Assembly (NCBI GenBank): GCA_944323045.1
Contig: CALUQX010000011.1
Span: 1 to 64,000 of the forward strand
DNA: 64,000 nucleotides
Source: Candidatus Gastranaerophilales bacterium
GTDB lineage: Bacteria > Cyanobacteriota > Vampirovibrionia > Gastranaerophilales > Gastranaerophilaceae
Direction of reading: 5' to 3'
Shown here: positions 1 through 64,000 of the stretch, piece after piece
Layout of the letters: each line of letters begins with the position of its first letter
Numbering within the stretch: position 1 is the stretch's first letter
Translations under genes and position numbers: made by a program
Notes under the pieces: generated by a model
The model's database searches: none
Told to the model about the DNA's origin: nothing
The model's input: only the letters and a program-made list of their open reading frames with translations

Positions 1-98
1 ACCTAAGGCTGCGCCTTTTATGGGTTCTCATCCTCATCATACGCCAACAAAAAAACTCCCAGAAGGGAGTCTAATTTTATGGGGCGTCTGATGGGATT
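1..98. repeat. Direct repeat copy 1 carrying the tRNA-His 3' end and terminator
   Basis: This copy matches positions 257-354 at 96 of 98 bases; the two differences lie just outside the tRNA 3' end (78-79 versus 334-335). It contains a terminator-like hairpin (stem arms 55-60 and 65-70, preceded by a run of A, so it acts on the minus strand) and the last 19 bases of the tRNA-His gene (80-98). Beyond 98 the copies diverge at once. The repeat may extend left of the window edge. Confidence 0.9.
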
Positions 99-256
99 GT
101 CTTGCTCGGCGGCATTAAACGGGTCTTCGGTTGCCGCCTGCAATGCCTTCGGCATTTTGTCGGCAAGCCTGCGCCCTATCTTGACCATTTTGCAATAAAC
201 GGGTACGCTTACGCTTTCACCCTCTGCAAAATGGTCGCTCTTCCGTCTCGACTCGA
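99..256. other. GC-richer mosaic spacer between the two tRNA-His repeats
   Basis: This 158-base spacer is clearly richer in G+C than its surroundings and is built of small palindromes: a 12-base inverted repeat, gaccattttgca near 182-193 paired with its complement near 224-235, and a short hairpin aatgcc-ttc-ggcatt near 142-156. An open frame runs across it on the minus strand, but it also reads through both repeat copies and the tRNA end, so I do not call it a gene. It may be debris of an integration or duplication at the tRNA. Confidence 0.5.
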
Positions 257-354
257 ACCTAAGGCTGCGCCTTTTATGGGTTCTCATCCTCATCATACGC
301 CAACAAAAAAACTCCCAGAAGGGAGTCTAATTTAGTGGGGCGTCTGATGGGATT
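257..354. repeat. Direct repeat copy 2, overlapping the intact tRNA-His gene
   Basis: This is the second copy of the 98-base repeat. Here the terminal 19 bases belong to a complete tRNA-His gene (336-412), so this copy is probably the original and 1-98 the duplicate. A tRNA 3' end repeated about 256 bases away is what integrase attachment sites look like, but no integrase lies between the copies. Confidence 0.9.
305..326 (-). terminator. Terminator of tRNA-His
   Basis: On the minus strand the transcript leaving tRNA-His forms ACTCCC-TTCT-GGGAGT followed by a run of T (complement of the A run at 305-311). This is a standard rho-independent terminator 10 bases past the tRNA end. An identical copy lies at 49-70. 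Confidence 0.8.
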
Positions 355-412
355 CGAACCCATGCATATCGGAACCACAATCCGAGGTCTTAACCGCTTG
401 ACGACAGACGCC
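336..412 (-). tRNA. tRNA-His (anticodon GTG)
   Basis: Read on the minus strand, the 77-base gene folds into a full cloverleaf: the anticodon stem tcgga/tccga encloses loop TTGTGGT with anticodon GTG, and the T arm carries GGTTCGAATCC. The acceptor stem GCGTCTG/CAGACGC is preceded by an extra G that pairs with C73, the G-1 identity element of tRNA-His. CCA is encoded in the gene. Its 3' end is duplicated at 80-98. Confidence 0.96.
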
Positions 413-428
413 ATTTCGCTACAACTCT

Positions 429-456
429 ATCCTATCATAAAAATATTTTTTGTCCA
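429..456 (-). promoter_or_regulatory. Possible promoter for tRNA-His
   Basis: On the minus strand TGGACA (451-456) and TAGGAT (429-434) are separated by 16 bases, and the -10 element lies 16 bases before the tRNA 5' end. The fit to the sigma-70 consensus is moderate. Confidence 0.35.
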
Positions 457-544
457 GCTTATTTTTAACTTTAATCTTAATCTTTAAATTAATCCCAACG
501 ATGGTCTCTAATTTCATCACCTACTGTACCCACATATGCTAAAC

Positions 545-573
545 AAAAAGTCCCGCCATGAGCAGGACTTTTT
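545..573 (-). terminator. Terminator downstream of the rpaB-like gene
   Basis: The arms AAAAAGTCC and GGACTTTTT surround an 11-base loop, 21 bases past the stop of the response-regulator gene. It is symmetric and could work in both directions. Confidence 0.8.
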
Positions 574-593
574 ATATGTTATAAACCTATAAT

Positions 594-1343
594 TTAGCTT
601 ATACGCTGGAACATATACCCGATACCACGTGCTGTTAATATCAGCTCAGGATTTGCCGGATCTGTTTCTAATTTTGAACGCAATCTTGAGATATGTACGT
701 CAACTACGCGGGTGTCAATTCTGTGATCAGGCGGATATGCCCATACATGCTGTAATATCTCGTTTCTTGAAAATGCCTGACCTGAATTGTTCACAAGAAG
801 TTCTAACAGGCTGAATTCCATTCCCGTAAGTCTGATTCTTTCATTCTTTCTGAATACCTGACGACGGGCTGTATCTATCTTGATATTGCCTGTTGTTATT
901 ACATTCTTTGTAACCTTTCCAGCAGGAGTTACATTCTCTCTGTTATTTGTTCTTCTTAATACAGCTTTTACACGGGCTTCCAATTCCTTCGGCGAAAACG
1001 GTTTTATTACATAATCGTCCGCTCCTAATTCAAGACCCGTAATTCTTTCTGATACATCACCAAGTGCTGTTAATATAATAATCGGCACATCTGATGTTCT
1101 TCTTATCTCTCTGGTTACACCGTAACCGTCCATCTTTGGCATCATTACATCTAATACCACTAAATCAGGATTATATTTATTGAATGCATTTACGGCTTCT
1201 TCACCATCTGCAGCAGTATAGACATCATAGCCTGCCATTTTTAATCTGGTTTCCAAAATCCTTCTGATACTTGCTTCATCATCAGCTAACAATATTCGTT
1301 GACGATCTTCGGTTTCGTTAGCAATTTCAGTGTTCTCTGTCAT
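594..1343 (-). CDS. rpaB: OmpR/PhoB-family response regulator, RpaB-like
   Basis: This is a two-component response regulator of 249 residues: receiver domain at about 16-130 and winged-helix DNA-binding domain at about 150-248. The acidic pair D21-D22, phospho-acceptor D65 in VVLDVMMPK and the lysine in YVIKPFSPKELEAR are present. The segments DDEASIRRILETRL, LTGMEFSLLELLV and DTRVVDVHISRLR are, from memory, nearly those of cyanobacterial RpaB (Ycf27), which binds HLR1 promoters and controls light and redox stress genes. The start has an AAGGAAA site six bases upstream. No histidine kinase is adjacent; in Cyanobacteria the partner (Hik33/NblS) is also usually unlinked. The gene is monocistronic with its own terminator. 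What it regulates in a non-photosynthetic cell cannot be read from here. RpaA is the alternative assignment, but the C-terminal half favours RpaB. Confidence 0.88.
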   Translation of the reverse strand: MTENTEIANETEDRQRILLADDEASIRRILETRLKMAGYDVYTAADGEEAVNAFNKYNPDLVVLDVMMPKMDGYGVTREIRRTSDVPIIILTALGDVSERITGLELGADDYVIKPFSPKELEARVKAVLRRTNNRENVTPAGKVTKNVITTGNIKIDTARRQVFRKNERIRLTGMEFSLLELLVNNSGQAFSRNEILQHVWAYPPDHRIDTRVVDVHISRLRSKLETDPANPELILTARGIGYMFQRIS

Positions 1344-1517
1344 AGTCTTTTCCTTACTTTAATAAAAATCTTACACCACCAAATACTTCAAACAAACAAT
1401 TATTACAATATATTTATTTATTTTAAATTATTTGAATAATTATAACGATATATTAACCGAATTTTTCAAAAATTGCAAGCACTTTTTTGAAAAATTTTTC
1501 GATTGTTTTTTAAAAAA

Positions 1518-2255
1518 TTACGCAAATTGAGTTGCTATAATACTTTTGAATTTTTCCAAATCCTCAGCAGTGTCTATTCCGACAGGAATAAAATCCACAA
1601 CTGATGTTTTGATTCTCATGCCGTTTTGCAGTGCCCGCAACTGTTCCAGACTTTCTGTAAGTTCTAGCATTGACTGCGGCAATTCTGTCATCTTTAGCAA
1701 TGATTCACGTTTATATCCATAAATTCCTAAATGACCGTAAAATTTGGCATGCCCTTCATTACGTTCAAACGGAATCTTCGAACGCGAAAAATACAGTGCA
1801 TATCCATTGTTATCGACTACACATTTTACCAGATTAGGATTTTCAATATCTTTTTTATCCATTAAAGGGCGGATTAATGTAGAAATATCTGCATTACTGT
1901 CATCTCGCACATTTTTTATAACTTCATCAATACTTTCTGATTTAATCAGAGGTTCATCGCCCTGAAGATTTACAATAAATTCAATTTCTGGATGACGTTT
2001 TACGACTTCTGCAATACGGTCACTGCCGCTATTATGATGATCTGAGGTCATTTCTGCCTCTGCACCAAACATCAATACTGTATTATATATTTCCTCATTA
2101 TCCGTTGCAATAATGACTCTGTCCGCATAATTGGCTTTCACAGCCTTTTCAAATACCCACTGTATTATCGGTTTGCCGTTAACTTCTATTAATGGTTTAC
2201 CCTTTAATCTGCTTGAACCGTATCTTGCCGGTATTATAATAGCTGTTTGTCCCAT
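1518..2255 (-). CDS. kdsB: 3-deoxy-manno-octulosonate cytidylyltransferase
   Basis: KdsB activates Kdo with CTP to CMP-Kdo for lipopolysaccharide inner core synthesis in the cytoplasm. At 245 residues it has the usual length. The N-terminal IIPARYGSSRLKGKPL loop binds the nucleotide, and LQGDEPL carries the metal-binding aspartate. The start is supported by AGGAG eight bases upstream. It is the third gene after accA and prmA on the same strand, with 30 bases separating it from prmA, so it may share their transcript. Its presence implies a Gram-negative outer membrane with Kdo. Confidence 0.95.
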   Translation of the reverse strand: MGQTAIIIPARYGSSRLKGKPLIEVNGKPIIQWVFEKAVKANYADRVIIATDNEEIYNTVLMFGAEAEMTSDHHNSGSDRIAEVVKRHPEIEFIVNLQGDEPLIKSESIDEVIKNVRDDSNADISTLIRPLMDKKDIENPNLVKCVVDNNGYALYFSRSKIPFERNEGHAKFYGHLGIYGYKRESLLKMTELPQSMLELTESLEQLRALQNGMRIKTSVVDFIPVGIDTAEDLEKFKSIIATQFA

Positions 2256-2285
2256 ATTTTTCTCCTAACAATTTTTAAATTAACT

Positions 2286-3182
2286 TTATTTTTGCACGAT
2301 TAATGCAACCCACTGATTTTGGTGCGCCTCTTCAATGAGTTTTAAATTATTTGCACTTATTGCCTCAAGTACAACATCCTTTTTCTCATCAAGAATACCG
2401 CTTAAGACAATATATGCCCCATCTTTCATAATGTTTTTTAAATCACCCATTATAGCGGCTAATACATTATGCAAAATATTTGCAAGCACAAAATCATATT
2501 TTTCTGTAAGTTTATCTGCTGTATTTAATTCAAATGTACATTGAACATTATTTTTAAGCGCATTTTCTTTAGCAACATCAATAACAGTTTCATCGTTATC
2601 GCAGCCGTAAACATATTGTGCACCGAATTTTTTTGCACAAATTGCGAGAATGCCGGATCCTGTACCTATATCAGCGACTTTAGCATTTAACGGCATATAT
2701 TTTTCTATTGCTTTCATACACAACTGAGTTGTAGAATGAGTGCCTGTTCCAAATGCACAACCTGGCTCCAGCCTTATTATAATTTCATCCGGTTTCTGAG
2801 TATAATCAAACCAGTCCGGTACAACAACAATTCTATCGGAAACTCTTGTTATATCCCACTTTTCCTTCCATTTTTTTGACCAGTCCTGATTTTCACACTC
2901 TATTACCTTGCATTCAAAAGACCCTGTTTCATCATCAGAAAGCCCGCGAGTCTGCAATGTATTTTTCATGCCGGACACAATATCAGAAATTTGTTCAGGT
3001 GATTTTTCGTCTTTTATGAATACTCTGAGCGTTCCTTCTGTTGTTGATATCATTTCAAGGTCTTTGTAAGTTTCTTCAGCAAGTACAACGCCTTCACAGT
3101 AGAATGTTTCAAAACACATTTCTGAAACAATATCTTCAATGTCAGGATTAATTTTTATTTGTAATTCAAAATAGTCAGCCAT
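2286..3182 (-). CDS. prmA: Ribosomal protein L11 methyltransferase
   Basis: PrmA methylates ribosomal protein L11 with S-adenosylmethionine. The protein has 298 residues, the family's normal size, with an N-terminal substrate-binding domain and a Rossmann methyltransferase domain showing DIGTGSGIL (SAM loop) and LANIL (catalytic motif). The start codon overlaps the accA stop by one base (TAATG), so the gene is translationally coupled to accA. Confidence 0.93.
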   Translation of the reverse strand: MADYFELQIKINPDIEDIVSEMCFETFYCEGVVLAEETYKDLEMISTTEGTLRVFIKDEKSPEQISDIVSGMKNTLQTRGLSDDETGSFECKVIECENQDWSKKWKEKWDITRVSDRIVVVPDWFDYTQKPDEIIIRLEPGCAFGTGTHSTTQLCMKAIEKYMPLNAKVADIGTGSGILAICAKKFGAQYVYGCDNDETVIDVAKENALKNNVQCTFELNTADKLTEKYDFVLANILHNVLAAIMGDLKNIMKDGAYIVLSGILDEKKDVVLEAISANNLKLIEEAHQNQWVALIVQK

Positions 3183-4135
3183 TATTCTAAGAAAGCACCC
3201 ATTTTTCTGAATTTTTCATAACGTTTATTTTTTAACTCATCAACGGATAATTTAGATAATTCATCTAAACTTTCGAGAATTGTTTTTTTCATTTCTGCAG
3301 AAATAGCATCATAATCAACATGAGCACCGCCTAAAGGTTCTTTTATTTCCCCGTCGATAATATCAAATTTCATCAAATCCGGAGCCGTGATTTTCAAAGC
3401 ATCAGCCGCATCACTTGCGCGGGAAGCATCACGCCAGAGGATAGAAGCACAGCCTTCAGGAGAAATAACCGTATAATAAGCATGCTCTAATAAGAATACT
3501 TTATCTGCTACCGCCAGTCCTAAAGCCCCTCCGGAACAGCCTTCGCCGGATATAATTGCGATAACCGGAACTTTTAGTTTTGCCATATCACGGAGGTTAA
3601 CGGCAATTGCACGCCCCTGATTGGTTTCTTCGGCACTTATACCAGGATAAGCCCCTGGAGTATCAATAATTGTTACAATAGGAATATTAAACTTGCTGGC
3701 ATGTTTGAACAGTCTTAAGGCTTTTCTGTACCCTTGAGGCTGCGGCATGCCAAAGTTATATTCAAGGTTTTCTTTGGTTGATTTACCTTTCATTGTTCCG
3801 ATAATCATAACCGGTTTACCGTCTATTTTTGCAAGCCCGCCGATTATTGCGCGGTCATCCATGCCGTCACGGTCTCCGTGCAATTCTATAAAATCTGTGC
3901 AGATACGATGAACATAATCCAAAAAGTTTGGACGTTCAGGATGTCTGGCAATCTGCATTTTCTGGGAAGGCTTAAGATTAGCGTACAATTCGCGTCTGTA
4001 ATCGTCTGCCTGCTGTTCAAATGTTTCTATTTCTTTATTTAAATCCATGCCGGATTCCAGACTAATTTTTTTCAATTCTTCAATTTTCTCCTGAATTTCT
4101 GCAATTGGTTTTTCAAAATCCAAAACTGCTGTCAT
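3182..4135 (-). CDS. accA: Acetyl-CoA carboxylase carboxyltransferase subunit alpha
   Basis: AccA forms with AccD the carboxyltransferase that moves carboxyl from carboxybiotin to acetyl-CoA, the first step of fatty-acid synthesis. The 317 residues match the family length. Typical stretches are GDRDGMDDRAIIGG, the TPGAYPG loop and GEGCSGGALG, which builds the oxyanion hole. The start has GAGGT eight bases upstream and lies 21 bases after accD, so both subunits come from one transcript. Confidence 0.97.
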   Translation of the reverse strand: MTAVLDFEKPIAEIQEKIEELKKISLESGMDLNKEIETFEQQADDYRRELYANLKPSQKMQIARHPERPNFLDYVHRICTDFIELHGDRDGMDDRAIIGGLAKIDGKPVMIIGTMKGKSTKENLEYNFGMPQPQGYRKALRLFKHASKFNIPIVTIIDTPGAYPGISAEETNQGRAIAVNLRDMAKLKVPVIAIISGEGCSGGALGLAVADKVFLLEHAYYTVISPEGCASILWRDASRASDAADALKITAPDLMKFDIIDGEIKEPLGGAHVDYDAISAEMKKTILESLDELSKLSVDELKNKRYEKFRKMGAFLE

Positions 4136-4156
4136 TATTTTTACCTCATATAAGTC

Positions 4157-5029
4157 TTAATTTTGTGTTTCGTGCATAGAAAGTATGTTAGAGAGAATAT
4201 TTCTCAAATCTTTTCTTGCTGCAACAACATCAACCTGCCCGTATTTCATCAGATATTCGGCGGTTTGGAAGTCTGACGGGAGTTTCTGGCGGATTGTTTG
4301 TTCAATAACACGCCGTCCTGCAAACCCTATTCTTGCGCCCTGTTCAGCGACTATAATATCACCCAGCATGCCAAAACTTGCCGTAACTCCGCCAAAAGTC
4401 GGTTCTGTTAGCAGGTTTATGTACAAAAGTCCTTCATCGTCTAATCGAGAACAAGCGCAGGAAGTTTTTGCCATCTGCATCAAACTCAAAGCGCTTTCCT
4501 GCATTCTGGCACCGCCAGAGGAAGTTATTGCAAGAACAGGTAATCTTTGTTCTATTGCTTTTTCTATAATTTTTGTAACTTTTTCTCCTACAACACTACC
4601 CATTGAGCCGCCCATAAAATCAAAATCCATAACTGCAGTTGCGACTTTATGACCTTCAATTTGAGCAATACCGGTTACTACTGCATCATTCAGACCTGTT
4701 TTTTTCTGTGCTTTCTCAAGTCTGTCTTTATAAGATTCTGTATCCACAAATTCCAGCGGGTCTGTTGGTTTTATGTTAGAAAAAAGTTCTTCAAATGAAC
4801 CTTCATCAAATAATTGTGCAATTCTTTTTCTCGCATTTATTCTAAAATGGTAGTCACATACCGGACAAACCATCATATTATCTTCCAAATCTTTTTTAAG
4901 AAGCTGGGCATCACAGTGAACACATTTTGTCCAAAGATCCGGATCCATATCAATTTCGACACGCGCTTCCATTGCACGGCGCTGAATTTGTGCTTCTTTA
5001 CGTTTTTCAAACCAATCTTGAATTGTCAT
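4157..5029 (-). CDS. accD: Acetyl-CoA carboxylase carboxyltransferase subunit beta
   Basis: AccD is the zinc-ribbon subunit of the carboxyltransferase. Four cysteines in two CxxC pairs (C36/C39 and C55/C58) form the ribbon, and SSGGARMQES is the acyl-CoA site. The length of 290 residues is normal. It is the first gene of accD-accA-prmA-kdsB on the minus strand. The 97-base gap upstream, shared with the protease gene, should hold the promoter, but I see no clear elements. Confidence 0.97.
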   Translation of the reverse strand: MTIQDWFEKRKEAQIQRRAMEARVEIDMDPDLWTKCVHCDAQLLKKDLEDNMMVCPVCDYHFRINARKRIAQLFDEGSFEELFSNIKPTDPLEFVDTESYKDRLEKAQKKTGLNDAVVTGIAQIEGHKVATAVMDFDFMGGSMGSVVGEKVTKIIEKAIEQRLPVLAITSSGGARMQESALSLMQMAKTSCACSRLDDEGLLYINLLTEPTFGGVTASFGMLGDIIVAEQGARIGFAGRRVIEQTIRQKLPSDFQTAEYLMKYGQVDVVAARKDLRNILSNILSMHETQN

Positions 5030-5126
5030 ATTATCAAATCCCTATCAAAAAATTTTAGTATTTAATATAAAATCATATATTAATTACAAATATATTATAG
5101 CGCAAAAATAAAAGTTGGCAATAATG

Positions 5127-5909
5127 CTAATCTTTCTTTGGAGGATTACGGAAAAATTTGCGCATTTCTTCTGAGATAGAAACATTTTGCAGCGCGACAT
5201 GATATTTACGTATAAGCGCTATATTTTCCTGTTCTTCAAGCAAATCGCGTTTAGGAATTTTTACTGAATTTTTAACTTTTTCAAATTCTGTCGGGGATGT
5301 TTTTGTCATAATTTTTGTAACAATTTCATCTAAATCGCTGCCTCCGACGCCGTATTTTGATGCAATTTCTGCAGTTGTTGCGCCCTGAGGAAAATTATAC
5401 AGCCATTTGAGGGTTAATTTATCGCCTTTGGAAATATGTATAATTCCTTTTTGATGCGGAGTGTACATAATATCCGCTTTGTTGTGGCTGTGTCCGAGTC
5501 CTACAGCATGTCCTATCTCGTGCAGAATTGTATGATAAACTTCATTTTCATCCATGTAATCGCTGTGGACAAGTCCTTCTGTCAACCCTATTGAAACTTC
5601 TGCGCCATAGAGTCTATTAGAAGAGTCATAGCTGAAATAACAATACCCGAGTGCTTTACGTTCAACTCTTTTCCAATCAATATTCACATTACTTTCAAGC
5701 AGGGTCTGCACTATCTGAAACTTAATTCTGCCTTCTGATGCCTTCTGCCATTCATCCAGTGCACGTCTCACCATCTGATTATAGCGGTAATCCTGTCCCT
5801 GTTTTGAATAAAACTTCATAGGAGCAATATAGACTTTCAACGGCATAAATGTCCAGCGCATTAATCTGCCATTCTTTAATGATTCTGAAAGATAGGTATG
5901 TTTTTGCAT
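5127..5909 (-). CDS. Matrixin-like zinc metalloprotease
   Basis: The zinc motif HEIGHAVGLGH and the following DIMY Met-turn identify a metzincin of the matrixin/M10A type. The protein has 260 residues from the ATG at 5909, which I prefer. A TTG start at 5963 would add 18 mostly hydrophobic residues (MYMLYILEILIFL), and these could be a membrane anchor or signal. Neither start has a good Shine-Dalgarno site. Substrate and location are unknown. The C-terminal part after the Met-turn (about 90 residues, charged) has no recognisable domain. It is divergent from ybaB-recR. Confidence 0.78.
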   Translation of the reverse strand: MQKHTYLSESLKNGRLMRWTFMPLKVYIAPMKFYSKQGQDYRYNQMVRRALDEWQKASEGRIKFQIVQTLLESNVNIDWKRVERKALGYCYFSYDSSNRLYGAEVSIGLTEGLVHSDYMDENEVYHTILHEIGHAVGLGHSHNKADIMYTPHQKGIIHISKGDKLTLKWLYNFPQGATTAEIASKYGVGGSDLDEIVTKIMTKTSPTEFEKVKNSVKIPKRDLLEEQENIALIRKYHVALQNVSISEEMRKFFRNPPKKD

Positions 5910-5986
5910 ATTTTTATTGTATACTAAAAATATAAGAATTTCTAATATGTAAAGCATGTACAATCAGACTATGGAGGATTTATTAA

Positions 5987-6319
5987 ATGAACATTATGCA
6001 AATGATGAAGCAGGCACAAAATTTACAAAAGAAATTAAAAGATACACAGGCTGAACTTGCAAATATCGAGATTACCGGAGAAGCTGCAGGCGGCGCTGTT
6101 AAAGTTATCTGTGACGGACAGGGAAAATTTAAATCAATTAAACTTGCTCCTGAAGCAGTAAATTCTGAAAATCCGTCTTCTGTTGACTCTGAATCTATTG
6201 AAATGCTCGAAGATATCATTACTTCTGCTATTCAACAGGCAAGCGACAAAGCAACAAAACAGATGGAAGAAAAAATGAAAGCCGTAACAGGCGGACTTAA
6301 TATTCCGGGACTGTTCTAA
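5987..6319 (+). CDS. ybaB: YbaB/EbfC nucleoid-associated protein
   Basis: This small DNA-binding protein of 110 residues has the family's N-terminal coiled coil (MMKQAQNLQKKLKDTQAELA) and the central GGAVKVICDGQGKFKSIKL strand segment. A strong GGAGG lies before the start. Its stop overlaps the recR start (TAATG). The ybaB-recR pairing is widespread in bacteria and supports both calls. Confidence 0.95.
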   Translation: MNIMQMMKQAQNLQKKLKDTQAELANIEITGEAAGGAVKVICDGQGKFKSIKLAPEAVNSENPSSVDSESIEMLEDIITSAIQQASDKATKQMEEKMKAVTGGLNIPGLF

Positions 6320-6915
6320 TGATTTATCCAAAATCAATCGCCACACTCATAGAACATTTCCAAAAATTTCCGTCTGTCGGACCTAAATCCGCACAGCGTA
6401 TGGCATTTTATCTTTTAAGAATGCCTATGAGTGAGGTGCAAAAATTTGCACAAAGTATTATTGAAGCAAAGCAAAATACGCATACATGTGAAATTTGCTT
6501 TAATTTATCTTCAACAAGTCCGTGCGAAATATGCCAGTCTCCAAAACGCGACCGCTCAACAATTTGTGTGGTTGCCGAGACTAAAGATTTAATCGCTATT
6601 GAAAAAACTAATGAATACAAAGGGCTTTATCATGTTCTTCAAGGAGTAATCTCTCCAATGGACGGCATCGGGGCTGACGATATCAGGATTAAAGAATTAT
6701 TAAACCGGTTAACAAATTCTGAAGTTAAAGAAATTATCATAGCACTTAGTCCATCTGTAGAAGGTGAAGCAACCAGTCTTTACCTGAGCAAACTGATAAA
6801 ACCCTTTGGTATTAAAATTTCCCGCATAGCATTCGGGCTGCCTGTCGGCTCTGATCTTGAGTACGCTGATGAAATAACAATCGCTAAAGCCATTGAAGGC
6901 AGAAGAGAATTGTAA
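6319..6915 (+). CDS. recR: Recombination mediator protein RecR
   Basis: RecR acts with RecF and RecO to load RecA on gapped DNA. Its 198 residues show the N-terminal helix-hairpin-helix (FPSVGPKSAQRMAFYLL), a four-cysteine zinc finger (CEIC...CEIC) and a Toprim domain beginning ICVVAETKDL. It is coupled to ybaB by a one-base overlap. Confidence 0.96.
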   Translation: MIYPKSIATLIEHFQKFPSVGPKSAQRMAFYLLRMPMSEVQKFAQSIIEAKQNTHTCEICFNLSSTSPCEICQSPKRDRSTICVVAETKDLIAIEKTNEYKGLYHVLQGVISPMDGIGADDIRIKELLNRLTNSEVKEIIIALSPSVEGEATSLYLSKLIKPFGIKISRIAFGLPVGSDLEYADEITIAKAIEGRREL

Positions 6916-6952
6916 TTTTTTGTAACAAATACACTTATTTTTTTTAAAGTTT

Positions 6953-6981
6953 TTGACAGATTTCCCGATATACTTTACTAT
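6953..6981 (+). promoter_or_regulatory. Promoter of the prepilin gene at 7025
   Basis: A perfect -35 TTGACA (6953-6958) is followed, 17 bases later, by TACTAT (6976-6981); TATAAA at 6979-6984 is an alternative -10. It lies 43 bases before the coding start. Confidence 0.55.
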
Positions 6982-7024
6982 AAACATAATGTTTTCGTAT
7001 GTATTAAGGGGCTAATGAATAAGT

Positions 7025-7717
7025 ATGAGGACAAAAAACGCATTCACATTGGCAGAAACTTTAGTAGCACTTGCGATTATAGGAGTGCTTGCATCAATCA
7101 CCATCCCGTCAATTGTAAATAGTTATAATAAAGTAGTTTATCAGGTTAAATTGAGAAAAATTTATGCAGTCCTTGCTCAGATTTCTCAGTATGCGGTAGC
7201 TGATTATGGTGAAATGTCATATACAGACTTTTACGACGGAAGTTCTGAAAAAGTGCAGGAATGGTATTCCAATTACATGAAACCTTATTTAAAAATTGAC
7301 AAAGAATGTTTTGACGAATCCGGCTGCTGGGCGGATGAGGTTAAGCATTTAAACGGTGATGAAGTGAGCAACCTTACTGCACGCGGTATTGGCGGCAATA
7401 TAGTAACATTCCGCACGCTGGACGGCACATTGTTCAATGCAGACGGCAATGTCCCTGAAGACCTTAATAATTTATTCGGTATAGATTCTGATGTGGATGG
7501 ATTAGTTCTGCATGTTGATTTAAACGGAATTAAAGGTCCTAATATTATCGGCAAAGATATCTTTGTATTTGTTTATACAAACAAGGGATTTGTGCCTGCC
7601 GGTAATGATAGAGACAAAGATTTTGTTGAGCAGGAATGTTCTGAAGACGGCGCCGGCATTATGTGTGCATCTAAAATAGCACGAAACAACTGGAAATTTG
7701 GTGACGAAAACTTGTAA
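7025..7717 (+). CDS. Type IV pilin-like / type II pseudopilin-like prepilin
   Basis: The N-terminus KNAFTLAETLVALAIIGVLA is a class III prepilin signal: a short charged leader, cleavage before Phe, Glu at +5 and a hydrophobic helix. The residue before the cut is Ala instead of the usual Gly. The protein has 230 residues; the globular part contains DLNGIKGPNIIGKDIF, also seen in the two other prepilins here, and cysteines near the C-terminus (EQECSEDGAGIMC). AAGGGG 14 bases upstream is a distant ribosome site. It probably builds a pilus or secretion pseudopilus, assembled by genes outside the window. Confidence 0.85.
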   Translation: MRTKNAFTLAETLVALAIIGVLASITIPSIVNSYNKVVYQVKLRKIYAVLAQISQYAVADYGEMSYTDFYDGSSEKVQEWYSNYMKPYLKIDKECFDESGCWADEVKHLNGDEVSNLTARGIGGNIVTFRTLDGTLFNADGNVPEDLNNLFGIDSDVDGLVLHVDLNGIKGPNIIGKDIFVFVYTNKGFVPAGNDRDKDFVEQECSEDGAGIMCASKIARNNWKFGDENL

Positions 7718-7855
7718 TATTATTCTGTCAGTGGTATAACGTTGTTTGTAGTTAGTTAGGGGGATCCACCCCGGGGGCAAATGTTTATTTAAGTGTTGTT
7801 AATTAAACAAAGATTTGCCGTAAAAACCCAAAAGGATAAGAAAGGATATTCTTGT

Positions 7856-9661
7856 ATGGAAAAAAACAACGAAACACTGCACACTCTGCGGCATTCCGCT
7901 TCTCACATTATGGCTCAGGCAGTACAAAAACTCTTTCCGGCAGCTAAATTGGCTATTGGTCCTGCTACCGAAAACGGCTTCTATTATGATTTTGATTTGA
8001 CAGACGGGCATGCCTTCACTGAAGACGACCTTGTTAAAATCGAAGAAGAAATGAAAAATATCGTCAAACAGAATCTCACATTTGAAAAATACATTATTCC
8101 TGATGTGGACGCTCAGATAGCAGAATTCAAAAAAGAAGGCGAAATTTACAAAGCAGAATTGTTAGAAGAACACAGAAACGACAATCCGACCCTTTATCTG
8201 ACAAAAGATAAAGACGGTAATGTTCTTTTTAACGATCTTTGTGCAGGTCCGCATATTCCTAATACAAGTTACATCAAAGGAAATGCTTTTAAACTTTTAA
8301 AAGTCGCCGGAGCTTACTGGCGCGGCAACGAAAAAAATAAAATGCTGCAGCGTATTTACGCAACAGCATACTGGAACAAAGAAGATTTGCAAGATTACTT
8401 AAACTTCCTTGCAGAAGCCGAAAAACGCGACCACAGAAAACTAGGTGCGAAACTCGATTTATTCTCAACAAGAGAAGAACTCGGCGGCGGACTTGTTCTG
8501 TGGCATCCGAATCTTGCTGTTGTACGTGAAGAAATTGAAAACTACTGGAGAACAGAACACAGAAAACGCGGTTATGTAATAGTTAACACCCCGCATATTG
8601 CAAAATCAAAACTGTGGGAAATTTCAGGTCACGCTGATCACTACAGAGAAAACATGTTCTTTATTCAGAAAGATGAAGACAGCGATGAACAATTTATCCT
8701 TAAACCGATGAATTGTCCATTCCACATTCTGATTTATCAGGCAAATAGATACTCCTATCGTTCACTGCCTTTAAGAATGGCGGAACTCGGTACAGTTTAC
8801 AGAAAAGAAAAATCCGGTGCATTATCAGGCTTAACACGTGTTCAAGGGTTCACTCAGGATGATGCTCACGTATTCTGTACTCCAGAACAGTTAGTTGATG
8901 AAATTAACGAAATTATCGACTTTGTAGCAGATACAATGGCTATATTCAACATGTCATTTGAAGTTGAACTTTCAACGCGTCCAGAAAGTTACGTTGGTGA
9001 AATTGAAAACTGGAACAGAGCAGAAGCCGGCTTAAAAGAAGCAATGGACAGACGCGGAATGAAATATGAAATTAATGAAGGCGACGGCGCATTCTACGGA
9101 CCAAAAATTGACTTCAAAGTAAAAGACGCTATAGGTAGAACATGGCAATGCGCTACAATTCAGTTAGACTTCAATCTGCCGGAACGTTTTGATATCAAAT
9201 ATCAGGACAAAGACGGTACAATGAAAACTCCTGTAATGCTTCACCGCGTAATATTCGGCTCAATGGAACGTTTCCACGGTATCTTAATTGAGCACTATGC
9301 AGGTGCATTCCCGACATGGCTTGCGCCGACACAGGTTGCAATTGTCCCTATCAGCAATGAAAAACACGTTGATTTTGCTGAAAAAGTATACAAAAAAATG
9401 CGTAATGCCGGATTAAGAGTAAAACTCGACGATCGTTCCGAAAGCATGAATTACAAAATAAGAGAAAGTCTGCAAGACAAGAAAATTCCTTATGTTGTTG
9501 TAATCGGAGACAAAGAAATTGAATCTAATTCGCTTGCAGTCCGTGCACGCGGAATAGGTCAGGTTGGCACAATACCGGTTGATGAATTCATCAAGAAACT
9601 TGAAGACGAAATTCATTCCCGCTCAGCCGACTCTTTTGCTAAGGAACCTGTAAAAGCATAA
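7856..9661 (+). CDS. thrS: Threonyl-tRNA synthetase (without TGS domain)
   Basis: ThrS charges tRNA-Thr. I place the start at the ATG at 7856, with AAAGG ten bases upstream, giving 601 residues; an in-frame ATG at 7793 would add 21 unlikely residues. The protein opens directly with the editing-domain motif RHSASHIMAQAVQ, so the N-terminal TGS domain of the E. coli type is absent. The class II motifs follow: NCPFHI, RKEKSGALSGLTRVQGFTQDDAH and HRVIFGSMERFHG, then the anticodon-binding domain. As I recall, cyanobacterial ThrRS also begins this way. The 138-base gap upstream has a G/C-rich patch (ggggatccaccccggggg) but no convincing T-box. Confidence 0.95.
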   Translation: MEKNNETLHTLRHSASHIMAQAVQKLFPAAKLAIGPATENGFYYDFDLTDGHAFTEDDLVKIEEEMKNIVKQNLTFEKYIIPDVDAQIAEFKKEGEIYKAELLEEHRNDNPTLYLTKDKDGNVLFNDLCAGPHIPNTSYIKGNAFKLLKVAGAYWRGNEKNKMLQRIYATAYWNKEDLQDYLNFLAEAEKRDHRKLGAKLDLFSTREELGGGLVLWHPNLAVVREEIENYWRTEHRKRGYVIVNTPHIAKSKLWEISGHADHYRENMFFIQKDEDSDEQFILKPMNCPFHILIYQANRYSYRSLPLRMAELGTVYRKEKSGALSGLTRVQGFTQDDAHVFCTPEQLVDEINEIIDFVADTMAIFNMSFEVELSTRPESYVGEIENWNRAEAGLKEAMDRRGMKYEINEGDGAFYGPKIDFKVKDAIGRTWQCATIQLDFNLPERFDIKYQDKDGTMKTPVMLHRVIFGSMERFHGILIEHYAGAFPTWLAPTQVAIVPISNEKHVDFAEKVYKKMRNAGLRVKLDDRSESMNYKIRESLQDKKIPYVVVIGDKEIESNSLAVRARGIGQVGTIPVDEFIKKLEDEIHSRSADSFAKEPVKA

Positions 9662-9680
9662 ATAACAACGAAATTTAATT

Positions 9681-9709
9681 AAAAGGGGCGCCCTGCGGGC
9701 GCCCCTTTT
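9681..9709 (+). terminator. Terminator after thrS
   Basis: A very stable hairpin, AAAAGGGGCGCCC-TGC-GGGCGCCCCTTTT, starts 20 bases past the thrS stop and ends in T residues. It is nearly symmetric, so it may also end transcription of the small gene on the other strand. Confidence 0.9.
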
Positions 9710-9730
9710 AATATACAGCGAGTAAGTTTT

Positions 9731-10003
9731 TTACGCTGAAATATCTATTATTGTATCTTCAGGTGCATTTAACGCTGCAGTATAAGCACTCAATACAAAT
9801 GTCGGGTCTGTATTTTTTATTTTTAGTGCTTCAAATTCATCATCAACTGGATTTTGATACAATATTTTTACATTGTCGGTATTATTGTCTGCCTCTATTT
9901 TTTTAATATTTTCAGCAGCAAGTATTTTGGTACCCAAATTCCAGCTTGATTGGATTTTTAATGCACCGTTAAATGGTGTTGAATTAATAGGATTAACTTT
10001 CAT
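9731..10003 (-). CDS. Small protein with N-terminal NPIN..PFNG motif
   Basis: This is an unrecognised 90-residue protein. The ATG at 10003 has AAGGAGA seven bases upstream; a longer frame would start nine codons earlier, inside the flavodiiron gene. The N-terminus KVNPINSTPFNGALKI resembles the starts of several unrelated proteins in the window (34850, 42990, 23957). The rest is mixed alpha/beta-like without membrane segments or cysteines apart from none visible. It lies 20 bases after fprA, so it may be the last gene of the oxygen-defence transcript. Confidence 0.7.
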   Translation of the reverse strand: MKVNPINSTPFNGALKIQSSWNLGTKILAAENIKKIEADNNTDNVKILYQNPVDDEFEALKIKNTDPTFVLSAYTAALNAPEDTIIDISA

Positions 10004-10022
10004 AAAACATCTCCTTGAATTT

Positions 10023-11207
10023 TTACACAATACCTATTGATTTATGTTTTTCATAAATTTGTTCAGCCATTACATCAAGCTTTTCCAAATCTTCTTCCGT
10101 AGGTTTGCCTTTTACCTGAAGAGGTTCTATCAAATCAAGTTTCAATGGTTTTAACAAATCTGCAATAAGTCCGAATAAATTGCCGCCCCAACCGTAAGAG
10201 CCTACGAGTGATGCGAATTTTGCTTTTGGTCTTAAAACAGCCGCAAGATATGCAACATTCACAGCCATAGGATGCGGTCCTGCCAGTACCATTGATGTAC
10301 CCATAACAATAGTTGCAGCATCGACAAGCGCCATTGCAAGGTCACCAAGATCATCATCCACAATGTCAAATTTAAACGTGTTTATACCTTTTGCTTCCAA
10401 CTTTTCTGCAAGATAGTCTATCATTTCTTTTGTGCTTTCATACATTGAAACATAAGGTAATGCCACAAGATTTTTCGGTAAATCTGATGTCCAGTCAGCA
10501 TATAAATCCAGAATATAAGCAGGATTTGTATAAACAGGTCCGTGGCTTGGCAAAATCATGTCCACATTCATATCTTTAATCATTTGTGTATATTTTTTGC
10601 ACATCATTCTGAACGGCATCATAATTTCCGCATAATAGCGTTTTGCGCTTTTCATCAGTTCATTGCTTTCAACAGCAAAAACATCGCTGAAAGTATAGTG
10701 TGCACCTAAAAAGTCACAGGTACAGATCACATTGTCTTCTTTGATATAAGTAAACATTGTATCAGGCCAGTGAACACCCGGTGCAAAAATGAATTTTAAA
10801 GTCTTATCACCGAGAGAAAGTTCTTCACCGTCAGCTATAACCTTTATTTTTTCTGCCGGAACATGCAGCATTGATTTTATATTTTCGGCAACTTTTGGAT
10901 TGGTTACAACAATTGCATTCGGATATTTTTCCAGCAATGCGGGAATTGAGCCTGAATGATCCTGTTCGCCGTGATTTGCAACAATATAATCGACTTTTCC
11001 TACCTGATTTTCAGTCAATCTTTTTATGTATTCTTTTGTTTTAGGAGGATACATTGTATCAATAATAGCTGTTTTTTCACTTCCCTTTACAAGGTATGAA
11101 TTGTAGCTTGTTCCGTGTTCAAGCGGGATAAGTTCATCAAAAATTCTTCTGTCGCAGTCATTTAAACCGCAATAATAAATTCCGTTTTTAATTTCTTGAA
11201 ATTTCAT
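10023..11207 (-). CDS. fprA: Flavodiiron protein (oxygen/NO reductase)
   Basis: This class A flavodiiron protein of 394 residues has an N-terminal metallo-beta-lactamase-like diiron domain and a C-terminal flavodoxin domain. The diiron ligands are all visible: HGEQDH, then GVHWPDT, CDFLGAH and PSHGP. The flavodoxin part has GTSMVLAG and GSYGWGGN. It reduces O2 to water (or NO to N2O), taking electrons from rubredoxin, which is encoded 1.2 kb upstream. AAGGAG precedes the start. It follows the rubrerythrin-like gene by 26 bases. Confidence 0.95.
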   Translation of the reverse strand: MKFQEIKNGIYYCGLNDCDRRIFDELIPLEHGTSYNSYLVKGSEKTAIIDTMYPPKTKEYIKRLTENQVGKVDYIVANHGEQDHSGSIPALLEKYPNAIVVTNPKVAENIKSMLHVPAEKIKVIADGEELSLGDKTLKFIFAPGVHWPDTMFTYIKEDNVICTCDFLGAHYTFSDVFAVESNELMKSAKRYYAEIMMPFRMMCKKYTQMIKDMNVDMILPSHGPVYTNPAYILDLYADWTSDLPKNLVALPYVSMYESTKEMIDYLAEKLEAKGINTFKFDIVDDDLGDLAMALVDAATIVMGTSMVLAGPHPMAVNVAYLAAVLRPKAKFASLVGSYGWGGNLFGLIADLLKPLKLDLIEPLQVKGKPTEEDLEKLDVMAEQIYEKHKSIGIV

Positions 11208-11233
11208 TATTTATCTCCTTATTACTATTTATA

Positions 11234-11767
11234 CTAATCTGGCTTTTTATAAAAGAAAACTTCTTCTTTCAAACACAGCGGGCAGTAGCGTGGCTCTTCT
11301 TTCTGCACAAATATCGCTCCGCAGGTTGAACATACCCAGTTATATGTACCGTCACTGTTGGGTTTTGCTTCATCTTTCAGTTTGCAAATAAGTTTTTTCA
11401 TCCGGTCATAGTGAATTTTTTCTATATTTTCAATATTGTAAAACAGACCGGCAATATGGTCTAATCCTTCTTTTTTAGCGGCTTTTGCAAATGCTTCATA
11501 GACATCACCTATTTCTTCAGTTTCTTTTTGTAGCGCGTTTTCAATAAAGCTTAACAATCCCTGTTTGTTTTCTGAATTCAGCCACCTGTACCAGAGCTTG
11601 GCATGTTCTTTTTCATGTTCTGCAAATCTTGTTAAAAGCCGGCTTACATCTTCCATACCTTCCTTTTTTGCGAGAAGAGCATATATATCATATTCACAGC
11701 GGCGTTTTGCTACAATTTCAAACGCACGCATCAAATTCTTTTCTGTTTGTGAACCTTTTATTCCCAA
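11234..11767 (-). CDS. Rubrerythrin-like protein lacking one diiron ligand
   Basis: It is a 177-residue rubrerythrin homologue with a four-helix ferritin-like domain and a C-terminal rubredoxin-like domain (CSTC...CPLC). Aligned with the neighbouring rubrerythrin, the second-helix EKEH, the paired glutamates in ETEE and the last-helix EKIH are kept. The first-helix glutamate (AFAGE, residue 19) is Val in AFEIV. A glutamate two residues earlier might compensate, but the helix register argues against it. Full diiron peroxidase activity is therefore doubtful. It lies after a terminator and before fprA, so it may form a separate transcript with fprA. Confidence 0.85.
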   Translation of the reverse strand: MGIKGSQTEKNLMRAFEIVAKRRCEYDIYALLAKKEGMEDVSRLLTRFAEHEKEHAKLWYRWLNSENKQGLLSFIENALQKETEEIGDVYEAFAKAAKKEGLDHIAGLFYNIENIEKIHYDRMKKLICKLKDEAKPNSDGTYNWVCSTCGAIFVQKEEPRYCPLCLKEEVFFYKKPD

Positions 11768-11811
11768 TTTTCATATCCTCATATCTATTACCATTTATAT
11801 GATAACACAAT

Positions 11812-11848
11812 AAAAAAGGCTTTGCCATTAAACACAAAGCCCTTTTTT
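11812..11848 (-). terminator. Terminator between the two rubrerythrin genes
   Basis: The stem GGCTTTG/CAAAGCC is flanked by A6 and T6. It lies 5 bases past the rubrerythrin stop and may attenuate rather than stop read-through into the second rubrerythrin gene. Confidence 0.8.
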
Positions 11849-11852
11849 ATTT

Positions 11853-12392
11853 TTAGTAATTTTTAGCTTTTATAAAGAAATAAGCTTTCGGGTGCTTACA
11901 TACAGGGCAAAGTTCCGGTGCTGATTCACCTTCAAAAGCATGCCCGCAGTTTGAACATTCCCAGACTACTTTTTCTGACTTTTCAAAAACAGTGTTGTTT
12001 TCAATATTTGCCAGCAGTTTTCTGTAGCGTTCTTCGTGGTCTTTTTCTATTTTTCCAACGAGTTCAAAAAGTGCGGCTACTTGTTCAAAGCCTTCTTCAT
12101 TTGCTTCTTTGGCAAATTTAGCATACATGTCTGTCCATTCATAATTTTCACCTTCTGCAGCATCTTTCAAATTTTCAATTGTTTGAGGAATACTGCCGCC
12201 GTGTAATAATTTGAACCAGATTTTTGCGTGCTCTTTTTCATTGTTTGCAGTTTCTTCGAAGATTTTGCTTATTTGAACATAACCGTCTTTTTTGGCTTGA
12301 GATGCGTAATAAGTATATTTATTACGCGCCTGAGATTCACCGGCAAAAGCTTCCATAAGATTTTTTTCGGTTTTCGTACCTTTTAATTCCAT
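11853..12392 (-). CDS. rbr: Rubrerythrin
   Basis: Rubrerythrin reduces hydrogen peroxide in the anaerobic cytoplasm. The 179-residue protein has the complete diiron set (AFAGE; EKEH; GENYEW; EKDH) and a C-terminal rubredoxin-type iron site, CSNC...CPVC. The start has AAAGGA nine bases upstream. It follows the rubredoxin gene by 20 bases. Confidence 0.97.
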
Positions 12393-12412
12393 AAAAAAGT
12401 CCTTTCAAATTA

Positions 12413-12550
12413 CTATTGTTTTTCAAACATGTCTTTGCCTACATTGCAAAGCGGGCATGTGTAATCATCCGGCAAATCTTCAAATGCCACATTGTCATTT
12501 TCTTCCGGATCGTAAACATAACCGCAAATTGTGCATACATACTTGTCCAT
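12413..12550 (-). CDS. rd: Rubredoxin (45 residues)
   Basis: The reading frame encodes [17 protein letters not shown] at the N-terminus and [11 protein letters not shown] near the end: two CxxCG/CxxC pairs, the whole fold of a rubredoxin, although it is short for the family (45 against about 52-54). It carries single electrons to rubrerythrin and the flavodiiron protein. The start overlaps the PerR stop by one base (TAATG), and GGAG lies six bases upstream inside perR. It is easily missed because of its length. Confidence 0.95.
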
Positions 12551-12940
12551 TATTTTTCTCCTTTACTGTTTTTGCATTCACGACACAAGCCGTGAAATAC
12601 TATATCGTGACCTTCTATATAAAATCCTGTTTTGTTTTCTGTTTTGCTGACGATATCAGGTGCGATATCTGCTGCTACATCGAAAACTTTTTTACACTTA
12701 TCACATATAAAGTGATAGTGATTATGAGTATTATGATCGAAATGCGCCGAAGATTCAAGTCCGTCAATCTTTTTTATTATACCAGCTTCTGCAAGTTGAT
12801 TTAAATTACGGTAAAGGGTTGCCAGACTGATTTTCGGATTTTTTTCTTTCAAAATTTCATACAAATATTCTGCAGTAGGGTGCACTACATTTTCTTTTAA
12901 TGTTGTTAAAATTTGTTCCCGCTGCCTTGAATAATTCATA
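12550..12940 (-). CDS. perR: Fur-family peroxide-response repressor, PerR-like
   Basis: This is a Fur-superfamily metalloregulator of about 129 residues. The winged helix occupies the first 80 residues ([12 protein letters not shown] is the recognition helix). [12 protein letters not shown] carries the regulatory metal ligands, and the two pairs CDKC and CREC bind structural zinc. The ATG at 12940 is preferred over the upstream GTG at 12948 because AAGGTG lies six bases before it. It heads the rubredoxin-rubrerythrin transcript and is probably autoregulated through the box at 12955-12969. PerR rather than Fur is inferred from the target genes. Confidence 0.88.
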
Positions 12941-12954
12941 TTCTTCACCTTAAC

Positions 12955-12969
12955 TGATAATAATTCTCA
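12955..12969 (-). promoter_or_regulatory. Fur/PerR-type 7-1-7 operator
   Basis: The sequence TGATAATAATTCTCA is an inverted repeat of 7-1-7 form with one mismatch, one base from the Bacillus Fur consensus TGATAATNATTATCA. It sits 14 bases before the perR start, where it would cover the ribosome site or early transcript. Confidence 0.65.
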
Positions 12970-13060
12970 TTTTTCCATATTTTCATAAATTTGTCAACAA
13001 TAAATTTACATATCTTTATATATTAAGCAAATTTACTAATTTTAACGTTTTAATAAATAT

Positions 13061-13327
13061 ATGGCAGAAGGTGTGAACAATTCATTTAACAATCCTAAAT
13101 TTAATGTAGGAGTTATTGTCCCTCCGGATAAAATTCAGCGGGCTATTTTGTATTCTGACAAAAACGCAACACAGAATATAAGAACTGCGCAGCAAGATGT
13201 CTATCTTAATTCCAAAAAGATAAGTTACGAAGACAGGTTCAAAACACCGAAATCCGTCTGGTATACGCTGGGCGCCGCAGCACTCGCTATATTATTCCCT
13301 GCCGCCAGAAAACTCATTAAAAAGTAA
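13061..13327 (+). CDS. Small protein with a C-terminal membrane segment
   Basis: I do not recognise this 88-residue protein. It starts MAEGVNNSFNNPKFNVGV, again Asn-rich with an F-x-G-like spacing, and ends with a hydrophobic helix (WYTLGAAALAILFPAARKLIKK) followed by lysines, as in tail-anchored proteins. No ribosome site is evident before the ATG. Confidence 0.6.
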   Translation: MAEGVNNSFNNPKFNVGVIVPPDKIQRAILYSDKNATQNIRTAQQDVYLNSKKISYEDRFKTPKSVWYTLGAAALAILFPAARKLIKK

Positions 13328-13404
13328 CCGCCTGTACTACTTTTCAATATTTAAGATTTATAGTATTATGTTTTTAAAGGTTAATCATTAAGAGAGGGGA
13401 TAAA

Positions 13405-15993
13405 ATGAAAAAAATACTTGGTCTTTTGTTTGTATTAATAACAGGTACAATGGTCTGGGCGGCTGATTTTCAGTTGTACAAGCTTGATAACGGACAAAAT
13501 GTAATTATTGAACAGGTAAAAAGCAATCCGATTGTAACAATTGATACATGGATAAAAACAGGTTCAATCAACGAAAACGACAAAAATAACGGTGTTTCTC
13601 ATTTTTTAGAACACTTATTCTTTAAAGGCACAACAAATCATGCCCCTGGTGAATTTGATAAAATACTTGAAACTAAAGGCGCAATCACCAATGCTGCTAC
13701 AAGCAAAGACTTTACGCATTATTATATAACAATACCGTCAGAATATTTTAATCTGGCATTGGAAATGCATGCCGATATGCTGTCTAACCCGCTTATTCCC
13801 GGAAAAGAACTTGAAAAGGAACGCAAAGTTGTCATAGAAGAAATAGCAAAAGACTTGAATTCTCCATCCACTCTCTGCTATGACAATCTGGTAAGTTTAT
13901 TGTATACAAATCATCCTTACAAACGTAAGGTCATTGGTAAAAAAGAAATTATAGAAAACATAACCCGTGACGAAATACTTTCTTACTACCACGATTATTA
14001 CAACCCATCAAACATGGTCACTGTAATTGTCGGGGATGTAGAGCCTGAACAGGCACTGCAAAAAGTTAAAGAAAACTTTAATGCTGAATACAAAAAGCCG
14101 ATAAAAAATGTATTTTCTAAAGAAAATATCTTGACAGAACAAAAGAGAAAAACAGCATATTTCCCGTCAGAAACTGCATATATGTTAATCGGGTTCAGAG
14201 GAACAAAAATTGATGCTGCTGATTCTTATGCACTTGATATTCTCTCAACAATACTCGGGGAAGGACGTTCTTCAGTATTCTATCAAGACATCAAAGAACA
14301 AAAACAACTGGTAAACAGTATTTCTGCAATCAATGCCGGTTTTAAAGATGACGGAATTTTCTACATCTCTGCCAACTACAAACCCGAACAGCAAGAGCGA
14401 TTGGAAAATGCTATATTCTCCAATATAGAAAAAATTCAAAAAGACGGTGTAACTCCGGAACAGTTACAGCTTGCCAAAAACATTATTGAGCGCGATACAT
14501 ATTACAGCCGCGAAAGCATCTCAAACATCGCAAGCGAAATTGGTTATACTTTTGTCACTACTGATGGCATAAAATTCTATGAAAATTATCTAAACAATAT
14601 AAAAAAAGTTACAGCATCTGATGTAAAACGCGTGGCAAACAAATATTTAGGCAAAAACAAAAGCGCTGTATCTGTAGTTTTGCCGGCTCAATGTGAGGCT
14701 AATCAGAAAAGCAATGAGGTCGAAATAGCCGCCACGACTCCTGCAAAACTCGTAAGCGAAAATAAAACAACACAAAAATATGCGCTTTCAAACAACGCAA
14801 CAATGCTTATTACTCCAAATGAAGCTAATGATATTATTGCAATAAGCATTTATGCAAAAGGCGGTACGCTTGTTGAAAAAACTCCGGGTATCGCTCAAAT
14901 CACAAGCGGTGTTCTGCTTAAAGGCACAAAAAATTACTCCTCTCTTGAACTTGCTCAGGTTCTTGAAGACAACGGTATAAAAATTCTACCATCTGTAAAA
15001 TCCGATGCCTTTATAATCAATGTTTTGACTACAAAAAATGAATATGAAAAAACTTTGAATTTAATTAATGAAGTTTTAAATAACGCAACATTAGACGATT
15101 ACGAAATAGAAAAAGTCAAAAACAATGCAATTCAAGCCATTAAAAGAAGCAAAGATGAGCCTTTGAATATTGCTGTTGACGGCTATAAATCGTTAATATT
15201 TGAGAATTCACCATACTCTGTCTCTAATGACATACTGGAAAAATCAATTCCAACCATAACACAGGCAGATGTATCAGAATACTATAACAGTATTTTTGCG
15301 CCGGATAATATGGTAATTTCTATTAATGGAAATGTTGACAAAGAAAAAACATTAGAAACATTTTCAAAGATTCTAAAGTCTAAAAAAGCAGAAAAATTTG
15401 TATACGAAAATTATGCAAACAAAATCCCATACAATCAATCTCCAAAATCAATCTGCAAACAGATAAAGGATTTAAAAACTGACTGGATACTGCTTGGCTG
15501 GCAGACCTCAGGCGTTACAGATTTAAAAGATTACGCTGCACTTGATATTATAAACACAATACTCGGCACAGGCATGGATTCAAGGTTATTCAAAAACATG
15601 CGTGATAAAGAAGGGCTTGCTTATCAAATAGGGTCTGAATTTGCGCCGAATGTTCTGCGCGGCGCGTTCGTAACCTATATCGGCACAAATCCGGAAAATC
15701 TGGAATGTGCAAAACAAAAAATGCTGGAGGAAGTGTTCCGCTTTAAAACTGAATTTGTAGGCACAAAAGAGCTTGAAGATGCTAAAGACAAGCTTATCGG
15801 GCATTACATAATCGCTCAGGAAACAAATCTTGATAAAGCAGCAACAATCGGCTGGTTTGAAACATCAGGTCGTGGATATGAATTCAACGACAAATACAAA
15901 GAACTCATAAATAGCATAACAGAATCTGACATAATTGAAGTTGCTAACAAATACTTCAACAACAATTATGTAATGTCAGTTGTGCGCGACTAG
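13405..15993 (+). CDS. M16-family zinc metalloprotease with signal peptide
   Basis: The 862-residue protein has a signal peptide (KKILGLLFVLITGTMVWA, cleaved before ADFQ) and a full M16 architecture of two tandem halves. The inverted zinc motif HFLEH in the first half is followed about 75 residues on by EIAKDLNSP, which supplies the third ligand. The second half (from about residue 450) lacks the motif and has the usual GMDSRLFKNMRDKEGLAY segment. It should act in the periplasm on unfolded peptides. GAGAGGGG before the ATG is a strong ribosome site. Downstream engB converges two bases away with no obvious terminator. Confidence 0.92.
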   Translation: MKKILGLLFVLITGTMVWAADFQLYKLDNGQNVIIEQVKSNPIVTIDTWIKTGSINENDKNNGVSHFLEHLFFKGTTNHAPGEFDKILETKGAITNAATSKDFTHYYITIPSEYFNLALEMHADMLSNPLIPGKELEKERKVVIEEIAKDLNSPSTLCYDNLVSLLYTNHPYKRKVIGKKEIIENITRDEILSYYHDYYNPSNMVTVIVGDVEPEQALQKVKENFNAEYKKPIKNVFSKENILTEQKRKTAYFPSETAYMLIGFRGTKIDAADSYALDILSTILGEGRSSVFYQDIKEQKQLVNSISAINAGFKDDGIFYISANYKPEQQERLENAIFSNIEKIQKDGVTPEQLQLAKNIIERDTYYSRESISNIASEIGYTFVTTDGIKFYENYLNNIKKVTASDVKRVANKYLGKNKSAVSVVLPAQCEANQKSNEVEIAATTPAKLVSENKTTQKYALSNNATMLITPNEANDIIAISIYAKGGTLVEKTPGIAQITSGVLLKGTKNYSSLELAQVLEDNGIKILPSVKSDAFIINVLTTKNEYEKTLNLINEVLNNATLDDYEIEKVKNNAIQAIKRSKDEPLNIAVDGYKSLIFENSPYSVSNDILEKSIPTITQADVSEYYNSIFAPDNMVISINGNVDKEKTLETFSKILKSKKAEKFVYENYANKIPYNQSPKSICKQIKDLKTDWILLGWQTSGVTDLKDYAALDIINTILGTGMDSRLFKNMRDKEGLAYQIGSEFAPNVLRGAFVTYIGTNPENLECAKQKMLEEVFRFKTEFVGTKELEDAKDKLIGHYIIAQETNLDKAATIGWFETSGRGYEFNDKYKELINSITESDIIEVANKYFNNNYVMSVVRD

Positions 15994-15995
15994 TT

Positions 15996-16589
15996 TTAGT
16001 TTTGTGACAAATCGCATAAATTCAATAAGGCTGCGAAAACACCTTCATTATATCTGTTGTCAACAGCACTATAAGGAAGGACTTCGCCGCCGAATTCTTT
16101 CTTTATATAATTAATAACATTAAGCGTTTTAGAACGCGGCACATAATCCATTTTAGTAACAACTGTCATTACAGGCAGCTTATATGCGGCAACCCATTCT
16201 CGCATTTGATAATCGTTTTTTTGAATCTCGTGGCGCCCGTCAATTAATTGTATAAGTGATTTTATTTGTTTTCTTTCCAACAGGTATTCTTCCAGATACT
16301 TTTGCCAGCGATTCTGTGCCTCTTTTGACACTTTTGCATAGCCATACCCCGGCAAATCCGCTATCATAAATTTGTCAGAAAAATTGAAAAAGTTTATCAA
16401 GCGAGTTTTTCCGGGAGTGTTTGATGTTTTTGCAAGTTTTTTATTATTGGCAAGTCCGTTGATAAAAGAAGATTTGCCGACATTAGATCTCCCGATAAGC
16501 GGGAATTCCGGTAATATATAATTCGGACACTGAGAGAGTTTTTCAGCACTGATTAAAAATTTAGCATTCAGATATTTTAAGTTCGCCAT
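15996..16589 (-). CDS. engB: Ribosome-assembly GTPase EngB/YsxC
   Basis: This small essential GTPase for large-subunit ribosome assembly has 197 residues. G1 GRSNVGKSS, the switch TPGKT, G3 DLPGYG and G4 TKMD are all present. It is the third gene of a short minus-strand group (TPR protein, small protein, engB) with 18 bases before it. Confidence 0.95.
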   Translation of the reverse strand: MANLKYLNAKFLISAEKLSQCPNYILPEFPLIGRSNVGKSSFINGLANNKKLAKTSNTPGKTRLINFFNFSDKFMIADLPGYGYAKVSKEAQNRWQKYLEEYLLERKQIKSLIQLIDGRHEIQKNDYQMREWVAAYKLPVMTVVTKMDYVPRSKTLNVINYIKKEFGGEVLPYSAVDNRYNEGVFAALLNLCDLSQN

Positions 16590-16607
16590 ATTTTCTACTA
16601 TTCCCTG

Positions 16608-16868
16608 TTATTTTGATGAAGAAAGCGCCTTTTCACGTTGTTCTTTCAGGCGTTTTTTATACAGAACAGTCTGAAACAGGTTGTACATTTTTTCGCTGTT
16701 TACAACGGTAATTTGCGCTTTTTTGTTAACCATTTCAACAGTAACAGAAGGTTTTCTGGCAAAAATGTTTGACTGAATATTCACAAGTTGGAATAAACCC
16801 TCGGTTAATATACTCAAGGGTTCTTTCCAAAAATCTTCAAAAGATTTGCGAATATCAAATTTTTTCAT
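16608..16868 (-). CDS. Unknown 86-residue protein
   Basis: I do not recognise it. It is basic at the end (KKRLKEQREKALSSSK) and probably helical, without membrane segments. It starts nine bases after the TPR gene stop and lacks its own ribosome site, which fits translational coupling. Position between the TPR gene and engB is the only context. Confidence 0.6.
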   Translation of the reverse strand: MKKFDIRKSFEDFWKEPLSILTEGLFQLVNIQSNIFARKPSVTVEMVNKKAQITVVNSEKMYNLFQTVLYKKRLKEQREKALSSSK

Positions 16869-16877
16869 GTCTGCTAT

Positions 16878-18734
16878 TTACTGCTGTTTTAATGCTTTAC
16901 GTTTATATTTTTCGATTTTTTTAGTTACAGCGGCTTTATCAGATGCATTCGGGTTGAATGCCAGATATTGAGTATAGTATTTAACTGCGCCTCTGTAATT
17001 TAATTCTTTTTCATAGGCTTGTGCTTTTAGTTTTGCTATATCAGCGTTGTTGTGATAGAAGTCAATTGCGCGGTTACAGTATTCAATTGTAGATGCGTAA
17101 TTTTCTTCTTTAAATTGTCTTTTTGCAACGTCAAAGAATTCATTTGATTTAATTTCACACAAATCAATATAACCGATGCCGTTTTTAGCAATTATATTGT
17201 TTGGATCTTTCATCAACGCTTTTTTCAAGGCAGTTCTTGCTGTTCTAAACTGTTTATGGTGAACAAGAATTTCACCTAAATACAAACAGTCATCAACATT
17301 CTGTGCAAAGTTAATAGCATTTTCAAATGTATAAACCGCATCAGCTTCTCTGCCCAAAGCCAGATATGCTTCACCTTTTATTACAGAATCCATCATGTTG
17401 TTGCCGGCAGCCTTAATAATGTAATCAAGACTTTCTTTCGGCATATCTTCCATATGAACAAGTTGAGCAATTTTAATTTTTGCGAGGTGAAGTTCCAGAT
17501 CATCCGGACATTTTTCTATTGCTTTGTTAATATATTCATAAGCGATATACAATTCTCTATTTGTAGTTATATTTGCGCTGTCAGCATGATCTTTTGACAT
17601 TTCATAATAAGTATTTGCAAGCCCGATTATTGCATCTTCGTTATATTGTTCATCGCCTAACAGTTGAGAATAATAATCAAGTGCCTGTTCATATTTTCTT
17701 TCAGTTAAAGAAAGATTAGCAATTTTCAGTTTACCTTCCTGATATTTCGGGTTAATAGCAAGAAGAGTTTTCAATTGTTCAATAGCTATTTCATTATCAA
17801 CACGTTTTTCGTAAACATTAGCAAGGTTTAGATAAGATGCTGAATGTTCTGGTTTTACAAGAACGGCTTTTCTGAAAGAGTTCAAAGCAGCCGGCTGATT
17901 ACCTTGCTTAAGGTATAATTCACCTTGCAGATTCAATGCCGGAGCTGAATTCGGATTGATATGCACTGAGTGGTTAATCCATGTCAATGCCTTAGAATAG
18001 TTACCGCGTCTTGCTTCAACCTGTCCCATATGATACATAGAAGTAGGGTTGGTTGTATTACATTTCAAAGCTTTTTGAAAATATTGTTCCGCACCGTCGA
18101 GGTTGTTGTTCATCATTTCCAGAACACCGAGGTTGTCATATGCAGTTGCATACTGCGGATTAATATCAATAGCTATATTGAATAAATCTTTCGCATCTGC
18201 CTTGTTGCCTAATTTTAAAGTTGCAACACCCATTGCGTTATATGCCGCATAGTATGTGTTATCAAGATTTACGGCTGTTACAAATTCTTTAATAGCAGAA
18301 TTATTCAAATCACGGATTGATTTAATATAATCTACATCAGAAGATGTCTGACGGTTCATATAAACAATCCCCTGCGCATAGTGCAAGATAGGATTATTCG
18401 GGTTATTTTTCATAAATTTGTCAATTTCTTTTTGTGCAGGTTCTAATTTATGCTGTTTAGCCCATGACACAGCGCGGAGCGCAAGTGCATCAATATCCTG
18501 CTGATTGCGTTCCAGAATATATTCCAGTTTGTTTTCAGCTTCTTTGTAATGATTATATTCAATCAATTTTTCAATTTCAGCATATTTTCTTTTTGCCGCT
18601 TGTTTTTGAATTTCGGCTTTATTTGTCTGGCTTTTTGTTACACCTGCCTGTAATTCTTCAGCAAACGCTTGAGATGATACAAAAAGCATGCCAGCTACGA
18701 TAACGGATGATAATAAAAGTTTTTTATAATTCAT
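16878..18734 (-). CDS. Secreted TPR-repeat protein
   Basis: The protein has about 618 residues, a signal peptide (KKLLLSSVIVAGMLFVSSQAFA, cut before EELQ) and then tetratricopeptide repeats almost to the end. Repeated units such as AYDNLGVLEMMNNNLDGAEQ and ALNLQGELYLKQGNQPAAL show the W/L-G-Y-A-P pattern. The ATG at 18734 has GGAGA upstream; the longer frame is unlikely. It probably sits in the periplasm or on the outer membrane as a scaffold. A second TPR protein of similar plan lies at 56000. The promoter region is shared with the divergent xer gene. Confidence 0.85.
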   Translation of the reverse strand: MNYKKLLLSSVIVAGMLFVSSQAFAEELQAGVTKSQTNKAEIQKQAAKRKYAEIEKLIEYNHYKEAENKLEYILERNQQDIDALALRAVSWAKQHKLEPAQKEIDKFMKNNPNNPILHYAQGIVYMNRQTSSDVDYIKSIRDLNNSAIKEFVTAVNLDNTYYAAYNAMGVATLKLGNKADAKDLFNIAIDINPQYATAYDNLGVLEMMNNNLDGAEQYFQKALKCNTTNPTSMYHMGQVEARRGNYSKALTWINHSVHINPNSAPALNLQGELYLKQGNQPAALNSFRKAVLVKPEHSASYLNLANVYEKRVDNEIAIEQLKTLLAINPKYQEGKLKIANLSLTERKYEQALDYYSQLLGDEQYNEDAIIGLANTYYEMSKDHADSANITTNRELYIAYEYINKAIEKCPDDLELHLAKIKIAQLVHMEDMPKESLDYIIKAAGNNMMDSVIKGEAYLALGREADAVYTFENAINFAQNVDDCLYLGEILVHHKQFRTARTALKKALMKDPNNIIAKNGIGYIDLCEIKSNEFFDVAKRQFKEENYASTIEYCNRAIDFYHNNADIAKLKAQAYEKELNYRGAVKYYTQYLAFNPNASDKAAVTKKIEKYKRKALKQQ

Positions 18735-18815
18735 TTTTTCTCCTGCTATTAAGTTATTCACATTCACCTGCTAATATTGTATAATATATATGAGAAAAAA
18801 GCAACAAGGCAAATC

Positions 18816-19730
18816 ATGAGTTTAAATATTAATTCAAAACAGGACTTAGAAGATTTTAAAACGTATATTTTAGTAGAGCGGAATTTCTCTAAACATACGG
18901 CAAAAGCGTACTGTTCGGACATATTAAGCTTTTTAATCTGGCTTGATAGTGAAGAGTGTACAAATGTTAACTTTTCCAAAGTAAGAGAATATTTACATTT
19001 TATCCAAAAGTTTAATTACAAAAAAACAACGGTTGCAAGAAAGGTTGCCTCACTAAGAACATTTTATAAATTTTTATACAGGGAAAGAAAAATAGAGTCC
19101 AATCCTGCAATGAGTTTAACAACCCCTAAACGCCCGCAGTCTTTGCCAAAATTTTTAACACCTGATGAGGTTGAAAAAATCCTGAATAATATCAAAATAG
19201 AAACCCCGGCAGGATATAGAAACCGCGCAATTTTAGAACTTTTGTGGGCAAGCGGCATGCGTGTTTCGGAATTATCCGGACTAAATTTTGGAGACTTGAA
19301 CCTCAAAAACAATGAAATACGTGTATTTGGCAAAGGCTCAAAAGAACGCATTATTCTTGTCACGGACAGAGCTAAATCATATCTTGAACGCTACATTGAA
19401 ACGGCAAGACCTTTAATCGCGAAGGGATATAGCCTGCCACCTGTTGAAGAAGACTCACCTGTTTTTATTAACAATACAGGATATAGGCTGCAGCCACGCA
19501 CAATCAGAAATGTTATTAATGAAGTTGTAGAAAAAATAAGTTTGCCAAAACATGTCACACCGCACGTTTTCCGCCACAGCTTTGCAACACATTTGATTGA
19601 AAACGGAGCTGATTTGAGAGTTGTGCAGGAACTTTTGGGGCATGCCAGTATTTCAAATACACAAATTTATACCCATGTTTCTTCACAGCATCTGAAAGAA
19701 GTCTATAACGAAACTCACCCAAGAGCCTGA
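18816..19730 (+). CDS. xerC: Tyrosine recombinase XerC/XerD
   Basis: This site-specific recombinase resolves chromosome dimers at dif before division. From the ATG at 18816 (AAGG seven bases upstream) it has 304 residues. The N-terminal SAM-like core-binding domain covers about 1-90. The catalytic residues follow: Arg in SGMRVSEL, Lys in GKGSKER, HVFRH, LGHAS and the Tyr in NTQIYTH. Its length and lack of neighbouring phage genes favour the housekeeping enzyme over an element integrase. XerC versus XerD cannot be settled from the sequence. Confidence 0.88.
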   Translation: MSLNINSKQDLEDFKTYILVERNFSKHTAKAYCSDILSFLIWLDSEECTNVNFSKVREYLHFIQKFNYKKTTVARKVASLRTFYKFLYRERKIESNPAMSLTTPKRPQSLPKFLTPDEVEKILNNIKIETPAGYRNRAILELLWASGMRVSELSGLNFGDLNLKNNEIRVFGKGSKERIILVTDRAKSYLERYIETARPLIAKGYSLPPVEEDSPVFINNTGYRLQPRTIRNVINEVVEKISLPKHVTPHVFRHSFATHLIENGADLRVVQELLGHASISNTQIYTHVSSQHLKEVYNETHPRA

Positions 19731-21044
19731 TTACAGATTATCCTCATCATCCGCATAAAGGTCAAACTCTTGCGAATTTACCTCGCGCAAAAAATCTGTC
19801 CAGCTATTGTAATAATTTTCGATTGCCTGAGTATACCCGAGAATTATAGACTGATAAGATTTCTTCATTACTATCAATGATGTAATATCAGATTTTCCCT
19901 GTTCATAACTTTTTGCTGACACATTAATCAACTCTTCAGAATCTATTACAATCTTTTTCTCATAATCGTTTAAATTTGTTCTTGCCGTAAGAAATTTGCT
20001 ATAAGCAGAATGCAAATCTATCAAAGCTTTGTTTTTAGTCGAATTATAATTCATTATTGCCTGATCAAGTTCCAATTTTGCATTTTTAATTTCCGGAGAA
20101 TAGTTGTAGAAAAGCGGTATATTAACGATATTCGCCCCGACATAAGCTCCGCTGTTAAATCGGTTGTCATCTGTATGATTGGCGCGCTGATACATCCAGC
20201 CGCCCACGAGTTCTATATCGGGAATTCTTTTTCTTGCAACAACAATAAGATTTTTGCGTGCAACTTCTATCTGATTAGCAGCTAATTTTATATCAAAACG
20301 ATTTGCAAGTGCGCGTTCATCAATTTCTTCAAAAGTAGGTACATCCATTTGCGGTTCAGGCGTTAACAGTTCTTCAAAATTGTTTTCTTCTGCAAATATT
20401 TTGTCTACGGTATCATAAACCTTACCCTCTTTGTCATTTATAACTTTGTTAAAATTATTGAACTCTGTTTTAACATTCACTTCTGCCGAATTTACCTGAG
20501 TAATCATTTGATTTAGGGCAATTTGCGCCTGAATAACATCTATTTCCGGCACAAGATTTGCTTTGTATCTTTTTTGAGCAATATGCAATAAATTTTCCTG
20601 CAAATCCTGCTGTTGTTTTAATGTATATAAAACAGATTTTGCAGCAACAAGTTTTACATAGGCTTCTCGAACATCCATTTTTAATTTAAATTTTGTATAC
20701 CTTACGGATTCATTAATTAGTTCCAGATTTGCTTTAGCAAGGTTTTTACGTGCCGAACGCTTGCCTATTTCTATAAGCTCGGATGCCCCAATTTGCTGCG
20801 GTTCACTCCAGCCCGCTGCTCCAAGGTTATAAAATGTATTTATATCAGGGTTGTTCAATCTATTAGCAGTTTTTATTTGATTTTTAGCAATATCAATATT
20901 GAGTTTTGCACTTTGTAAATCAATATTATTTTCCACCGCAATATTTATTGCCTGCTGTAAATTCACCTTATTGGTCTCTTCTATGGCAAAACTAGAGGGC
21001 AAAAATAATATATACGTTAAAATTATTAATAGTATCTTTTTCAT
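19731..21044 (-). CDS. TolC-like outer-membrane efflux protein
   Basis: The signal peptide (KKILLIILTYILFLPSSFA) is followed by two long alpha-helical halves with the OEP-family pattern: NLQQAINIAVENNIDLQSAKLNIDI at the start and ANRFDIKLAANQIEVARKN at the repeat. The 437 residues are normal for an outer-membrane channel trimer subunit of export or efflux systems. No partner membrane-fusion or pump gene lies nearby. It converges directly with xerC at 19730/19731. Confidence 0.88.
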   Translation of the reverse strand: MKKILLIILTYILFLPSSFAIEETNKVNLQQAINIAVENNIDLQSAKLNIDIAKNQIKTANRLNNPDINTFYNLGAAGWSEPQQIGASELIEIGKRSARKNLAKANLELINESVRYTKFKLKMDVREAYVKLVAAKSVLYTLKQQQDLQENLLHIAQKRYKANLVPEIDVIQAQIALNQMITQVNSAEVNVKTEFNNFNKVINDKEGKVYDTVDKIFAEENNFEELLTPEPQMDVPTFEEIDERALANRFDIKLAANQIEVARKNLIVVARKRIPDIELVGGWMYQRANHTDDNRFNSGAYVGANIVNIPLFYNYSPEIKNAKLELDQAIMNYNSTKNKALIDLHSAYSKFLTARTNLNDYEKKIVIDSEELINVSAKSYEQGKSDITSLIVMKKSYQSIILGYTQAIENYYNSWTDFLREVNSQEFDLYADDEDNL

Positions 21045-21124
21045 TATTGTGTTCTAAATTAGTGATAATCATAATATATCACAAAACGAGAATTATTTAA
21101 AGATATAAACAAAAATTAACCAAT

Positions 21125-21148
21125 AAAAAAGCCTATCTTTCGATAAGC
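21125..21148 (-). terminator. Terminator after the EF-hand gene
   Basis: On the minus strand a 7-bp stem GCTTATC/GATAGGC with a GAAA tetraloop is followed by TTTTTT. A second hairpin, GGCGCA-GGAA-TGCGCC at 21166-21181, lies between it and the stop. Confidence 0.8.
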
Positions 21149-21197
21149 TCCAATTCCCTTTTCCGGGCGCATTCCTGCGCCTGTTACTAAGTGTGTA

Positions 21198-21752
21198 CTA
21201 TGAGTTACTACTTGATTTATATCTATAACTTAACATACTGTAAGTTCCGGATGTGTCAGAAGAAGAATCGCTGCCATAAAACACAGACATATTAGTAGCG
21301 GCTTTATGAGCGTATTCATCAACTTTTTCCTGACGCGCAGAGTTTACAGTATATGCAGATATTTCTTCCTGAGTAATTCGACCGTCGTGATTTGTATCCA
21401 TATCGTCAAAATGTTCTAATATGTTATTAATAGTATCTGTAGAAAGCCCGCTTGCTCCTGATGCATATAACTGTGTTAATTCTGCTTTGGTCAAACCTTG
21501 AGAGGAGATAAGATTGGTAAGATTTGTCATTTCTGTTGAAGAAATAACCCCGTCACCATCTTTATCAATATTGTTGAAATTAGTTTGCAAGTAAGATGCA
21601 AAAGACTGATTTAAAGAATACAAGTTGTCACTATCATTTCTTGCTTCCAGAATATTATCCAGAGTTAACCCGTTAGGATACTGTGATGCAAGCTGTGCAT
21701 AAGTATTCGTAAGCCCCGCATAGATACCGGTAAATAAATTTGAATTACCCAT
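21198..21752 (-). CDS. EF-hand calcium-binding protein
   Basis: This 184-residue protein carries two clear EF-hand loops, DKDGDGVISSTE (about residue 58) and DTNHDGRITQEE (about residue 119), each flanked by helices. No signal peptide is seen. It ends in a serine-rich tail (SSSDTSGTYSMLSYRYKSSS). AAAGGA precedes the start. EF-hand proteins of this sort are rare in bacteria; role unknown, possibly calcium sensing or secreted binding. Alone between terminator and the repeat-rich region. Confidence 0.82.
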   Translation of the reverse strand: MGNSNLFTGIYAGLTNTYAQLASQYPNGLTLDNILEARNDSDNLYSLNQSFASYLQTNFNNIDKDGDGVISSTEMTNLTNLISSQGLTKAELTQLYASGASGLSTDTINNILEHFDDMDTNHDGRITQEEISAYTVNSARQEKVDEYAHKAATNMSVFYGSDSSSDTSGTYSMLSYRYKSSSNS

Positions 21753-21866
21753 AATAGTTGTCCTTTTGTAAAATTCTACCTTCGTATTTTTATATTAATG
21801 ATGATTTAAAAAAAATCAACCATTTAAATGGATGAATTTTGAAAGCCGGACACGATGACACAACAC

Positions 21867-21920
21867 GTCATCCCGCAGCAGTATTTATGCAGTTCACCAC
21901 AGTTGTCGCTTTGCGGGATC
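21867..21920. repeat. REP-like hairpin element, copy 1
   Basis: This 54-base element starts GTCATCCCGCAGC and ends CGCTTTGCGGGATC, so its ends pair (ATCCCGCA with TGCGGGAT). An inverted copy of the same length is at 23409-23462. The 358-base gene-free stretch 21753-22110 holds this element, the AAGACG repeat and nothing else I can identify. Confidence 0.75.
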
Positions 21921-21949
21921 TATTTGTTAAAGGCACTAAGGAGTTAATA

Positions 21950-21987
21950 AAGACGTTAAGACTATAAGACGCTAAGACGATAAGTCG
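21950..21987. repeat. AAGACG-type short repeat array, site A
   Basis: Here the motif AAGACG or TAAGACG occurs about four times in 38 bases (agacgttaag, ataagacgct, aagacgataa). Related arrays are at 22889-22920 and 23290-23325. Confidence 0.6.
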
Positions 21988-22110
21988 TTTAATAAAAATA
22001 AGTTAATTAGGGGAATCCCACATTGCCTTATTTTTTGTAAATCCTTAGATAAAATAGGTCGGGCTTTAGCACGACAATGTTATTTGCAATTTATAAATAC
22101 TTGTTTTTGA

Positions 22111-23256
22111 TTACAACTGTGGCCTTTGTCCGGCTTGCTCAAGTGAATCTGATGTTCCAATAATTTTATTTACCCCAAATGCTCTTTTGTAATCGTCATC
22201 TGTACAGCTATTTTTTAGATAACAGGTAAAATCATTAACTTTTCCACTAAAAGTGACTGCCATTAAATATAGATCTTTTGCTGCTTTATTAGGGGCTTTC
22301 TGCCCGTTAACATCAGTAATAACCAAAAAGCCGACATCACGAATATAATCAGGAACCTTTTCAAATAAATATCCATATACTATCCCGTCAGCTGTAACAA
22401 AATAATATTCTGAAGATTTCCAAATATCTTGTTGGAAATTTTCAGGTAGCTCTATAACTGCAGCATAAGCCGGAGGTGTTAGAATATTACCAAGTAGTGT
22501 AACATCTCCTGGCAAAATGGAAGATATATCATCATATGTTATAGATTCCATTTTATCTTTAAAACTATTACTCAATGAAGAGTCCATAATATTGAAGAGT
22601 TTTCTGCTATTTTTATCTAATTCATTTACATTAACAGACACTGATTGCTTATTATATGCAGGTAATCCATAACTAAATAATGGCGTCAAGCGTAAATCTC
22701 CAGGAGTACCGTTATTTGCAATAGCTAAATTTAAAGCATTAGATAAAACTGACATACTTTTTTTGTATGCAGTTTCCAGAACTTTGTCCTGATAATTCGC
22801 AATAATTGCAGGGATTGTTATTGCCGCCACCACGCCGATTATTGCCAATGTTATTAGCACCTCCGCCAAGGTAAAGGCTGCTTTTGAAGTCGTTAAGACG
22901 TTAGGACGATAAGACGTGTCTTGGATTTGCTTCACGCTCGCAGAGTTTCGCCTATTGTGCTTATGCACAAGCCGGCTCAATCTGCTCGCTACCCGGATTT
23001 GCTCACATTCGTTCGCGACATCCGTACGCAAATCCGCTAAGTCCATATCATCTTTAGGCTCTGTTACTTCGTGGCTAATCTCGTAATTATTAACTGGTAT
23101 TTGTGCCTGTGCTAAGTTGTCATCCTGAACTTGCAGCTCCTCTTGTTGCCGAATGCAATGAGGCTTACAAGGGAGGGTGCTCGTAGAGTATTTCAGGATC
23201 TCATTACCGTCGCGTTTTACGGGTTCTAATGATTTTGAATTTGGTTTCTGGTCCAT
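22111..23256 (-). CDS. Prepilin-like protein with a 127-residue leader
   Basis: The prepilin signal (KAAFTLAEVLITLAIIGVVA) begins at residue 126, after an unusually long, charged leader; ordinary leaders have under 25 residues. The start has AAAGGT ten bases upstream, so the long form is probably translated as written; an internal ATG (residue 71) would still leave 56 residues. The leader has a different composition, and its last part (DTSYRPNVLTTS) is encoded by the AAGACG repeat at 22889-22920. The globular domain (about 225 residues) includes the VITDVNGQKAPNKAAKD motif of this prepilin family and two cysteines. The prepilin peptidase normally cannot accept such a leader, so processing is uncertain. 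Confidence 0.72.
   Translation of the reverse strand: MDQKPNSKSLEPVKRDGNEILKYSTSTLPCKPHCIRQQEELQVQDDNLAQAQIPVNNYEISHEVTEPKDDMDLADLRTDVANECEQIRVASRLSRLVHKHNRRNSASVKQIQDTSYRPNVLTTSKAAFTLAEVLITLAIIGVVAAITIPAIIANYQDKVLETAYKKSMSVLSNALNLAIANNGTPGDLRLTPLFSYGLPAYNKQSVSVNVNELDKNSRKLFNIMDSSLSNSFKDKMESITYDDISSILPGDVTLLGNILTPPAYAAVIELPENFQQDIWKSSEYYFVTADGIVYGYLFEKVPDYIRDVGFLVITDVNGQKAPNKAAKDLYLMAVTFSGKVNDFTCYLKNSCTDDDYKRAFGVNKIIGTSDSLEQAGQRPQL
22889..22920. repeat. AAGACG-type repeat, site B, inside the prepilin leader
   Basis: The sequence gtcgttaagacgttaggacgataagacg matches sites A and C and is translated as part of the leader of the prepilin at 22111. It sits directly upstream of the codons for the FTLAE signal. 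Confidence 0.6.
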
Positions 23257-23289
23257 AATTTTTTACCTTTCTTTTTTATATTTCTAATA

Positions 23290-23325
23290 CGTACTTAGCG
23301 TCCTAACGTCTTATCGTCTTAACGC
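23290..23325. repeat. AAGACG-type repeat, site C
   Basis: On the minus strand this 36-base stretch reads as AAGACGATAAGACGTTAGGACG-like units (written here in part), in the promoter region of the prepilin gene, about 34 bases before its start. Confidence 0.6.
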
Positions 23326-23372
23326 CTTTTTTCTGTCTAATAGTCCACTTCTTGTGTTTTTATGCACTTTTG

Positions 23373-23392
23373 CACAAGTTTACTAACTTGTG
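23373..23392. terminator. Hairpin, possible terminator
   Basis: A perfect 8-bp stem CACAAGTT-TACT-AACTTGTG lies between the prepilin promoter and the reading frame with the G9 tract. The flanking T runs are weak. Confidence 0.4.
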
Positions 23393-23408
23393 TCGAATTT
23401 TTGTTTGA

Positions 23409-23462
23409 GATCCCGCAAAGCGGTGATTTTTGTTGGCTCCGGTTGTGCCGCTGCGGGATGAC
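23409..23462. repeat. REP-like hairpin element, copy 2 (inverted)
   Basis: This copy is in opposite orientation to 21867-21920: same length, the outer 13-14 bases identical, the centre different. It overlaps the alternative frames downstream of the G9 tract. Confidence 0.75.
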
Positions 23463-23534
23463 ATAATTGGCGTTGACTGCACTTCTTCAGCGGTTTCCAT
23501 ATGTAAGAGCACACTTCGTGTGCCTGAAAGCCGC

Positions 23535-23807
23535 TCAGGCTGTGAGGTTGTCGCCCCCCCCCTCCGCAAATGCAGTATTCATGCGGGTTTCAGCCCCTTG
23601 CGGGGCAGTGGTGAGTGTGGTGAGTGGAGTGAGTACCATTTTTGGGTCGGTCAAGTTTTCACTTCCACTGGAATTTTGTGACGCAACAGTATTTTTATTG
23701 CTGATATAGAAACCCCAACCTACAATATGCTGCTGAAATTCACCATTAAAACGGCGAAAATCACAACCTGCTTTATATTCCTGTTTTGTAGCCAAATTTC
23801 CAGCCAT
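23535..23807 (-). CDS. Unknown reading frame interrupted by a G9 tract
   Basis: I do not recognise this frame of 90 residues. It starts at an ATG with GAGGAA six bases upstream, a good ribosome site. The first 45 residues (for example CDFRRFNGEFQQHIVGWGFY) look protein-like; the rest is Thr/Ala-rich. Near the end nine G occur in a row on the coding strand (23554-23562), and the frame closes eight codons later. With eight G the frame would continue to 23360 (about 148 residues); with ten it would also stay open for some 60 codons. It may be a phase-variable gene or a decayed composite. Confidence 0.45.
   Translation of the reverse strand: MAGNLATKQEYKAGCDFRRFNGEFQQHIVGWGFYISNKNTVASQNSSGSENLTDPKMVLTPLTTLTTAPQGAETRMNTAFAEGGGDNLTA
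23554..23562. repeat. Homopolymer G9/C9 tract
   Basis: Nine consecutive C on the plus strand, in a reading frame on the minus strand. No other G/C run of comparable length was noticed in this AT-rich window. Confidence 0.95.
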
Positions 23808-23894
23808 CAAAATTCCTCATTCAAACTTTATATTTTTATTATTACATACCTCTGTGGATTTTTCAAGTCCTTGAACAAAATAATTAAATAAAAT

Positions 23895-23932
23895 AAAAAG
23901 TCAGGCAAGGTAATAACATTGTCTGACTTTTT
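23895..23932. terminator. Bidirectional terminator
   Basis: AAAAAGTCAGGCAA and TTGTCTGACTTTTT pair with one G-T wobble around a 10-base loop, downstream of the minus-strand gene at 23957. Confidence 0.75.
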
Positions 23933-23956
23933 AAACTATCTGTTAAACAACAGCTA

Positions 23957-24448
23957 TCAGGCAGGTCTGTGACCGGTTTTTAACTGGTGATCTACATTAG
24001 CTGTTTTCTGATTGGCTTTTAATTTTGCAGCAATTATATTATATGCGCATACGCCAACTGCTGCTGCGCCTGCAATAATTTTAGATTTTGTACCGATACT
24101 CTTTATCGGATTTTTGCATACTTCTTTGAGTGAGCCGCCTTTTCTGAAACCTTTTGGCAATGCATCAAACAGCCAGCTTCCGCCAAGTATTGCTACTCCG
24201 GTTGTTAAGCCATATGCAACACCTTTAAATGTGCCTTTTACCATTTCAGTTGTTGTTGCAAAAAATTTAGCTACGTTTGCTATGAAATTTCTGACAGGAT
24301 GCTTTTTTTCTGAAGTTTCTTTTTTACTGGAAAATTCTACAGAATCCGCTTTAGAATTTGTAGTTTTAGGCTGTTGTACGTTTGATGTTTGTGTATTATT
24401 TGCTTGCGCTGCACAGAAACTTACGTATGGATTTAAACCTACTTCCAT
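23957..24448 (-). CDS. Unknown protein with two hydrophobic segments
   Basis: I do not recognise this 163-residue protein. Its N-terminus (EVGLNPYVSFCAAQ) resembles the NPxxxF starts of other proteins in the window. A polar Thr/Ser/Lys linker (about 15-50) follows, then two hydrophobic stretches: VAYGLTTGVAILGGSWLF and SKIIAGAAAVGVCAYNIIAA. The start has AAGGAG eight bases upstream, and the gene is flanked by terminators on both sides, so it is a solitary unit. Perhaps a membrane protein of the cell envelope; there is no evidence for a function. Confidence 0.7.
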   Translation of the reverse strand: MEVGLNPYVSFCAAQANNTQTSNVQQPKTTNSKADSVEFSSKKETSEKKHPVRNFIANVAKFFATTTEMVKGTFKGVAYGLTTGVAILGGSWLFDALPKGFRKGGSLKEVCKNPIKSIGTKSKIIAGAAAVGVCAYNIIAAKLKANQKTANVDHQLKTGHRPA

Positions 24449-24544
24449 AAAATTACTCCTTTACATATTACATTAAAACGTATAAAGGAAAAAATTGCGG
24501 AATTTTTGGAAAAAATTTACAAATATTAACGTTAAAAATCAAAA

Positions 24545-24571
24545 AAAATACTCCTTAAAAAGGAGTATTTT
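24545..24571. terminator. Bidirectional terminator
   Basis: A perfect 12-bp stem AAAATACTCCTT-AAA-AAGGAGTATTTT ends the minus-strand prepilin gene at 24590 and could also act for plus-strand transcripts. Confidence 0.85.
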
Positions 24572-24589
24572 TATATGCATCAAATCCTT

Positions 24590-25420
24590 TTAAATATTTG
24601 GATAATTGTCAGGATATTCCCAGTTATTTTTTATTATCATGGCTCCGCAGTACATTTTGTTGCCTTCATCAGAACATCCATAGTCGCCTTCTGCTAGGTC
24701 AGACTCCCCAGTGCCTAAGGCGCTGATTGTGTTTGCGCTAACAACAAATATGTACCTGTCAGCACCATATTTATTTGGTTTTTTAGCCCCGTTTAAATCA
24801 AAATAAAGATATAAAATCTGATTGCTTTTATTGATAACAACCCCTAATTGCGTACCGTCAGCCAATGTATAAGTTATCTCAGGTTCTTCTGAAACTGTAC
24901 TGTTTTGCTCCAGGTAATATTCATAATATGAAGCACAAAGTACATCTACCCCGCCTGCGTGATCTCCCCAATTGCCCTCATGCGCAATGCAAGTGTTGAT
25001 AACTGACTGGCAGAATTCTGATGTATTCCCTTCTCCTTTCATTGCGTTGTCCAAACAGGTATATTCTGGATCTAGTGCCGCCTCCGCTGCTTGTTCAAAG
25101 AATAAGCCCTGAGTTATACCGGCATAACTCAGCCAACAATTCTCACATTCGTTTAGTTGGCTAAAATACGGTGCGATGTATTTAGAAATAAACTCTTTAT
25201 TGTCAAGTTCCCAATTCCAGTATGACATGGTACCGTTTTCAATTGTTGAAAGCCTTAAAACCTGTGTAAATTCTGCATATTTTTTTCTCAAAGCTGTCAG
25301 ATAAAATCTTTTCTGCCATTTTGTTGTCATCACCGGAATGGTCAATACTGCAACTATCCCGATAACTGCAAGTGTAATTAACACTTCTGCCAGAGTAAAA
25401 CCTTTCTTAAAAAAATTCAT
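24590..25420 (-). CDS. Type IV pilin-like prepilin
   Basis: The N-terminus FFKKGFTLAEVLITLAVIGI is a classic prepilin signal with Gly before the cleavage point and Glu at +5. The 276-residue protein has eight or more cysteines in the globular part (for example NECENCW, VDVLCAS, YGCSDEGNKMYC), suggesting several disulfides, and the DLNGAKKPNKYGADRYIF motif shared with the other prepilins. GAGGAA precedes the start. The upstream region carries two palindromes and a divergent HTH gene, so expression is probably controlled by that regulator. Confidence 0.87.
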   Translation of the reverse strand: MNFFKKGFTLAEVLITLAVIGIVAVLTIPVMTTKWQKRFYLTALRKKYAEFTQVLRLSTIENGTMSYWNWELDNKEFISKYIAPYFSQLNECENCWLSYAGITQGLFFEQAAEAALDPEYTCLDNAMKGEGNTSEFCQSVINTCIAHEGNWGDHAGGVDVLCASYYEYYLEQNSTVSEEPEITYTLADGTQLGVVINKSNQILYLYFDLNGAKKPNKYGADRYIFVVSANTISALGTGESDLAEGDYGCSDEGNKMYCGAMIIKNNWEYPDNYPNI

Positions 25421-25435
25421 ATTTCCTCACTTTCT

Positions 25436-25449
25436 TCCCAAATATGGGA
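25436..25449. promoter_or_regulatory. Palindromic operator 1
   Basis: TCCCAAATATGGGA is an imperfect palindrome (one mismatched pair) located between a TATACT -10 candidate for the prepilin (minus strand, 25462-25467) and the prepilin start. Binding here would block that transcript. Confidence 0.6.
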
Positions 25450-25470
25450 CGCTACAAAATTAGTATACTA

Positions 25471-25489
25471 TATAATTCCATATATGGGA
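25471..25489. promoter_or_regulatory. -10 element and palindromic operator 2 of the HTH gene
   Basis: A perfect TATAAT (25471-25476) for the plus strand runs into TTCCATATATGGGA (25476-25489), a near copy of operator 1. The operator centres are exactly 40 bases apart, close to four helical turns. This arrangement suits autorepression plus control of the divergent prepilin gene. Confidence 0.6.
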
Positions 25490-25522
25490 CAGTGTATTGA
25501 ATAATTGTTATAAATTTGTTAC

Positions 25523-25798
25523 ATGAACGAAATAGAAAAAAAATACTGTTTAGAAGTTGGCAAAGCTATTAAAGCATTACGTCTTGAACACACTAAAAAA
25601 TCTTCAAGACTTTTTGCCTATGAAAACGAAATTCCCAAATCAACGTTATGGCGCATCGAAAGCGGTGAAAATGAGGCGCAGTTGGTTACGCTTAAAAAAA
25701 TCGCCGAAGGATTCGGGTGGTCTATGGCAGAATTATTCTCTAACATTGAAAAAAAATTACCGCCGGACATAAAGATTTTTGAAAATGACCATTATTAA
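25523..25798 (+). CDS. XRE-family helix-turn-helix regulator
   Basis: This 91-residue protein is essentially one HTH_XRE domain (GKAIKALRLEHTKKSSRLFAYE as first helices, then IPKSTLWRIESGE as the recognition part) with a short acidic/proline tail. It is divergent from the prepilin at 24590 and probably binds the paired TCCCAtATGGGA-type palindromes in between. No ribosome site is visible. It overlaps the mutS stop by four bases in convergent arrangement. Confidence 0.85.
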   Translation: MNEIEKKYCLEVGKAIKALRLEHTKKSSRLFAYENEIPKSTLWRIESGENEAQLVTLKKIAEGFGWSMAELFSNIEKKLPPDIKIFENDHY

Positions 25799-28377
25799 TT
25801 AACATCGCCGGCAAACAAATTCAACTGCGGTATGTCAGGTGTTGAAACATCCTGTTTTTTGCGGGTTGAAAGATTGTTAGAAAAATCCTTTTGCATTTTA
25901 GTCATCAAATCCTGTGAGCGTTTGATAACAGCTTGCGGCAAGCCTGCCATTTTCGCTACCTGAATACCGTAACTTTTGCTTGCTCCGCCTTGAACAATTT
26001 TTCTCAAAAATTCAATCTCACCATTTTCTTCTGTAATTGTGATTCTGTAATTTTTAATTTGCGGATAAGTTTTGGTCATTACATTGAGTTCGTGGTAGTG
26101 GGTTGCGAATATACAACGCGCTTTGATTTTAGTCGCTATATATTCTGCTACAGACCATGCTATAGCGACACCGTCGTATGTACTTGTGCCTCTGCCTATT
26201 TCATCCAGCAGGATAAAACTTTTATCAGTAGCCGCATTCAAAATATATGCTGTTTCAATCATCTCAACCATAAATGTAGATTGACCGAGCGTCAAATCAT
26301 CTGATGCGCCGACACGTGTGAAAATTTTATCAATAATACCGATTTTTGCATAATCTGCAGGAACCCAGGAACCAATTTGCGCAAGGATTACAATTAATGC
26401 ATTCTGGCGCATATATGTAGATTTTCCTGCCATATTCGGACCGGTTAATATCATAAACTGTGTTGTATCGGTTGAGTTGCTTTTTATTTCCAAATCGTTG
26501 GCGACATATTCTCCGAGCGGCAGAATTTTTTCTAACACAGGGTGACGTCCGTTTTTAACAATCAAATCATCAGATGAATCTATGATTGGTTTGCAATAAT
26601 TGTTTTCTACAGCGATCTGCGCAAGACTTACAAAGACATCGCAACTTGCTATTGCATCAGAAATTTCTCTGAGGCGCGTAACAAATTCCTTTGAATATTC
26701 TCTGAAGTCGCAGAACAATTTATATTCCAATTCTATTGATTTGAAACGGGCAGAAAGAACATCGTCTTCATGTTTTTTAAGTTCATCTGTAATAAAACGT
26801 TCGCCGGTTGTCAGAGTCTGTTTTCTTACATAGGATTTTGGAACCTGATTCAGGAAGGAATTTGTAACTTCAATGAAGAAACCGAAGACTTTGTTGTAAC
26901 CGACTTTTAGGTTCTTTATACCTGTTCTTTCGCGTTCTTTTTCTTCAAAATCACTCAGCCAGTTTTCGCCGCCGGTTAAAAGTTCTCTAAAGTAATCAAG
27001 TTCGCCATTGACACCTTGTTTTATAATTCCGCCTTCTTTAATGACAGCAGGACAGTTATCATCAATTGTTCTGTCGATTAACTGAGTGTATTCCTGAATA
27101 TCATCTTTGTATTTCATAACATATCTGAACGGATTGTTTTCCAGTGCAGAAGTTTGTTCAAAAAGGTCAGGCAGCGCAAACAAAGATGTTTTTAACCCTA
27201 AAAAGTCTCTCGGGTTTGCGGAATTGTTACTGATTTTTGTTGCAAGTCTTTGAATATCATAAACTTTTTCAAGTGCAGATGCAAGGTTTAAGCGTACAGC
27301 CTTTTTTTCAACGAGTTCTGATACTGCATTTTGTCTGGCAAGAATTTGGTCTACACGCTTAAGCGGCTGACAAATCCAGCTTCTTAAAAGTCTTGCGCCC
27401 ATATTGGTGCGAGTTTTATCTACAGCCCAGAGCAAAGAGCCGTATTTATTTTTTTCTCTAAGAGTCTCTACAAGTTCAAGATTTTTTCTTGTACTTGCAT
27501 CAATAATCATAAATTCTGAAAGTTCATAAGGTTCAATACCTTCAAATTTTGGTACATTTTCTTTTAATGTTTCCCAGATGTATGCAAGCAAAGCGCCTGC
27601 GGCTCTGAATCCTATTTTATAATCGTTGTAGCCGAATGCCTCAAGATTTTTAAATACTGCCTGAAGATTTCTTTCCGCAAAATCGGGTTTAAATACTGAT
27701 GCAGGAATTTTTGAGCAGTTATAGTTTGCGGTTATTATTTCCGGCAGGTCGATTTTTTCTTCCGGAACAATCTGGAACGGTTTAATTTCACCGCGGATAG
27801 CCGGTGCCACGACTTCTGCAGGTTTGATACGCGCAAGTTCTGAGATTATCAAATTCAAAGAACTCTGGGTAATTTTAAATTCGCCGGTAGAAATATCTGT
27901 GTAAGCAAAGCCGTAGATATCAGAACGTTCATCTTTAAACACTGCACAGATGTAATTGTTTACATTTTTTTGCAAAAAGTCTGTTTCTGTCAGAGTTCCT
28001 GATGTAATAATTCTTGTTATGCCGCGTTTGACAAGCCCTTTGGCTTCTTTCGGGTCTTCAAGCTGGTCACAGATTACTACTTTGTAATTTTTTTGAACAA
28101 GTTTTTCAATATAGTTGTTCATGGCTTTTACAGGAATACCTGCAAGCGGAACGCGTCCGATAGTTTTGCCTGCATCACGACCGGTAAGTGTCAATTCTAA
28201 TTCTTTGGACATTATGACTGCATCTTCAAAAAAAGTTTCAAAAAAGTCGCCGAGTCTGTATAACAGAATCTTGTCAGGATTTTGTCTTTTTAGTGTGACG
28301 TAGTGTTGCATAGATGGTGTCAGCTCTTCTATGTTTACGTCTGCAGTATTTATATAATTGATTTCTGGTTTTGTCAT
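25795..28377 (-). CDS. mutS: DNA mismatch repair protein MutS
   Basis: MutS recognises mismatches and recruits MutL. The start is the ATG at 28377 (MTKPEINY), giving 860 residues; a frame extending 83 codons further runs over the divergent gene and is rejected. Visible parts are the mismatch-binding wedge LGDFFETFFEDA (GDFYE-type, here with F-x-E kept), the connector and clamp domains, Walker A GPNMAGKST, the STFMVEM motif, Walker B DEIGRGTST and ATHYHEL. No strong ribosome site precedes the start. No mutL is nearby. Confidence 0.97.
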   Translation of the reverse strand: MTKPEINYINTADVNIEELTPSMQHYVTLKRQNPDKILLYRLGDFFETFFEDAVIMSKELELTLTGRDAGKTIGRVPLAGIPVKAMNNYIEKLVQKNYKVVICDQLEDPKEAKGLVKRGITRIITSGTLTETDFLQKNVNNYICAVFKDERSDIYGFAYTDISTGEFKITQSSLNLIISELARIKPAEVVAPAIRGEIKPFQIVPEEKIDLPEIITANYNCSKIPASVFKPDFAERNLQAVFKNLEAFGYNDYKIGFRAAGALLAYIWETLKENVPKFEGIEPYELSEFMIIDASTRKNLELVETLREKNKYGSLLWAVDKTRTNMGARLLRSWICQPLKRVDQILARQNAVSELVEKKAVRLNLASALEKVYDIQRLATKISNNSANPRDFLGLKTSLFALPDLFEQTSALENNPFRYVMKYKDDIQEYTQLIDRTIDDNCPAVIKEGGIIKQGVNGELDYFRELLTGGENWLSDFEEKERERTGIKNLKVGYNKVFGFFIEVTNSFLNQVPKSYVRKQTLTTGERFITDELKKHEDDVLSARFKSIELEYKLFCDFREYSKEFVTRLREISDAIASCDVFVSLAQIAVENNYCKPIIDSSDDLIVKNGRHPVLEKILPLGEYVANDLEIKSNSTDTTQFMILTGPNMAGKSTYMRQNALIVILAQIGSWVPADYAKIGIIDKIFTRVGASDDLTLGQSTFMVEMIETAYILNAATDKSFILLDEIGRGTSTYDGVAIAWSVAEYIATKIKARCIFATHYHELNVMTKTYPQIKNYRITITEENGEIEFLRKIVQGGASKSYGIQVAKMAGLPQAVIKRSQDLMTKMQKDFSNNLSTRKKQDVSTPDIPQLNLFAGDVN

Positions 28378-28417
28378 AGTTATACTATTAATATAACATG
28401 AAAAAGGTAAAAAGGAA

Positions 28418-29017
28418 ATGGGTTGTTTAAGAAATATTATAAGAGCAATTATAATTACTTTAGCAGCAGTTGGTTTTATGTCTTTAGGCGGGCGTGAATT
28501 AGTCGGTAAATATATTAACAACTGGTTTAATCCGCCGCAGGATGTCATGCTTGAACGGGCTAAAAAAGTCGGTGATTTTTCTAAAATAAGTGATGAATTT
28601 GAACTGGAGCGTGCAGCAGGTATCATGGGCTATAATGCTGTTGTCGCCGAACATAAAGCCTCAGGTCAAAAGCTGCTTGTTGTGGATTCCAATGAAAAAA
28701 ATATTATTTCTAAAGAGGATATTCAATCTCCTGATGTTGAACAAAAATTAAAAAATGCGCTATCAAAGGTTAAATATCAATCAATTACTTTTGATGAATT
28801 AAAAGTAACAAAACGCGGCATGCTCAACTCTTACGGTCAATCAGCTCCGTATGTAAAATTTGATGCCAGAATCAAGAAACTTCCTGTCGGCGAAATATCA
28901 GGTATTATATCTTCTGTAGAAAACAAAGACGGAGAACAACGGCTTTTGCTTTCTGTCAATGAAAAAGATAAATATTCACAGCTTATTGCAGAAGAATTTT
29001 TTAAAAAAATCCAATAA
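28418..29017 (+). CDS. Unknown membrane-anchored protein
   Basis: I do not recognise this 199-residue protein. The N-terminal segment IIRAIIITLAAVGFMSLGG is a membrane anchor without a lipobox or clear cleavage site. The rest is soluble and charged. AAAGGT lies nine bases before the start. It is divergent from mutS with 40 bases between the starts. Confidence 0.72.
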   Translation: MGCLRNIIRAIIITLAAVGFMSLGGRELVGKYINNWFNPPQDVMLERAKKVGDFSKISDEFELERAAGIMGYNAVVAEHKASGQKLLVVDSNEKNIISKEDIQSPDVEQKLKNALSKVKYQSITFDELKVTKRGMLNSYGQSAPYVKFDARIKKLPVGEISGIISSVENKDGEQRLLLSVNEKDKYSQLIAEEFFKKIQ

Positions 29018-29068
29018 ATACTTTATATAAAGGATAACTTTTTAAGCACGATTCTTTATGATAAATAT

Positions 29069-29266
29069 ATGGACGAGATTAAAAAATTGTTTGACATAAT
29101 TAAAAAAGAGGTAGTTACGCTAAAAGAATTCCAATACATAGCGGCACATGACTTTGTTTCAGAAGTTATATCCCGTCCGGCTGACGGCAGGCATGACGAC
29201 TGTGTTAAATACATAGTAAAATTTATTAACGCAGATAGTGACGTAATTTATTTAAAAAGAACTTAG
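29069..29266 (+). CDS. Small unknown protein
   Basis: A 65-residue frame with no recognisable domain, rich in charged residues (DEIKKLFDIIKKEVVTLKEF). Its stop overlaps the ricT stop region by four bases in convergent fashion. There is no clear ribosome site, so it is only a probable gene. Confidence 0.45.
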   Translation: MDEIKKLFDIIKKEVVTLKEFQYIAAHDFVSEVISRPADGRHDDCVKYIVKFINADSDVIYLKRT

Positions 29267-30180
29267 ACATTGCCTGTTGAACTGTTTCTGTCGTCTTCTA
29301 ATTGTCTTATATCGATATTGGAATCATCCGTATATGATGTCATGGTAGTCGGAATATCTATTTCTACATTTACATCAGCATCAACCATTTCAATATCACC
29401 TTTCGGAAATTCTTTTGTTTTGCCGTCTTCCATTTTTACAGAAACAGTGCCGTTCAAGAATTGTAAGAAACATACTTTGCCCAATCCGTCAGGCGTCATT
29501 ACAGAAGACCCGATAGGCGGCATGCCTTTTGCTGCTTCTATGTAATTTGAATATTCATAAGTCAGGCAGCACAACAATCTGCCGCATGTACCGGAAATTT
29601 TTCCGGGCGATATTGGCATGCCCTGATCTTTTGCAAGTTTTACATTTATCTGTGCAAATTTTCTCAAATAAGTTGAGCAGCAAAACGGTCTTCCGCACAA
29701 TCCAACACCGTCAATAATTGAGGTTTCGTCCCTAACTCCAATATGGCGCAAATCTATCCGTACACGTGTAAAAACTTGTGTCAAATCTTTCAACAGCGCC
29801 CTAAAGTCAACACGTTCTGGAGCTGTGTAATAAAAAGTTATCTTTCTTTTATCAAAAGTAATTCTGCATTGAACTAAATTCATGTTCAATTTGTGTTGAT
29901 GAACCAGTGCCTGACATTTAAAAAACGATGTCACTTCTTCTTTTTTTATGTCATCAAGTGTCTGCAAATCCCGCTGGGACAAAGTTCTGATAACCTTCAA
30001 GCATTCAGGTTTATGTTCGTCCCAGATTTTTGAAACTAAAGGACTTACCAGAAACGCCTTCAATGCTTCTTCGCCCTTTTCTGTTCTGACAAGCACCATC
30101 TGACCGTCTTCAAGATGAATTGTTTCCGGTACTTCCAGCGGGTAAAATGTGTTTTTTAAATATTTAACGGCAAATCTCAT
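29263..30180 (-). CDS. ricT: PSP1-domain protein RicT (YaaT)
   Basis: This 305-residue protein is a PSP1 family member. In Bacillus, RicT works with RicA and RicF in an iron-sulfur-containing complex that steers RNase Y and phosphorelay activity. Two cysteine clusters, GLCGRPFCC and GTCGRLLCC, are the iron-sulfur ligands. A basic C-terminal stretch follows. Its start overlaps the gpsA stop by one base, so it is coupled to gpsA. Confidence 0.92.
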   Translation of the reverse strand: MRFAVKYLKNTFYPLEVPETIHLEDGQMVLVRTEKGEEALKAFLVSPLVSKIWDEHKPECLKVIRTLSQRDLQTLDDIKKEEVTSFFKCQALVHQHKLNMNLVQCRITFDKRKITFYYTAPERVDFRALLKDLTQVFTRVRIDLRHIGVRDETSIIDGVGLCGRPFCCSTYLRKFAQINVKLAKDQGMPISPGKISGTCGRLLCCLTYEYSNYIEAAKGMPPIGSSVMTPDGLGKVCFLQFLNGTVSVKMEDGKTKEFPKGDIEMVDADVNVEIDIPTTMTSYTDDSNIDIRQLEDDRNSSTGNV

Positions 30181-31181
30181 TATATGTATCTTTCTTCTTC
30201 TTTCAATTTTCTGTTCATAAGTTTACTCAAAAGTTGTTCCGGAGTAATATCAGTGTATACAGCTTCGTAAATAGCGTTTGATACCGGAACTTCAAGCCCG
30301 AGTTTTTTCGCAAGTTCGCATATTGCCTTTGATGTTTTTACGCCTTCTGCAACTGAACCGAGTTCAGCGAGAATATCATTTATCTTTTTACCTTTAGCAA
30401 GCATAGAACCTACGGTATAATTTCTTGAAAGAGGGCTTGAGCATGTTGCAATTAAATCTCCTATGCCGGAAAGTCCGTATAGGGTTGAAGGATTAGCGCC
30501 CAGATGAATGCTTACACGTACAATTTCAGCCATGCCGCGGGTTAAAAGTGTACCGGCGCAATTGTCGCCTAAATCCATAGTGTGCGCAAATCCTGAGGCT
30601 ATAGCTATAACGTTTTTCAAACTGCCGCCGAGTTCTACCCCTATTACATCATTGTTTGTATACAATCTGAATCTATTTGGAACATTACATGCTTTCTGTA
30701 CGGTTTCTGCAACCTGCATATCTTCTGAAGCAACGCATGCTGCTGTAGGTTTTCCTGCAAGAACTTCTTTTGCAAGTGTCGGACCTGACAAAACTGCCAA
30801 TTTCTGTTCCGGCAGTATTTCTTTTATAACTTCAGACATGCGCATCAACGAAGGTAATTCTATACCTTTTGAGGCATTTACAAGAATTTGGTCAGGCTTA
30901 ATTCCGGATTTTTTCAAATTTTCGCAAACATCTCTTGTGCCGGAAGTTGCAACTACATTCAGGATAATATCAGCGTCTTTAATTGCGGCGGTCAAATCAC
31001 TTGTAACGTCAACTTTTTCAGAAAGCTGAACTTCTAAAGGTTTTGTGCAATGTTTATTTTTGATTAAGTCTTCTGACAAATCCTGAGCGCGTCCCCAGAT
31101 TGTAACTTCATCAAAATTATCTGTCAAAAGCCAGCCTAGAGTAAGTCCCCAACAACCAGCACCTATTACTGTTAATTTCAT
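30180..31181 (-). CDS. gpsA: Glycerol-3-phosphate dehydrogenase [NAD(P)+]
   Basis: GpsA makes sn-glycerol 3-phosphate from dihydroxyacetone phosphate for phospholipids, and here possibly for the glycerol-phosphate polymer genes at 38840-40467. The Rossmann loop is VIGAGCWGLTLGW (GxGxxG kept), and GGSLKNVIAIASG carries the catalytic lysine. The length of 333 is normal. GGAGG precedes the start. Confidence 0.96.
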   Translation of the reverse strand: MKLTVIGAGCWGLTLGWLLTDNFDEVTIWGRAQDLSEDLIKNKHCTKPLEVQLSEKVDVTSDLTAAIKDADIILNVVATSGTRDVCENLKKSGIKPDQILVNASKGIELPSLMRMSEVIKEILPEQKLAVLSGPTLAKEVLAGKPTAACVASEDMQVAETVQKACNVPNRFRLYTNNDVIGVELGGSLKNVIAIASGFAHTMDLGDNCAGTLLTRGMAEIVRVSIHLGANPSTLYGLSGIGDLIATCSSPLSRNYTVGSMLAKGKKINDILAELGSVAEGVKTSKAICELAKKLGLEVPVSNAIYEAVYTDITPEQLLSKLMNRKLKEEERYI

Positions 31182-31205
31182 ATTTTCAGCCTCCCTGTTT
31201 TGTAG

Positions 31206-32099
31206 TTACACTTCTGCCTTTTGTTTTAATAATTTTCTTAAAACACCGCGGTGTTTTTTCAATTCTTCGCGTGCGGTTTCTGTATCATAGCCCATTTCCA
31301 GTGAAACTATTGCTGTTTTAATTTCCCAGTTTGTTTTTAATAGGGCTGCCAGCGCTTCGCTATGCGAAACATTTGCGATTTGGGCAACAATTCGTATTGC
31401 ACGGTCTTTAAGCTTTTCATTTACTGCCTGCAAATCAATCATGAAGTTTTCATAAGTTTTGCCTATTTTAATCATAGCACCGGTTGTAAGCATGTTCAAA
31501 ATCATTTTTTGAGCAGTACCGGCTTTAAGACGGGAAGAACCCGCAATAACTTCCGGACCTACTTCCGGACAGATAACAAGACCTGCTTCTTCATAAACTC
31601 GTCCTTTAGGGTTGCAGGTCACGCCTATTGTTTTGCATCCTATTTCATCGGCTTTGGCAAGAACACCTAACAGATACTTAGGGTTGCCGCTGGCAGAAAT
31701 TACAACAGCAACATCATTATCCGTCAGAACTTCCGCATCTTTTTTGCCTAATTCAAAATCATCTTCAGCGCCTTCTACTGATTTTCTCATTGCGCGGTCT
31801 CCGCCTGCAATAATCCCCTGAACCATGTCATCAGGCACGCTGAATGTCGGCGGGCATTCTGATGCATCCAAAATTCCAAGACGTCCGGATGTTCCTGCAC
31901 CAAAATAAAAAAGTCTGCCGCCTTTCAAAAATTGTTTAGCAATTAAGTCAATGGCAGCGGCAATATTTTCCAGTTCTTCTTCTACTGCAAGAGCGACCAG
32001 TTTGTCTTCTTCATTCATCTTTTTGACCATATCAATAGTCGAAAGCATGTCAATGTCTTTGGTATTTTCGTTTCTGTACTCTGTAATAATGTCACTCAT
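31206..32099 (-). CDS. murQ: N-acetylmuramic acid 6-phosphate etherase
   Basis: MurQ cleaves the lactyl ether of MurNAc-6-phosphate, giving GlcNAc-6-phosphate and lactate, in recycling of cell wall sugars. The SIS domain shows GAGTSGRLGILDASECPPTF, with the catalytic Glu, and SASGNPKYLLG. It has 297 residues. AGGGGG lies eight bases before the start. No murP/anmK-type partner is adjacent; substrate supply must come from elsewhere. Confidence 0.95.
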   Translation of the reverse strand: MSDIITEYRNENTKDIDMLSTIDMVKKMNEEDKLVALAVEEELENIAAAIDLIAKQFLKGGRLFYFGAGTSGRLGILDASECPPTFSVPDDMVQGIIAGGDRAMRKSVEGAEDDFELGKKDAEVLTDNDVAVVISASGNPKYLLGVLAKADEIGCKTIGVTCNPKGRVYEEAGLVICPEVGPEVIAGSSRLKAGTAQKMILNMLTTGAMIKIGKTYENFMIDLQAVNEKLKDRAIRIVAQIANVSHSEALAALLKTNWEIKTAIVSLEMGYDTETAREELKKHRGVLRKLLKQKAEV

Positions 32100-32132
32100 A
32101 GTTGAACCCCCTAAATTTTTATAAACACTACA

Positions 32133-32591
32133 CTATAATTTCATTAAATTAGCCATTTCAATAGCTGTTTTTGCCGCATCTGCCCCTTTATTACCGGCTT
32201 TAGTACCGGCACGTTCTATCGCCTGTTCAATGTTTTCGGTTGTCAGTACTCCAAATATAACCGGAACTTCTGTTTTGAGGCTTACGCTTGCAATACCTTT
32301 TGACAATTCCGCACTGACGTGTTCGTAATGTGTTGTTGCGCCTCTTATTATTGCGCCCAGTGTAATTATCGCATCATATTTGCCTGTTTTGGCAAATTTC
32401 AATGCTGCAAGCGGAATTTCAAATGCACCTGGAACTCTTACTATATCAATATTATCTTCACTGACCCCGTGTCTTTTTAATTCATCAACTGCTCCATCGA
32501 GTAATTTGGAACCGATAAAATCATTAAATCTTGATAAAATTATGCAGAATTTTTCATTTTGTGTAGTAAGTTGTCCTTCAAAAGTGTGCAT
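32133..32591 (-). CDS. ribH: 6,7-dimethyl-8-ribityllumazine synthase
   Basis: RibH performs the penultimate step of riboflavin synthesis. The 152-residue protein has the family motifs [16 protein letters not shown] and [14 protein letters not shown] with the catalytic His. AAGGAG precedes the start. No other rib gene and no FMN riboswitch are seen here. Confidence 0.96.
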
Positions 32592-32697
32592 TTTTTATAC
32601 TTCTCCTTAGTCTATACTAAATAATTATATCAAGTCCGACATTTAAAATATCGGACTCTGGTACTTCTAACCTGTATTTATTTTACACTATTTTTCT

Positions 32698-33402
32698 TTA
32701 TTTTACAACCAGTGGAGCAAAAATCTTATAAAAAATATATAAACCGGCAAGGATTAATAAAATCCCGCTGACATATAAAAGTATATTTGAGATTTTATAA
32801 AAGTTTTTCATTGATTTAACTTTAGAGGTCAAAAATCCAGCCAGAATCAGGATTAATCCCTGTCCAAGAGAGAATAAAAACAGCATTAAGATAGCATTGA
32901 TTATATTTGCAGAAAGAGAGGCAAACGCCATTATCCCTGCAAGAATCGGAGTTGAGCAAGGAGAACCCGCAAGTGCAAACACAGCCCCGAGAATTATCGG
33001 GTAAACAAAAGTATTATGTGCATCACTCTTAGGCATTTCTTTTATCAATACAGGCAGTTCAAAATCCAGAACACCGATTAATTTCAACCCCATAACCAGC
33101 ATAATTGCGGCAAGGATTATACCGAAATACCCTCCGGCAAATGAGATGAAAACTTTTCCTGTTATTGCGCAAATTATTCCTATTATACTGAAGACAATTG
33201 ATGTACCGAATACAAAAAATATCATTTGTACAAGTGTTTTAGCGGGTTTTGCATCTGAATACCCGCCGACATACCCTACAATAATCGGCAGCATTGCAAG
33301 TGAGCATGGTGAAATTGATGCCACAAGTCCGCCAAAAAATGATAGTGCAAAAAGTATTGCAAGGCTGCCGTTTTGTGTAAACAGGTTAATATAGTTTTCC
33401 AT
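32698..33402 (-). CDS. ccdA: CcdA-type thiol-disulfide transmembrane protein
   Basis: This 234-residue membrane protein has about six hydrophobic helices and the two conserved membrane cysteines in SISPCSLAMLP and AGSPCSTPIL. Such CcdA/DsbD-core proteins carry reducing equivalents from cytoplasmic thioredoxin to the outside. The start overlaps the stop of the thioredoxin-like gene by one base, so the two are coupled and probably work as a pair. Confidence 0.9.
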   Translation of the reverse strand: MENYINLFTQNGSLAILFALSFFGGLVASISPCSLAMLPIIVGYVGGYSDAKPAKTLVQMIFFVFGTSIVFSIIGIICAITGKVFISFAGGYFGIILAAIMLVMGLKLIGVLDFELPVLIKEMPKSDAHNTFVYPIILGAVFALAGSPCSTPILAGIMAFASLSANIINAILMLFLFSLGQGLILILAGFLTSKVKSMKNFYKISNILLYVSGILLILAGLYIFYKIFAPLVVK

Positions 33403-33788
33403 TAATTAAGCTCCTGCAAATATTTTTCTAATTCTTCTTTTGGAATAGCACCTTCAATTTTTCTTGTCTGTTCACCTGATGAATTTAACATAATTACAGT
33501 CGGTACAAGTGTTACGTTATATTTCTTTATCTGTTCATCTGCAAGCTGGTCTCTATTCTGTACCTGAATTTCAGTCAGCACAATTTTATCTGCATATTTA
33601 GGGAAAATTTCTTTAAACAAATTATTCATAGTCTGGCAGTCAAGACACATTGATGATGTAAATTTAATGACCTGTGGTTTACCGTTTTCTGCGGTTGTTG
33701 CAGTTGTTGTGCCGGTATTTGTCAATACAAAATACGCTACCAGCGGAATAATAAAAATCAGTGAAATAATCAAAATGTTTTTTTTCAT
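33402..33788 (-). CDS. Membrane-anchored thioredoxin-like protein
   Basis: From the ATG at 33788 (GGAGA upstream) the protein has 128 residues: an N-terminal anchor (ILIISLIFIIPLVAYFVL), then a thioredoxin fold with redox motif CLDC and the cis-proline region VTLVPTVIM. It is the likely periplasmic partner of the following CcdA, keeping protein disulfides or cytochromes reduced. Confidence 0.88.
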   Translation of the reverse strand: MKKNILIISLIFIIPLVAYFVLTNTGTTTATTAENGKPQVIKFTSSMCLDCQTMNNLFKEIFPKYADKIVLTEIQVQNRDQLADEQIKKYNVTLVPTVIMLNSSGEQTRKIEGAIPKEELEKYLQELN

Positions 33789-33876
33789 AAAAACGTCTCC
33801 TTTTCTTCTACATAATACCATAAGAAAAAAGGATATTTTTTTATAACACCGGTTGTACTATTTTGTAAGGTAATAT

Positions 33877-34038
33877 TTAATCTTCAGGAACATAAAAATT
33901 TGCTTTTGCGAGTAATTCTCTTGTGTGTTCATAACAGCATGAATTTCGGGTAATCATCTGGTATTCCTGCACAATACTTATCACATCATCCACAGACATT
34001 TTAATAATTCTTCTTTCGCCTTCTATAATTCTAGCCAT
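33877..34038 (-). CDS. Small unknown protein (53 residues)
   Basis: The ATG at 34038 has GAGGAAA directly upstream, giving 53 residues (MARIIEGERRIIKMS...ANFYVPED). It has no recognised domain. The 18 bases before the start (AAGAAAGTGAGGAAATAT) are identical to those before the prepilin at 25420, which is unexpected for unrelated genes. Confidence 0.65.
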   Translation of the reverse strand: MARIIEGERRIIKMSVDDVISIVQEYQMITRNSCCYEHTRELLAKANFYVPED

Positions 34039-34149
34039 ATATTTCCTCACTTTCTTACAGAAAATATATCGGCATATGAGGGGCAAAACTTTTGAAAAAT
34101 CCATTTTTCGCTTTAGAAAAACTGATTAAAATTTGAATAAAAAAACAAA

Positions 34150-34797
34150 TTACATCTTCGGAATTGTAAAAGGAATTTTTACAGATTCTGACAGTTCTGC
34201 ATCCTGCATCATAAACCACTCTATAAGCGGCTTTTTCTCTCCGAATTTAAAGTGAAACCCGTTTTCAAAATCTGAATCTGTCAAAAAATCATATCCGATA
34301 TTATAGGCTACAGGTTCTTTATCATAACCTAATTTTTCAAACTTTTCTCTTGATATTTGAGTGCCGCCGTCTTCAAGAACATTTGAATAATTCAAGCCGC
34401 GATAGCAGCAGAAAGGAACTTTTACTCTGCCGTCTTTACCTGTGTACATCAATCCAAATGTACGGCATACAATACCTCGATATTGATAAACTGAACAAAC
34501 ATTATCAATAAGAAACGGGCATGTGTATAAAAAATCTTTTTTCCGGCATGATTTCTTTTCTTTTAAGATTCTGGTAATGTTATCTGAAATAATCTGTTTA
34601 GTTGCCTGAGAAAGTTTGCAGGCGCCTTCCATTAAATAGTAGAATTCTATCTTTGTGAATGGGAATTCTGCATTCTGGCAGCATTTTGCACAACCTTTAT
34701 CACAAAAAATATAGGGCTTTTGATCGTCAAAAAATTTGTTTATTTTTTGTTCTATTACAGCCAGATAAACCTGATAATTCTCCAGAACTTTGTCCAT
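34150..34797 (-). CDS. YkgJ-family cysteine cluster protein
   Basis: The 215-residue protein has the cysteine pattern of the zinc/iron-chelating YkgJ domain: CDKGCAKCC near residue 33 and CPFLIDNVC...RGIVCRTFG. It probably binds a metal cluster; its substrate is unknown. AAGGTG precedes the start. Confidence 0.82.
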   Translation of the reverse strand: MDKVLENYQVYLAVIEQKINKFFDDQKPYIFCDKGCAKCCQNAEFPFTKIEFYYLMEGACKLSQATKQIISDNITRILKEKKSCRKKDFLYTCPFLIDNVCSVYQYRGIVCRTFGLMYTGKDGRVKVPFCCYRGLNYSNVLEDGGTQISREKFEKLGYDKEPVAYNIGYDFLTDSDFENGFHFKFGEKKPLIEWFMMQDAELSESVKIPFTIPKM

Positions 34798-34849
34798 AAT
34801 CTATCACCTTTTACAGATATATTATACAACAAATTATTATATAAGCCCT

Positions 34850-35917
34850 TTATTTATTATACTGTTTTTCTTTTTCGTTTTGCAAAAGCTGATTGATAGT
34901 ATTATTAGCTTTATTCTGCGCATTCAGGGCGCGTGATACTATGCGCGGGCTTAATTTAACAGGATTATTCGTATAATATTCCTCCAATTCTCCGGCATGT
35001 TTTTGAATAATTTTGTCAGCTTTGTTTAATCTCGTTTCGTATTCTTGTTTTATCTCTTCTTTTGTCAGCGGATTTTTTTCATAGTCATGATTTCTTTGTA
35101 TAAAATCGTCAATATTTTTTTGCGTTTCGTCAGAATTTTGGATAGTCTCTTTGAATCTTGCGATATCTTCATTTATTTTTTCTGCGCGCTGCAAAAGTTC
35201 ATACTGCGGATATTTTTTCTGTTCATAATCAGCAAACAGAGTCTTAGCACCTTTGTAAATGTTTTGCATTTCCATATATCCGGATGTCAAAAATATAAAC
35301 ACAGCTTCTTTATTCTGTTCATCCAGTTTTTGCATTTTGGTACGAAATTCAGGATTTTCATGCATAATCAAGGCTTCTAAATCTTCATCGGTTTTAGTTT
35401 TGGCAGCTTGATATTTATCATAAAGCGGTTTGATTTTTTCAAACTCTTCTTTATCTTTGTAAACTTTAGGGCGATATTTATCAATTGCATTAAGAAGGTC
35501 ATGGGTGGAATAAATTTCTCGTGACTGTATAAATTCTGCAGTGCGTTCAAAGTTATTTACATTTTGAGAAAACTTTTCATACAAATCTGTTGTCTTCTCT
35601 ACTTTTTTAAATACGGCATTATTACCCGCATTAAATCTTTTATTCCAAAGTGTCTGATGATACTCTTTTGCGAGTTTAAGTTTTTCCTGAGATTCATAGC
35701 CTATTTTTCCTGCCTGAATAAATTTTTCATTGTATTTATCTTTATACGGGTCTACTGTATTTTTTATTCCTTCTTTTATATTGCTAATTTCCATATCGAG
35801 AACGGAGCCTGATTTGAATGTATCCTGTCCATTGAATACAGGCGTCATGGTAGATTTTTGTGTTTTTGTATTATAAACAGGATTGTAATTGTTAAAATTT
35901 ACCGGCAAAATTCTCAT
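34850..35917 (-). CDS. Unknown coiled-coil protein with F-x-G N-terminus
   Basis: I do not recognise this 355-residue protein. It begins RILPVNFNNYNPVYN and has TPVFNGQDTFKSG at about residue 25, the N-terminal motif type seen in other proteins here. From about residue 40 on it is almost entirely charged helix (Lys, Glu, Gln, Tyr rich), predicted coiled coil, with no membrane segment. AAGGAG precedes the start. The gene is solitary, so there is no neighbour to hint at function. Confidence 0.7.
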   Translation of the reverse strand: MRILPVNFNNYNPVYNTKTQKSTMTPVFNGQDTFKSGSVLDMEISNIKEGIKNTVDPYKDKYNEKFIQAGKIGYESQEKLKLAKEYHQTLWNKRFNAGNNAVFKKVEKTTDLYEKFSQNVNNFERTAEFIQSREIYSTHDLLNAIDKYRPKVYKDKEEFEKIKPLYDKYQAAKTKTDEDLEALIMHENPEFRTKMQKLDEQNKEAVFIFLTSGYMEMQNIYKGAKTLFADYEQKKYPQYELLQRAEKINEDIARFKETIQNSDETQKNIDDFIQRNHDYEKNPLTKEEIKQEYETRLNKADKIIQKHAGELEEYYTNNPVKLSPRIVSRALNAQNKANNTINQLLQNEKEKQYNK

Positions 35918-36006
35918 ATGTTCTCCTTTTTATACAGTGTAATAATTTAAAACTCCTCAATTCTAAATTTTGCGTTTATTTAAAAATTATATGCTAAAAT
36001 TATTTT

Positions 36007-37290
36007 ATGGACAAAAAAGTTAAACGAAATATCAAAGGTCTAAATGGTGAGGTTGTAATTCCTTCAGACAAATCAATTTCGCATCGCGCGGTAATGTTTT
36101 CTACGCTTGCGAGTGGAACATCTATTATAAAAAATTTTTCACGCGGAAAAGATCCGCATTCATCACTTGACGTTTTTCGCACTCTCGGTGTCGATACTGA
36201 ATTTTTAGATGAAACTACTGTAAAAATAAATTCATCAGGAATGTTGAGAGCTCCGCAGCGTCCTCTGGACTGTGGAAATTCCGGCACAACAATGCGGCTT
36301 GTATCAGGTATTCTTGCAGGACAAAATTTTAACTCTGAATTAACCGGTGATGAAAGTCTTTCTAAAAGACCGATGAAACGCATTATTACTCCGCTCGAAC
36401 TTATGGGTGCAAAGATTGAGGCTGATAATTTTCATGCTCCGTTAAAAATTTACGGGCAGCAATTACACGGGATAAATTACAATTCCCCGCTGGCATCAGC
36501 GCAGGTAAAATCCTGTATACTACTCGCAGGGCTGTTTGCAGAAGGCAAAACATCAGTCACAGAACCTTTTATTTCCCGCGACCATACAGAAAGAATGCTT
36601 AAATTTATGGGAGCGGATATTACTGTTGATAACACAACCGTCACTATAGAAAAATCAATTTTGCAGCCGAAAAATATAGAAATTTGCGGTGATATTTCGT
36701 CCGCAGCATATTTCATTGCTGCAGGATTAATAGTGCCTGACTCCAAAATAATTCTTAAAAATGTCGGGCTTAACCCTACCCGTGCAGGAATTCTTGAAGT
36801 AACTCAAAAAATGGGCGGCAATATAAAAATTCTTGATAAAAAAATTGTGTCAGGTGAAGAAGTCGGCGATATTGAAATTCAAACATCAGAACTAAACGCT
36901 TGTGAAATTTGCGGCGATATAATTCCAAGGCTTATTGATGAACTGCCTGTAATCGCGGTCATGGCAACGCAGGCACAGGGCGACACAATCGTCAAAGATG
37001 CAAAAGATTTACGCAACAAAGAATCCGACCGCATAACAACAATTGTTAATGAATTGAAAAAACTCGGAGCAGATATAGAAGAACTGGAAGACGGATTTGT
37101 AATTCACGGAAAAACTCAATTAAAAGGCGGGTGTGAAGTCGAAACTTATCACGATCACAGGCTGGCTATGAGTATGTATGTTGCAGGACTTGTCTGTCAG
37201 AAAGAAATTCTAATAAAAAATTTTGAATGGGTAAATATTTCGTTTCCGGAATTTGAAGAGTATTTTTATAACCTCGGGGGGCATTCCTAA
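36007..37290 (+). CDS. aroA: 3-phosphoshikimate 1-carboxyvinyltransferase
   Basis: AroA makes EPSP in the shikimate pathway. Its 427 residues show PSDKSISHRAVMFSTLA, the LDCGNSGTTMRL loop (family form GNSGT) and RNKESDRI. Sensitivity class to glyphosate is not evident from the sequence. There is no good ribosome site. It converges with the HTH gene at 37291 with no gap. Confidence 0.96.
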   Translation: MDKKVKRNIKGLNGEVVIPSDKSISHRAVMFSTLASGTSIIKNFSRGKDPHSSLDVFRTLGVDTEFLDETTVKINSSGMLRAPQRPLDCGNSGTTMRLVSGILAGQNFNSELTGDESLSKRPMKRIITPLELMGAKIEADNFHAPLKIYGQQLHGINYNSPLASAQVKSCILLAGLFAEGKTSVTEPFISRDHTERMLKFMGADITVDNTTVTIEKSILQPKNIEICGDISSAAYFIAAGLIVPDSKIILKNVGLNPTRAGILEVTQKMGGNIKILDKKIVSGEEVGDIEIQTSELNACEICGDIIPRLIDELPVIAVMATQAQGDTIVKDAKDLRNKESDRITTIVNELKKLGADIEELEDGFVIHGKTQLKGGCEVETYHDHRLAMSMYVAGLVCQKEILIKNFEWVNISFPEFEEYFYNLGGHS

Positions 37291-37647
37291 TTAATTTGAA
37301 TATTTTTCCTTCCTTATCATCTGAAAATTGTTTATAACTGTTTTCAAAACATCATAGCAAAACAGCGCCTCTGCATCTGTTGTATTATAAATCAATTTAA
37401 TCAATTCCTTTCTAACCGGGTTGTCCGGAACGTCACAATTAATTCCTAAATCTGAAATATTTATCTGCAGAATCTCCACAATTTTTAAAAACGTAAAAAG
37501 TGACGGAGTGTATGATGCCATCTCAATTCTTGAAAGCTGTTTTGCGCTGATACCGATTTTTTCGGCAAGTTCAGCCTGAGTCATTCCTTTATTCTTTCGC
37601 GCAATTCGGATTTTCTTTGCTATAAAATTCTTATCTTCAAAAATCAT
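37291..37647 (-). CDS. XRE-family helix-turn-helix regulator
   Basis: This 118-residue protein has a canonical HTH_XRE domain: RIARKNKGMTQAELAEKIG, then KQLSRIEMASYTPSLFTFLK. The C-terminal half (about 70-118) is helical and unknown. It is divergent from the polymer cluster at 37834 (186-base gap), whose expression it may control. A shorter relative is left as a remnant at 41033. Confidence 0.85.
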   Translation of the reverse strand: MIFEDKNFIAKKIRIARKNKGMTQAELAEKIGISAKQLSRIEMASYTPSLFTFLKIVEILQINISDLGINCDVPDNPVRKELIKLIYNTTDAEALFCYDVLKTVINNFQMIRKEKYSN

Positions 37648-37833
37648 TTTCTATGCACTCCGAGTATTTAAACAAAATACAATGTTAATAGGGTATTTTG
37701 AACGTCGTAAATGTACTTAATAAAAATTATTCTATACAAACATCCTATTTTAATCTGTTTGTGTTATTATACACATGACCATGCTTATGTACTATATTTA
37801 AAATATTATACATTTGCATAGAAGGAATTAAGT

Positions 37834-37926
37834 ATGAAAATAGCTATCGTAATATTACTAATTGGCATCTATGCCATTTATTTAAAAAACAGCAAAGATG
37901 ATTACGAATATTTTGAGGATGATTAG
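37834..37926 (+). CDS. Small membrane peptide (30 residues)
   Basis: ATG with GAAGGA eight bases upstream encodes MKIAIVILLIGIYAIYLKNS and a ten-residue acidic tail (DDYEYFEDD). One membrane helix is followed by a strongly acidic C-terminus. The stop is directly followed by the ATG of the glycosyltransferase gene (TAG-ATG), so it heads that operon and translation may be coupled. Whether it is functional or a leader cannot be decided. Confidence 0.7.
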   Translation: MKIAIVILLIGIYAIYLKNSKDDYEYFEDD

Positions 37927-38859
37927 ATGAAAAAAATTAAATGGTTTAGTTTTAGAGATATCGACTCGCATTATGTAATCAAAATTTTTGATATTCAAAT
38001 AAGTTTGAAACATAAATGCTGCTTTAAATATAAAAAAGCAGAAGACTACGGAATCAGCGTACAAACACGCAAGCCGCAAATTATAGTATCACTTACCAGT
38101 CACCCTGCGCGTATTGATACAGTTCATCTTGCTATCAATACGCTTTTGCGGCAGACATTCAAGCCCGATAAAATTATTCTATGGCTGGCAAAAGAACAAT
38201 TCCCTGAAGGCGAAAATTCACTTCCTGAAAATCTTACTCAATTAGAAAAACTTGGCTTGACTATCAAATGGTGTGAAGATTTAAAATCCTATAAAAAACT
38301 CGTGCCTGCACTCAGAGAGTTTCAGGAAGATATAATTGTCACGGTTGATGATGATCTGTATTACGAAGAAAATATGCTTGAAATATTATACAAAACTCAT
38401 CTTGAACACCCGAAAGATATTATAGTTAACCGTTCGTGGCGGGTAAAGCTGCAGGGAAACAAAATCATACCTTTTGCCAGCCGGAGGATTTGTTATGAAG
38501 AATTTACAGAAGCCAGCTATTTAAATCAACTTATGGGCGGTTCCGGATGTCTTTATCCGCCGAATTCTCTGCACAAAGATGTATTAAATACGAATAAAAT
38601 TATGTCACTAATCCCGACACATGATGATGTTTATTTCTGGGTTATGGCAGTAATTAACGGAACAAAAACTAGTGTTGCAAACGGAGGAAAATCGCAGCTT
38701 TATCACATAGAAAACACTCAAGATAAAGGATTATGTAAAATTAACAGAAAAAATAAGGCGGGAATGCCTGTTACTGATGCTTATGCAATTATGCTTAAGG
38801 AATATCCGCAGTTAATGGATAAATTCAGAGAGGAATTAAATGAGTCTAAAAATATTTGA
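37927..38859 (+). CDS. Glycosyltransferase, GT-A type
   Basis: The 310-residue protein has the feature LTSHPARIDTVHLAINTLLRQT of a nucleotide-sugar-binding fold and VTVDDDLYY as the metal-binding DxD. The segment GGSGCLYPP and THDDVYFWVMA lie in the acceptor half. It looks like a transferase for surface polysaccharide; donor and acceptor are unknown. The next gene starts 20 bases inside it. Confidence 0.78.
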   Translation: MKKIKWFSFRDIDSHYVIKIFDIQISLKHKCCFKYKKAEDYGISVQTRKPQIIVSLTSHPARIDTVHLAINTLLRQTFKPDKIILWLAKEQFPEGENSLPENLTQLEKLGLTIKWCEDLKSYKKLVPALREFQEDIIVTVDDDLYYEENMLEILYKTHLEHPKDIIVNRSWRVKLQGNKIIPFASRRICYEEFTEASYLNQLMGGSGCLYPPNSLHKDVLNTNKIMSLIPTHDDVYFWVMAVINGTKTSVANGGKSQLYHIENTQDKGLCKINRKNKAGMPVTDAYAIMLKEYPQLMDKFREELNESKNI

Positions 38860-40045
38860 AAAATTCAGGATTAAAAGGTGTCAAAAAAATTATTTGAAAG
38901 TTTTGAAACGGCTGCAAAAAGATGCCGGAACGAGTAATCTTAATGTGATTTTTCTTGTGACAGAGAATCAGAAATGGGGATATCAATCCTTATATGAAGA
39001 ATTTGAAAACACAAAAGGTTACACTCCTTTAGTTGTTGTTTTCCCTATGAACACAGTCCATAAAAATCAGGATAAATACAGGGATAGCCGGTATGAAAAT
39101 TATGAATTTTTTCAAAAACGCGGTATGAATGTAAAATCCGGTTACGATGAGGTCAAACATCAGTATATAGATTTAAAAGAATTTAAGCCTGATATTGTTT
39201 TTTATGAGCAGCCATATGTGCTGCCACGACAATATAAGCAGTGCAATGTCTCAAAATTTGCACTCACCTGTTATTGTCACTATGGAATTGCAGGCAATCC
39301 GAATGTTATGAGTAAAAATTGCGAGTTTTACAATTCTTTCTGGAAATTTTTTACAGCACACGAATGTTTAAAGACAGAGTATTCTACCTTTATCATGCCA
39401 GAAGAAATGGTAGTAAGCGGACATCCAAAACTGGATGTTTATAGAGGATTTAAAGAACAACAAAATTCTGATGGTTGTGTAATTTATGCCCCGCATTTTT
39501 CAACTGGAGATGCACAGGTACACTTTTCTACTTTTGACTGGAGCGGAGATTTTATGCTTGAATTTGCGTATAAACATCCTGAAATAAACTGGATTTTTAA
39601 GCCGCATCCAAATCTAAAATCGCATTTCATTAAATCAGGTTATAAAAGCAAATCAGAAATTGAAGAATACTTTGAAAAATGGGTTAAAATCGGAAAAGTT
39701 TATACTCAGGGCGATTATTTTGATATATTTAAAAATTCAAAAGCAATGATTACAGACTGTAGTTCATTTTTGGCGGAGTATTCTCTGACAGGTAAGCCGC
39801 TTTTACATTTGATATCTAAAAACAGTATTGCGCACAGTTCTTTGAACACGCTTATTGCAAAAAATTACTACAAAATTCACTCACAAATGTCGTTGGAATG
39901 TCATCTGCAGGAAGTTATTATCAAAGGTAATGATTTTATGAAACAGGGCAGAATAGAACAAATTAATAAAATATTTGCAGGCGAAACATTTAATAGTGCG
40001 AAGAATATTCTTAGTTATTTAAATAAACAATTGGAGGCTATATGA
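38840..40045 (+). CDS. CDP-glycerol:glycerophosphotransferase-family protein
   Basis: The 401-residue protein fits the TagB/TagF family (Glyphos_transf) by HPKLDVY, IYAPHFS, FKPHPNLKSHF and the motif TDCSSFLAEYSLTGKPLL. Such enzymes add glycerol-phosphate from CDP-glycerol to a lipid-linked or polysaccharide acceptor. The following TagD-like gene would supply CDP-glycerol or a relative. The start is inside the previous gene and the stop overlaps the next start (ATGA). Confidence 0.85.
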   Translation: MSLKIFEKFRIKRCQKNYLKVLKRLQKDAGTSNLNVIFLVTENQKWGYQSLYEEFENTKGYTPLVVVFPMNTVHKNQDKYRDSRYENYEFFQKRGMNVKSGYDEVKHQYIDLKEFKPDIVFYEQPYVLPRQYKQCNVSKFALTCYCHYGIAGNPNVMSKNCEFYNSFWKFFTAHECLKTEYSTFIMPEEMVVSGHPKLDVYRGFKEQQNSDGCVIYAPHFSTGDAQVHFSTFDWSGDFMLEFAYKHPEINWIFKPHPNLKSHFIKSGYKSKSEIEEYFEKWVKIGKVYTQGDYFDIFKNSKAMITDCSSFLAEYSLTGKPLLHLISKNSIAHSSLNTLIAKNYYKIHSQMSLECHLQEVIIKGNDFMKQGRIEQINKIFAGETFNSAKNILSYLNKQLEAI

Positions 40046-40467
40046 TAGTTGGATATACTACCGGAGTATATGATTTATTTCATATCGGACATCTAAACCT
40101 TTTGCGGAATGCAAAAAAATACTGCGACAAATTAATTGTAGGTGTCAGTACAGATGAACTTGTCCAATACAAAGGCAAATCACCGGTAATACCGCTGAAT
40201 GAACGGTTAGAAATAGTAAAAGCAATTAAATATGTAGATGAAGTTTGTATTCAAGACGATTTGGACAAAACAAAAGCATGGGAAAAACTACATTACGACA
40301 TTCTATTCGTCGGTGATGACTGGAAAGGCAATGAGCAGTGGAATAAGTATGAAAAATTTCTTAACGAAAAAGGTGCAAAAGTAATCTATTTGCCTTATAC
40401 TAAAACGACAAGTTCTACACTTTTAACGAAAGCGCTAGAAGAAATAGTCGACCATAAAACGGAGTAA
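40042..40467 (+). CDS. TagD-like glycerol-3-phosphate cytidylyltransferase
   Basis: The protein has 141 residues with the cytidylyltransferase signature GVYDLFHIGHLNLLRNAK and the C-terminal TKTTSSTLL, matching TagD/TarD (glycerol-3-phosphate to CDP-glycerol). Other related substrates, such as glycerol-phosphate analogues or ribitol-5-phosphate, cannot be excluded. It overlaps the preceding gene by four bases. Confidence 0.88.
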   Translation: MIVGYTTGVYDLFHIGHLNLLRNAKKYCDKLIVGVSTDELVQYKGKSPVIPLNERLEIVKAIKYVDEVCIQDDLDKTKAWEKLHYDILFVGDDWKGNEQWNKYEKFLNEKGAKVIYLPYTKTTSSTLLTKALEEIVDHKTE

Positions 40468-40471
40468 AACG

Positions 40472-41032
40472 ATGAACGAATTTACAGTAAATTTAATTTC
40501 AAAATTGTTAACTTTTTATATACTGGATGCTGCTACAAGACGTACATTAAGGACAAATATCAAAACGCGGATTTACGGACATAAGATTTTCAAACAGGCA
40601 AAAAGTATCGGCAAAAATTTATTTGTCGGCGGTTATTCTTATGTAAATGACAAGACCGTACTAGGAGAACATGTATGTTTCAACGGCATGCAAATTCACG
40701 GTGACGGCAATGTTAAGATAGGACGTTATTTTCATTCCGGAGTGGAATGTCTTATTATCACGCGCAATCATAATTACGAAGGCGAGGCTATTCCGTATGA
40801 CAGCGAATATATTTACAAGGATGTGGAAATAGGCGACTTTGTTTGGATGGGGTCCAGGGTTACAGTTTTGCCGGGGACAAAAATCGGCGAAGGCGTGATT
40901 ATCCAAGCCGGAGCTGTAGTTCATGGAACCATTCCAGATTATGCAATTATCGGCGGCAACCCTGCTAAAGTTTTTAAATACAGAGATATAGAACATTTTA
41001 AAAAACTTAAAGCCGAAGGTAAATTTCACTAA
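40472..41032 (+). CDS. Hexapeptide-repeat acyltransferase
   Basis: This 186-residue protein ends with left-handed beta-helix repeats and the motif VWMGSRVTVLPGTKIGEGVIIQAG typical of O-acetyltransferases of the WbbJ/maltose type; the active-site His is in RNHNYEG. It probably acetylates the polymer made by this cluster. CGGAG precedes the start, four bases after tagD-like. Confidence 0.85.
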   Translation: MNEFTVNLISKLLTFYILDAATRRTLRTNIKTRIYGHKIFKQAKSIGKNLFVGGYSYVNDKTVLGEHVCFNGMQIHGDGNVKIGRYFHSGVECLIITRNHNYEGEAIPYDSEYIYKDVEIGDFVWMGSRVTVLPGTKIGEGVIIQAGAVVHGTIPDYAIIGGNPAKVFKYRDIEHFKKLKAEGKFH

Positions 41033-41134
41033 ATTCAATTGAGACATCGAAAAAGTGTCTCTTTATATAATTTTTTAAAAATAGCTAATGCCCTGAATCT
41101 GGAATTAGACACATTTTTACAGGGATTGAGGTAA
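41033..41134 (+). pseudogene. Remnant of an XRE-family regulator gene
   Basis: Directly after the acyltransferase stop the same frame stays open for 33 codons and encodes SLYNFLKIANALNLELDTFL near its end, the typical last two helices of an HTH_XRE domain (compare PSLFTFLKIVEILQI in the gene at 37291). No start codon or first helices remain, so this is the 3' end of a truncated gene. Confidence 0.65.
41041..41061 (+). terminator. Hairpin, possible terminator of the polymer cluster
   Basis: GAGACA-tcgaaaaag-TGTCTC followed by TTTATAT lies eight bases past the acyltransferase stop. It overlaps the HTH remnant, and the T tract is short. Confidence 0.4.
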
Positions 41135-41155
41135 GTTATTTAACATCAATAATTA

Positions 41156-41458
41156 TCATAAAACAGCAAACAAATCTTGATATGTGGTTAAAATTCTCAA
41201 AATTTCAAGAGTATTATTTTTTACTCTATATGCAATAGAATAACGTTTTTTGGTTGTATAAATCAAAACAGATTTATCTTTAATGCCGTCTTTTTTTACG
41301 CCTGATGCAGGAAACTCTGCAAGCATCTTAAAAGTACTTTCAAAAATATTTATAATACCAATTGCTGCCCGCGGATTATCTTTTGCTACAAAGTTTACTA
41401 TTTCCAATATATCTTTTTGCGCCGGTTCTGCAATTAAAACTGAAAGACGATTACTCAT
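41156..41458 (-). CDS. ParE/RelE-family toxin
   Basis: The 100-residue protein fits the ParE/RelE toxin fold: EPAQKDILEIVNFVAKDNPRAA in the first helices and RYSIAYRVKNNTLEILRILTTYQD at the end. Toxins of this type inhibit gyrase (ParE) or cut mRNA (RelE); the sequence does not decide. The start lies eight bases inside the antitoxin gene. Confidence 0.88.
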   Translation of the reverse strand: MSNRLSVLIAEPAQKDILEIVNFVAKDNPRAAIGIINIFESTFKMLAEFPASGVKKDGIKDKSVLIYTTKKRYSIAYRVKNNTLEILRILTTYQDLFAVL

Positions 41459-41696
41459 ATTTGTTTTTTAACTCATTTAAAAAGTCATAAGCCTCAATCA
41501 TATTTCCGGCATCAGCAGCCAGAATGCCTTCCTGAATGTCATCGTTCAACATCTCTAATCTGTTTTCAGAAATGCATTCCTGATTCAATGCTATATTCAA
41601 AGTTGCATTTATTGCTTCATTTAAAGAGTCATATAGACCTTCTGCAACCTTCAAACGCAATAGCCTTTCAATATTTGGTGATAAAAAAATATCCAT
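41451..41696 (-). CDS. ParD-like antitoxin
   Basis: The protein has 81 residues. The first part, MDIFLSPNIERLLRLKV, fits a short ribbon-helix-helix DNA-binding segment, followed by an acidic C-terminal helix (LEMLNDDIQEGI) that would wrap the toxin. AAAGGT lies upstream. It is the first gene of the pair and is expected to repress its own promoter. Confidence 0.8.
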   Translation of the reverse strand: MDIFLSPNIERLLRLKVAEGLYDSLNEAINATLNIALNQECISENRLEMLNDDIQEGILAADAGNMIEAYDFLNELKNKYE

Positions 41697-41727
41697 GCCA
41701 GACCTTTATAATACAAGACTAAAAATC

Positions 41728-41800
<73 letters not shown>

Positions 41801-41819
41801 ATTTTTTAACTACTCTTAT

Positions 41820-41848
41820 ATTTTATCACTTAAATAGTAAAAAATCAA
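41820..41848 (-). promoter_or_regulatory. Promoter of tRNA-Lys
   Basis: On the minus strand TTGATT (41843-41848) and TAAAAT (41820-41825) are 17 bases apart, and the tRNA starts 19 bases later. Confidence 0.55.
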
Positions 41849-41994
41849 GTATGGTAACATTTTTCTTTAATTTTGGCGGCTGCAAATAAGCAATAATGCA
41901 CAAATTTTTTAAACAAAATTATTAATAATTTGCAACCGGCTATTTTTTGTGCAAAAATAATTATATCGTATTTAAATTGGAGAATGTGAAGAAT

Positions 41995-42993
41995 ATGAAA
42001 GCAATGATTATGGCAGCAGGTGTAGGGTCAAGACTTGATCCAATCACACAGAGTGTTCCAAAACCGCTTGTTCCTGTAGCAAACAGACCGGTTATGGATA
42101 TTTTGTTTGAACGCCTTGCAGATATTGGTATTAATGATGTTATTGCAAATACTTATTATCTCGCTGAACAGATTATTGACAGGTATTCTTCTAATCCATA
42201 TGGCATCAATTTTAATTATATCAGAGAAGAAACCCTTTCAGGCACTGCAGGCGGATTGAAAAAATGCCAGTTTTTCTTTGATAAAGATGAAGATTTTGTT
42301 GTGCTATCCGCAGACGGACTTTCTAATGCTGATATAAAAGCCGGTATTGAACGCCACAAAAAATCCGGCGCTATTGCAACTATCGGCATAAAACAGGTTG
42401 CGATGGAAGAGGTTCCGCATTTCGGTGTTGTTGTAACCGATGAAAACGGATTTATTACAGAATTTCAGGAAAAACCTGCCATTGAAGATGCAAAAAGTAA
42501 TTTTATCAATACAGGGATTTATGTATTTAATTACAAAATTTTTGATTTTATTCCTGAAAATACGTTCTACGATTTTGCAAAAAATGTGTTTCCTAAATTG
42601 CTAGAACTTAAACAAATTGACACTTTTGAGATAGACGAATACTGGAGTGATATCGGCACTTTAGAACAATATAAACAATCAACAAATGATTTGTTTGACG
42701 GACATTGCAGTTTTGCACATACCGGTATAATAAAAACAAATTTTGGAGCGTGTATTTCAGAAACATCTAATATAGATGCTTTAATAAAAGGCAATTGTAC
42801 TATCGGGCGGGATTGTCAAATCGGGAAAAATGTACAAATAGAAAACAGCATTATCTGGGATAATGTAAAAATTGCAGATAATATCACTGTAAAAAACAGT
42901 ATTGTCGCATCTAATTGTTTTATTGGTACAGATTTAGTTTCTCAAATTGTTGCCGCTAACCAGCATCTGGAAAAAGAATCACTAAGCGTTTAA
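41995..42993 (+). CDS. Sugar-phosphate nucleotidyltransferase
   Basis: The ATG at 41995 (MKAMIMAAGVGSRL) gives about 332 residues; a longer frame is rejected because the family start is the AAG-x-G motif. The catalytic half includes KPLVPVANRP and FQEKP; the C-terminal part has hexapeptide repeats (ENSIIWDNVKIADNITVKNS). Mannose-1-phosphate guanylyltransferase or glucose-1-phosphate thymidylyl/adenylyl activity are candidates; the sequence alone does not tell. It probably supplies an activated sugar for surface polymers. Confidence 0.85.
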   Translation: MKAMIMAAGVGSRLDPITQSVPKPLVPVANRPVMDILFERLADIGINDVIANTYYLAEQIIDRYSSNPYGINFNYIREETLSGTAGGLKKCQFFFDKDEDFVVLSADGLSNADIKAGIERHKKSGAIATIGIKQVAMEEVPHFGVVVTDENGFITEFQEKPAIEDAKSNFINTGIYVFNYKIFDFIPENTFYDFAKNVFPKLLELKQIDTFEIDEYWSDIGTLEQYKQSTNDLFDGHCSFAHTGIIKTNFGACISETSNIDALIKGNCTIGRDCQIGKNVQIENSIIWDNVKIADNITVKNSIVASNCFIGTDLVSQIVAANQHLEKESLSV

Positions 42994-43550
42994 GCCTTCC
43001 AGAAGTAATTGCTTTCTTCTTTTTCGGAGACAGGTTTAAAATCATTTTTTTTGTAGAATTCACAGACTGTGCCTGATGCTGAAAATACACTTATCGGTTT
43101 ATTGTTGAAGGCTTCCGATAAAAATTTTATCATAGTGGTTCCAATTTTTTTATAGTTTGAATCATAATTCACATAACCATGTTCTGGATTTACCTGAATA
43201 TATTCCAATTCGTTTAACTTCTTTCCTTCATTAAATTTTGCAATACACATAACATCATCTCTACGTAAATTATCATAGTCAGCTTTTTGAGTTGTTATTG
43301 CAAACACGTGTTTTGAAGGGTCTATTTTTTCAGACAAAAATTCATCAAGAACTTCATTATATATATCCGAAACATAATTATAAGTGCCCCAGGATTTTGA
43401 AATTTCGTATAAGACTTTCCTATCTTCAACAGATGTTTTATCCAGTTCTACCATGGAAACTTTGAATGGATGCCAGTTATCTTTCGTATCTTTCTCCTGG
43501 ATTACAACCGGTTTTATGAAATTTGCCTGAAAACTTATATTATTTAACAT
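42990..43550 (-). CDS. GNAT-like acetyltransferase with F-x-A N-terminus
   Basis: The 186-residue protein starts LNNISFQANFIKPV, the N-terminal motif type seen elsewhere in the window. The centre and end (EYIQVNPEHGYVNYDSNYKKIGTTMIKFL, quoted in part as YKKIGTTMIKFL) resemble the GNAT motif A region, and CEFYKKNDFKPV resembles the last strand. Motif A is not textbook, so activity is uncertain. It overlaps the 3' end of the nucleotidyltransferase by four bases, convergently. Confidence 0.6.
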   Translation of the reverse strand: MLNNISFQANFIKPVVIQEKDTKDNWHPFKVSMVELDKTSVEDRKVLYEISKSWGTYNYVSDIYNEVLDEFLSEKIDPSKHVFAITTQKADYDNLRRDDVMCIAKFNEGKKLNELEYIQVNPEHGYVNYDSNYKKIGTTMIKFLSEAFNNKPISVFSASGTVCEFYKKNDFKPVSEKEESNYFWKA

Positions 43551-43690
43551 TTATTCATTACCTATAAGAAAACAACAATTACTAATTTTTGTTTTGAATT
43601 ACGCCACAACAGCTGCTCAACAGAATTCCGGCTACGCTGCTGTGTAATGACATGGTAAAAACATGAATAAATTATTTTTTGCTAGCTTGA

Positions 43691-43825
43691 TTAGATAACA
43701 AAATAAATCAATGCAAACATAAAGAATAATGATAAGGCACTTACTCCAAACCACATATGCATCAGCGGGTGCTGGTAATCCCATATTTCTTTAATAGTAG
43801 TTGCAGCGTTTTCTATTGTTTGCAT
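43691..43825 (-). CDS. Small membrane protein (44 residues)
   Basis: ATG at 43825 with GGAG nine bases upstream encodes MQTIENAATTIKEIWDYQHP followed by a hydrophobic segment, SALSLFFMFALIYFVI, at the C-terminus. It resembles a single-span, tail-anchored membrane peptide. Function unknown. It lies divergent to the U32 gene, which confirms that the longer frame of the latter over this stretch is spurious. Confidence 0.65.
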   Translation of the reverse strand: MQTIENAATTIKEIWDYQHPLMHMWFGVSALSLFFMFALIYFVI

Positions 43826-43936
43826 ACTTTCAATCTCCATAAAATCTTTTCTTTATATTTCTATTGTCTACATTTATCGAAAATCGACATCACCTATTTG
43901 GTTGATTATTTGTATCCTTTCGGGTATTATACAATT

Positions 43937-45181
43937 ATGCAGAATGTAGAATTGTTATTGCCTGCCGGCAATTTGGAAAAACTTGAATATGCTATAAAGT
44001 ACGGCGCTGATGCAGTTTATCTCGGAGTCGTCGATTTCAGCCTGAGAGCAATGCGCAAAGGAGAACTCATAACCCTTGATAATTTGGGACATGCAGTAGA
44101 ACTTGCACATTCACTTGGTGCAAAAGCATATCTTACTCTTAATATTTTTGCGTTTAACAATGATATAAAACTTCTGGAAAGCTGTATTGACAGATTTAAG
44201 GATGCAAAGCCTGATGCAGTAATTTTGAGTGACTTCGGTATTTTTAATCTTGTTAGAAAATACATGCCGGAAATTCCTGTACATGTAAGCACACAGACTA
44301 ATACTTTAAATTATGAGAGTGTAAAATTCTGGAAAGATTTAGGTGCAACTCGTGTAATACTTGCCCGCGAACTTCCTATCACAGATATTGCAGAAATAAG
44401 AAACCAGGTTCCGGATATTGAACTGGAATGTTTTGTTCACGGTGCACAGTGTGTATCTTTTTCGGGCAGATGCTTATTGAGCGACTATTTTTCAAATGGA
44501 GAGAGAAAAGCCAATCACGGAAATTGTTCACAGCCATGCCGCTGGAGTTACAAACTCGTTGAAAGCACAAGACCGGATCAGTATTATGAGATTAATCAGG
44601 ATGAGCGCGGCTCACATATCCTGAGTCCTAAAGATTTGTGTCTTGTAGAATATTTGCCGCAATTAATTGATGCAGGCGTTGATTCATTAAAAATAGAAGG
44701 CAGAACAAAGAGTCTTTATTATGTTTCCGCTGTTGCAAAAGCTTATCGCGGCGCTATAGATGAAATTCTTGCCGGAAAAACTGATGACCTGCATAAATAT
44801 TTTATAGAACTTCAAAAAGTCGGCAACCGCGGATACACTCAAGGATTTGCACTTGGTGATAACAACGGTGACAGCTACAGCTATGATATTTCAAAAGGGC
44901 TTGCCGGCGCGGACTTCTTATGCGAATTCAGAAAATTTAAAACAGATGACGACTTTTATCTTGTTAAAATCAAAAATAAAATGCTGCTCAACGATGAAAT
45001 AGAAATAATAACCCCTGATGAGCAATTTAAAACAAAGGTAATTGCGATTAAAAATGAAAAGGGTGAGGAAGTTGAAGTTGGTAATACAAATGATGATGTT
45101 TATATTAAATTTTCACAGCCCCCTAAAGATTACCGCTATGCCCTTGCCCGCACAATAGGAGTAAAACAACATGTTTCTTAA
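43937..45181 (+). CDS. Peptidase U32 family protein, TrhP-like
   Basis: The protein has 414 residues from the ATG at 43937; a frame extending 60 codons upstream covers another gene and is rejected. It begins NVELLLPAGNLEKLEYAIKYGADAVYLG, as in U32 members, and has the four-cysteine pattern of the TrhP/YegQ and RlhA group (CFVHGAQC, SGRC, CSQPCRW), which likely binds an iron-sulfur cluster. TrhP forms the 5-hydroxyuridine at tRNA position 34 using prephenate. The assignment to tRNA rather than rRNA modification is from resemblance only. Confidence 0.85.
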   Translation: MQNVELLLPAGNLEKLEYAIKYGADAVYLGVVDFSLRAMRKGELITLDNLGHAVELAHSLGAKAYLTLNIFAFNNDIKLLESCIDRFKDAKPDAVILSDFGIFNLVRKYMPEIPVHVSTQTNTLNYESVKFWKDLGATRVILARELPITDIAEIRNQVPDIELECFVHGAQCVSFSGRCLLSDYFSNGERKANHGNCSQPCRWSYKLVESTRPDQYYEINQDERGSHILSPKDLCLVEYLPQLIDAGVDSLKIEGRTKSLYYVSAVAKAYRGAIDEILAGKTDDLHKYFIELQKVGNRGYTQGFALGDNNGDSYSYDISKGLAGADFLCEFRKFKTDDDFYLVKIKNKMLLNDEIEIITPDEQFKTKVIAIKNEKGEEVEVGNTNDDVYIKFSQPPKDYRYALARTIGVKQHVS

Positions 45182-45650
45182 ACCAGATTATAATGTTGAA
45201 AATATTTATGCCATTAATCTTGAAGAATTACAATCTAAGGGGATAAACGCAATGTTGTTTGATCTGGACAGCACAATAATGGCGTCAAAATCAGGTACTT
45301 ACACACTTAAAACGCTTGATTGGCTGGACAGAGTAAGACAAAACTTTTTTATCGGGGTTGTTTCTAATAACAAAAATCCTGAATATATTGAAAAAGTTAA
45401 GGCAATATCTGATTTTCCAATGTTATTTGATGCAGGAAAACCGGCATGTGAAAAAGCTGCCCGATTTATGAAAGAATATGGAATAGTGCCTGAACACACT
45501 GCACTTGTTGGAGACAGACCGCTCACCGATATCTGGTGCGGCAAAAAACTCGGCTGCAAAACAATTCTCGTGGATTCAATAACCGCAAAAACAGAAAATC
45601 TGCCGACCCGTTTTGTTAGAAAGCTTGAACGCTGCTGCATAAGGCATTAA
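45171..45650 (+). CDS. YqeG-family HAD phosphatase
   Basis: The 159-residue protein matches YqeG, a HAD IIIA-type phosphatase: FDLDST carries the nucleophile Asp, VVSNN the second motif and GDRPLTDIW the acid motif. It overlaps the U32 gene by 11 bases with AGGAG inside that gene. Substrate unknown; in some bacteria YqeG acts on phosphatidylglycerophosphate. Confidence 0.88.
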   Translation: MFLKPDYNVENIYAINLEELQSKGINAMLFDLDSTIMASKSGTYTLKTLDWLDRVRQNFFIGVVSNNKNPEYIEKVKAISDFPMLFDAGKPACEKAARFMKEYGIVPEHTALVGDRPLTDIWCGKKLGCKTILVDSITAKTENLPTRFVRKLERCCIRH

Positions 45651-45668
45651 ATAGTTTGTTGAAGAAGC

Positions 45669-45702
45669 GGCGCGGAATTTTTTGAATAAAAAATTCCGCG
45701 CC
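45669..45702. terminator. Long hairpin with GC base and AT apex
   Basis: GGCGCGGAATTTTT and AAAAATTCCGCGCC pair perfectly over 14 bp with a 6-base loop. The apex is AT-rich, and only a weak T tract follows. It ends the U32-yqeG unit and may be bidirectional with the cupin gene. Confidence 0.7.
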
Positions 45703-45728
45703 TTAATTACCCTGATTAATTTCATCAA

Positions 45729-46163
45729 TTATTCAGAAAAATTATAAATACCTGATTTGGCGACTGTCATACCGGCTTTTGCATCAGGAAAATGTACTAC
45801 ATCCGGCAATTCAGTTGTTCCAAAATCTATATATACAAGTTTTTCAGTTTCTGAAGGGTTGGAGATAACATGTGCTCCTGATTTATTTGCTGGGAAACAA
45901 ATCATATCTCCTTGTTTCAAGTGTTTTATGCCGCTTTCTGTTCTAACTTCGGCTTCACCTTTGATAATATAGAAAATTTCTTCATTAACTTCATGGTAGT
46001 GATAACCGTATGCAAAGTTTTTAGGCGGAACTTCTACAAAATCCACATGACACTTATCTGCAATGTCATTTGTAATAACAGATTTTACATTGAATGTGTT
46101 GCCATTACTTGAATTTTCAACAGCCTTAATGTCTTCCAAATTTTTGATAATGATTTCTTGCAT
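45729..46163 (-). CDS. Cupin-domain protein
   Basis: This single-domain cupin has 144 residues: HYHEVNEEIFYIIKGEAEV (metal-binding motif 1) and GDMICFPANKSGAHVISN (motif 2). It could bind a metal or a sugar; no substrate is implied by the divergent dnaK. AAAGGAGA precedes the start. Confidence 0.85.
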   Translation of the reverse strand: MQEIIIKNLEDIKAVENSSNGNTFNVKSVITNDIADKCHVDFVEVPPKNFAYGYHYHEVNEEIFYIIKGEAEVRTESGIKHLKQGDMICFPANKSGAHVISNPSETEKLVYIDFGTTELPDVVHFPDAKAGMTVAKSGIYNFSE

Positions 46164-46364
46164 AAATATTCTCCTTTTTTTCTATACAAAAAAATTATAA
46201 AGCAGCCCGCAATACCGGTCAAGAAGGCACTTTTAAGTTTTATAGGCACTTTCCGGTAACTTTTGCAAATATGATTACACTTCATTTGATAAAATTTTTT
46301 TTTGAACAGTTTATGAAAATATTAATTTTTTGTTTATTTTTTTAAGATTTGCCGGGATAAGTGG

Positions 46365-46370
46365 TATAAC
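46365..46370 (+). promoter_or_regulatory. Possible -10 element of dnaK
   Basis: GTGGTATAAC contains TATAAC, with TTTAAG 18 bases upstream as a poor -35. No CIRCE inverted repeat is visible in the gap. Confidence 0.35.
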
Positions 46371-46416
46371 ATTTATATAAATAAAAATGCAAGTTAATTT
46401 TTAGTAAAGGAGATAA

Positions 46417-48264
<1,848 letters not shown>

Positions 48265-48287
48265 TCCGTTTTGTTTATATCTTATAG

Positions 48288-48323
48288 CGCGGTCGGAATT
48301 TTCAAATGAAAATTCCGACCGCG
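48288..48323 (+). terminator. Hairpin with GC base and AT apex after dnaK
   Basis: A 16-bp perfect stem, CGCGGTCGGAATTTTC pairing with its complement, has an AAAT loop, 23 bases past the stop. There is no strong T tract. Confidence 0.75.
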
Positions 48324-48376
48324 TTCATTATAAAAAACATATTGTAATTTTTAACAAAAAATGCTATATTCTAGAT

Positions 48377-48691
48377 ATGAAAAATTTAGAAGAAATAATT
48401 TTACATTTAAACAAAAAAATCAAAAATCTATATTCTGATTTTAATGGAGTTTATTTATATGGTTCTTATGCGACAAATAATGCTACTGAGAATAGTGATA
48501 TTGACATTGTCGCATTATTTGAAAATAAACTTTCCAGACAAAAAAGAATGGATTTATGGGAACTTATAGGAAAAATAGAAGCTGAAACTGATGTCATATT
48601 TGATTTACACCCGATGACAGTTGCAGAACTGGAAAAAAATCCGCTATACTACAATCAGGTAGTTAATAAAGGAATTTATTATGGAATATAA
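48377..48691 (+). CDS. MNT-type nucleotidyltransferase (MntA-like antitoxin)
   Basis: The preferred ATG at 48377 gives 104 residues. YLYGSYATNN-ATENSDIDIV contains the GSxA...SDID nucleotidyltransferase signature. Such minimal nucleotidyltransferases paired with HEPN proteins are antitoxins that modify the toxin (type VII). The HEPN gene starts 11 bases inside its 3' end. The region is markedly AT-rich. Confidence 0.88.
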   Translation: MKNLEEIILHLNKKIKNLYSDFNGVYLYGSYATNNATENSDIDIVALFENKLSRQKRMDLWELIGKIEAETDVIFDLHPMTVAELEKNPLYYNQVVNKGIYYGI

Positions 48692-49076
48692 TAAACAAAC
48701 TCTTATTAATGTAGCTATAAAAAAATCCCATGATGCTATTTATGCAGCAGAATATAATTTTAAAAATGGTTTTTATTCTACAAGTCAAAATCGATTATAT
48801 TATGCTATATTTTATATTGTAACTGCATTAGCATATAAAGATAATTTTATAACATCCAAACATTCTCAATTAATGAGTTGGTTCAATAAAAAATATATTT
48901 ACGATAAAAAAATATTTAATAGCAGACTTTTTAAAATTTATAAGGAAACTTTTTCATGTAGACAAAAATCAGATTATGATTTTTTGTATGAAATTAATGA
49001 AGAAGAACTCGCTGACTCAATAAATGATACAAAAGAATTTATTCAAGATATTGAATCTTATTTAAATAAACATTAA
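48681..49076 (+). CDS. HEPN-domain protein (toxin-like)
   Basis: The 131-residue protein matches the UPF0332-type HEPN group by SQNRLYYAIFYIVTALA and a long helix bundle. It would be the RNase-like toxin of this module. The typical C-terminal RxxxxH-type motif is not obvious, so the catalytic state is open. AAAGGA lies upstream inside the MNT gene. Converges on the next module with six bases between stops. Confidence 0.8.
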   Translation: MEYNKQTLINVAIKKSHDAIYAAEYNFKNGFYSTSQNRLYYAIFYIVTALAYKDNFITSKHSQLMSWFNKKYIYDKKIFNSRLFKIYKETFSCRQKSDYDFLYEINEEELADSINDTKEFIQDIESYLNKH

Positions 49077-49082
49077 TTACTA

Positions 49083-49379
49083 TTATTTTATAACAACATA
49101 ATTTTTCAAAATTTCATTCTGAAAAGATTCCGGAAGCCTGTCAAATTCGTGAATATCAACAAAAAACGGGATATTGCTTTCGGATAACAATTCTTTTAGT
49201 TCATATAGATATTTATCGGTTGAATTGAAATTTTTTACAACTAAATCCAAATCACTTCCTGAATGTGCATCACCTGTGAGGCGGCTGCCGTAAGCCCATA
49301 TTTCTGCCTCCGGACAGTAAGATTCTAAAATATCTTTTAACATTTTTAAATGTCTCGGCTCAATGAATAGTTTATTCAT
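49083..49379 (-). CDS. MNT-type nucleotidyltransferase (second module)
   Basis: This 98-residue protein has the signature YGSRLTGDAHSGSDLDLVV (GSxxxG...SDLD). It is translated second in its module; its start overlaps the end of the HEPN-like gene by eight bases (ATGAATAA). It is the likely antitoxin or modifying partner. Confidence 0.88.
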   Translation of the reverse strand: MNKLFIEPRHLKMLKDILESYCPEAEIWAYGSRLTGDAHSGSDLDLVVKNFNSTDKYLYELKELLSESNIPFFVDIHEFDRLPESFQNEILKNYVVIK

Positions 49380-49785
49380 GTTCAATAATTTCCTTAAGAT
49401 GTTGAACATCATTTAAAAAATCGTCAATCAAAAGTAAAGTCTCTTCTGCAAATGCTTTTCCGTAATCATGCGCTGTATTATTACGATTATCCCTGTATTT
49501 AAACCAGCGTTCGACTTCAGCCTGATTTAAAAGCGAGTGTTTGTGTGCTTCACGGAATATGTCTTTAAAAGTCAGCATATCAACAGATTTTTTGCTGGCA
49601 AAGTAAGGAATAAGTTTTTTTCTTAGTAGTTTTCCGCTTTGCTCAAGTGTTATTTCAAAACTTTTAACAAGCGAATTCCTATACATTTCATAATCAATTG
49701 AACCTTCTTCTGCTGATTTTATGCAGAAATAGGATTTTTTCAATACTTCTATATCCTTTTTAAGATATTCTGCATTGATTGTCAT
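49372..49785 (-). CDS. HI0074-family nucleotidyltransferase-binding HEPN protein
   Basis: The 137-residue protein (ATG at 49785 with AGGAG upstream) is of the HI0074/HepT-like type: WFKYRDNRNNTAHDYG carries the RNxxxH HEPN motif (RNNTAH) that marks RNase activity in HepT toxins. It comes first, before the nucleotidyltransferase, opposite in order to the neighbouring module. Confidence 0.88.
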   Translation of the reverse strand: MTINAEYLKKDIEVLKKSYFCIKSAEEGSIDYEMYRNSLVKSFEITLEQSGKLLRKKLIPYFASKKSVDMLTFKDIFREAHKHSLLNQAEVERWFKYRDNRNNTAHDYGKAFAEETLLLIDDFLNDVQHLKEIIEHE

Positions 49786-49808
49786 AACAAAAACTCCTGG
49801 TAATTTAA

Positions 49809-49834
49809 GCGGGCGGATTTTTAAATCCGCCCGC
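49809..49834 (-). terminator. Hairpin with GC base and AT apex
   Basis: GCGGGCGGATTT-TT-AAATCCGCCCGC, a perfect 12-bp stem, separates gatA from the HEPN module. Confidence 0.7.
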
Positions 49835-49847
49835 CTCATTTAATCTT

Positions 49848-51311
49848 TTATATATTTGCCAACTGCAAATAATAATCGTTTGCGCGTTCAAACTTATGAG
49901 CCGCATTAAACAATTTGCTTTCCTGCAATTGCGGCGCGAGGATTTGTAAGCCGATTGGCATGCCGTCTTTATCAAATCCTGCCGGTACACTCATACCAGG
50001 AATTCCCGCTAAGTTTGCGGAAATTGTTGCGATATCTGTTAAATACATTGCCAGAGGGTCTGATGATTTTGCCCCTAAGTCAAATGCTGTGTTCGGGCAG
50101 GTTGGAGAGATTAATATATCAACCTGTTTGAATGCGTCTACAAAATCCTGTGTTACTAATGCACGCATCTGTTGTGCTTTTTTGTAATAAGCATCATAAT
50201 ATCCTGATGACAATGCATAAGTTCCAAGCATTATGCGGCGTTTAACTTCAGGTCCGAAACCTTCTGCTCTTGTTTTGGTATACATTTCCATAAGATTTTT
50301 GGCATCAGGTGTTCTGTACCCGTATCTTACTCCGTCGAAACGTGCTAGGTTAGATGAACATTCTGCTGTTGCTAAAATATAGTAAATACCGATTGAGTAT
50401 TTGAGATGCGGCAGAGAAATTTCGACTATTTCACAGCCTAATTTTTTATAATCTTCAATGGCTTTTTGCATTGCTTTTTGAACATCATCTGCAAGCCCTT
50501 CACTCATCAGTTCTTTTATAACACCAACCTTCATGCCAGTAATATCATTGTTTAAATTAGCGGCATAATGTTCAACCGGCAGATTTAATGATGTGCTGTC
50601 TTTCGGATCATGCCCGGAAATAACTTCCAGTAAGTTTGCAGCGTCTTCAACAGTTCTTGCAAAAGGTCCAATCTGGTCAAGTGATGATGCAAAAGCGATT
50701 AAGCCGTATCTGGAAACGCGACCATAAGTTGGTTTCATACCTACAATACCGCAGAAAGATGCCGGCAATCTGATTGAACCGCCTGTATCAGACCCCAGTG
50801 ACAGTGTAACTTCACATGATGCAACACTTGCGGCAGAGCCGCCTGATGAGCCGCCCGGAACTTTATTCAAATTCCACGGGTTGTGAACTTTTTTGAAAGC
50901 TGAATTCTCATTAGATGAGCCCATTGCAAATTCATCAAGATTTGCTTTTCCTAAAATCGGCACCAGATTACCTAACAATTTTTCAGTAATTGTTGCGTTA
51001 AAAGGTGAAACAAAATTTTCAAGAATTTTACTTGATGCAGTTGTTTTGGAACCGATTAAATTCATGTTATCTTTAAGTGCAAGCGGAATACCTGCCAAAA
51101 GCGGCAGTTCTTCATTTTTTGCAATTTTTTCATCAACTTTTTTTGCTGTTTCCAGTGCAGTTTCTTTGGTAAGAGAATTAAATGCACCTAATTTGTCTTC
51201 TAAATTGTTAATTCTCTCATAAGCTGCATTTGTCAATTCTACAGCGGAAATTTCTTTATTTTTTAAGGCTTTGCTTTGTTCAGCAGCCGATTTTTTTAAA
51301 AGCTCGTTCAT
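49848..51311 (-). CDS. gatA: Glutamyl-tRNA(Gln) amidotransferase subunit A
   Basis: GatA hydrolyses glutamine and with GatB and GatC converts Glu-tRNA(Gln) to Gln-tRNA(Gln). The 487 residues hold the catalytic Lys in LALKDNMN, GGSSGGSAASVAS and GSDTGGSIRLPASFCG with the two serines. AAGGAG precedes the start. gatB and gatC are not in this window, so the subunits are encoded separately. Confidence 0.95.
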   Translation of the reverse strand: MNELLKKSAAEQSKALKNKEISAVELTNAAYERINNLEDKLGAFNSLTKETALETAKKVDEKIAKNEELPLLAGIPLALKDNMNLIGSKTTASSKILENFVSPFNATITEKLLGNLVPILGKANLDEFAMGSSNENSAFKKVHNPWNLNKVPGGSSGGSAASVASCEVTLSLGSDTGGSIRLPASFCGIVGMKPTYGRVSRYGLIAFASSLDQIGPFARTVEDAANLLEVISGHDPKDSTSLNLPVEHYAANLNNDITGMKVGVIKELMSEGLADDVQKAMQKAIEDYKKLGCEIVEISLPHLKYSIGIYYILATAECSSNLARFDGVRYGYRTPDAKNLMEMYTKTRAEGFGPEVKRRIMLGTYALSSGYYDAYYKKAQQMRALVTQDFVDAFKQVDILISPTCPNTAFDLGAKSSDPLAMYLTDIATISANLAGIPGMSVPAGFDKDGMPIGLQILAPQLQESKLFNAAHKFERANDYYLQLANI

Positions 51312-51374
51312 ATTATCTCCTTAAGCTAGACTTATACGATAATTTTAGGACAAAAAAATTCCAAAGGCAAGCGC

Positions 51375-52499
51375 TTATTCAATAGTAAAGACTTTTTTGT
51401 AATACAAAAGCGCACCCAGTGAAGTCAAAACAATATTCGGCATCCATGCTGCAAGGAACGGATGCAGCGCACCTGCTTCACCAAAGGATATTGACAATGC
51501 GCGGATTAAATAATACGCAAAAATAATCAAAATACTGAACAAAAATCCGCGGTTATATCTGACTCTCGGCGGAGTAATCGCAAGGGGCACACCGATTAAT
51601 ACAAGCGCAAGAGTTGTCAGAGGCAAGGCGATTTTATCAAACAATTCAACAACTATTTCGTTACGTTTTTCTTTATCCAGATTACTCTGTTGAATATATT
51701 TCACGAGTTTTGAAAAGTTCATTTCTTTTGCAACATTTTTGTTTAATTCTTTTGACAAATCTACCCCGAATTTTACAATTGAATGGTCAAAAAGTGTTGT
51801 ATTCAAGACTTTTCCCTTGTCTCCAATTGTGTAAACAGCGCCTTTTTCAAAATCCCAGCCTTCCGGAGAAGTTTTACCTTCATCCGCCTGCAGAACTTGA
51901 ATTGTATCTTCTTCTGCTGTATCTAATACTGTGATATTGTATAATATTTTATCTTCACAATATCCGACATAAAACAGTCGTTTTAATTTGCCTTCCTGAG
52001 TTGTTTCTTTAAATACAAAGTTTTGTTTGCCTTCAGGAATATTTTTTTGTCCGAGCGCCCATAACGCTAAATCTTTTGACTGCTTAGTCATTACAGGTAC
52101 AACGCTTTCATTAATAACAAAACTAAAAACAGACATGACAATCGCAAATATAAAAATAGGTTTTGCAATTCTGTTAAGCCCGATGCCGCATGCCCGCATT
52201 ACAGTAATTTCTGACGCAAGAGACAACCTGTTCAATGTCATTACTGTTGCGAGTAACACACCCATAGGAATTGTCATGACAATCACTGACGGCAAATTTA
52301 AAATAATCATCATTAATGCTACTTTAAACGGAATACCAAACAATGAAATCTGTTTAATCAATGTGATAAATGTGTCTGATGCAAAAATGATTGAGGTAAA
52401 AACGCATACCCCCATTATAAACATCTCAATAATCTGTCTCAAGATATATTTATCAAGAATTGTTATCTTTTTATATTTTTCTTTTAAACCTTCTAGCAT
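51375..52499 (-). CDS. LptF/LptG-family permease
   Basis: The 374-residue protein is a YjgP/YjgQ family permease: three N-terminal membrane helices, a periplasmic beta-jellyroll of about 200 residues and three C-terminal helices. Segments such as PSVIVMTIPMGVLLATVMTLNRLS and ITVMRACGIGLNRI are characteristic. With LptB2 it would extract LPS from the inner membrane, in keeping with kdsB. LptF versus LptG is not resolvable. Confidence 0.88.
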   Translation of the reverse strand: MLEGLKEKYKKITILDKYILRQIIEMFIMGVCVFTSIIFASDTFITLIKQISLFGIPFKVALMMIILNLPSVIVMTIPMGVLLATVMTLNRLSLASEITVMRACGIGLNRIAKPIFIFAIVMSVFSFVINESVVPVMTKQSKDLALWALGQKNIPEGKQNFVFKETTQEGKLKRLFYVGYCEDKILYNITVLDTAEEDTIQVLQADEGKTSPEGWDFEKGAVYTIGDKGKVLNTTLFDHSIVKFGVDLSKELNKNVAKEMNFSKLVKYIQQSNLDKEKRNEIVVELFDKIALPLTTLALVLIGVPLAITPPRVRYNRGFLFSILIIFAYYLIRALSISFGEAGALHPFLAAWMPNIVLTSLGALLYYKKVFTIE

Positions 52500-52567
52500 A
52501 AAATCATGATAAATTAAAAAAAAAAGATTAGCAAATATATTAAAGTTTTTTGAATATTTTTAAATAC

Positions 52568-52597
52568 CAAAAACGGGCTTGATTAAGCCCGCTTTTG
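52568..52597 (-). terminator. Terminator after the M48-like gene
   Basis: CCAAAA-C-GGGCTT...AAGCCC-G-C-TTTTGG forms a stem of about 12 bp with loop GATT, directly behind the stop codon on the minus strand. Confidence 0.8.
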
Positions 52598-52598
52598 G

Positions 52599-53423
52599 TT
52601 ATTTTACTTCTGTTGATTCGTAGAGATTTTTAAGAATTGTATAAGAAGCATCCCATCCGGTCAAGCCGCCTGTTGCCTTGAATGTAGCAATTTGTTTGGC
52701 TCTTTCCTGTTTAAGTTTTTTCTGTTCTTCTTCAAATTTTTTCATTTTTTTAGCACTAGAATTTCTTTCATCAATGGTTGGCTGTGCATATGCAAGGAAA
52801 TTTCTGTATTCCTGACAGTTGTAACCGGCTTTAACTTTTGAAGGATAGTTGTATAAAAGATAATCATAAACATACATAGCGCGTTTGGCATTAGGGATTT
52901 TTCCGGTAAGCAATTCCAGTGTGGTCGGCTGTTCTTTTGTCAAAGTAACAATTCTTGCAAGCGGATTGTATCCTGCAGCAATCATTAAGTCAACACCTGT
53001 AATATCTGCTGTCATTTCTTCTTTTTCTGACAATTTGTTCATTGAATACTGTTGCAGCCACAAACCTGCATCGGAATTTGATGTTCCGGTTAATGCAGAG
53101 GCAAGTGTTCCCAGAACTTCCTTTTTAGATGCACTTGCATTTATTATCAAACTTAATTCATGAGAAACAATAGCCGCAACTTCATTGTCGTTGCCTGCTG
53201 TTTCCAAATCTGTTTCAGGGACATAAACAACAAGGTCATTATCTATAAATTCACTGTTGCGGGCTTCCGGTGACACTTTAAAAACAGTATCTGATGGAAG
53301 ACTATTTTTAGTCAATATTTGTTCACCCACAACCGGCACTCTGTCAGCCGCATTCCATGTCGCTGCATTTGCGCCCGATACTAATGCAAAAGTCAAAAAT
53401 AATGTTAATAAAAGTTTTTTCAT
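52599..53423 (-). CDS. Secreted M48-like protein with a broken zinc motif
   Basis: The preferred ATG at 53423 (GGAGG five bases upstream) gives a signal peptide (KKLLLTLFLTFALVSGANA) and about 274 residues. The fold follows periplasmic M48 proteases: VAAIVSHELSLII aligns with the HExxH helix and EEMTADITGVDLMIAAGYNP with the third-ligand motif (ExxAD...). The second zinc His is Leu (H88-E89-x-x-L92). The enzyme is therefore probably not an active zinc protease. A basic helix (about 215-250) and a short tail follow. It may be a scaffold or chaperone-like paralogue. Confidence 0.78.
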   Translation of the reverse strand: MKKLLLTLFLTFALVSGANAATWNAADRVPVVGEQILTKNSLPSDTVFKVSPEARNSEFIDNDLVVYVPETDLETAGNDNEVAAIVSHELSLIINASASKKEVLGTLASALTGTSNSDAGLWLQQYSMNKLSEKEEMTADITGVDLMIAAGYNPLARIVTLTKEQPTTLELLTGKIPNAKRAMYVYDYLLYNYPSKVKAGYNCQEYRNFLAYAQPTIDERNSSAKKMKKFEEEQKKLKQERAKQIATFKATGGLTGWDASYTILKNLYESTEVK

Positions 53424-53448
53424 CATACCCTCCTTTTTACTAAACATT

Positions 53449-54135
53449 CTAATCCATAAATCTATATTTAATCAAAGCAATAATTGCAAAAATCCCGTCA
53501 CGCCAGGTGATTTTCTTACCTTCTGCAAACTCTCTTCCATAATAAGAAACAGGCAGCTCATACAATCTTGCGTGTTTTTTCAAGACTTTAGCAGTAATTT
53601 CCGGTTCAAAATCAAATCTGTCAGAACGGATTTTTATATCTTTAATAAAATCAGCGCGAAAAGCTTTGTAACATGTTTCCATATCTGTAAGCGTAGACCC
53701 GTATAAAATATTTGTTAAAAGCGACAAAAATTTGTTTCCCAGAAGATGTGTAAACATAAATGATCTGGAAGGTTTTCCGCCGGATAATCTTGAGCCGTAA
53801 CAAACATCCGCTCTTCCATCAATAATTAATTGAATAAGCGGTTTGTAATCAGCAGGATCATATTCAAGATCAGCATCCTGAATAACAATTATATCACCTG
53901 TCGCCTCGGTGAGCCCTGTTCTAAGTGCGGCTCCTTTTCCCTGATTGTAATTGTGATATAAAATCTTGTGGTTTATATTTTTATACAACTCTTTTGTTCC
54001 GTCTGTTGAGCAATCGTCAATTATGATAATTTCTTTTTCCAGACCGCAAAAATCAGCATTCTCCAATTTTTCAAGCATCAGTAAAAGTGTTGAAACCTCG
54101 TTATAAACAGGCATTAATATCGTAACCTTTTTCAT
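53449..54135 (-). CDS. Family 2 glycosyltransferase (DPM1/GtrB-like)
   Basis: The protein of 228 residues begins KKVTILMPVYNEVSTLLLML, has DDCSTDGT and the DxD-type IQDADLEYDP, and lacks C-terminal membrane helices. It resembles dolichol/undecaprenyl-phosphate mannosyl- or glucosyltransferases, which load sugars onto lipid carriers. GAGGA precedes the ATG at 54135. It starts upstream of the M48-like gene and may share its transcript (25 bases apart). Confidence 0.88.
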   Translation of the reverse strand: MKKVTILMPVYNEVSTLLLMLEKLENADFCGLEKEIIIIDDCSTDGTKELYKNINHKILYHNYNQGKGAALRTGLTEATGDIIVIQDADLEYDPADYKPLIQLIIDGRADVCYGSRLSGGKPSRSFMFTHLLGNKFLSLLTNILYGSTLTDMETCYKAFRADFIKDIKIRSDRFDFEPEITAKVLKKHARLYELPVSYYGREFAEGKKITWRDGIFAIIALIKYRFMD

Positions 54136-54262
54136 CTTTCCTCTTAAATTTTTCATATTTTATTAATCTACATCATATAGACTTTGTTTTATTATAGAAT
54201 ATATAATATAATAAAATAAACAGATAGAAAACTTTTTTACAATCAATTAATAAGGACAAACC

Positions 54263-55996
54263 ATGGAACAGTCAATTGAACAGGAATTAAGAGAAAATAT
54301 AAAAAATGCAATAGTTGATGCAATAAACAGTCTCAAAGATAAAAATTATACACTTGCGCATGAAAAATTTGTGCATGCGCAGGAAACGCTAAAGAATTCC
54401 GGCTTAAGCGATTACATATCAATATGCTTAAGTATGAGCGGAATGTGCGAATATCTGACCGACAAAAATACTTATAAAGAAGCCTTAGCCCTGATTAATG
54501 ACGGCGGATATATGGCAGAATTTTCAAAAGATAAGACTGCCGCAATGTTTTATCAATATGCACTCGGCACAATTAATTTTGTCGAAGGCAATACTGATGT
54601 TGCAATTATTCACTATAACAATGCATTAGAAATTCTAAATGAAAAAGATGATTTTGAATTTGTTAATGAAGTACAGCTTAGAATCAGACAGATCAACAAC
54701 GGACTGGATTATACTATGCCAGCCAAAAGCGACCCGCTGATGTCACTTGTAAAAATCGGTCGTTCCATTACTGCATTGACTGATATAAATGTACTTTTAA
54801 AAGTCATAGCAGAAGAAACAAAAAATGCTGTTCAGGCAGATAGATGTACTGTTTTTCTCTGGGATAAAGAAAAAGACGAACTCTGGTCAAAAGTTGCACT
54901 AGGCATGGACGATACTGAAATTCGTTTTCCTGCGGACAAAGGACTTGCGGGTTATGTTGTTAAAACAGGTGAATCTCTTAATATTGCAGATGCTTACAAT
55001 GACCCTCGTTTTAACCCTGAAGTTGACAAAGAAACAGGTTATCGCACAAAAACAATCCTGTGTATGCCAATAAAAAACAACAATCAGGAAATTATCGGCG
55101 CGTTTCAGGTATTGAACAAAGTTGACGGTGTGTTTTCTAAAAATGACGAAGATCTTCTTGTTGCAATAGGCGGTAGTGCAAGTATTGCACTTGAAAATGC
55201 ACAGCTATTTGAACAGCAGAAAGAACTTTACAAAGAACAGAAACAATTATTCGAAAGCTTTATTGACACGCTTGCAACCTCTATAGATGCCCGCGACAAA
55301 ATAACAGCCGGTCATTCAACAAGGGTTAAACTATATTCAATGCTCATTGTTGATGAACTCGGGCTTGATGAAAAAACAAAAGAAATAATTGAAAAAGCAG
55401 CAATTCTTCATGATATAGGCAAAATCGGCATAAGAGATTCTGTCCTGCAAAAAGAAGGAAAATTAACTCCGGAAGAATACAAGCATATTCAAGAGCATGT
55501 TCAAATTACTCACAATATACTGGGTAAAATTAACATGTCAGAAGATTTTAAAATGATAACAGAAATAGCCTGTTCGCATCATGAAAAATATGACGGCTCA
55601 GGTTATTATAGACATCTTAAAGGTGAAGATATTCCTTATGGCGGTAGAATCCTTGCTGTTTCCGATGTATTCGATGCCATAACCTCACGCCGCCACTACC
55701 GTGACAAAATGCCTATTGGTAATGTTATCAATATCCTTATCAATGACAGCGGTACTCATTTTGACAAAAATATTGTTGATGTTTTCTTGAAAATCTCGCT
55801 TGATAAAATTATCAGAGTATTTTTGACAGAAAACCACAATAGTTTCAAGGCAGAAGACAAAAAACTGTTAAGCCATTATAATCTTCATGACATTCACAAT
55901 TTTATAAATGACGAAAATGTTACAGAAGAACAAAAACATGTACTTGAATTGTTTAATTTTTATTATTCAGGGAATAGTACAAATAACGAGGGTTAG
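54263..55996 (+). CDS. TPR-GAF-HD-GYP signalling protein
   Basis: The 577-residue protein has an N-terminal TPR-like helical part (about 1-150), a GAF sensor domain (about 155-330, ADRCTVFLWD) and an HD-GYP domain (about 345-540). The HD-GYP metal ligands are there (GHSTRV, ILHDIGKIGI, QEHV, CSHHEKYDGSGY). The GYP itself reads GYY: the proline is Tyr, followed by RHLKGEDIPYGGRI. It would be a cyclic-di-GMP phosphodiesterase, perhaps with altered partner recognition. AAGGA lies upstream. It heads an operon of regulators. Confidence 0.9.
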   Translation: MEQSIEQELRENIKNAIVDAINSLKDKNYTLAHEKFVHAQETLKNSGLSDYISICLSMSGMCEYLTDKNTYKEALALINDGGYMAEFSKDKTAAMFYQYALGTINFVEGNTDVAIIHYNNALEILNEKDDFEFVNEVQLRIRQINNGLDYTMPAKSDPLMSLVKIGRSITALTDINVLLKVIAEETKNAVQADRCTVFLWDKEKDELWSKVALGMDDTEIRFPADKGLAGYVVKTGESLNIADAYNDPRFNPEVDKETGYRTKTILCMPIKNNNQEIIGAFQVLNKVDGVFSKNDEDLLVAIGGSASIALENAQLFEQQKELYKEQKQLFESFIDTLATSIDARDKITAGHSTRVKLYSMLIVDELGLDEKTKEIIEKAAILHDIGKIGIRDSVLQKEGKLTPEEYKHIQEHVQITHNILGKINMSEDFKMITEIACSHHEKYDGSGYYRHLKGEDIPYGGRILAVSDVFDAITSRRHYRDKMPIGNVINILINDSGTHFDKNIVDVFLKISLDKIIRVFLTENHNSFKAEDKKLLSHYNLHDIHNFINDENVTEEQKHVLELFNFYYSGNSTNNEG

Positions 55997-55999
55997 AGA

Positions 56000-57544
56000 T
56001 TGTATAAAAAACTGGCAGTAATACTATCCATATGTATAATAACAGGCACAGCAGCGCAAGTCTATGCCTTTGAGTTGCCAATGCAATTACAGCCGGTTAA
56101 TCCTGTTGATTCACTTGACCTTATGCCCAAAAACACTCTGAGCACTCCGCCAAAGCGTGCAACCCTTTCTAAAAATGATATTCAAAACCAGTACGCAATT
56201 GCACTCGACAGGTTCATCCAGAGTAATGTAAAATCCTCATACGCTGATTTCAAACTGCTTATCGAAACAACAATTCCTAACGATTATGCCTATATGCGAA
56301 TGGCTGAAAACATGGCTGATTTGGGATTTTTCAATCTCGCAGAACTTTCTATAGCCAAAATGCAGGATAAAGAAATTACTGATGTTGTAACTGAAGATGT
56401 AAAAAAATATTATTTCCCGTCAAAAAAACTTCAGCCGGATGATGAAATTTACCTCGGAGAAATGTATTCAAACATAATCTACAATGCCCAAAGCAGAGAA
56501 GCTACCTCAGAACTGGTTAAAAACGCATCTTTGATGTTGAATTCGGATTATGCAAACTATGTTGCAGCCCTCGGGTATCTTAAATCCGGCAATATAGAAA
56601 ACGCAAATCTTTACATTGATAAAGCTATTGATATGAACAACAGCAATGTAAATTACAAAAAATTAAAAGCAGAAATACTTTCTCAGGGTAAAAAGCCAAA
56701 AGACGCGATTAAACTGGTATCTTCTATTAAACAGCAGCCGCTGTATTCTGCTGAATTCACACGAAAATTAAATGCGTTGGAACAATTTATCCTATACAAA
56801 ACACAAAAAAATGAAATTCAAAAGAATTATCATCTGGGATTTTATTATTACTACGAATCTGAATATACAAAATCTGTACGAACACTGCTCGGCGCACTGA
56901 GTAATAAAAAGAAAACAAATGCGGATGTGTATTCTCTGCTTTCACGCGTATACTTTGATATGAAAGACTATGACAAAGCGCAGGATGCTGCTGCTAAAGC
57001 TTTAAAAATCGACAGCGGCAAAATTTTTGCACTCTCTGTACTCGGGGATCTGGCTTACAGAAAACAGGATTACAAGCAGGCGCTTGAATATTACTCAAAA
57101 GCCGCTAAAGACAAATCATCCCCGGATTACACAATAAAGCTTGCGCAGACTTATGAAAAACTCGGCAAAAAAGAAAAAGCTCTGGATATATTCATTAAAG
57201 TTCTAAAGGCTTACAACAATTCTTATGCGGCATACTATCATGTAGCCCTTAGTGACAAAAGCAAAGAACTCGCTTATCTAAAAAAATGTGTTGCTCTGAA
57301 CCATGAATTCAAAGACGGCTGGATTGACCTTGCGCGTGTAGAAATTGAACGCCAGAACTATGATATAGCAAAAAATTATCTTGGTGCGGCTAAACATATT
57401 GACGAAAATGATTTTAGATATTATTATTATCAAGGACTTATTAGCAAAGCGCAGGGACTGCAGGAAAATGCAATATACAATTTTAAAAAAAGTTTGATAC
57501 TAAACCCTGATTACACACCTGCTAAAGAGGAATTAAACATATGA
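56000..57544 (+). CDS. Secreted TPR-repeat protein
   Basis: The start is TTG (56000), with GAGGG seven bases upstream; the first residues YKKLAVILSICIITGTAAQVYA are a signal peptide. The 514-residue protein consists of TPRs (for example YSLLSRVYFDMKDYDKAQDAA and YYHVALSDKSKELAYLKK). It starts four bases after the HD-GYP stop and overlaps the next start by four (ATGA). Perhaps the periplasmic sensor or scaffold of the signalling operon. Confidence 0.82.
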   Translation: MYKKLAVILSICIITGTAAQVYAFELPMQLQPVNPVDSLDLMPKNTLSTPPKRATLSKNDIQNQYAIALDRFIQSNVKSSYADFKLLIETTIPNDYAYMRMAENMADLGFFNLAELSIAKMQDKEITDVVTEDVKKYYFPSKKLQPDDEIYLGEMYSNIIYNAQSREATSELVKNASLMLNSDYANYVAALGYLKSGNIENANLYIDKAIDMNNSNVNYKKLKAEILSQGKKPKDAIKLVSSIKQQPLYSAEFTRKLNALEQFILYKTQKNEIQKNYHLGFYYYYESEYTKSVRTLLGALSNKKKTNADVYSLLSRVYFDMKDYDKAQDAAAKALKIDSGKIFALSVLGDLAYRKQDYKQALEYYSKAAKDKSSPDYTIKLAQTYEKLGKKEKALDIFIKVLKAYNNSYAAYYHVALSDKSKELAYLKKCVALNHEFKDGWIDLARVEIERQNYDIAKNYLGAAKHIDENDFRYYYYQGLISKAQGLQENAIYNFKKSLILNPDYTPAKEELNI

Positions 57545-58188
57545 AAATAAACATCCTTATTGTGGAAGACCATGAATTAACCAGATTCGGACTAAAAACG
57601 ACTTTTGAAGGCGTTGATTACGTTGATACTATTTATGAAGCCGCATCAGCAGAAACAGCTATTGAAATATTCAACAACAATAAAATTGATGTTGTTATCA
57701 TGGATCTGGGACTGCCGAAAATGAATGGTATAGAAGCAACAAAACAAATCCGTTCTTCCAACAAAGATGTAAAAGTTATCATATTAACCTCTCATAACGA
57801 TGAAAAAGAAGTTCTAAACAGTCTTCGTGCAGGCGCAAATGCATATTGCTCAAAAGAAATTAACCCTAAAAGACTTATTCATGTTGTACAATCAGTTGCT
57901 GACGGCGCAGCCTGGTTTGACCCTAGTGTAGCGCATATTGTGTTGAAAGCAACATCAAATGTCCCTGCAATTGATAATGACAATGGCAAAAAAGATTACG
58001 ATTTGACAACCCGCGAAGCACAAATATTAAAACTTATGACAGAAGGCTACAGCAACATGGAAATAGCACAAATTCTAGTTATAAGTATTAATACAACAAA
58101 AGCACATGTCGCAAATATCTTACAAAAACTGGAAGTAGATGACAGGCTGCAGGCAGCACTAAAAGCCTTAAAAAATAAAATTGTTTAA
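57541..58188 (+). CDS. NarL/FixJ-family response regulator
   Basis: The 215 residues comprise a receiver (acidic pair E9-D10, phospho-acceptor D55 in VIMDLGLPKMNG) and a LuxR-type HTH (LTTREAQILKLMTEGYSNMEIA). No histidine kinase is adjacent. It is translationally coupled to the preceding TPR gene. Confidence 0.93.
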   Translation: MKINILIVEDHELTRFGLKTTFEGVDYVDTIYEAASAETAIEIFNNNKIDVVIMDLGLPKMNGIEATKQIRSSNKDVKVIILTSHNDEKEVLNSLRAGANAYCSKEINPKRLIHVVQSVADGAAWFDPSVAHIVLKATSNVPAIDNDNGKKDYDLTTREAQILKLMTEGYSNMEIAQILVISINTTKAHVANILQKLEVDDRLQAALKALKNKIV

Positions 58189-58209
58189 TTGAGGAATTAT
58201 AAGAACAAG

Positions 58210-58815
58210 ATGACAAATGTTTTATTGGTTGACGATAATTCAAAATATCTAAAAGACGCACTCCCTTTCTACGGCTATTCTGTAGAAACCGCGCTGGATG
58301 GTGTGGGAGCAATGAAACTTTTGTCAAATTCAAGTAACAAATTTGACATTGTTCTACTTGATGTTATGATGCCTAATATGAATGGCTGGGACACGCTCAA
58401 AGCTATTCGTAAAAATGAAAAAACTAAATATTTACCTGTAATCATGCTTACAGCAGTCAGTGATGACGACAAAATGGTTGCCGGATTAAAAAACGGTGCT
58501 GATGACTATGTTGTAAAACCTTTTGCATTACCGAATCTTCTGGCTAGAATGGAGTCAGTATTAAGACGGGCAAACTATCCTAAAGTGACTGCAGGAACTC
58601 AGGATTTGCCGGATAACATTGATTTGACAGAACGGGAAAAAGAAATTTTAACTCTTGTTGCAAAAGGGCTTACCAATAAAGAGATTGCAGACCGGTTGTT
58701 CGTAAGAGAAGTCACCGTAAAAACACATCTAAACAATACTTTTAAAAAATTAAAAGTAACAAGTCGTACCCAAGCAACACTGCTTGCTTTACAAATGAAC
58801 TTAATTAACAGTTAA
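58210..58815 (+). CDS. Response regulator with LuxR-type output
   Basis: The receiver has D8-D9 and D51 in [13 protein letters not shown] and looks OmpR-like in its sequence ([18 protein letters not shown]), but the output is a LuxR helix-turn-helix ([26 protein letters not shown], quoted in part). The ATG at 58210 is chosen; a TTG at 58189 is possible. Whether it acts with the preceding regulator is unknown. Confidence 0.9.
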
Positions 58816-58836
58816 TAAATATATTAAGGAGAAACT

Positions 58837-59367
58837 ATGATAGATTATACAAAAGAAGAATTAATCGAATTACTAAAAAAACACCCCGACAGATTTAATG
58901 AATGGAAAATCGATCAGGAAGAAGTTGACCTTAGTGAAGTTGACTTTTCCGGTATTGTTTTGAATGAAATAGATTTCAGCAATGTTGATTTAAATTCAAG
59001 TTCTTTTGCGGATAGCAGCATTTCTTTAACCAACTTTGCCGGCGCTGATTTGACATCAGTAGATTTCACCCGTGCAAGAATTCTGGAATGTGATTTTTCT
59101 GAATGTTTATTAACCGGTGCTGATTGCAGTTATGCTGAAATGACCTATTGTAACTTTACGGATGCAGACTTAGCCGGAGCAATTTTATCAGAAGCTAATT
59201 TAAGCAATTCTGATTTAACCGCATCATACAATTTGGATGCAAGCAGATTTGATACAGATACCATCTGGCCGGACGATGATTTATTGCCTGACGGATTTGA
59301 TGTTACCTGCCGCGACGATTTGTCATCTCTTCGCGACGAAGAAGATTCCTCTGTAGGCGATTACTAA
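58837..59367 (+). CDS. Pentapeptide-repeat protein
   Basis: The 176-residue protein has about 18 pentapeptide repeats of A(D/N)Lxx form between about 30 and 130 (for example VDFSG, ADLTS, ADLAG, ANLSN), predicting a right-handed beta-helix, then an acidic tail (DDDLLPDGFDV...SLRDEEDSS). AAGGAG precedes the start. Its role in this operon is unknown; similar helices often bind partners or DNA-mimic. Confidence 0.85.
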   Translation: MIDYTKEELIELLKKHPDRFNEWKIDQEEVDLSEVDFSGIVLNEIDFSNVDLNSSSFADSSISLTNFAGADLTSVDFTRARILECDFSECLLTGADCSYAEMTYCNFTDADLAGAILSEANLSNSDLTASYNLDASRFDTDTIWPDDDLLPDGFDVTCRDDLSSLRDEEDSSVGDY

Positions 59368-59381
59368 AAAATGTTTTACAA

Positions 59382-59418
59382 GAAACGGGCGGCGGATTTT
59401 CAATCCGCCGCCCGTTTC
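59382..59418. terminator. Hairpin with GC base and AT apex
   Basis: GAAACGGGCGGCGGATT and its complement pair over 17 bp with a TTC loop. It ends the signalling operon and the converging isochorismatase gene. Confidence 0.8.
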
Positions 59419-59428
59419 TTAATCCCAT

Positions 59429-59974
59429 TTATTTTATCAGAGCTTGAACCTCTTTAAAATTCGGATGTTTTGCACTGCCTAGCCATTCAAATAAAGCTAT
59501 CTCAAGACAGGAAATTTTTGCTCCATTCTGACGCATTATTTCAATACCCTGTTTAAATTCATATTTATTGCGGCTTGCGCAGGCATCCTTTATTATATAA
59601 ACTTCATACCCCTGTTCTAGCAGCGCAGCACAGGTCTGATGCACACAGATATGTGTTTCTATCCCGAATAAAACAATTTGTTTTTTACCGTAGGATTTAA
59701 TTTTTTCCAGCACTCCTTCTGTATCCAGTGCTGAAAATGTAACTTTTTCAAAGGTTTCTGTATTCTCCGCTAAATTTTGAGAAACTTCCGGCACAGTTGC
59801 GCCAAGACCTTTCGGGTACTGTTCAGTCACAATTACAGGTATTTTCAAAATATTTGCGGCTTTTACTAATTTGGATGCTTTTTCCACTATAATATTTTTT
59901 TCAAGCATGCCAACTAACTTTTCCTGTATATCAATCATCAATACAAGTGAATCTTGCGGGGATAATTTATTCAT
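59429..59974 (-). CDS. Isochorismatase-family hydrolase
   Basis: The 181-residue protein has the cysteine hydrolase triad: Asp in VLMIDIQEKL, a Lys further on, and the nucleophile Cys in GIETHICVHQT. The substrate is unknown; nicotinamidase-like or isochorismatase-like activities are both possible. AAGGAG lies upstream. It is the last gene after ftsX and the receiver-GGDEF protein. Confidence 0.85.
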   Translation of the reverse strand: MNKLSPQDSLVLMIDIQEKLVGMLEKNIIVEKASKLVKAANILKIPVIVTEQYPKGLGATVPEVSQNLAENTETFEKVTFSALDTEGVLEKIKSYGKKQIVLFGIETHICVHQTCAALLEQGYEVYIIKDACASRNKYEFKQGIEIMRQNGAKISCLEIALFEWLGSAKHPNFKEVQALIK

Positions 59975-59984
59975 TTTTTTCTCC

Positions 59985-61205
59985 TTATTTTACGGCTGTA
60001 GTTTTGAATTCAGCCACAAATTCATCAATAATCTTTGTCAATTCTTTTGTAGTAATTTTTGAAAGCGGCAGCGCAATATCTCTGTTTTCCGGACTATCAA
60101 GCCCCTGATGTATGATATAAACAGAAACTTTAGCAAAGCCCGGATACACAATCTTTAATTTGCTATCCTGATATTTGTTTTTTATATGAAAAATGCACTG
60201 CTCTCCATCGGCGAACTGAAAAATTGTACTATCAGGTATTTTTTCTTCATACGCCATCTGCGCACGATAAAATACAGGTATAATAACTTTTTCCAGCTTT
60301 TTATTATAAATTTGTCTGAATAATTTATAATTTTTTGATTTCACAACCTCTTCATCCAGCCAGTCATCGCTTACTTCATTCTCATATTGACTTATTACAT
60401 ATGAGTTTTCAGAATACATCGCATCCAAAAGCGCCTTCAAGGCTTCTTTTTCCATCTGCAAGAAGTCTTTTCCTGATATTTCACTAATACCTGCCTTAAT
60501 TTCAAATTTTTCATTGAATGCGGACTTTAATTTTTCAATAACAGCTATTGCACCGTCAATATTTGTGTAAGGCAGGAGTATATAGAATTTTGCTCCTTTG
60601 CCAAAAGTTACAATATCGTCAAAACGTACAGATTGTTTTATGGCTTTAGCGATTCTATCGGTTGAGAAAAATGATTTTGCATTTTCAGCCGGCGCAACTG
60701 CAATAAATGTACCGCTTTGCAAATCTCTTAAAAGCACTTCATTATTGATAACAGTTTCTGCAGCTTTGTAAGTGTAAAATCCTGTGTCTTTATCCATAAT
60801 TTGGTTTTGTACCAGAATTTTATTTACACGTTTAATAGCAAATTTATCAACAGCAGTTTTCAAACAGTTAACAATTCGGATTACCAGTTCAAAATCTTTC
60901 GCGTCCGCCCTGCAAAAATCGGTTATCCCCTTATCATAAGCATCAAGAATAGTGTTATCATCGTTTGACAAAAGGATTACAGGCGCATAATTTTTAAGCT
61001 CACTGACCATGCTTACAGTTTTGTCATGACCGTCTTCATGTAAAATAACTACAGAAGTCTCATTTTCCATAACTGTTTTTAAGCCGTTTGCAAATCCACA
61101 GGTTATCACTTTATCAGTTTTGCGCAGAAGGATTATTTTTTCTGCAAGCTTTGCCGAAAAATCTTCATTTGCTGATATTAAAACTATTATATTTTCTTTA
61201 CTCAT
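59985..61205 (-). CDS. Degenerate receiver-GGDEF protein
   Basis: The 406-residue protein starts with a receiver-like fold (about 1-120) in which the phospho-acceptor position falls in VVILHEDGHD without the usual LDxxMP context. A GGDEF-like domain follows (about 150-270): RFDDIVTFGKGAKFYILLPYTN sits where the active-site loop (GGDEF) belongs but reads GKGAK, so diguanylate cyclase activity is not expected. The last 130 residues are unknown. It starts two bases after the ftsX stop. It may be a non-catalytic reader or scaffold near the division machinery. Confidence 0.72.
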   Translation of the reverse strand: MSKENIIVLISANEDFSAKLAEKIILLRKTDKVITCGFANGLKTVMENETSVVILHEDGHDKTVSMVSELKNYAPVILLSNDDNTILDAYDKGITDFCRADAKDFELVIRIVNCLKTAVDKFAIKRVNKILVQNQIMDKDTGFYTYKAAETVINNEVLLRDLQSGTFIAVAPAENAKSFFSTDRIAKAIKQSVRFDDIVTFGKGAKFYILLPYTNIDGAIAVIEKLKSAFNEKFEIKAGISEISGKDFLQMEKEALKALLDAMYSENSYVISQYENEVSDDWLDEEVVKSKNYKLFRQIYNKKLEKVIIPVFYRAQMAYEEKIPDSTIFQFADGEQCIFHIKNKYQDSKLKIVYPGFAKVSVYIIHQGLDSPENRDIALPLSKITTKELTKIIDEFVAEFKTTAVK

Positions 61206-61207
61206 AA

Positions 61208-62116
61208 TTACACTTGTAGATGTTTTTTAATACATAAGAAACTGCCGCCTGCACCGAATAAAATGCCCATTGCATACATTATTATTACAACAACACTCTG
61301 TGCAAACACAGGACCCGGCACCATAAAGAATTTGTGCATATTTAAAAGCCCCTGATCTACAAAATTTAACGGCAGCATTGCAATCAGTGCTCCCATAAAT
61401 CCATAGAAAGCCCCCTGCATAATCAGCGGAAATCTGATATACCAGTTGCTTACCCCCATCAGCCTCATAATCTCAATCTCATCTTTCCGCGACTGAATTA
61501 CAAGCTGAATAGTGTTATTAATAATCGTAATTGTCAATACACCCATAATTATTATTACAAAAACGGTTATTGTATTAACAATATTATTTAAGGCTTCAAT
61601 TTTTTTGGCTAAATCCTGAGCATAACTTACATCTTCAACTGACTTAAGCTGCTTGACATCTTTGAAAACAAATTCAATATTTTCAGGTTTGTCCACCTTA
61701 ACATGCAAAGTATCAGGCAGAGGATTTTCCATATCCGGCAATTCCATTTCTCGTTTCAAATTTGTCCATGAGGTAAGTTTTGGAATTACGGTAACACTTT
61801 CTACGTGTTCAAATGTTTTGACTCTGTTTTTAACAACATTTGCATCTGCTCCGTCTTTTAAATATACAGAAATCTCAAGAACATTTCCCAATTCATGTGC
61901 AAACGCAGAAACAGATATTGCAGTTCTGAAAAACGATGCAAAAATAGTTAAAATTGCAGCCATAGTAGTTATTATGACAAGGTTTACTATACCTGTTCTT
62001 TTTATATCATGAAAAGTTTCCATAGAGAGGCGATACAGAATTCTAAGTTCGCAAAGCCAGTCTTTCGGAATATGTTTTTTTACTCTTTTTTTGATTTGTG
62101 ATTTAGGATTACTCAT
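61208..62116 (-). CDS. ftsX: Cell division ABC transporter permease FtsX
   Basis: FtsX and FtsE control septal peptidoglycan hydrolases at the divisome. The 302 residues have four membrane helices with a large loop between the first and second (about 75-190). The last two helices and QSRKDEIEIMRLMGVSNWYIRFP are characteristic. It overlaps the ftsE stop by eight bases. Confidence 0.95.
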   Translation of the reverse strand: MSNPKSQIKKRVKKHIPKDWLCELRILYRLSMETFHDIKRTGIVNLVIITTMAAILTIFASFFRTAISVSAFAHELGNVLEISVYLKDGADANVVKNRVKTFEHVESVTVIPKLTSWTNLKREMELPDMENPLPDTLHVKVDKPENIEFVFKDVKQLKSVEDVSYAQDLAKKIEALNNIVNTITVFVIIIMGVLTITIINNTIQLVIQSRKDEIEIMRLMGVSNWYIRFPLIMQGAFYGFMGALIAMLPLNFVDQGLLNMHKFFMVPGPVFAQSVVVIIMYAMGILFGAGGSFLCIKKHLQV

Positions 62117-62786
62117 AAGTACCTGCCTGTATATCTCTAACTACTTCGCCATTATCAAGTGTTATAACACGTTTTCTAAAATAATCAACCATGGCATTGT
62201 CATGCGTAGAAACAATGACCGTAATGCCTCTTTGATTGATTTGATCCAAGATTTGCATAATTTCCATTGAATTTTTCGGGTCTAAATTTCCTGTCGGCTC
62301 ATCTGCGATAAGCAAAGGCGGACCATTGACTATTGCACGGGCAATACCGACGCGCTGCTGTTCTCCACCGGACAGCTCTGCAGGCGTAACATTCATTTTG
62401 TCATACAACCCGACAATTTTTAAAGCGCCGCATACTCTGGCATTAATCTCTTTTGAACTTATCCCGAGTGTTCTGATAACATACGCAACATTATCGTAAA
62501 CACTTTGATTCTGCAAAAGTTTATAATCCTGAAAAACAATTCCCATGCATCTTCTCAAATTAGGAATTTTATCGCTGGAAAGATTTGCGACATTAATTCC
62601 GCCGATTGTAACAGTACCGCTTGAAGGGCGTTCTTCACTGTACAATAGTTTCATTAATGTTGATTTTCCGGCACCTGATGCGCCTACAATAAAAACAAAT
62701 TCGCCTGACATAATATCAAGATTGATATTTTTCAGTGCATAATTTCCGTTTTTGTATTTTTTTGTAACACTTCTGAATTGAATCAT
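62109..62786 (-). CDS. ftsE: Cell division ATP-binding protein FtsE
   Basis: The ABC ATPase has 225 residues: Walker [10 protein letters not shown], signature LSGGEQQR, Walker [13 protein letters not shown] and the His switch STHD. AAAGGA lies eight bases before the start. It drives FtsX conformational change. Confidence 0.96.
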
Positions 62787-62792
62787 ATATAT

Positions 62793-63761
62793 TTATCCTT
62801 TATAAGCCAAACGATATTTATCAATCTGGCGTTTAATACTTATAACCAGTTTTTCTGCAGTGAGTCCGTAATAATCTAATAAAAAGTCAGCCTTGCCGCT
62901 CTGTCCGAATGTGTCATTTACTCCCAGCCTGTGTACAGGCACAGGATAGTATTCAGCGAGCAGTTCACAAACAGCACTGCCAAGTCCGCCGATAATTGAA
63001 TGGTTTTCTACAGTAATAACAAACTTTGTTTTCTTCACACAGTCAATGATTGTCGCTCCGTCAAGCGGTTTAACAACCGGAGCATTAATAATTTGCAGTG
63101 AATATCCCTGTTGTTTAAGAATTTCAGCAGCAAGAATAACTTCGGCAAGCGTTTCCCCGTTAGTAATAACCGTAACATCTGTACCTTCCTGCATGACATC
63201 AACCGTGCAGAAATCAAATTCATAATCTTCGGGGAAAATATCACAAACATTTGTCCGCGGAATTCTTATATACATCGGACCGTAATTTTCTGCCGCGAAT
63301 TTAATAACTTCTGCACATTCACGACAATCAGCCGGAACAATAACTGTCATATTAGGAATACCGCGCATCAAAGAAATATCTTCCAGCGCCTGATGGCTTG
63401 CCCCGTCTTCACCTACAGTCACTCCGCCATGGGTGCCTATAATTTTTACATTAAATTCAGGATAGCAGACAGAATTTCTAATCTGATCGTAAGTTCTGCC
63501 GGTTGCAAACATGGCAAAGCTGGCAACAAACGGAATTTTTCCTGCAGCAGCGAGTCCCGCCGCAGTTGCTATCATATCCTGTTCAGCTATACCGCAGTCA
63601 AAAAATCTTTCAGGAAATTCTTTTGCAAATATCTGTGTCTGAGTTGAGCATGCCAGATCTGCATCCATAACTACAATATTTGAATTTTTCCTGCCTAATT
63701 CTGCTAATGTTTTGCCAAATGCTGAACGTATAGATTTTTTTTCTTGTTTGTTAATCGGCAT
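62793..63761 (-). CDS. Transketolase C-terminal subunit
   Basis: This protein (about 322 residues from the ATG at 63761, AGGA eight bases upstream; a TTG at 63791 is an alternative) equals the second half of transketolase: the pyrimidine-binding domain (FFDCGIAEQDMI, FAMFATGR, RIPRTNV) and the C-terminal domain. The thiamine-diphosphate-binding first half is not within the window upstream; the 239 bases between this gene and the edge are non-coding on this strand. DXS-type enzymes share the domain, but the size and order fit a split transketolase. Confidence 0.85.
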   Translation of the reverse strand: MPINKQEKKSIRSAFGKTLAELGRKNSNIVVMDADLACSTQTQIFAKEFPERFFDCGIAEQDMIATAAGLAAAGKIPFVASFAMFATGRTYDQIRNSVCYPEFNVKIIGTHGGVTVGEDGASHQALEDISLMRGIPNMTVIVPADCRECAEVIKFAAENYGPMYIRIPRTNVCDIFPEDYEFDFCTVDVMQEGTDVTVITNGETLAEVILAAEILKQQGYSLQIINAPVVKPLDGATIIDCVKKTKFVITVENHSIIGGLGSAVCELLAEYYPVPVHRLGVNDTFGQSGKADFLLDYYGLTAEKLVISIKRQIDKYRLAYKG

Positions 63762-63882
63762 AATCCCTTGTCCTGTCTGATTTTTATCCAATCTAAAACC
63801 CCGTGTAAAAAGTTTCTACTTATATATTATCACAAAAATTTTGTTTGTGCTAATATTATTGCAGGGTTATGTGTTAAGTTTT

Positions 63883-63909
63883 TTGACACGATGAAACTTC
63901 AAGTATAAA
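63883..63909 (+). promoter_or_regulatory. Possible promoter
   Basis: TTGACA (63883-63888) and TATAAA (63904-63909) are 15 bases apart; a GAGGAG lies at 63976, close to the window edge, but no reading frame begins in the window. Confidence 0.3.
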
Positions 63910-64000
63910 TGGCATTTCAGAAAATTTTGTTAAGAATTATTAAAAAAAATATGAATAATAGCAATTTTATTTCTTGAGGAGTCTTAAATCCAGTGTAGAA

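Follow-up and report, generated by a model that had tools for sequence, protein, structure and literature searches.

A poly-G tract in a predicted leader reading frame as a candidate contingency switch ahead of a type IV-like prepilin gene in Gastranaerophilaceae

Phase variation by poly-G tracts is known mainly from pathogens, e.g. Campylobacter, Helicobacter and Neisseria. In Neisseria, a G-quartet is found upstream of the type IV pilin gene pilE, for which there is a single expressed locus together with silent copies and gene conversion. Genes of various classes carry the poly-G contingency loci of Campylobacter, and the median number of tracts in C. jejuni is 20 (PMC6321876); in the leader of Helicobacter pylori tlpB the sRNA RepG tunes expression by the length of a G-repeat (PMC8295292). 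In Streptococcus gallolyticus, the pil1 and pil3 loci display leader-peptide phase variation with attenuation; the repeat unit is GCAGA, and the terminator, which has a T-run, has been tested (PMC3894217). Pilins are also diversified in a different manner: the type V tip pilins of Bacteroides are targets of diversity-generating retroelements (reviewed in PMC12632263).

Here, we relate these systems to a locus in a window of 64,000 nt, i.e. the whole stretch of DNA analysed, from a Candidatus Gastranaerophilales bacterium with a genome assembly of 1.98 Mb in 44 contigs that is 97% complete. The basis throughout is assemblies, mostly metagenome-derived, in which tract lengths are consensus calls and the copies compared are related to each other. 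We consider it probable that a G9 tract in the window is a slipped-strand contingency switch located in a translated leader ORF ahead of a prepilin gene and that this switch decides whether ribosomes reach the prepilin. Because the same module is present about 16 times in this genome and also in relatives, individual pilin genes would very probably be switched on and off at random.

The G9 tract and its leader reading frame

The G9 homopolymer at 23554-23562 on the minus strand (C9 on the plus strand) is the sole G/C run of at least 7 nt in the window, and with 0.01 G9 matches expected by chance in dinucleotide shuffles it is a genuine, non-chance feature. The tract lies in a minus-strand leader ORF at 23535-23807 that begins with the ATG at 23807, stops at 23535 and encodes 90 aa, or 91 aa if counted from a TTG one codon before. 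In this phase, the leader stops 19 nt past the tract and 278 nt ahead of the ATG of the downstream prepilin gene, and we refer to it as the short state. By in-silico frame reading, two long states exist: (i) with G8 the ORF would span 23360-23807 and stop 103 nt upstream of the prepilin ATG, and (ii) with G10 it would span 23383-23807 and stop within the 5' arm of a hairpin. A first-pass annotation of this DNA had pointed to the in-frame G9 run in an AT-rich region, the ribosome site before the leader, the frame to 23360 that is joined by G8, the third frame that is opened by G10 and two adjoining prepilin genes; all of these are borne out, with a GC content of 36% in the window, a Shine-Dalgarno GAGGAA at 23813-23818 (minus strand), an end of the G10 frame at 23383 and prepilin genes at 22111-23256 and 24590-25420.

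The locus has the tract length of a slipped-strand phase-variable locus (at least 8 G; G9 here and mostly 9-15 in other copies), and G8, G9 and G10 give three leader ends, so that the frame changes with tract length. A difference in tract length between otherwise identical loci was found in one pair: C2_81853 and L203 in the sister genome G003 show no difference in the 100 nt upstream or the 150 nt downstream of the tract, which is G11 in one and G12 in the other. The window copy's own orthologue is without a tract.

Upstream of the leader ORF, a promoter-like TTGAAA-17-AATAAT with a TG ahead of the second hexamer is present on the minus strand at 23838-23866 (10 of 12 consensus matches). Four promoter-like sites were found in the region against 2.9 expected, which makes the promoter call weak by itself; the stretch is retained in the orthologue L269. 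Sites of the GAGGAA or GAGGAG type lie ahead of most leader ATGs in G000 and G003, and in G001, G002 and G004 TATAAT starts 12 nt ahead of most leader ATGs, which suggests a leaderless mRNA in these three genomes.

Six species of the genus were used to compare frames. In the own genome, the leader ATG and an AAACC motif before the tract are 111-357 nt apart, and 14/14 copies with the motif have a distance divisible by three. Similarly, pairwise leader indels come in threes in 64/64 cases in G002, 60/60 in G003 and 57/75 in G000; indels that are not multiples of three are present to some extent in G000, G001, G004 and G005, the alignments of which include bases adjoining the tract. The three codon positions of the leader change about equally, indicating conservation of the frame but not of the peptide. 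By all comparative signs, the leader ORF appears to be translated.

The first-pass annotation had also proposed a phase-variable surface gene with three C-termini. Comparison lends good support to one part of this proposal, the phase variation of a surface system: tract lengths are mostly 9-15, one pair differs as G11/G12, the frame is kept through indels and prepilins lie downstream. The other part, a single gene with three alternative ends, fits poorly: profile searches against Pfam and NCBIfam gave no family match for the leader peptide, there is no surplus of third-position changes among copies, mosaic repeats make up the peptide, and the extended ends show no conservation as a product. 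Conservation instead concerns the reading frame and the position of the translation stop with respect to the hairpin and the prepilin start downstream. Rfam matches at the locus were all far under gathering scores. We rejected the leader as a conserved protein on the basis of the missing family match and codon-position signal, and the leader peptide itself is probably not the surface protein of the system. That the leader protein is nevertheless the phase-variable product is very unlikely: its ORF bears the signs of translation and the three ends exist, but the short state ends a few residues past the tract, and it is prepilins that follow.

A repeated module linked to prepilin genes

With positions 23300-24000 as the query, 51 matches, mostly partial, were found in the window's own genome. 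This genome contains 21 tracts of at least G8, of which 18 are at least G9, and 16 of these 18 sit in diverged copies of the same element as in the window, with lengths of G9-G12. In 15/15 fully assembled copies, an ORF that starts with ATG, nearly always behind a ribosome site, stays open up to and into the tract, and a prepilin-type gene with FTLAE is present on the same strand 281-815 nt from the tract start. The other two tracts of at least G9 (C1:111138 and C1:115524 (L067); G10 and G12) are found within open ORFs of 334 and 311 aa, the neighbours of which by eye resemble sugar-nucleotide and glycosyltransferase genes; these two ORFs are candidates for further phase-variable loci.

The downstream prepilin gene in the window (22111-23256, minus strand) encodes 381 aa with a FTLAEVLITLAIIG motif from residue 128. 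It matches PF07963 with 22.3 bits (cut-off 21.2) and TIGR02532 with 23.1 bits (cut-off 16.3), and together with a PF01478 prepilin peptidase at C9:75146 this N-terminal cleavage/methylation motif gives the marks of a type IV-like prepilin system. The regulated surface gene is most likely this prepilin. In the whole genome, 99 places match the prepilin N-terminus. In the window's prepilin, the segment of 127 residues before FTLAE (22876-23256) is unusually long and contains a CGTTAAGACG-type repeat that is also present elsewhere in the genome.

Among relatives, tracts of at least G9 number 10-32 per genome in all six genomes of the genus, and 50 of 60 genomes sampled from the family contain tracts of at least G10. 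Single tracts sampled in other genomes of the family give a mixed picture: some lie within prepilin ORFs, and others have no prepilin nearby. G runs of about 8-12 are located in or near surface-related genes at many loci per genome, with a predicted frame-dependent ON/OFF state, in a manner similar to Campylobacter (PMC6321876) and to the phasome of Neisseria meningitidis (PMC5084427). Unlike in these organisms, one prepilin family dominates where examined, there are up to 124 tracts of at least G10 in one genome, the maximum in the family sample, and the tract in the window's genus is carried by a separate leader ORF.

The repeated nature of the module raises the question of recombination. 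Copy-to-copy similarity shifts sharply at the tract in five pairs (own genome and G003), which are at least 95% alike on one side and less than 80% alike on the other, suggesting that upstream and downstream modules may recombine at this position. In addition, several sister genomes have contigs with an end near a tract; in G001, the contigs L129, L141, L147, L155, L156 and L157 end within about 100 nt of it, as would be expected if repeats or mixed lengths break assembly. Both observations are in line with a recombination hotspot at which a G-rich structure drives gene conversion among prepilin loci, as proposed by analogy with the guanine quartet of Neisseria pilE, with length change as a by-product. 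Shared with pilE are a G-rich element ahead of a type IV pilin gene and the presence of many related copies; unlike at pilE, numerous genes are complete here and have start signals of their own, and the tract is a plain homopolymer and not spaced G triplets, so that it does not qualify as a pilE-type element. Since a hotspot also leaves unexplained the kept frame and the stop geometry described below, we regard it as a decidedly improbable account of the tract, even though it could act alongside a switch.

Stop geometry and a model for the switch

A conserved hairpin, ACACAAGTTAGTAAACTTGTGC, is present at 23372-23393 (minus strand) in the mRNA between leader and prepilin, as identified by comparison of copies. 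The pattern ACAAGN...NCTTGT lies downstream of the tract in 66 of the 72 copies with enough sequence; among its 31 distinct sequences, the sixth pair is standard (T-A, T-G, C-G, G-C or G-T) in 27 and not in four. The hairpin has no U-run in sense, a T-run after it being absent in nearly all copies, and an intrinsic terminator in sense was rejected by consensus. The same inverted repeat scores terminator-like on the plus strand.

The positions at which the three phases stop are ordered with respect to this hairpin. After the tract, one phase ends within about 25 nt and the remaining phases usually continue. In the 66 hairpin copies, one phase ends before the hairpin in 49, two do so in 17 and three in none; all 66 thus have one or more phases that terminate ahead of the hairpin and one or more that run into it or beyond. 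Mononucleotide shuffles, which overstate independence because the copies are related, led us to expect all three frames to be closed in 37 of 60 distinct tract-hairpin intervals, and 0 such cases were found. As assembled, 62 of 85 copies from six species are in the short state versus 33 expected with random phase, an excess to which shared ancestry of tract lengths could contribute.

Combining the frame and stop data, we suggest that gain or loss of a G shifts where leader translation stops if, as we infer, the tract slips in living populations. With G9, ribosomes would leave the mRNA shortly past the tract, and we take this state to be OFF or low. With G8 or G10, ribosomes would continue into or just beyond the hairpin, within 103-126 nt of the prepilin ATG, and we take these states to be ON. 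None of the phases in the own species is fused to the prepilin or overlaps its start; therefore, the coupling must be indirect. We infer an attenuation-like step because the leader never reaches the prepilin start: moving ribosomes may open the hairpin or suppress premature, e.g. Rho-dependent, termination as in leader attenuation.

This arrangement parallels S. gallolyticus pil1 in that a pilus gene is preceded by the ORF of a leader peptide, which has a ribosome site and contains a simple repeat (PMC3894217), and in that one phase ends short of a stem-loop and the shifted phases within or after it. Moreover, the low state is found in most cells there and the short state in most assembled copies here. 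Unlike in S. gallolyticus, the repeat is poly-G, the hairpin is without a U-run and the effect on expression is a prediction from sequence; the genes encode type IV-like prepilins and not sortase pili, are present in about 16 copies per genome and in sister species show fusion or ATGA overlap with the leader. Thus, a leader ORF with start signals and an internal repeat as well as phases on either side of a stem-loop are present, but because the hairpin has no T-run we do not file the locus as an S. gallolyticus-type system.

Two copies appear locked in a long frame. The orthologue of the window locus in G003 has the same leader start and prepilin, of which 231 aa of the mature part are 100% identical; it has lost the tract and contains a single leader ORF of 164 aa that is open in the frame that G10 would give in the window and ends in the hairpin. 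Similarly, contig 22 of the own genome carries a G6 copy that is in a long frame. These copies may be taken to fit the long frame as the working state, weakly so because they are only two and because long frames are two thirds of the possibilities in the own genome.

The sister genomes are Candidatus Gastranaerophilales metagenome assemblies. In 16 of 24 copies in G002, a phase ends in an ATGA that overlaps the start of the downstream ORF, this putative start being the first or an early ATG in the frame that reaches FTLAE. In G004, eight copies examined have one phase in which the leader is fused to the prepilin, and two of these are in the fused phase as assembled. In G026 and G061, which belong to another genus, the tract lies shortly inside the prepilin ORF in 37/47 and 25/28 tracts examined, respectively (the G026 count includes three FTLSEV proteins added by eye), and exactly one of three phases is full length, with 15 ON and 47 OFF as assembled. 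This layout has the anatomy of ordinary translational phase variation, which is most likely the role of the tract in these relatives.

Alternatively, the tract could act at the RNA level, with a C-rich sRNA binding the G run or a change in leader structure tuning expression gradually by length, and the leader ORF being incidental. The parallel is H. pylori tlpB, whose mRNA leader likewise contains a variable run of G. Provided that the promoter is correctly assigned, the tract would be part of the transcribed 5' leader, and RepG represses best at 9-12 G (PMC8295292). We consider this unlikely given that, unlike in tlpB, frame and not length alone appears to be selected; RNA-level control predicts neither leader indels in threes, nor the finding that one or two phases, and in no copy all three, end ahead of the hairpin, nor the ATGA overlaps and in-ORF tracts of relatives. 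Finally, the tract and leader might be inert, mosaic intergenic repeats copied along with prepilin loci and without present function. The element is indeed multicopy and made of repeats that occur elsewhere in the genome, but the frame is kept across many distinct lengths, the stop geometry is ordered, and the same link between tract and prepilin is found in another genus with different flanks; an inert relic therefore is highly improbable. We favor the slipped-strand switch in the leader ORF.

Layers of surface diversity in the family

The second prepilin gene in the window (24590-25420) is flanked by a divergent HTH-like gene at 25523-25798 with a weak HTH_3 match. By eye, a small HTH-like ORF is located 49-222 nt upstream on the opposite strand of about 27 of the 29 other prepilins with upstream sequence in the own genome, and a divergent gene of this type was seen at 0 of the 15 prepilins with a poly-G leader. 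Of eight HTH-like ORFs scanned, three score above a curated HTH cut-off, four give weak matches (HTH models in three of them) and one gives none.

About 40 prepilins on many contigs of the own genome share a hypervariable C-terminal tail that resembles the variable region of a retroelement; the window prepilin at 22111-23256 is without this tail. G001 contains a retroelement cassette (L319:162-1703, with the reverse transcriptase from 1746) that comprises a variable repeat, an Avd-like gene, a template repeat and the reverse transcriptase, and the target of this cassette is a prepilin tail of this kind. Sixteen of 18 differences between template and variable repeats are at a template A, and the Avd match has 64 bits, which is under the curated cut-off of 80, and an E value of 1e-17. 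Compared to the G001 template, own-genome tails differ most at A (0.50) and also at C (0.30). Reverse transcriptases are scattered in the family, and the 97% complete assembly of the own genome has no RVT_1 match. As with the tip pilins of Bacteroides, the retroelement would diversify the C-terminal binding part of a pilin; unlike in Bacteroides, the target in the sister species is a type IV-like prepilin that has paralogues under poly-G leaders.

By combining these data, we arrive at a wider scheme for which the chances seem evenly balanced: Gastranaerophilaceae would have a layered system of surface diversity in which a big family of type IV-like prepilins has some tails rewritten by a diversity-generating retroelement and individual members that are either switched on randomly by poly-G tracts, located within the prepilin ORF itself or within a translated leader, or placed under a private divergent HTH regulator. 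In the open-access papers searched on Gastranaerophilales, Melainabacteria or Vampirovibrionia, we found no earlier report on phase variation, pilins or retroelements of this kind. Poly-G tracts are now prominent in an uncultured, non-photosynthetic gut lineage related to cyanobacteria, where they are concentrated, as far as examined, on one prepilin family, and some genomes of the family have more than 100 G tracts. The different layouts, i.e. tract in the prepilin, fused leader, ATGA overlap, and separate leader with hairpin, look like stages on the way from a frame switch to a leader switch, and the evolution of this kind of control thereby becomes testable. For the bacteria themselves, the prediction is that samples hold mixed states of pilin expression.
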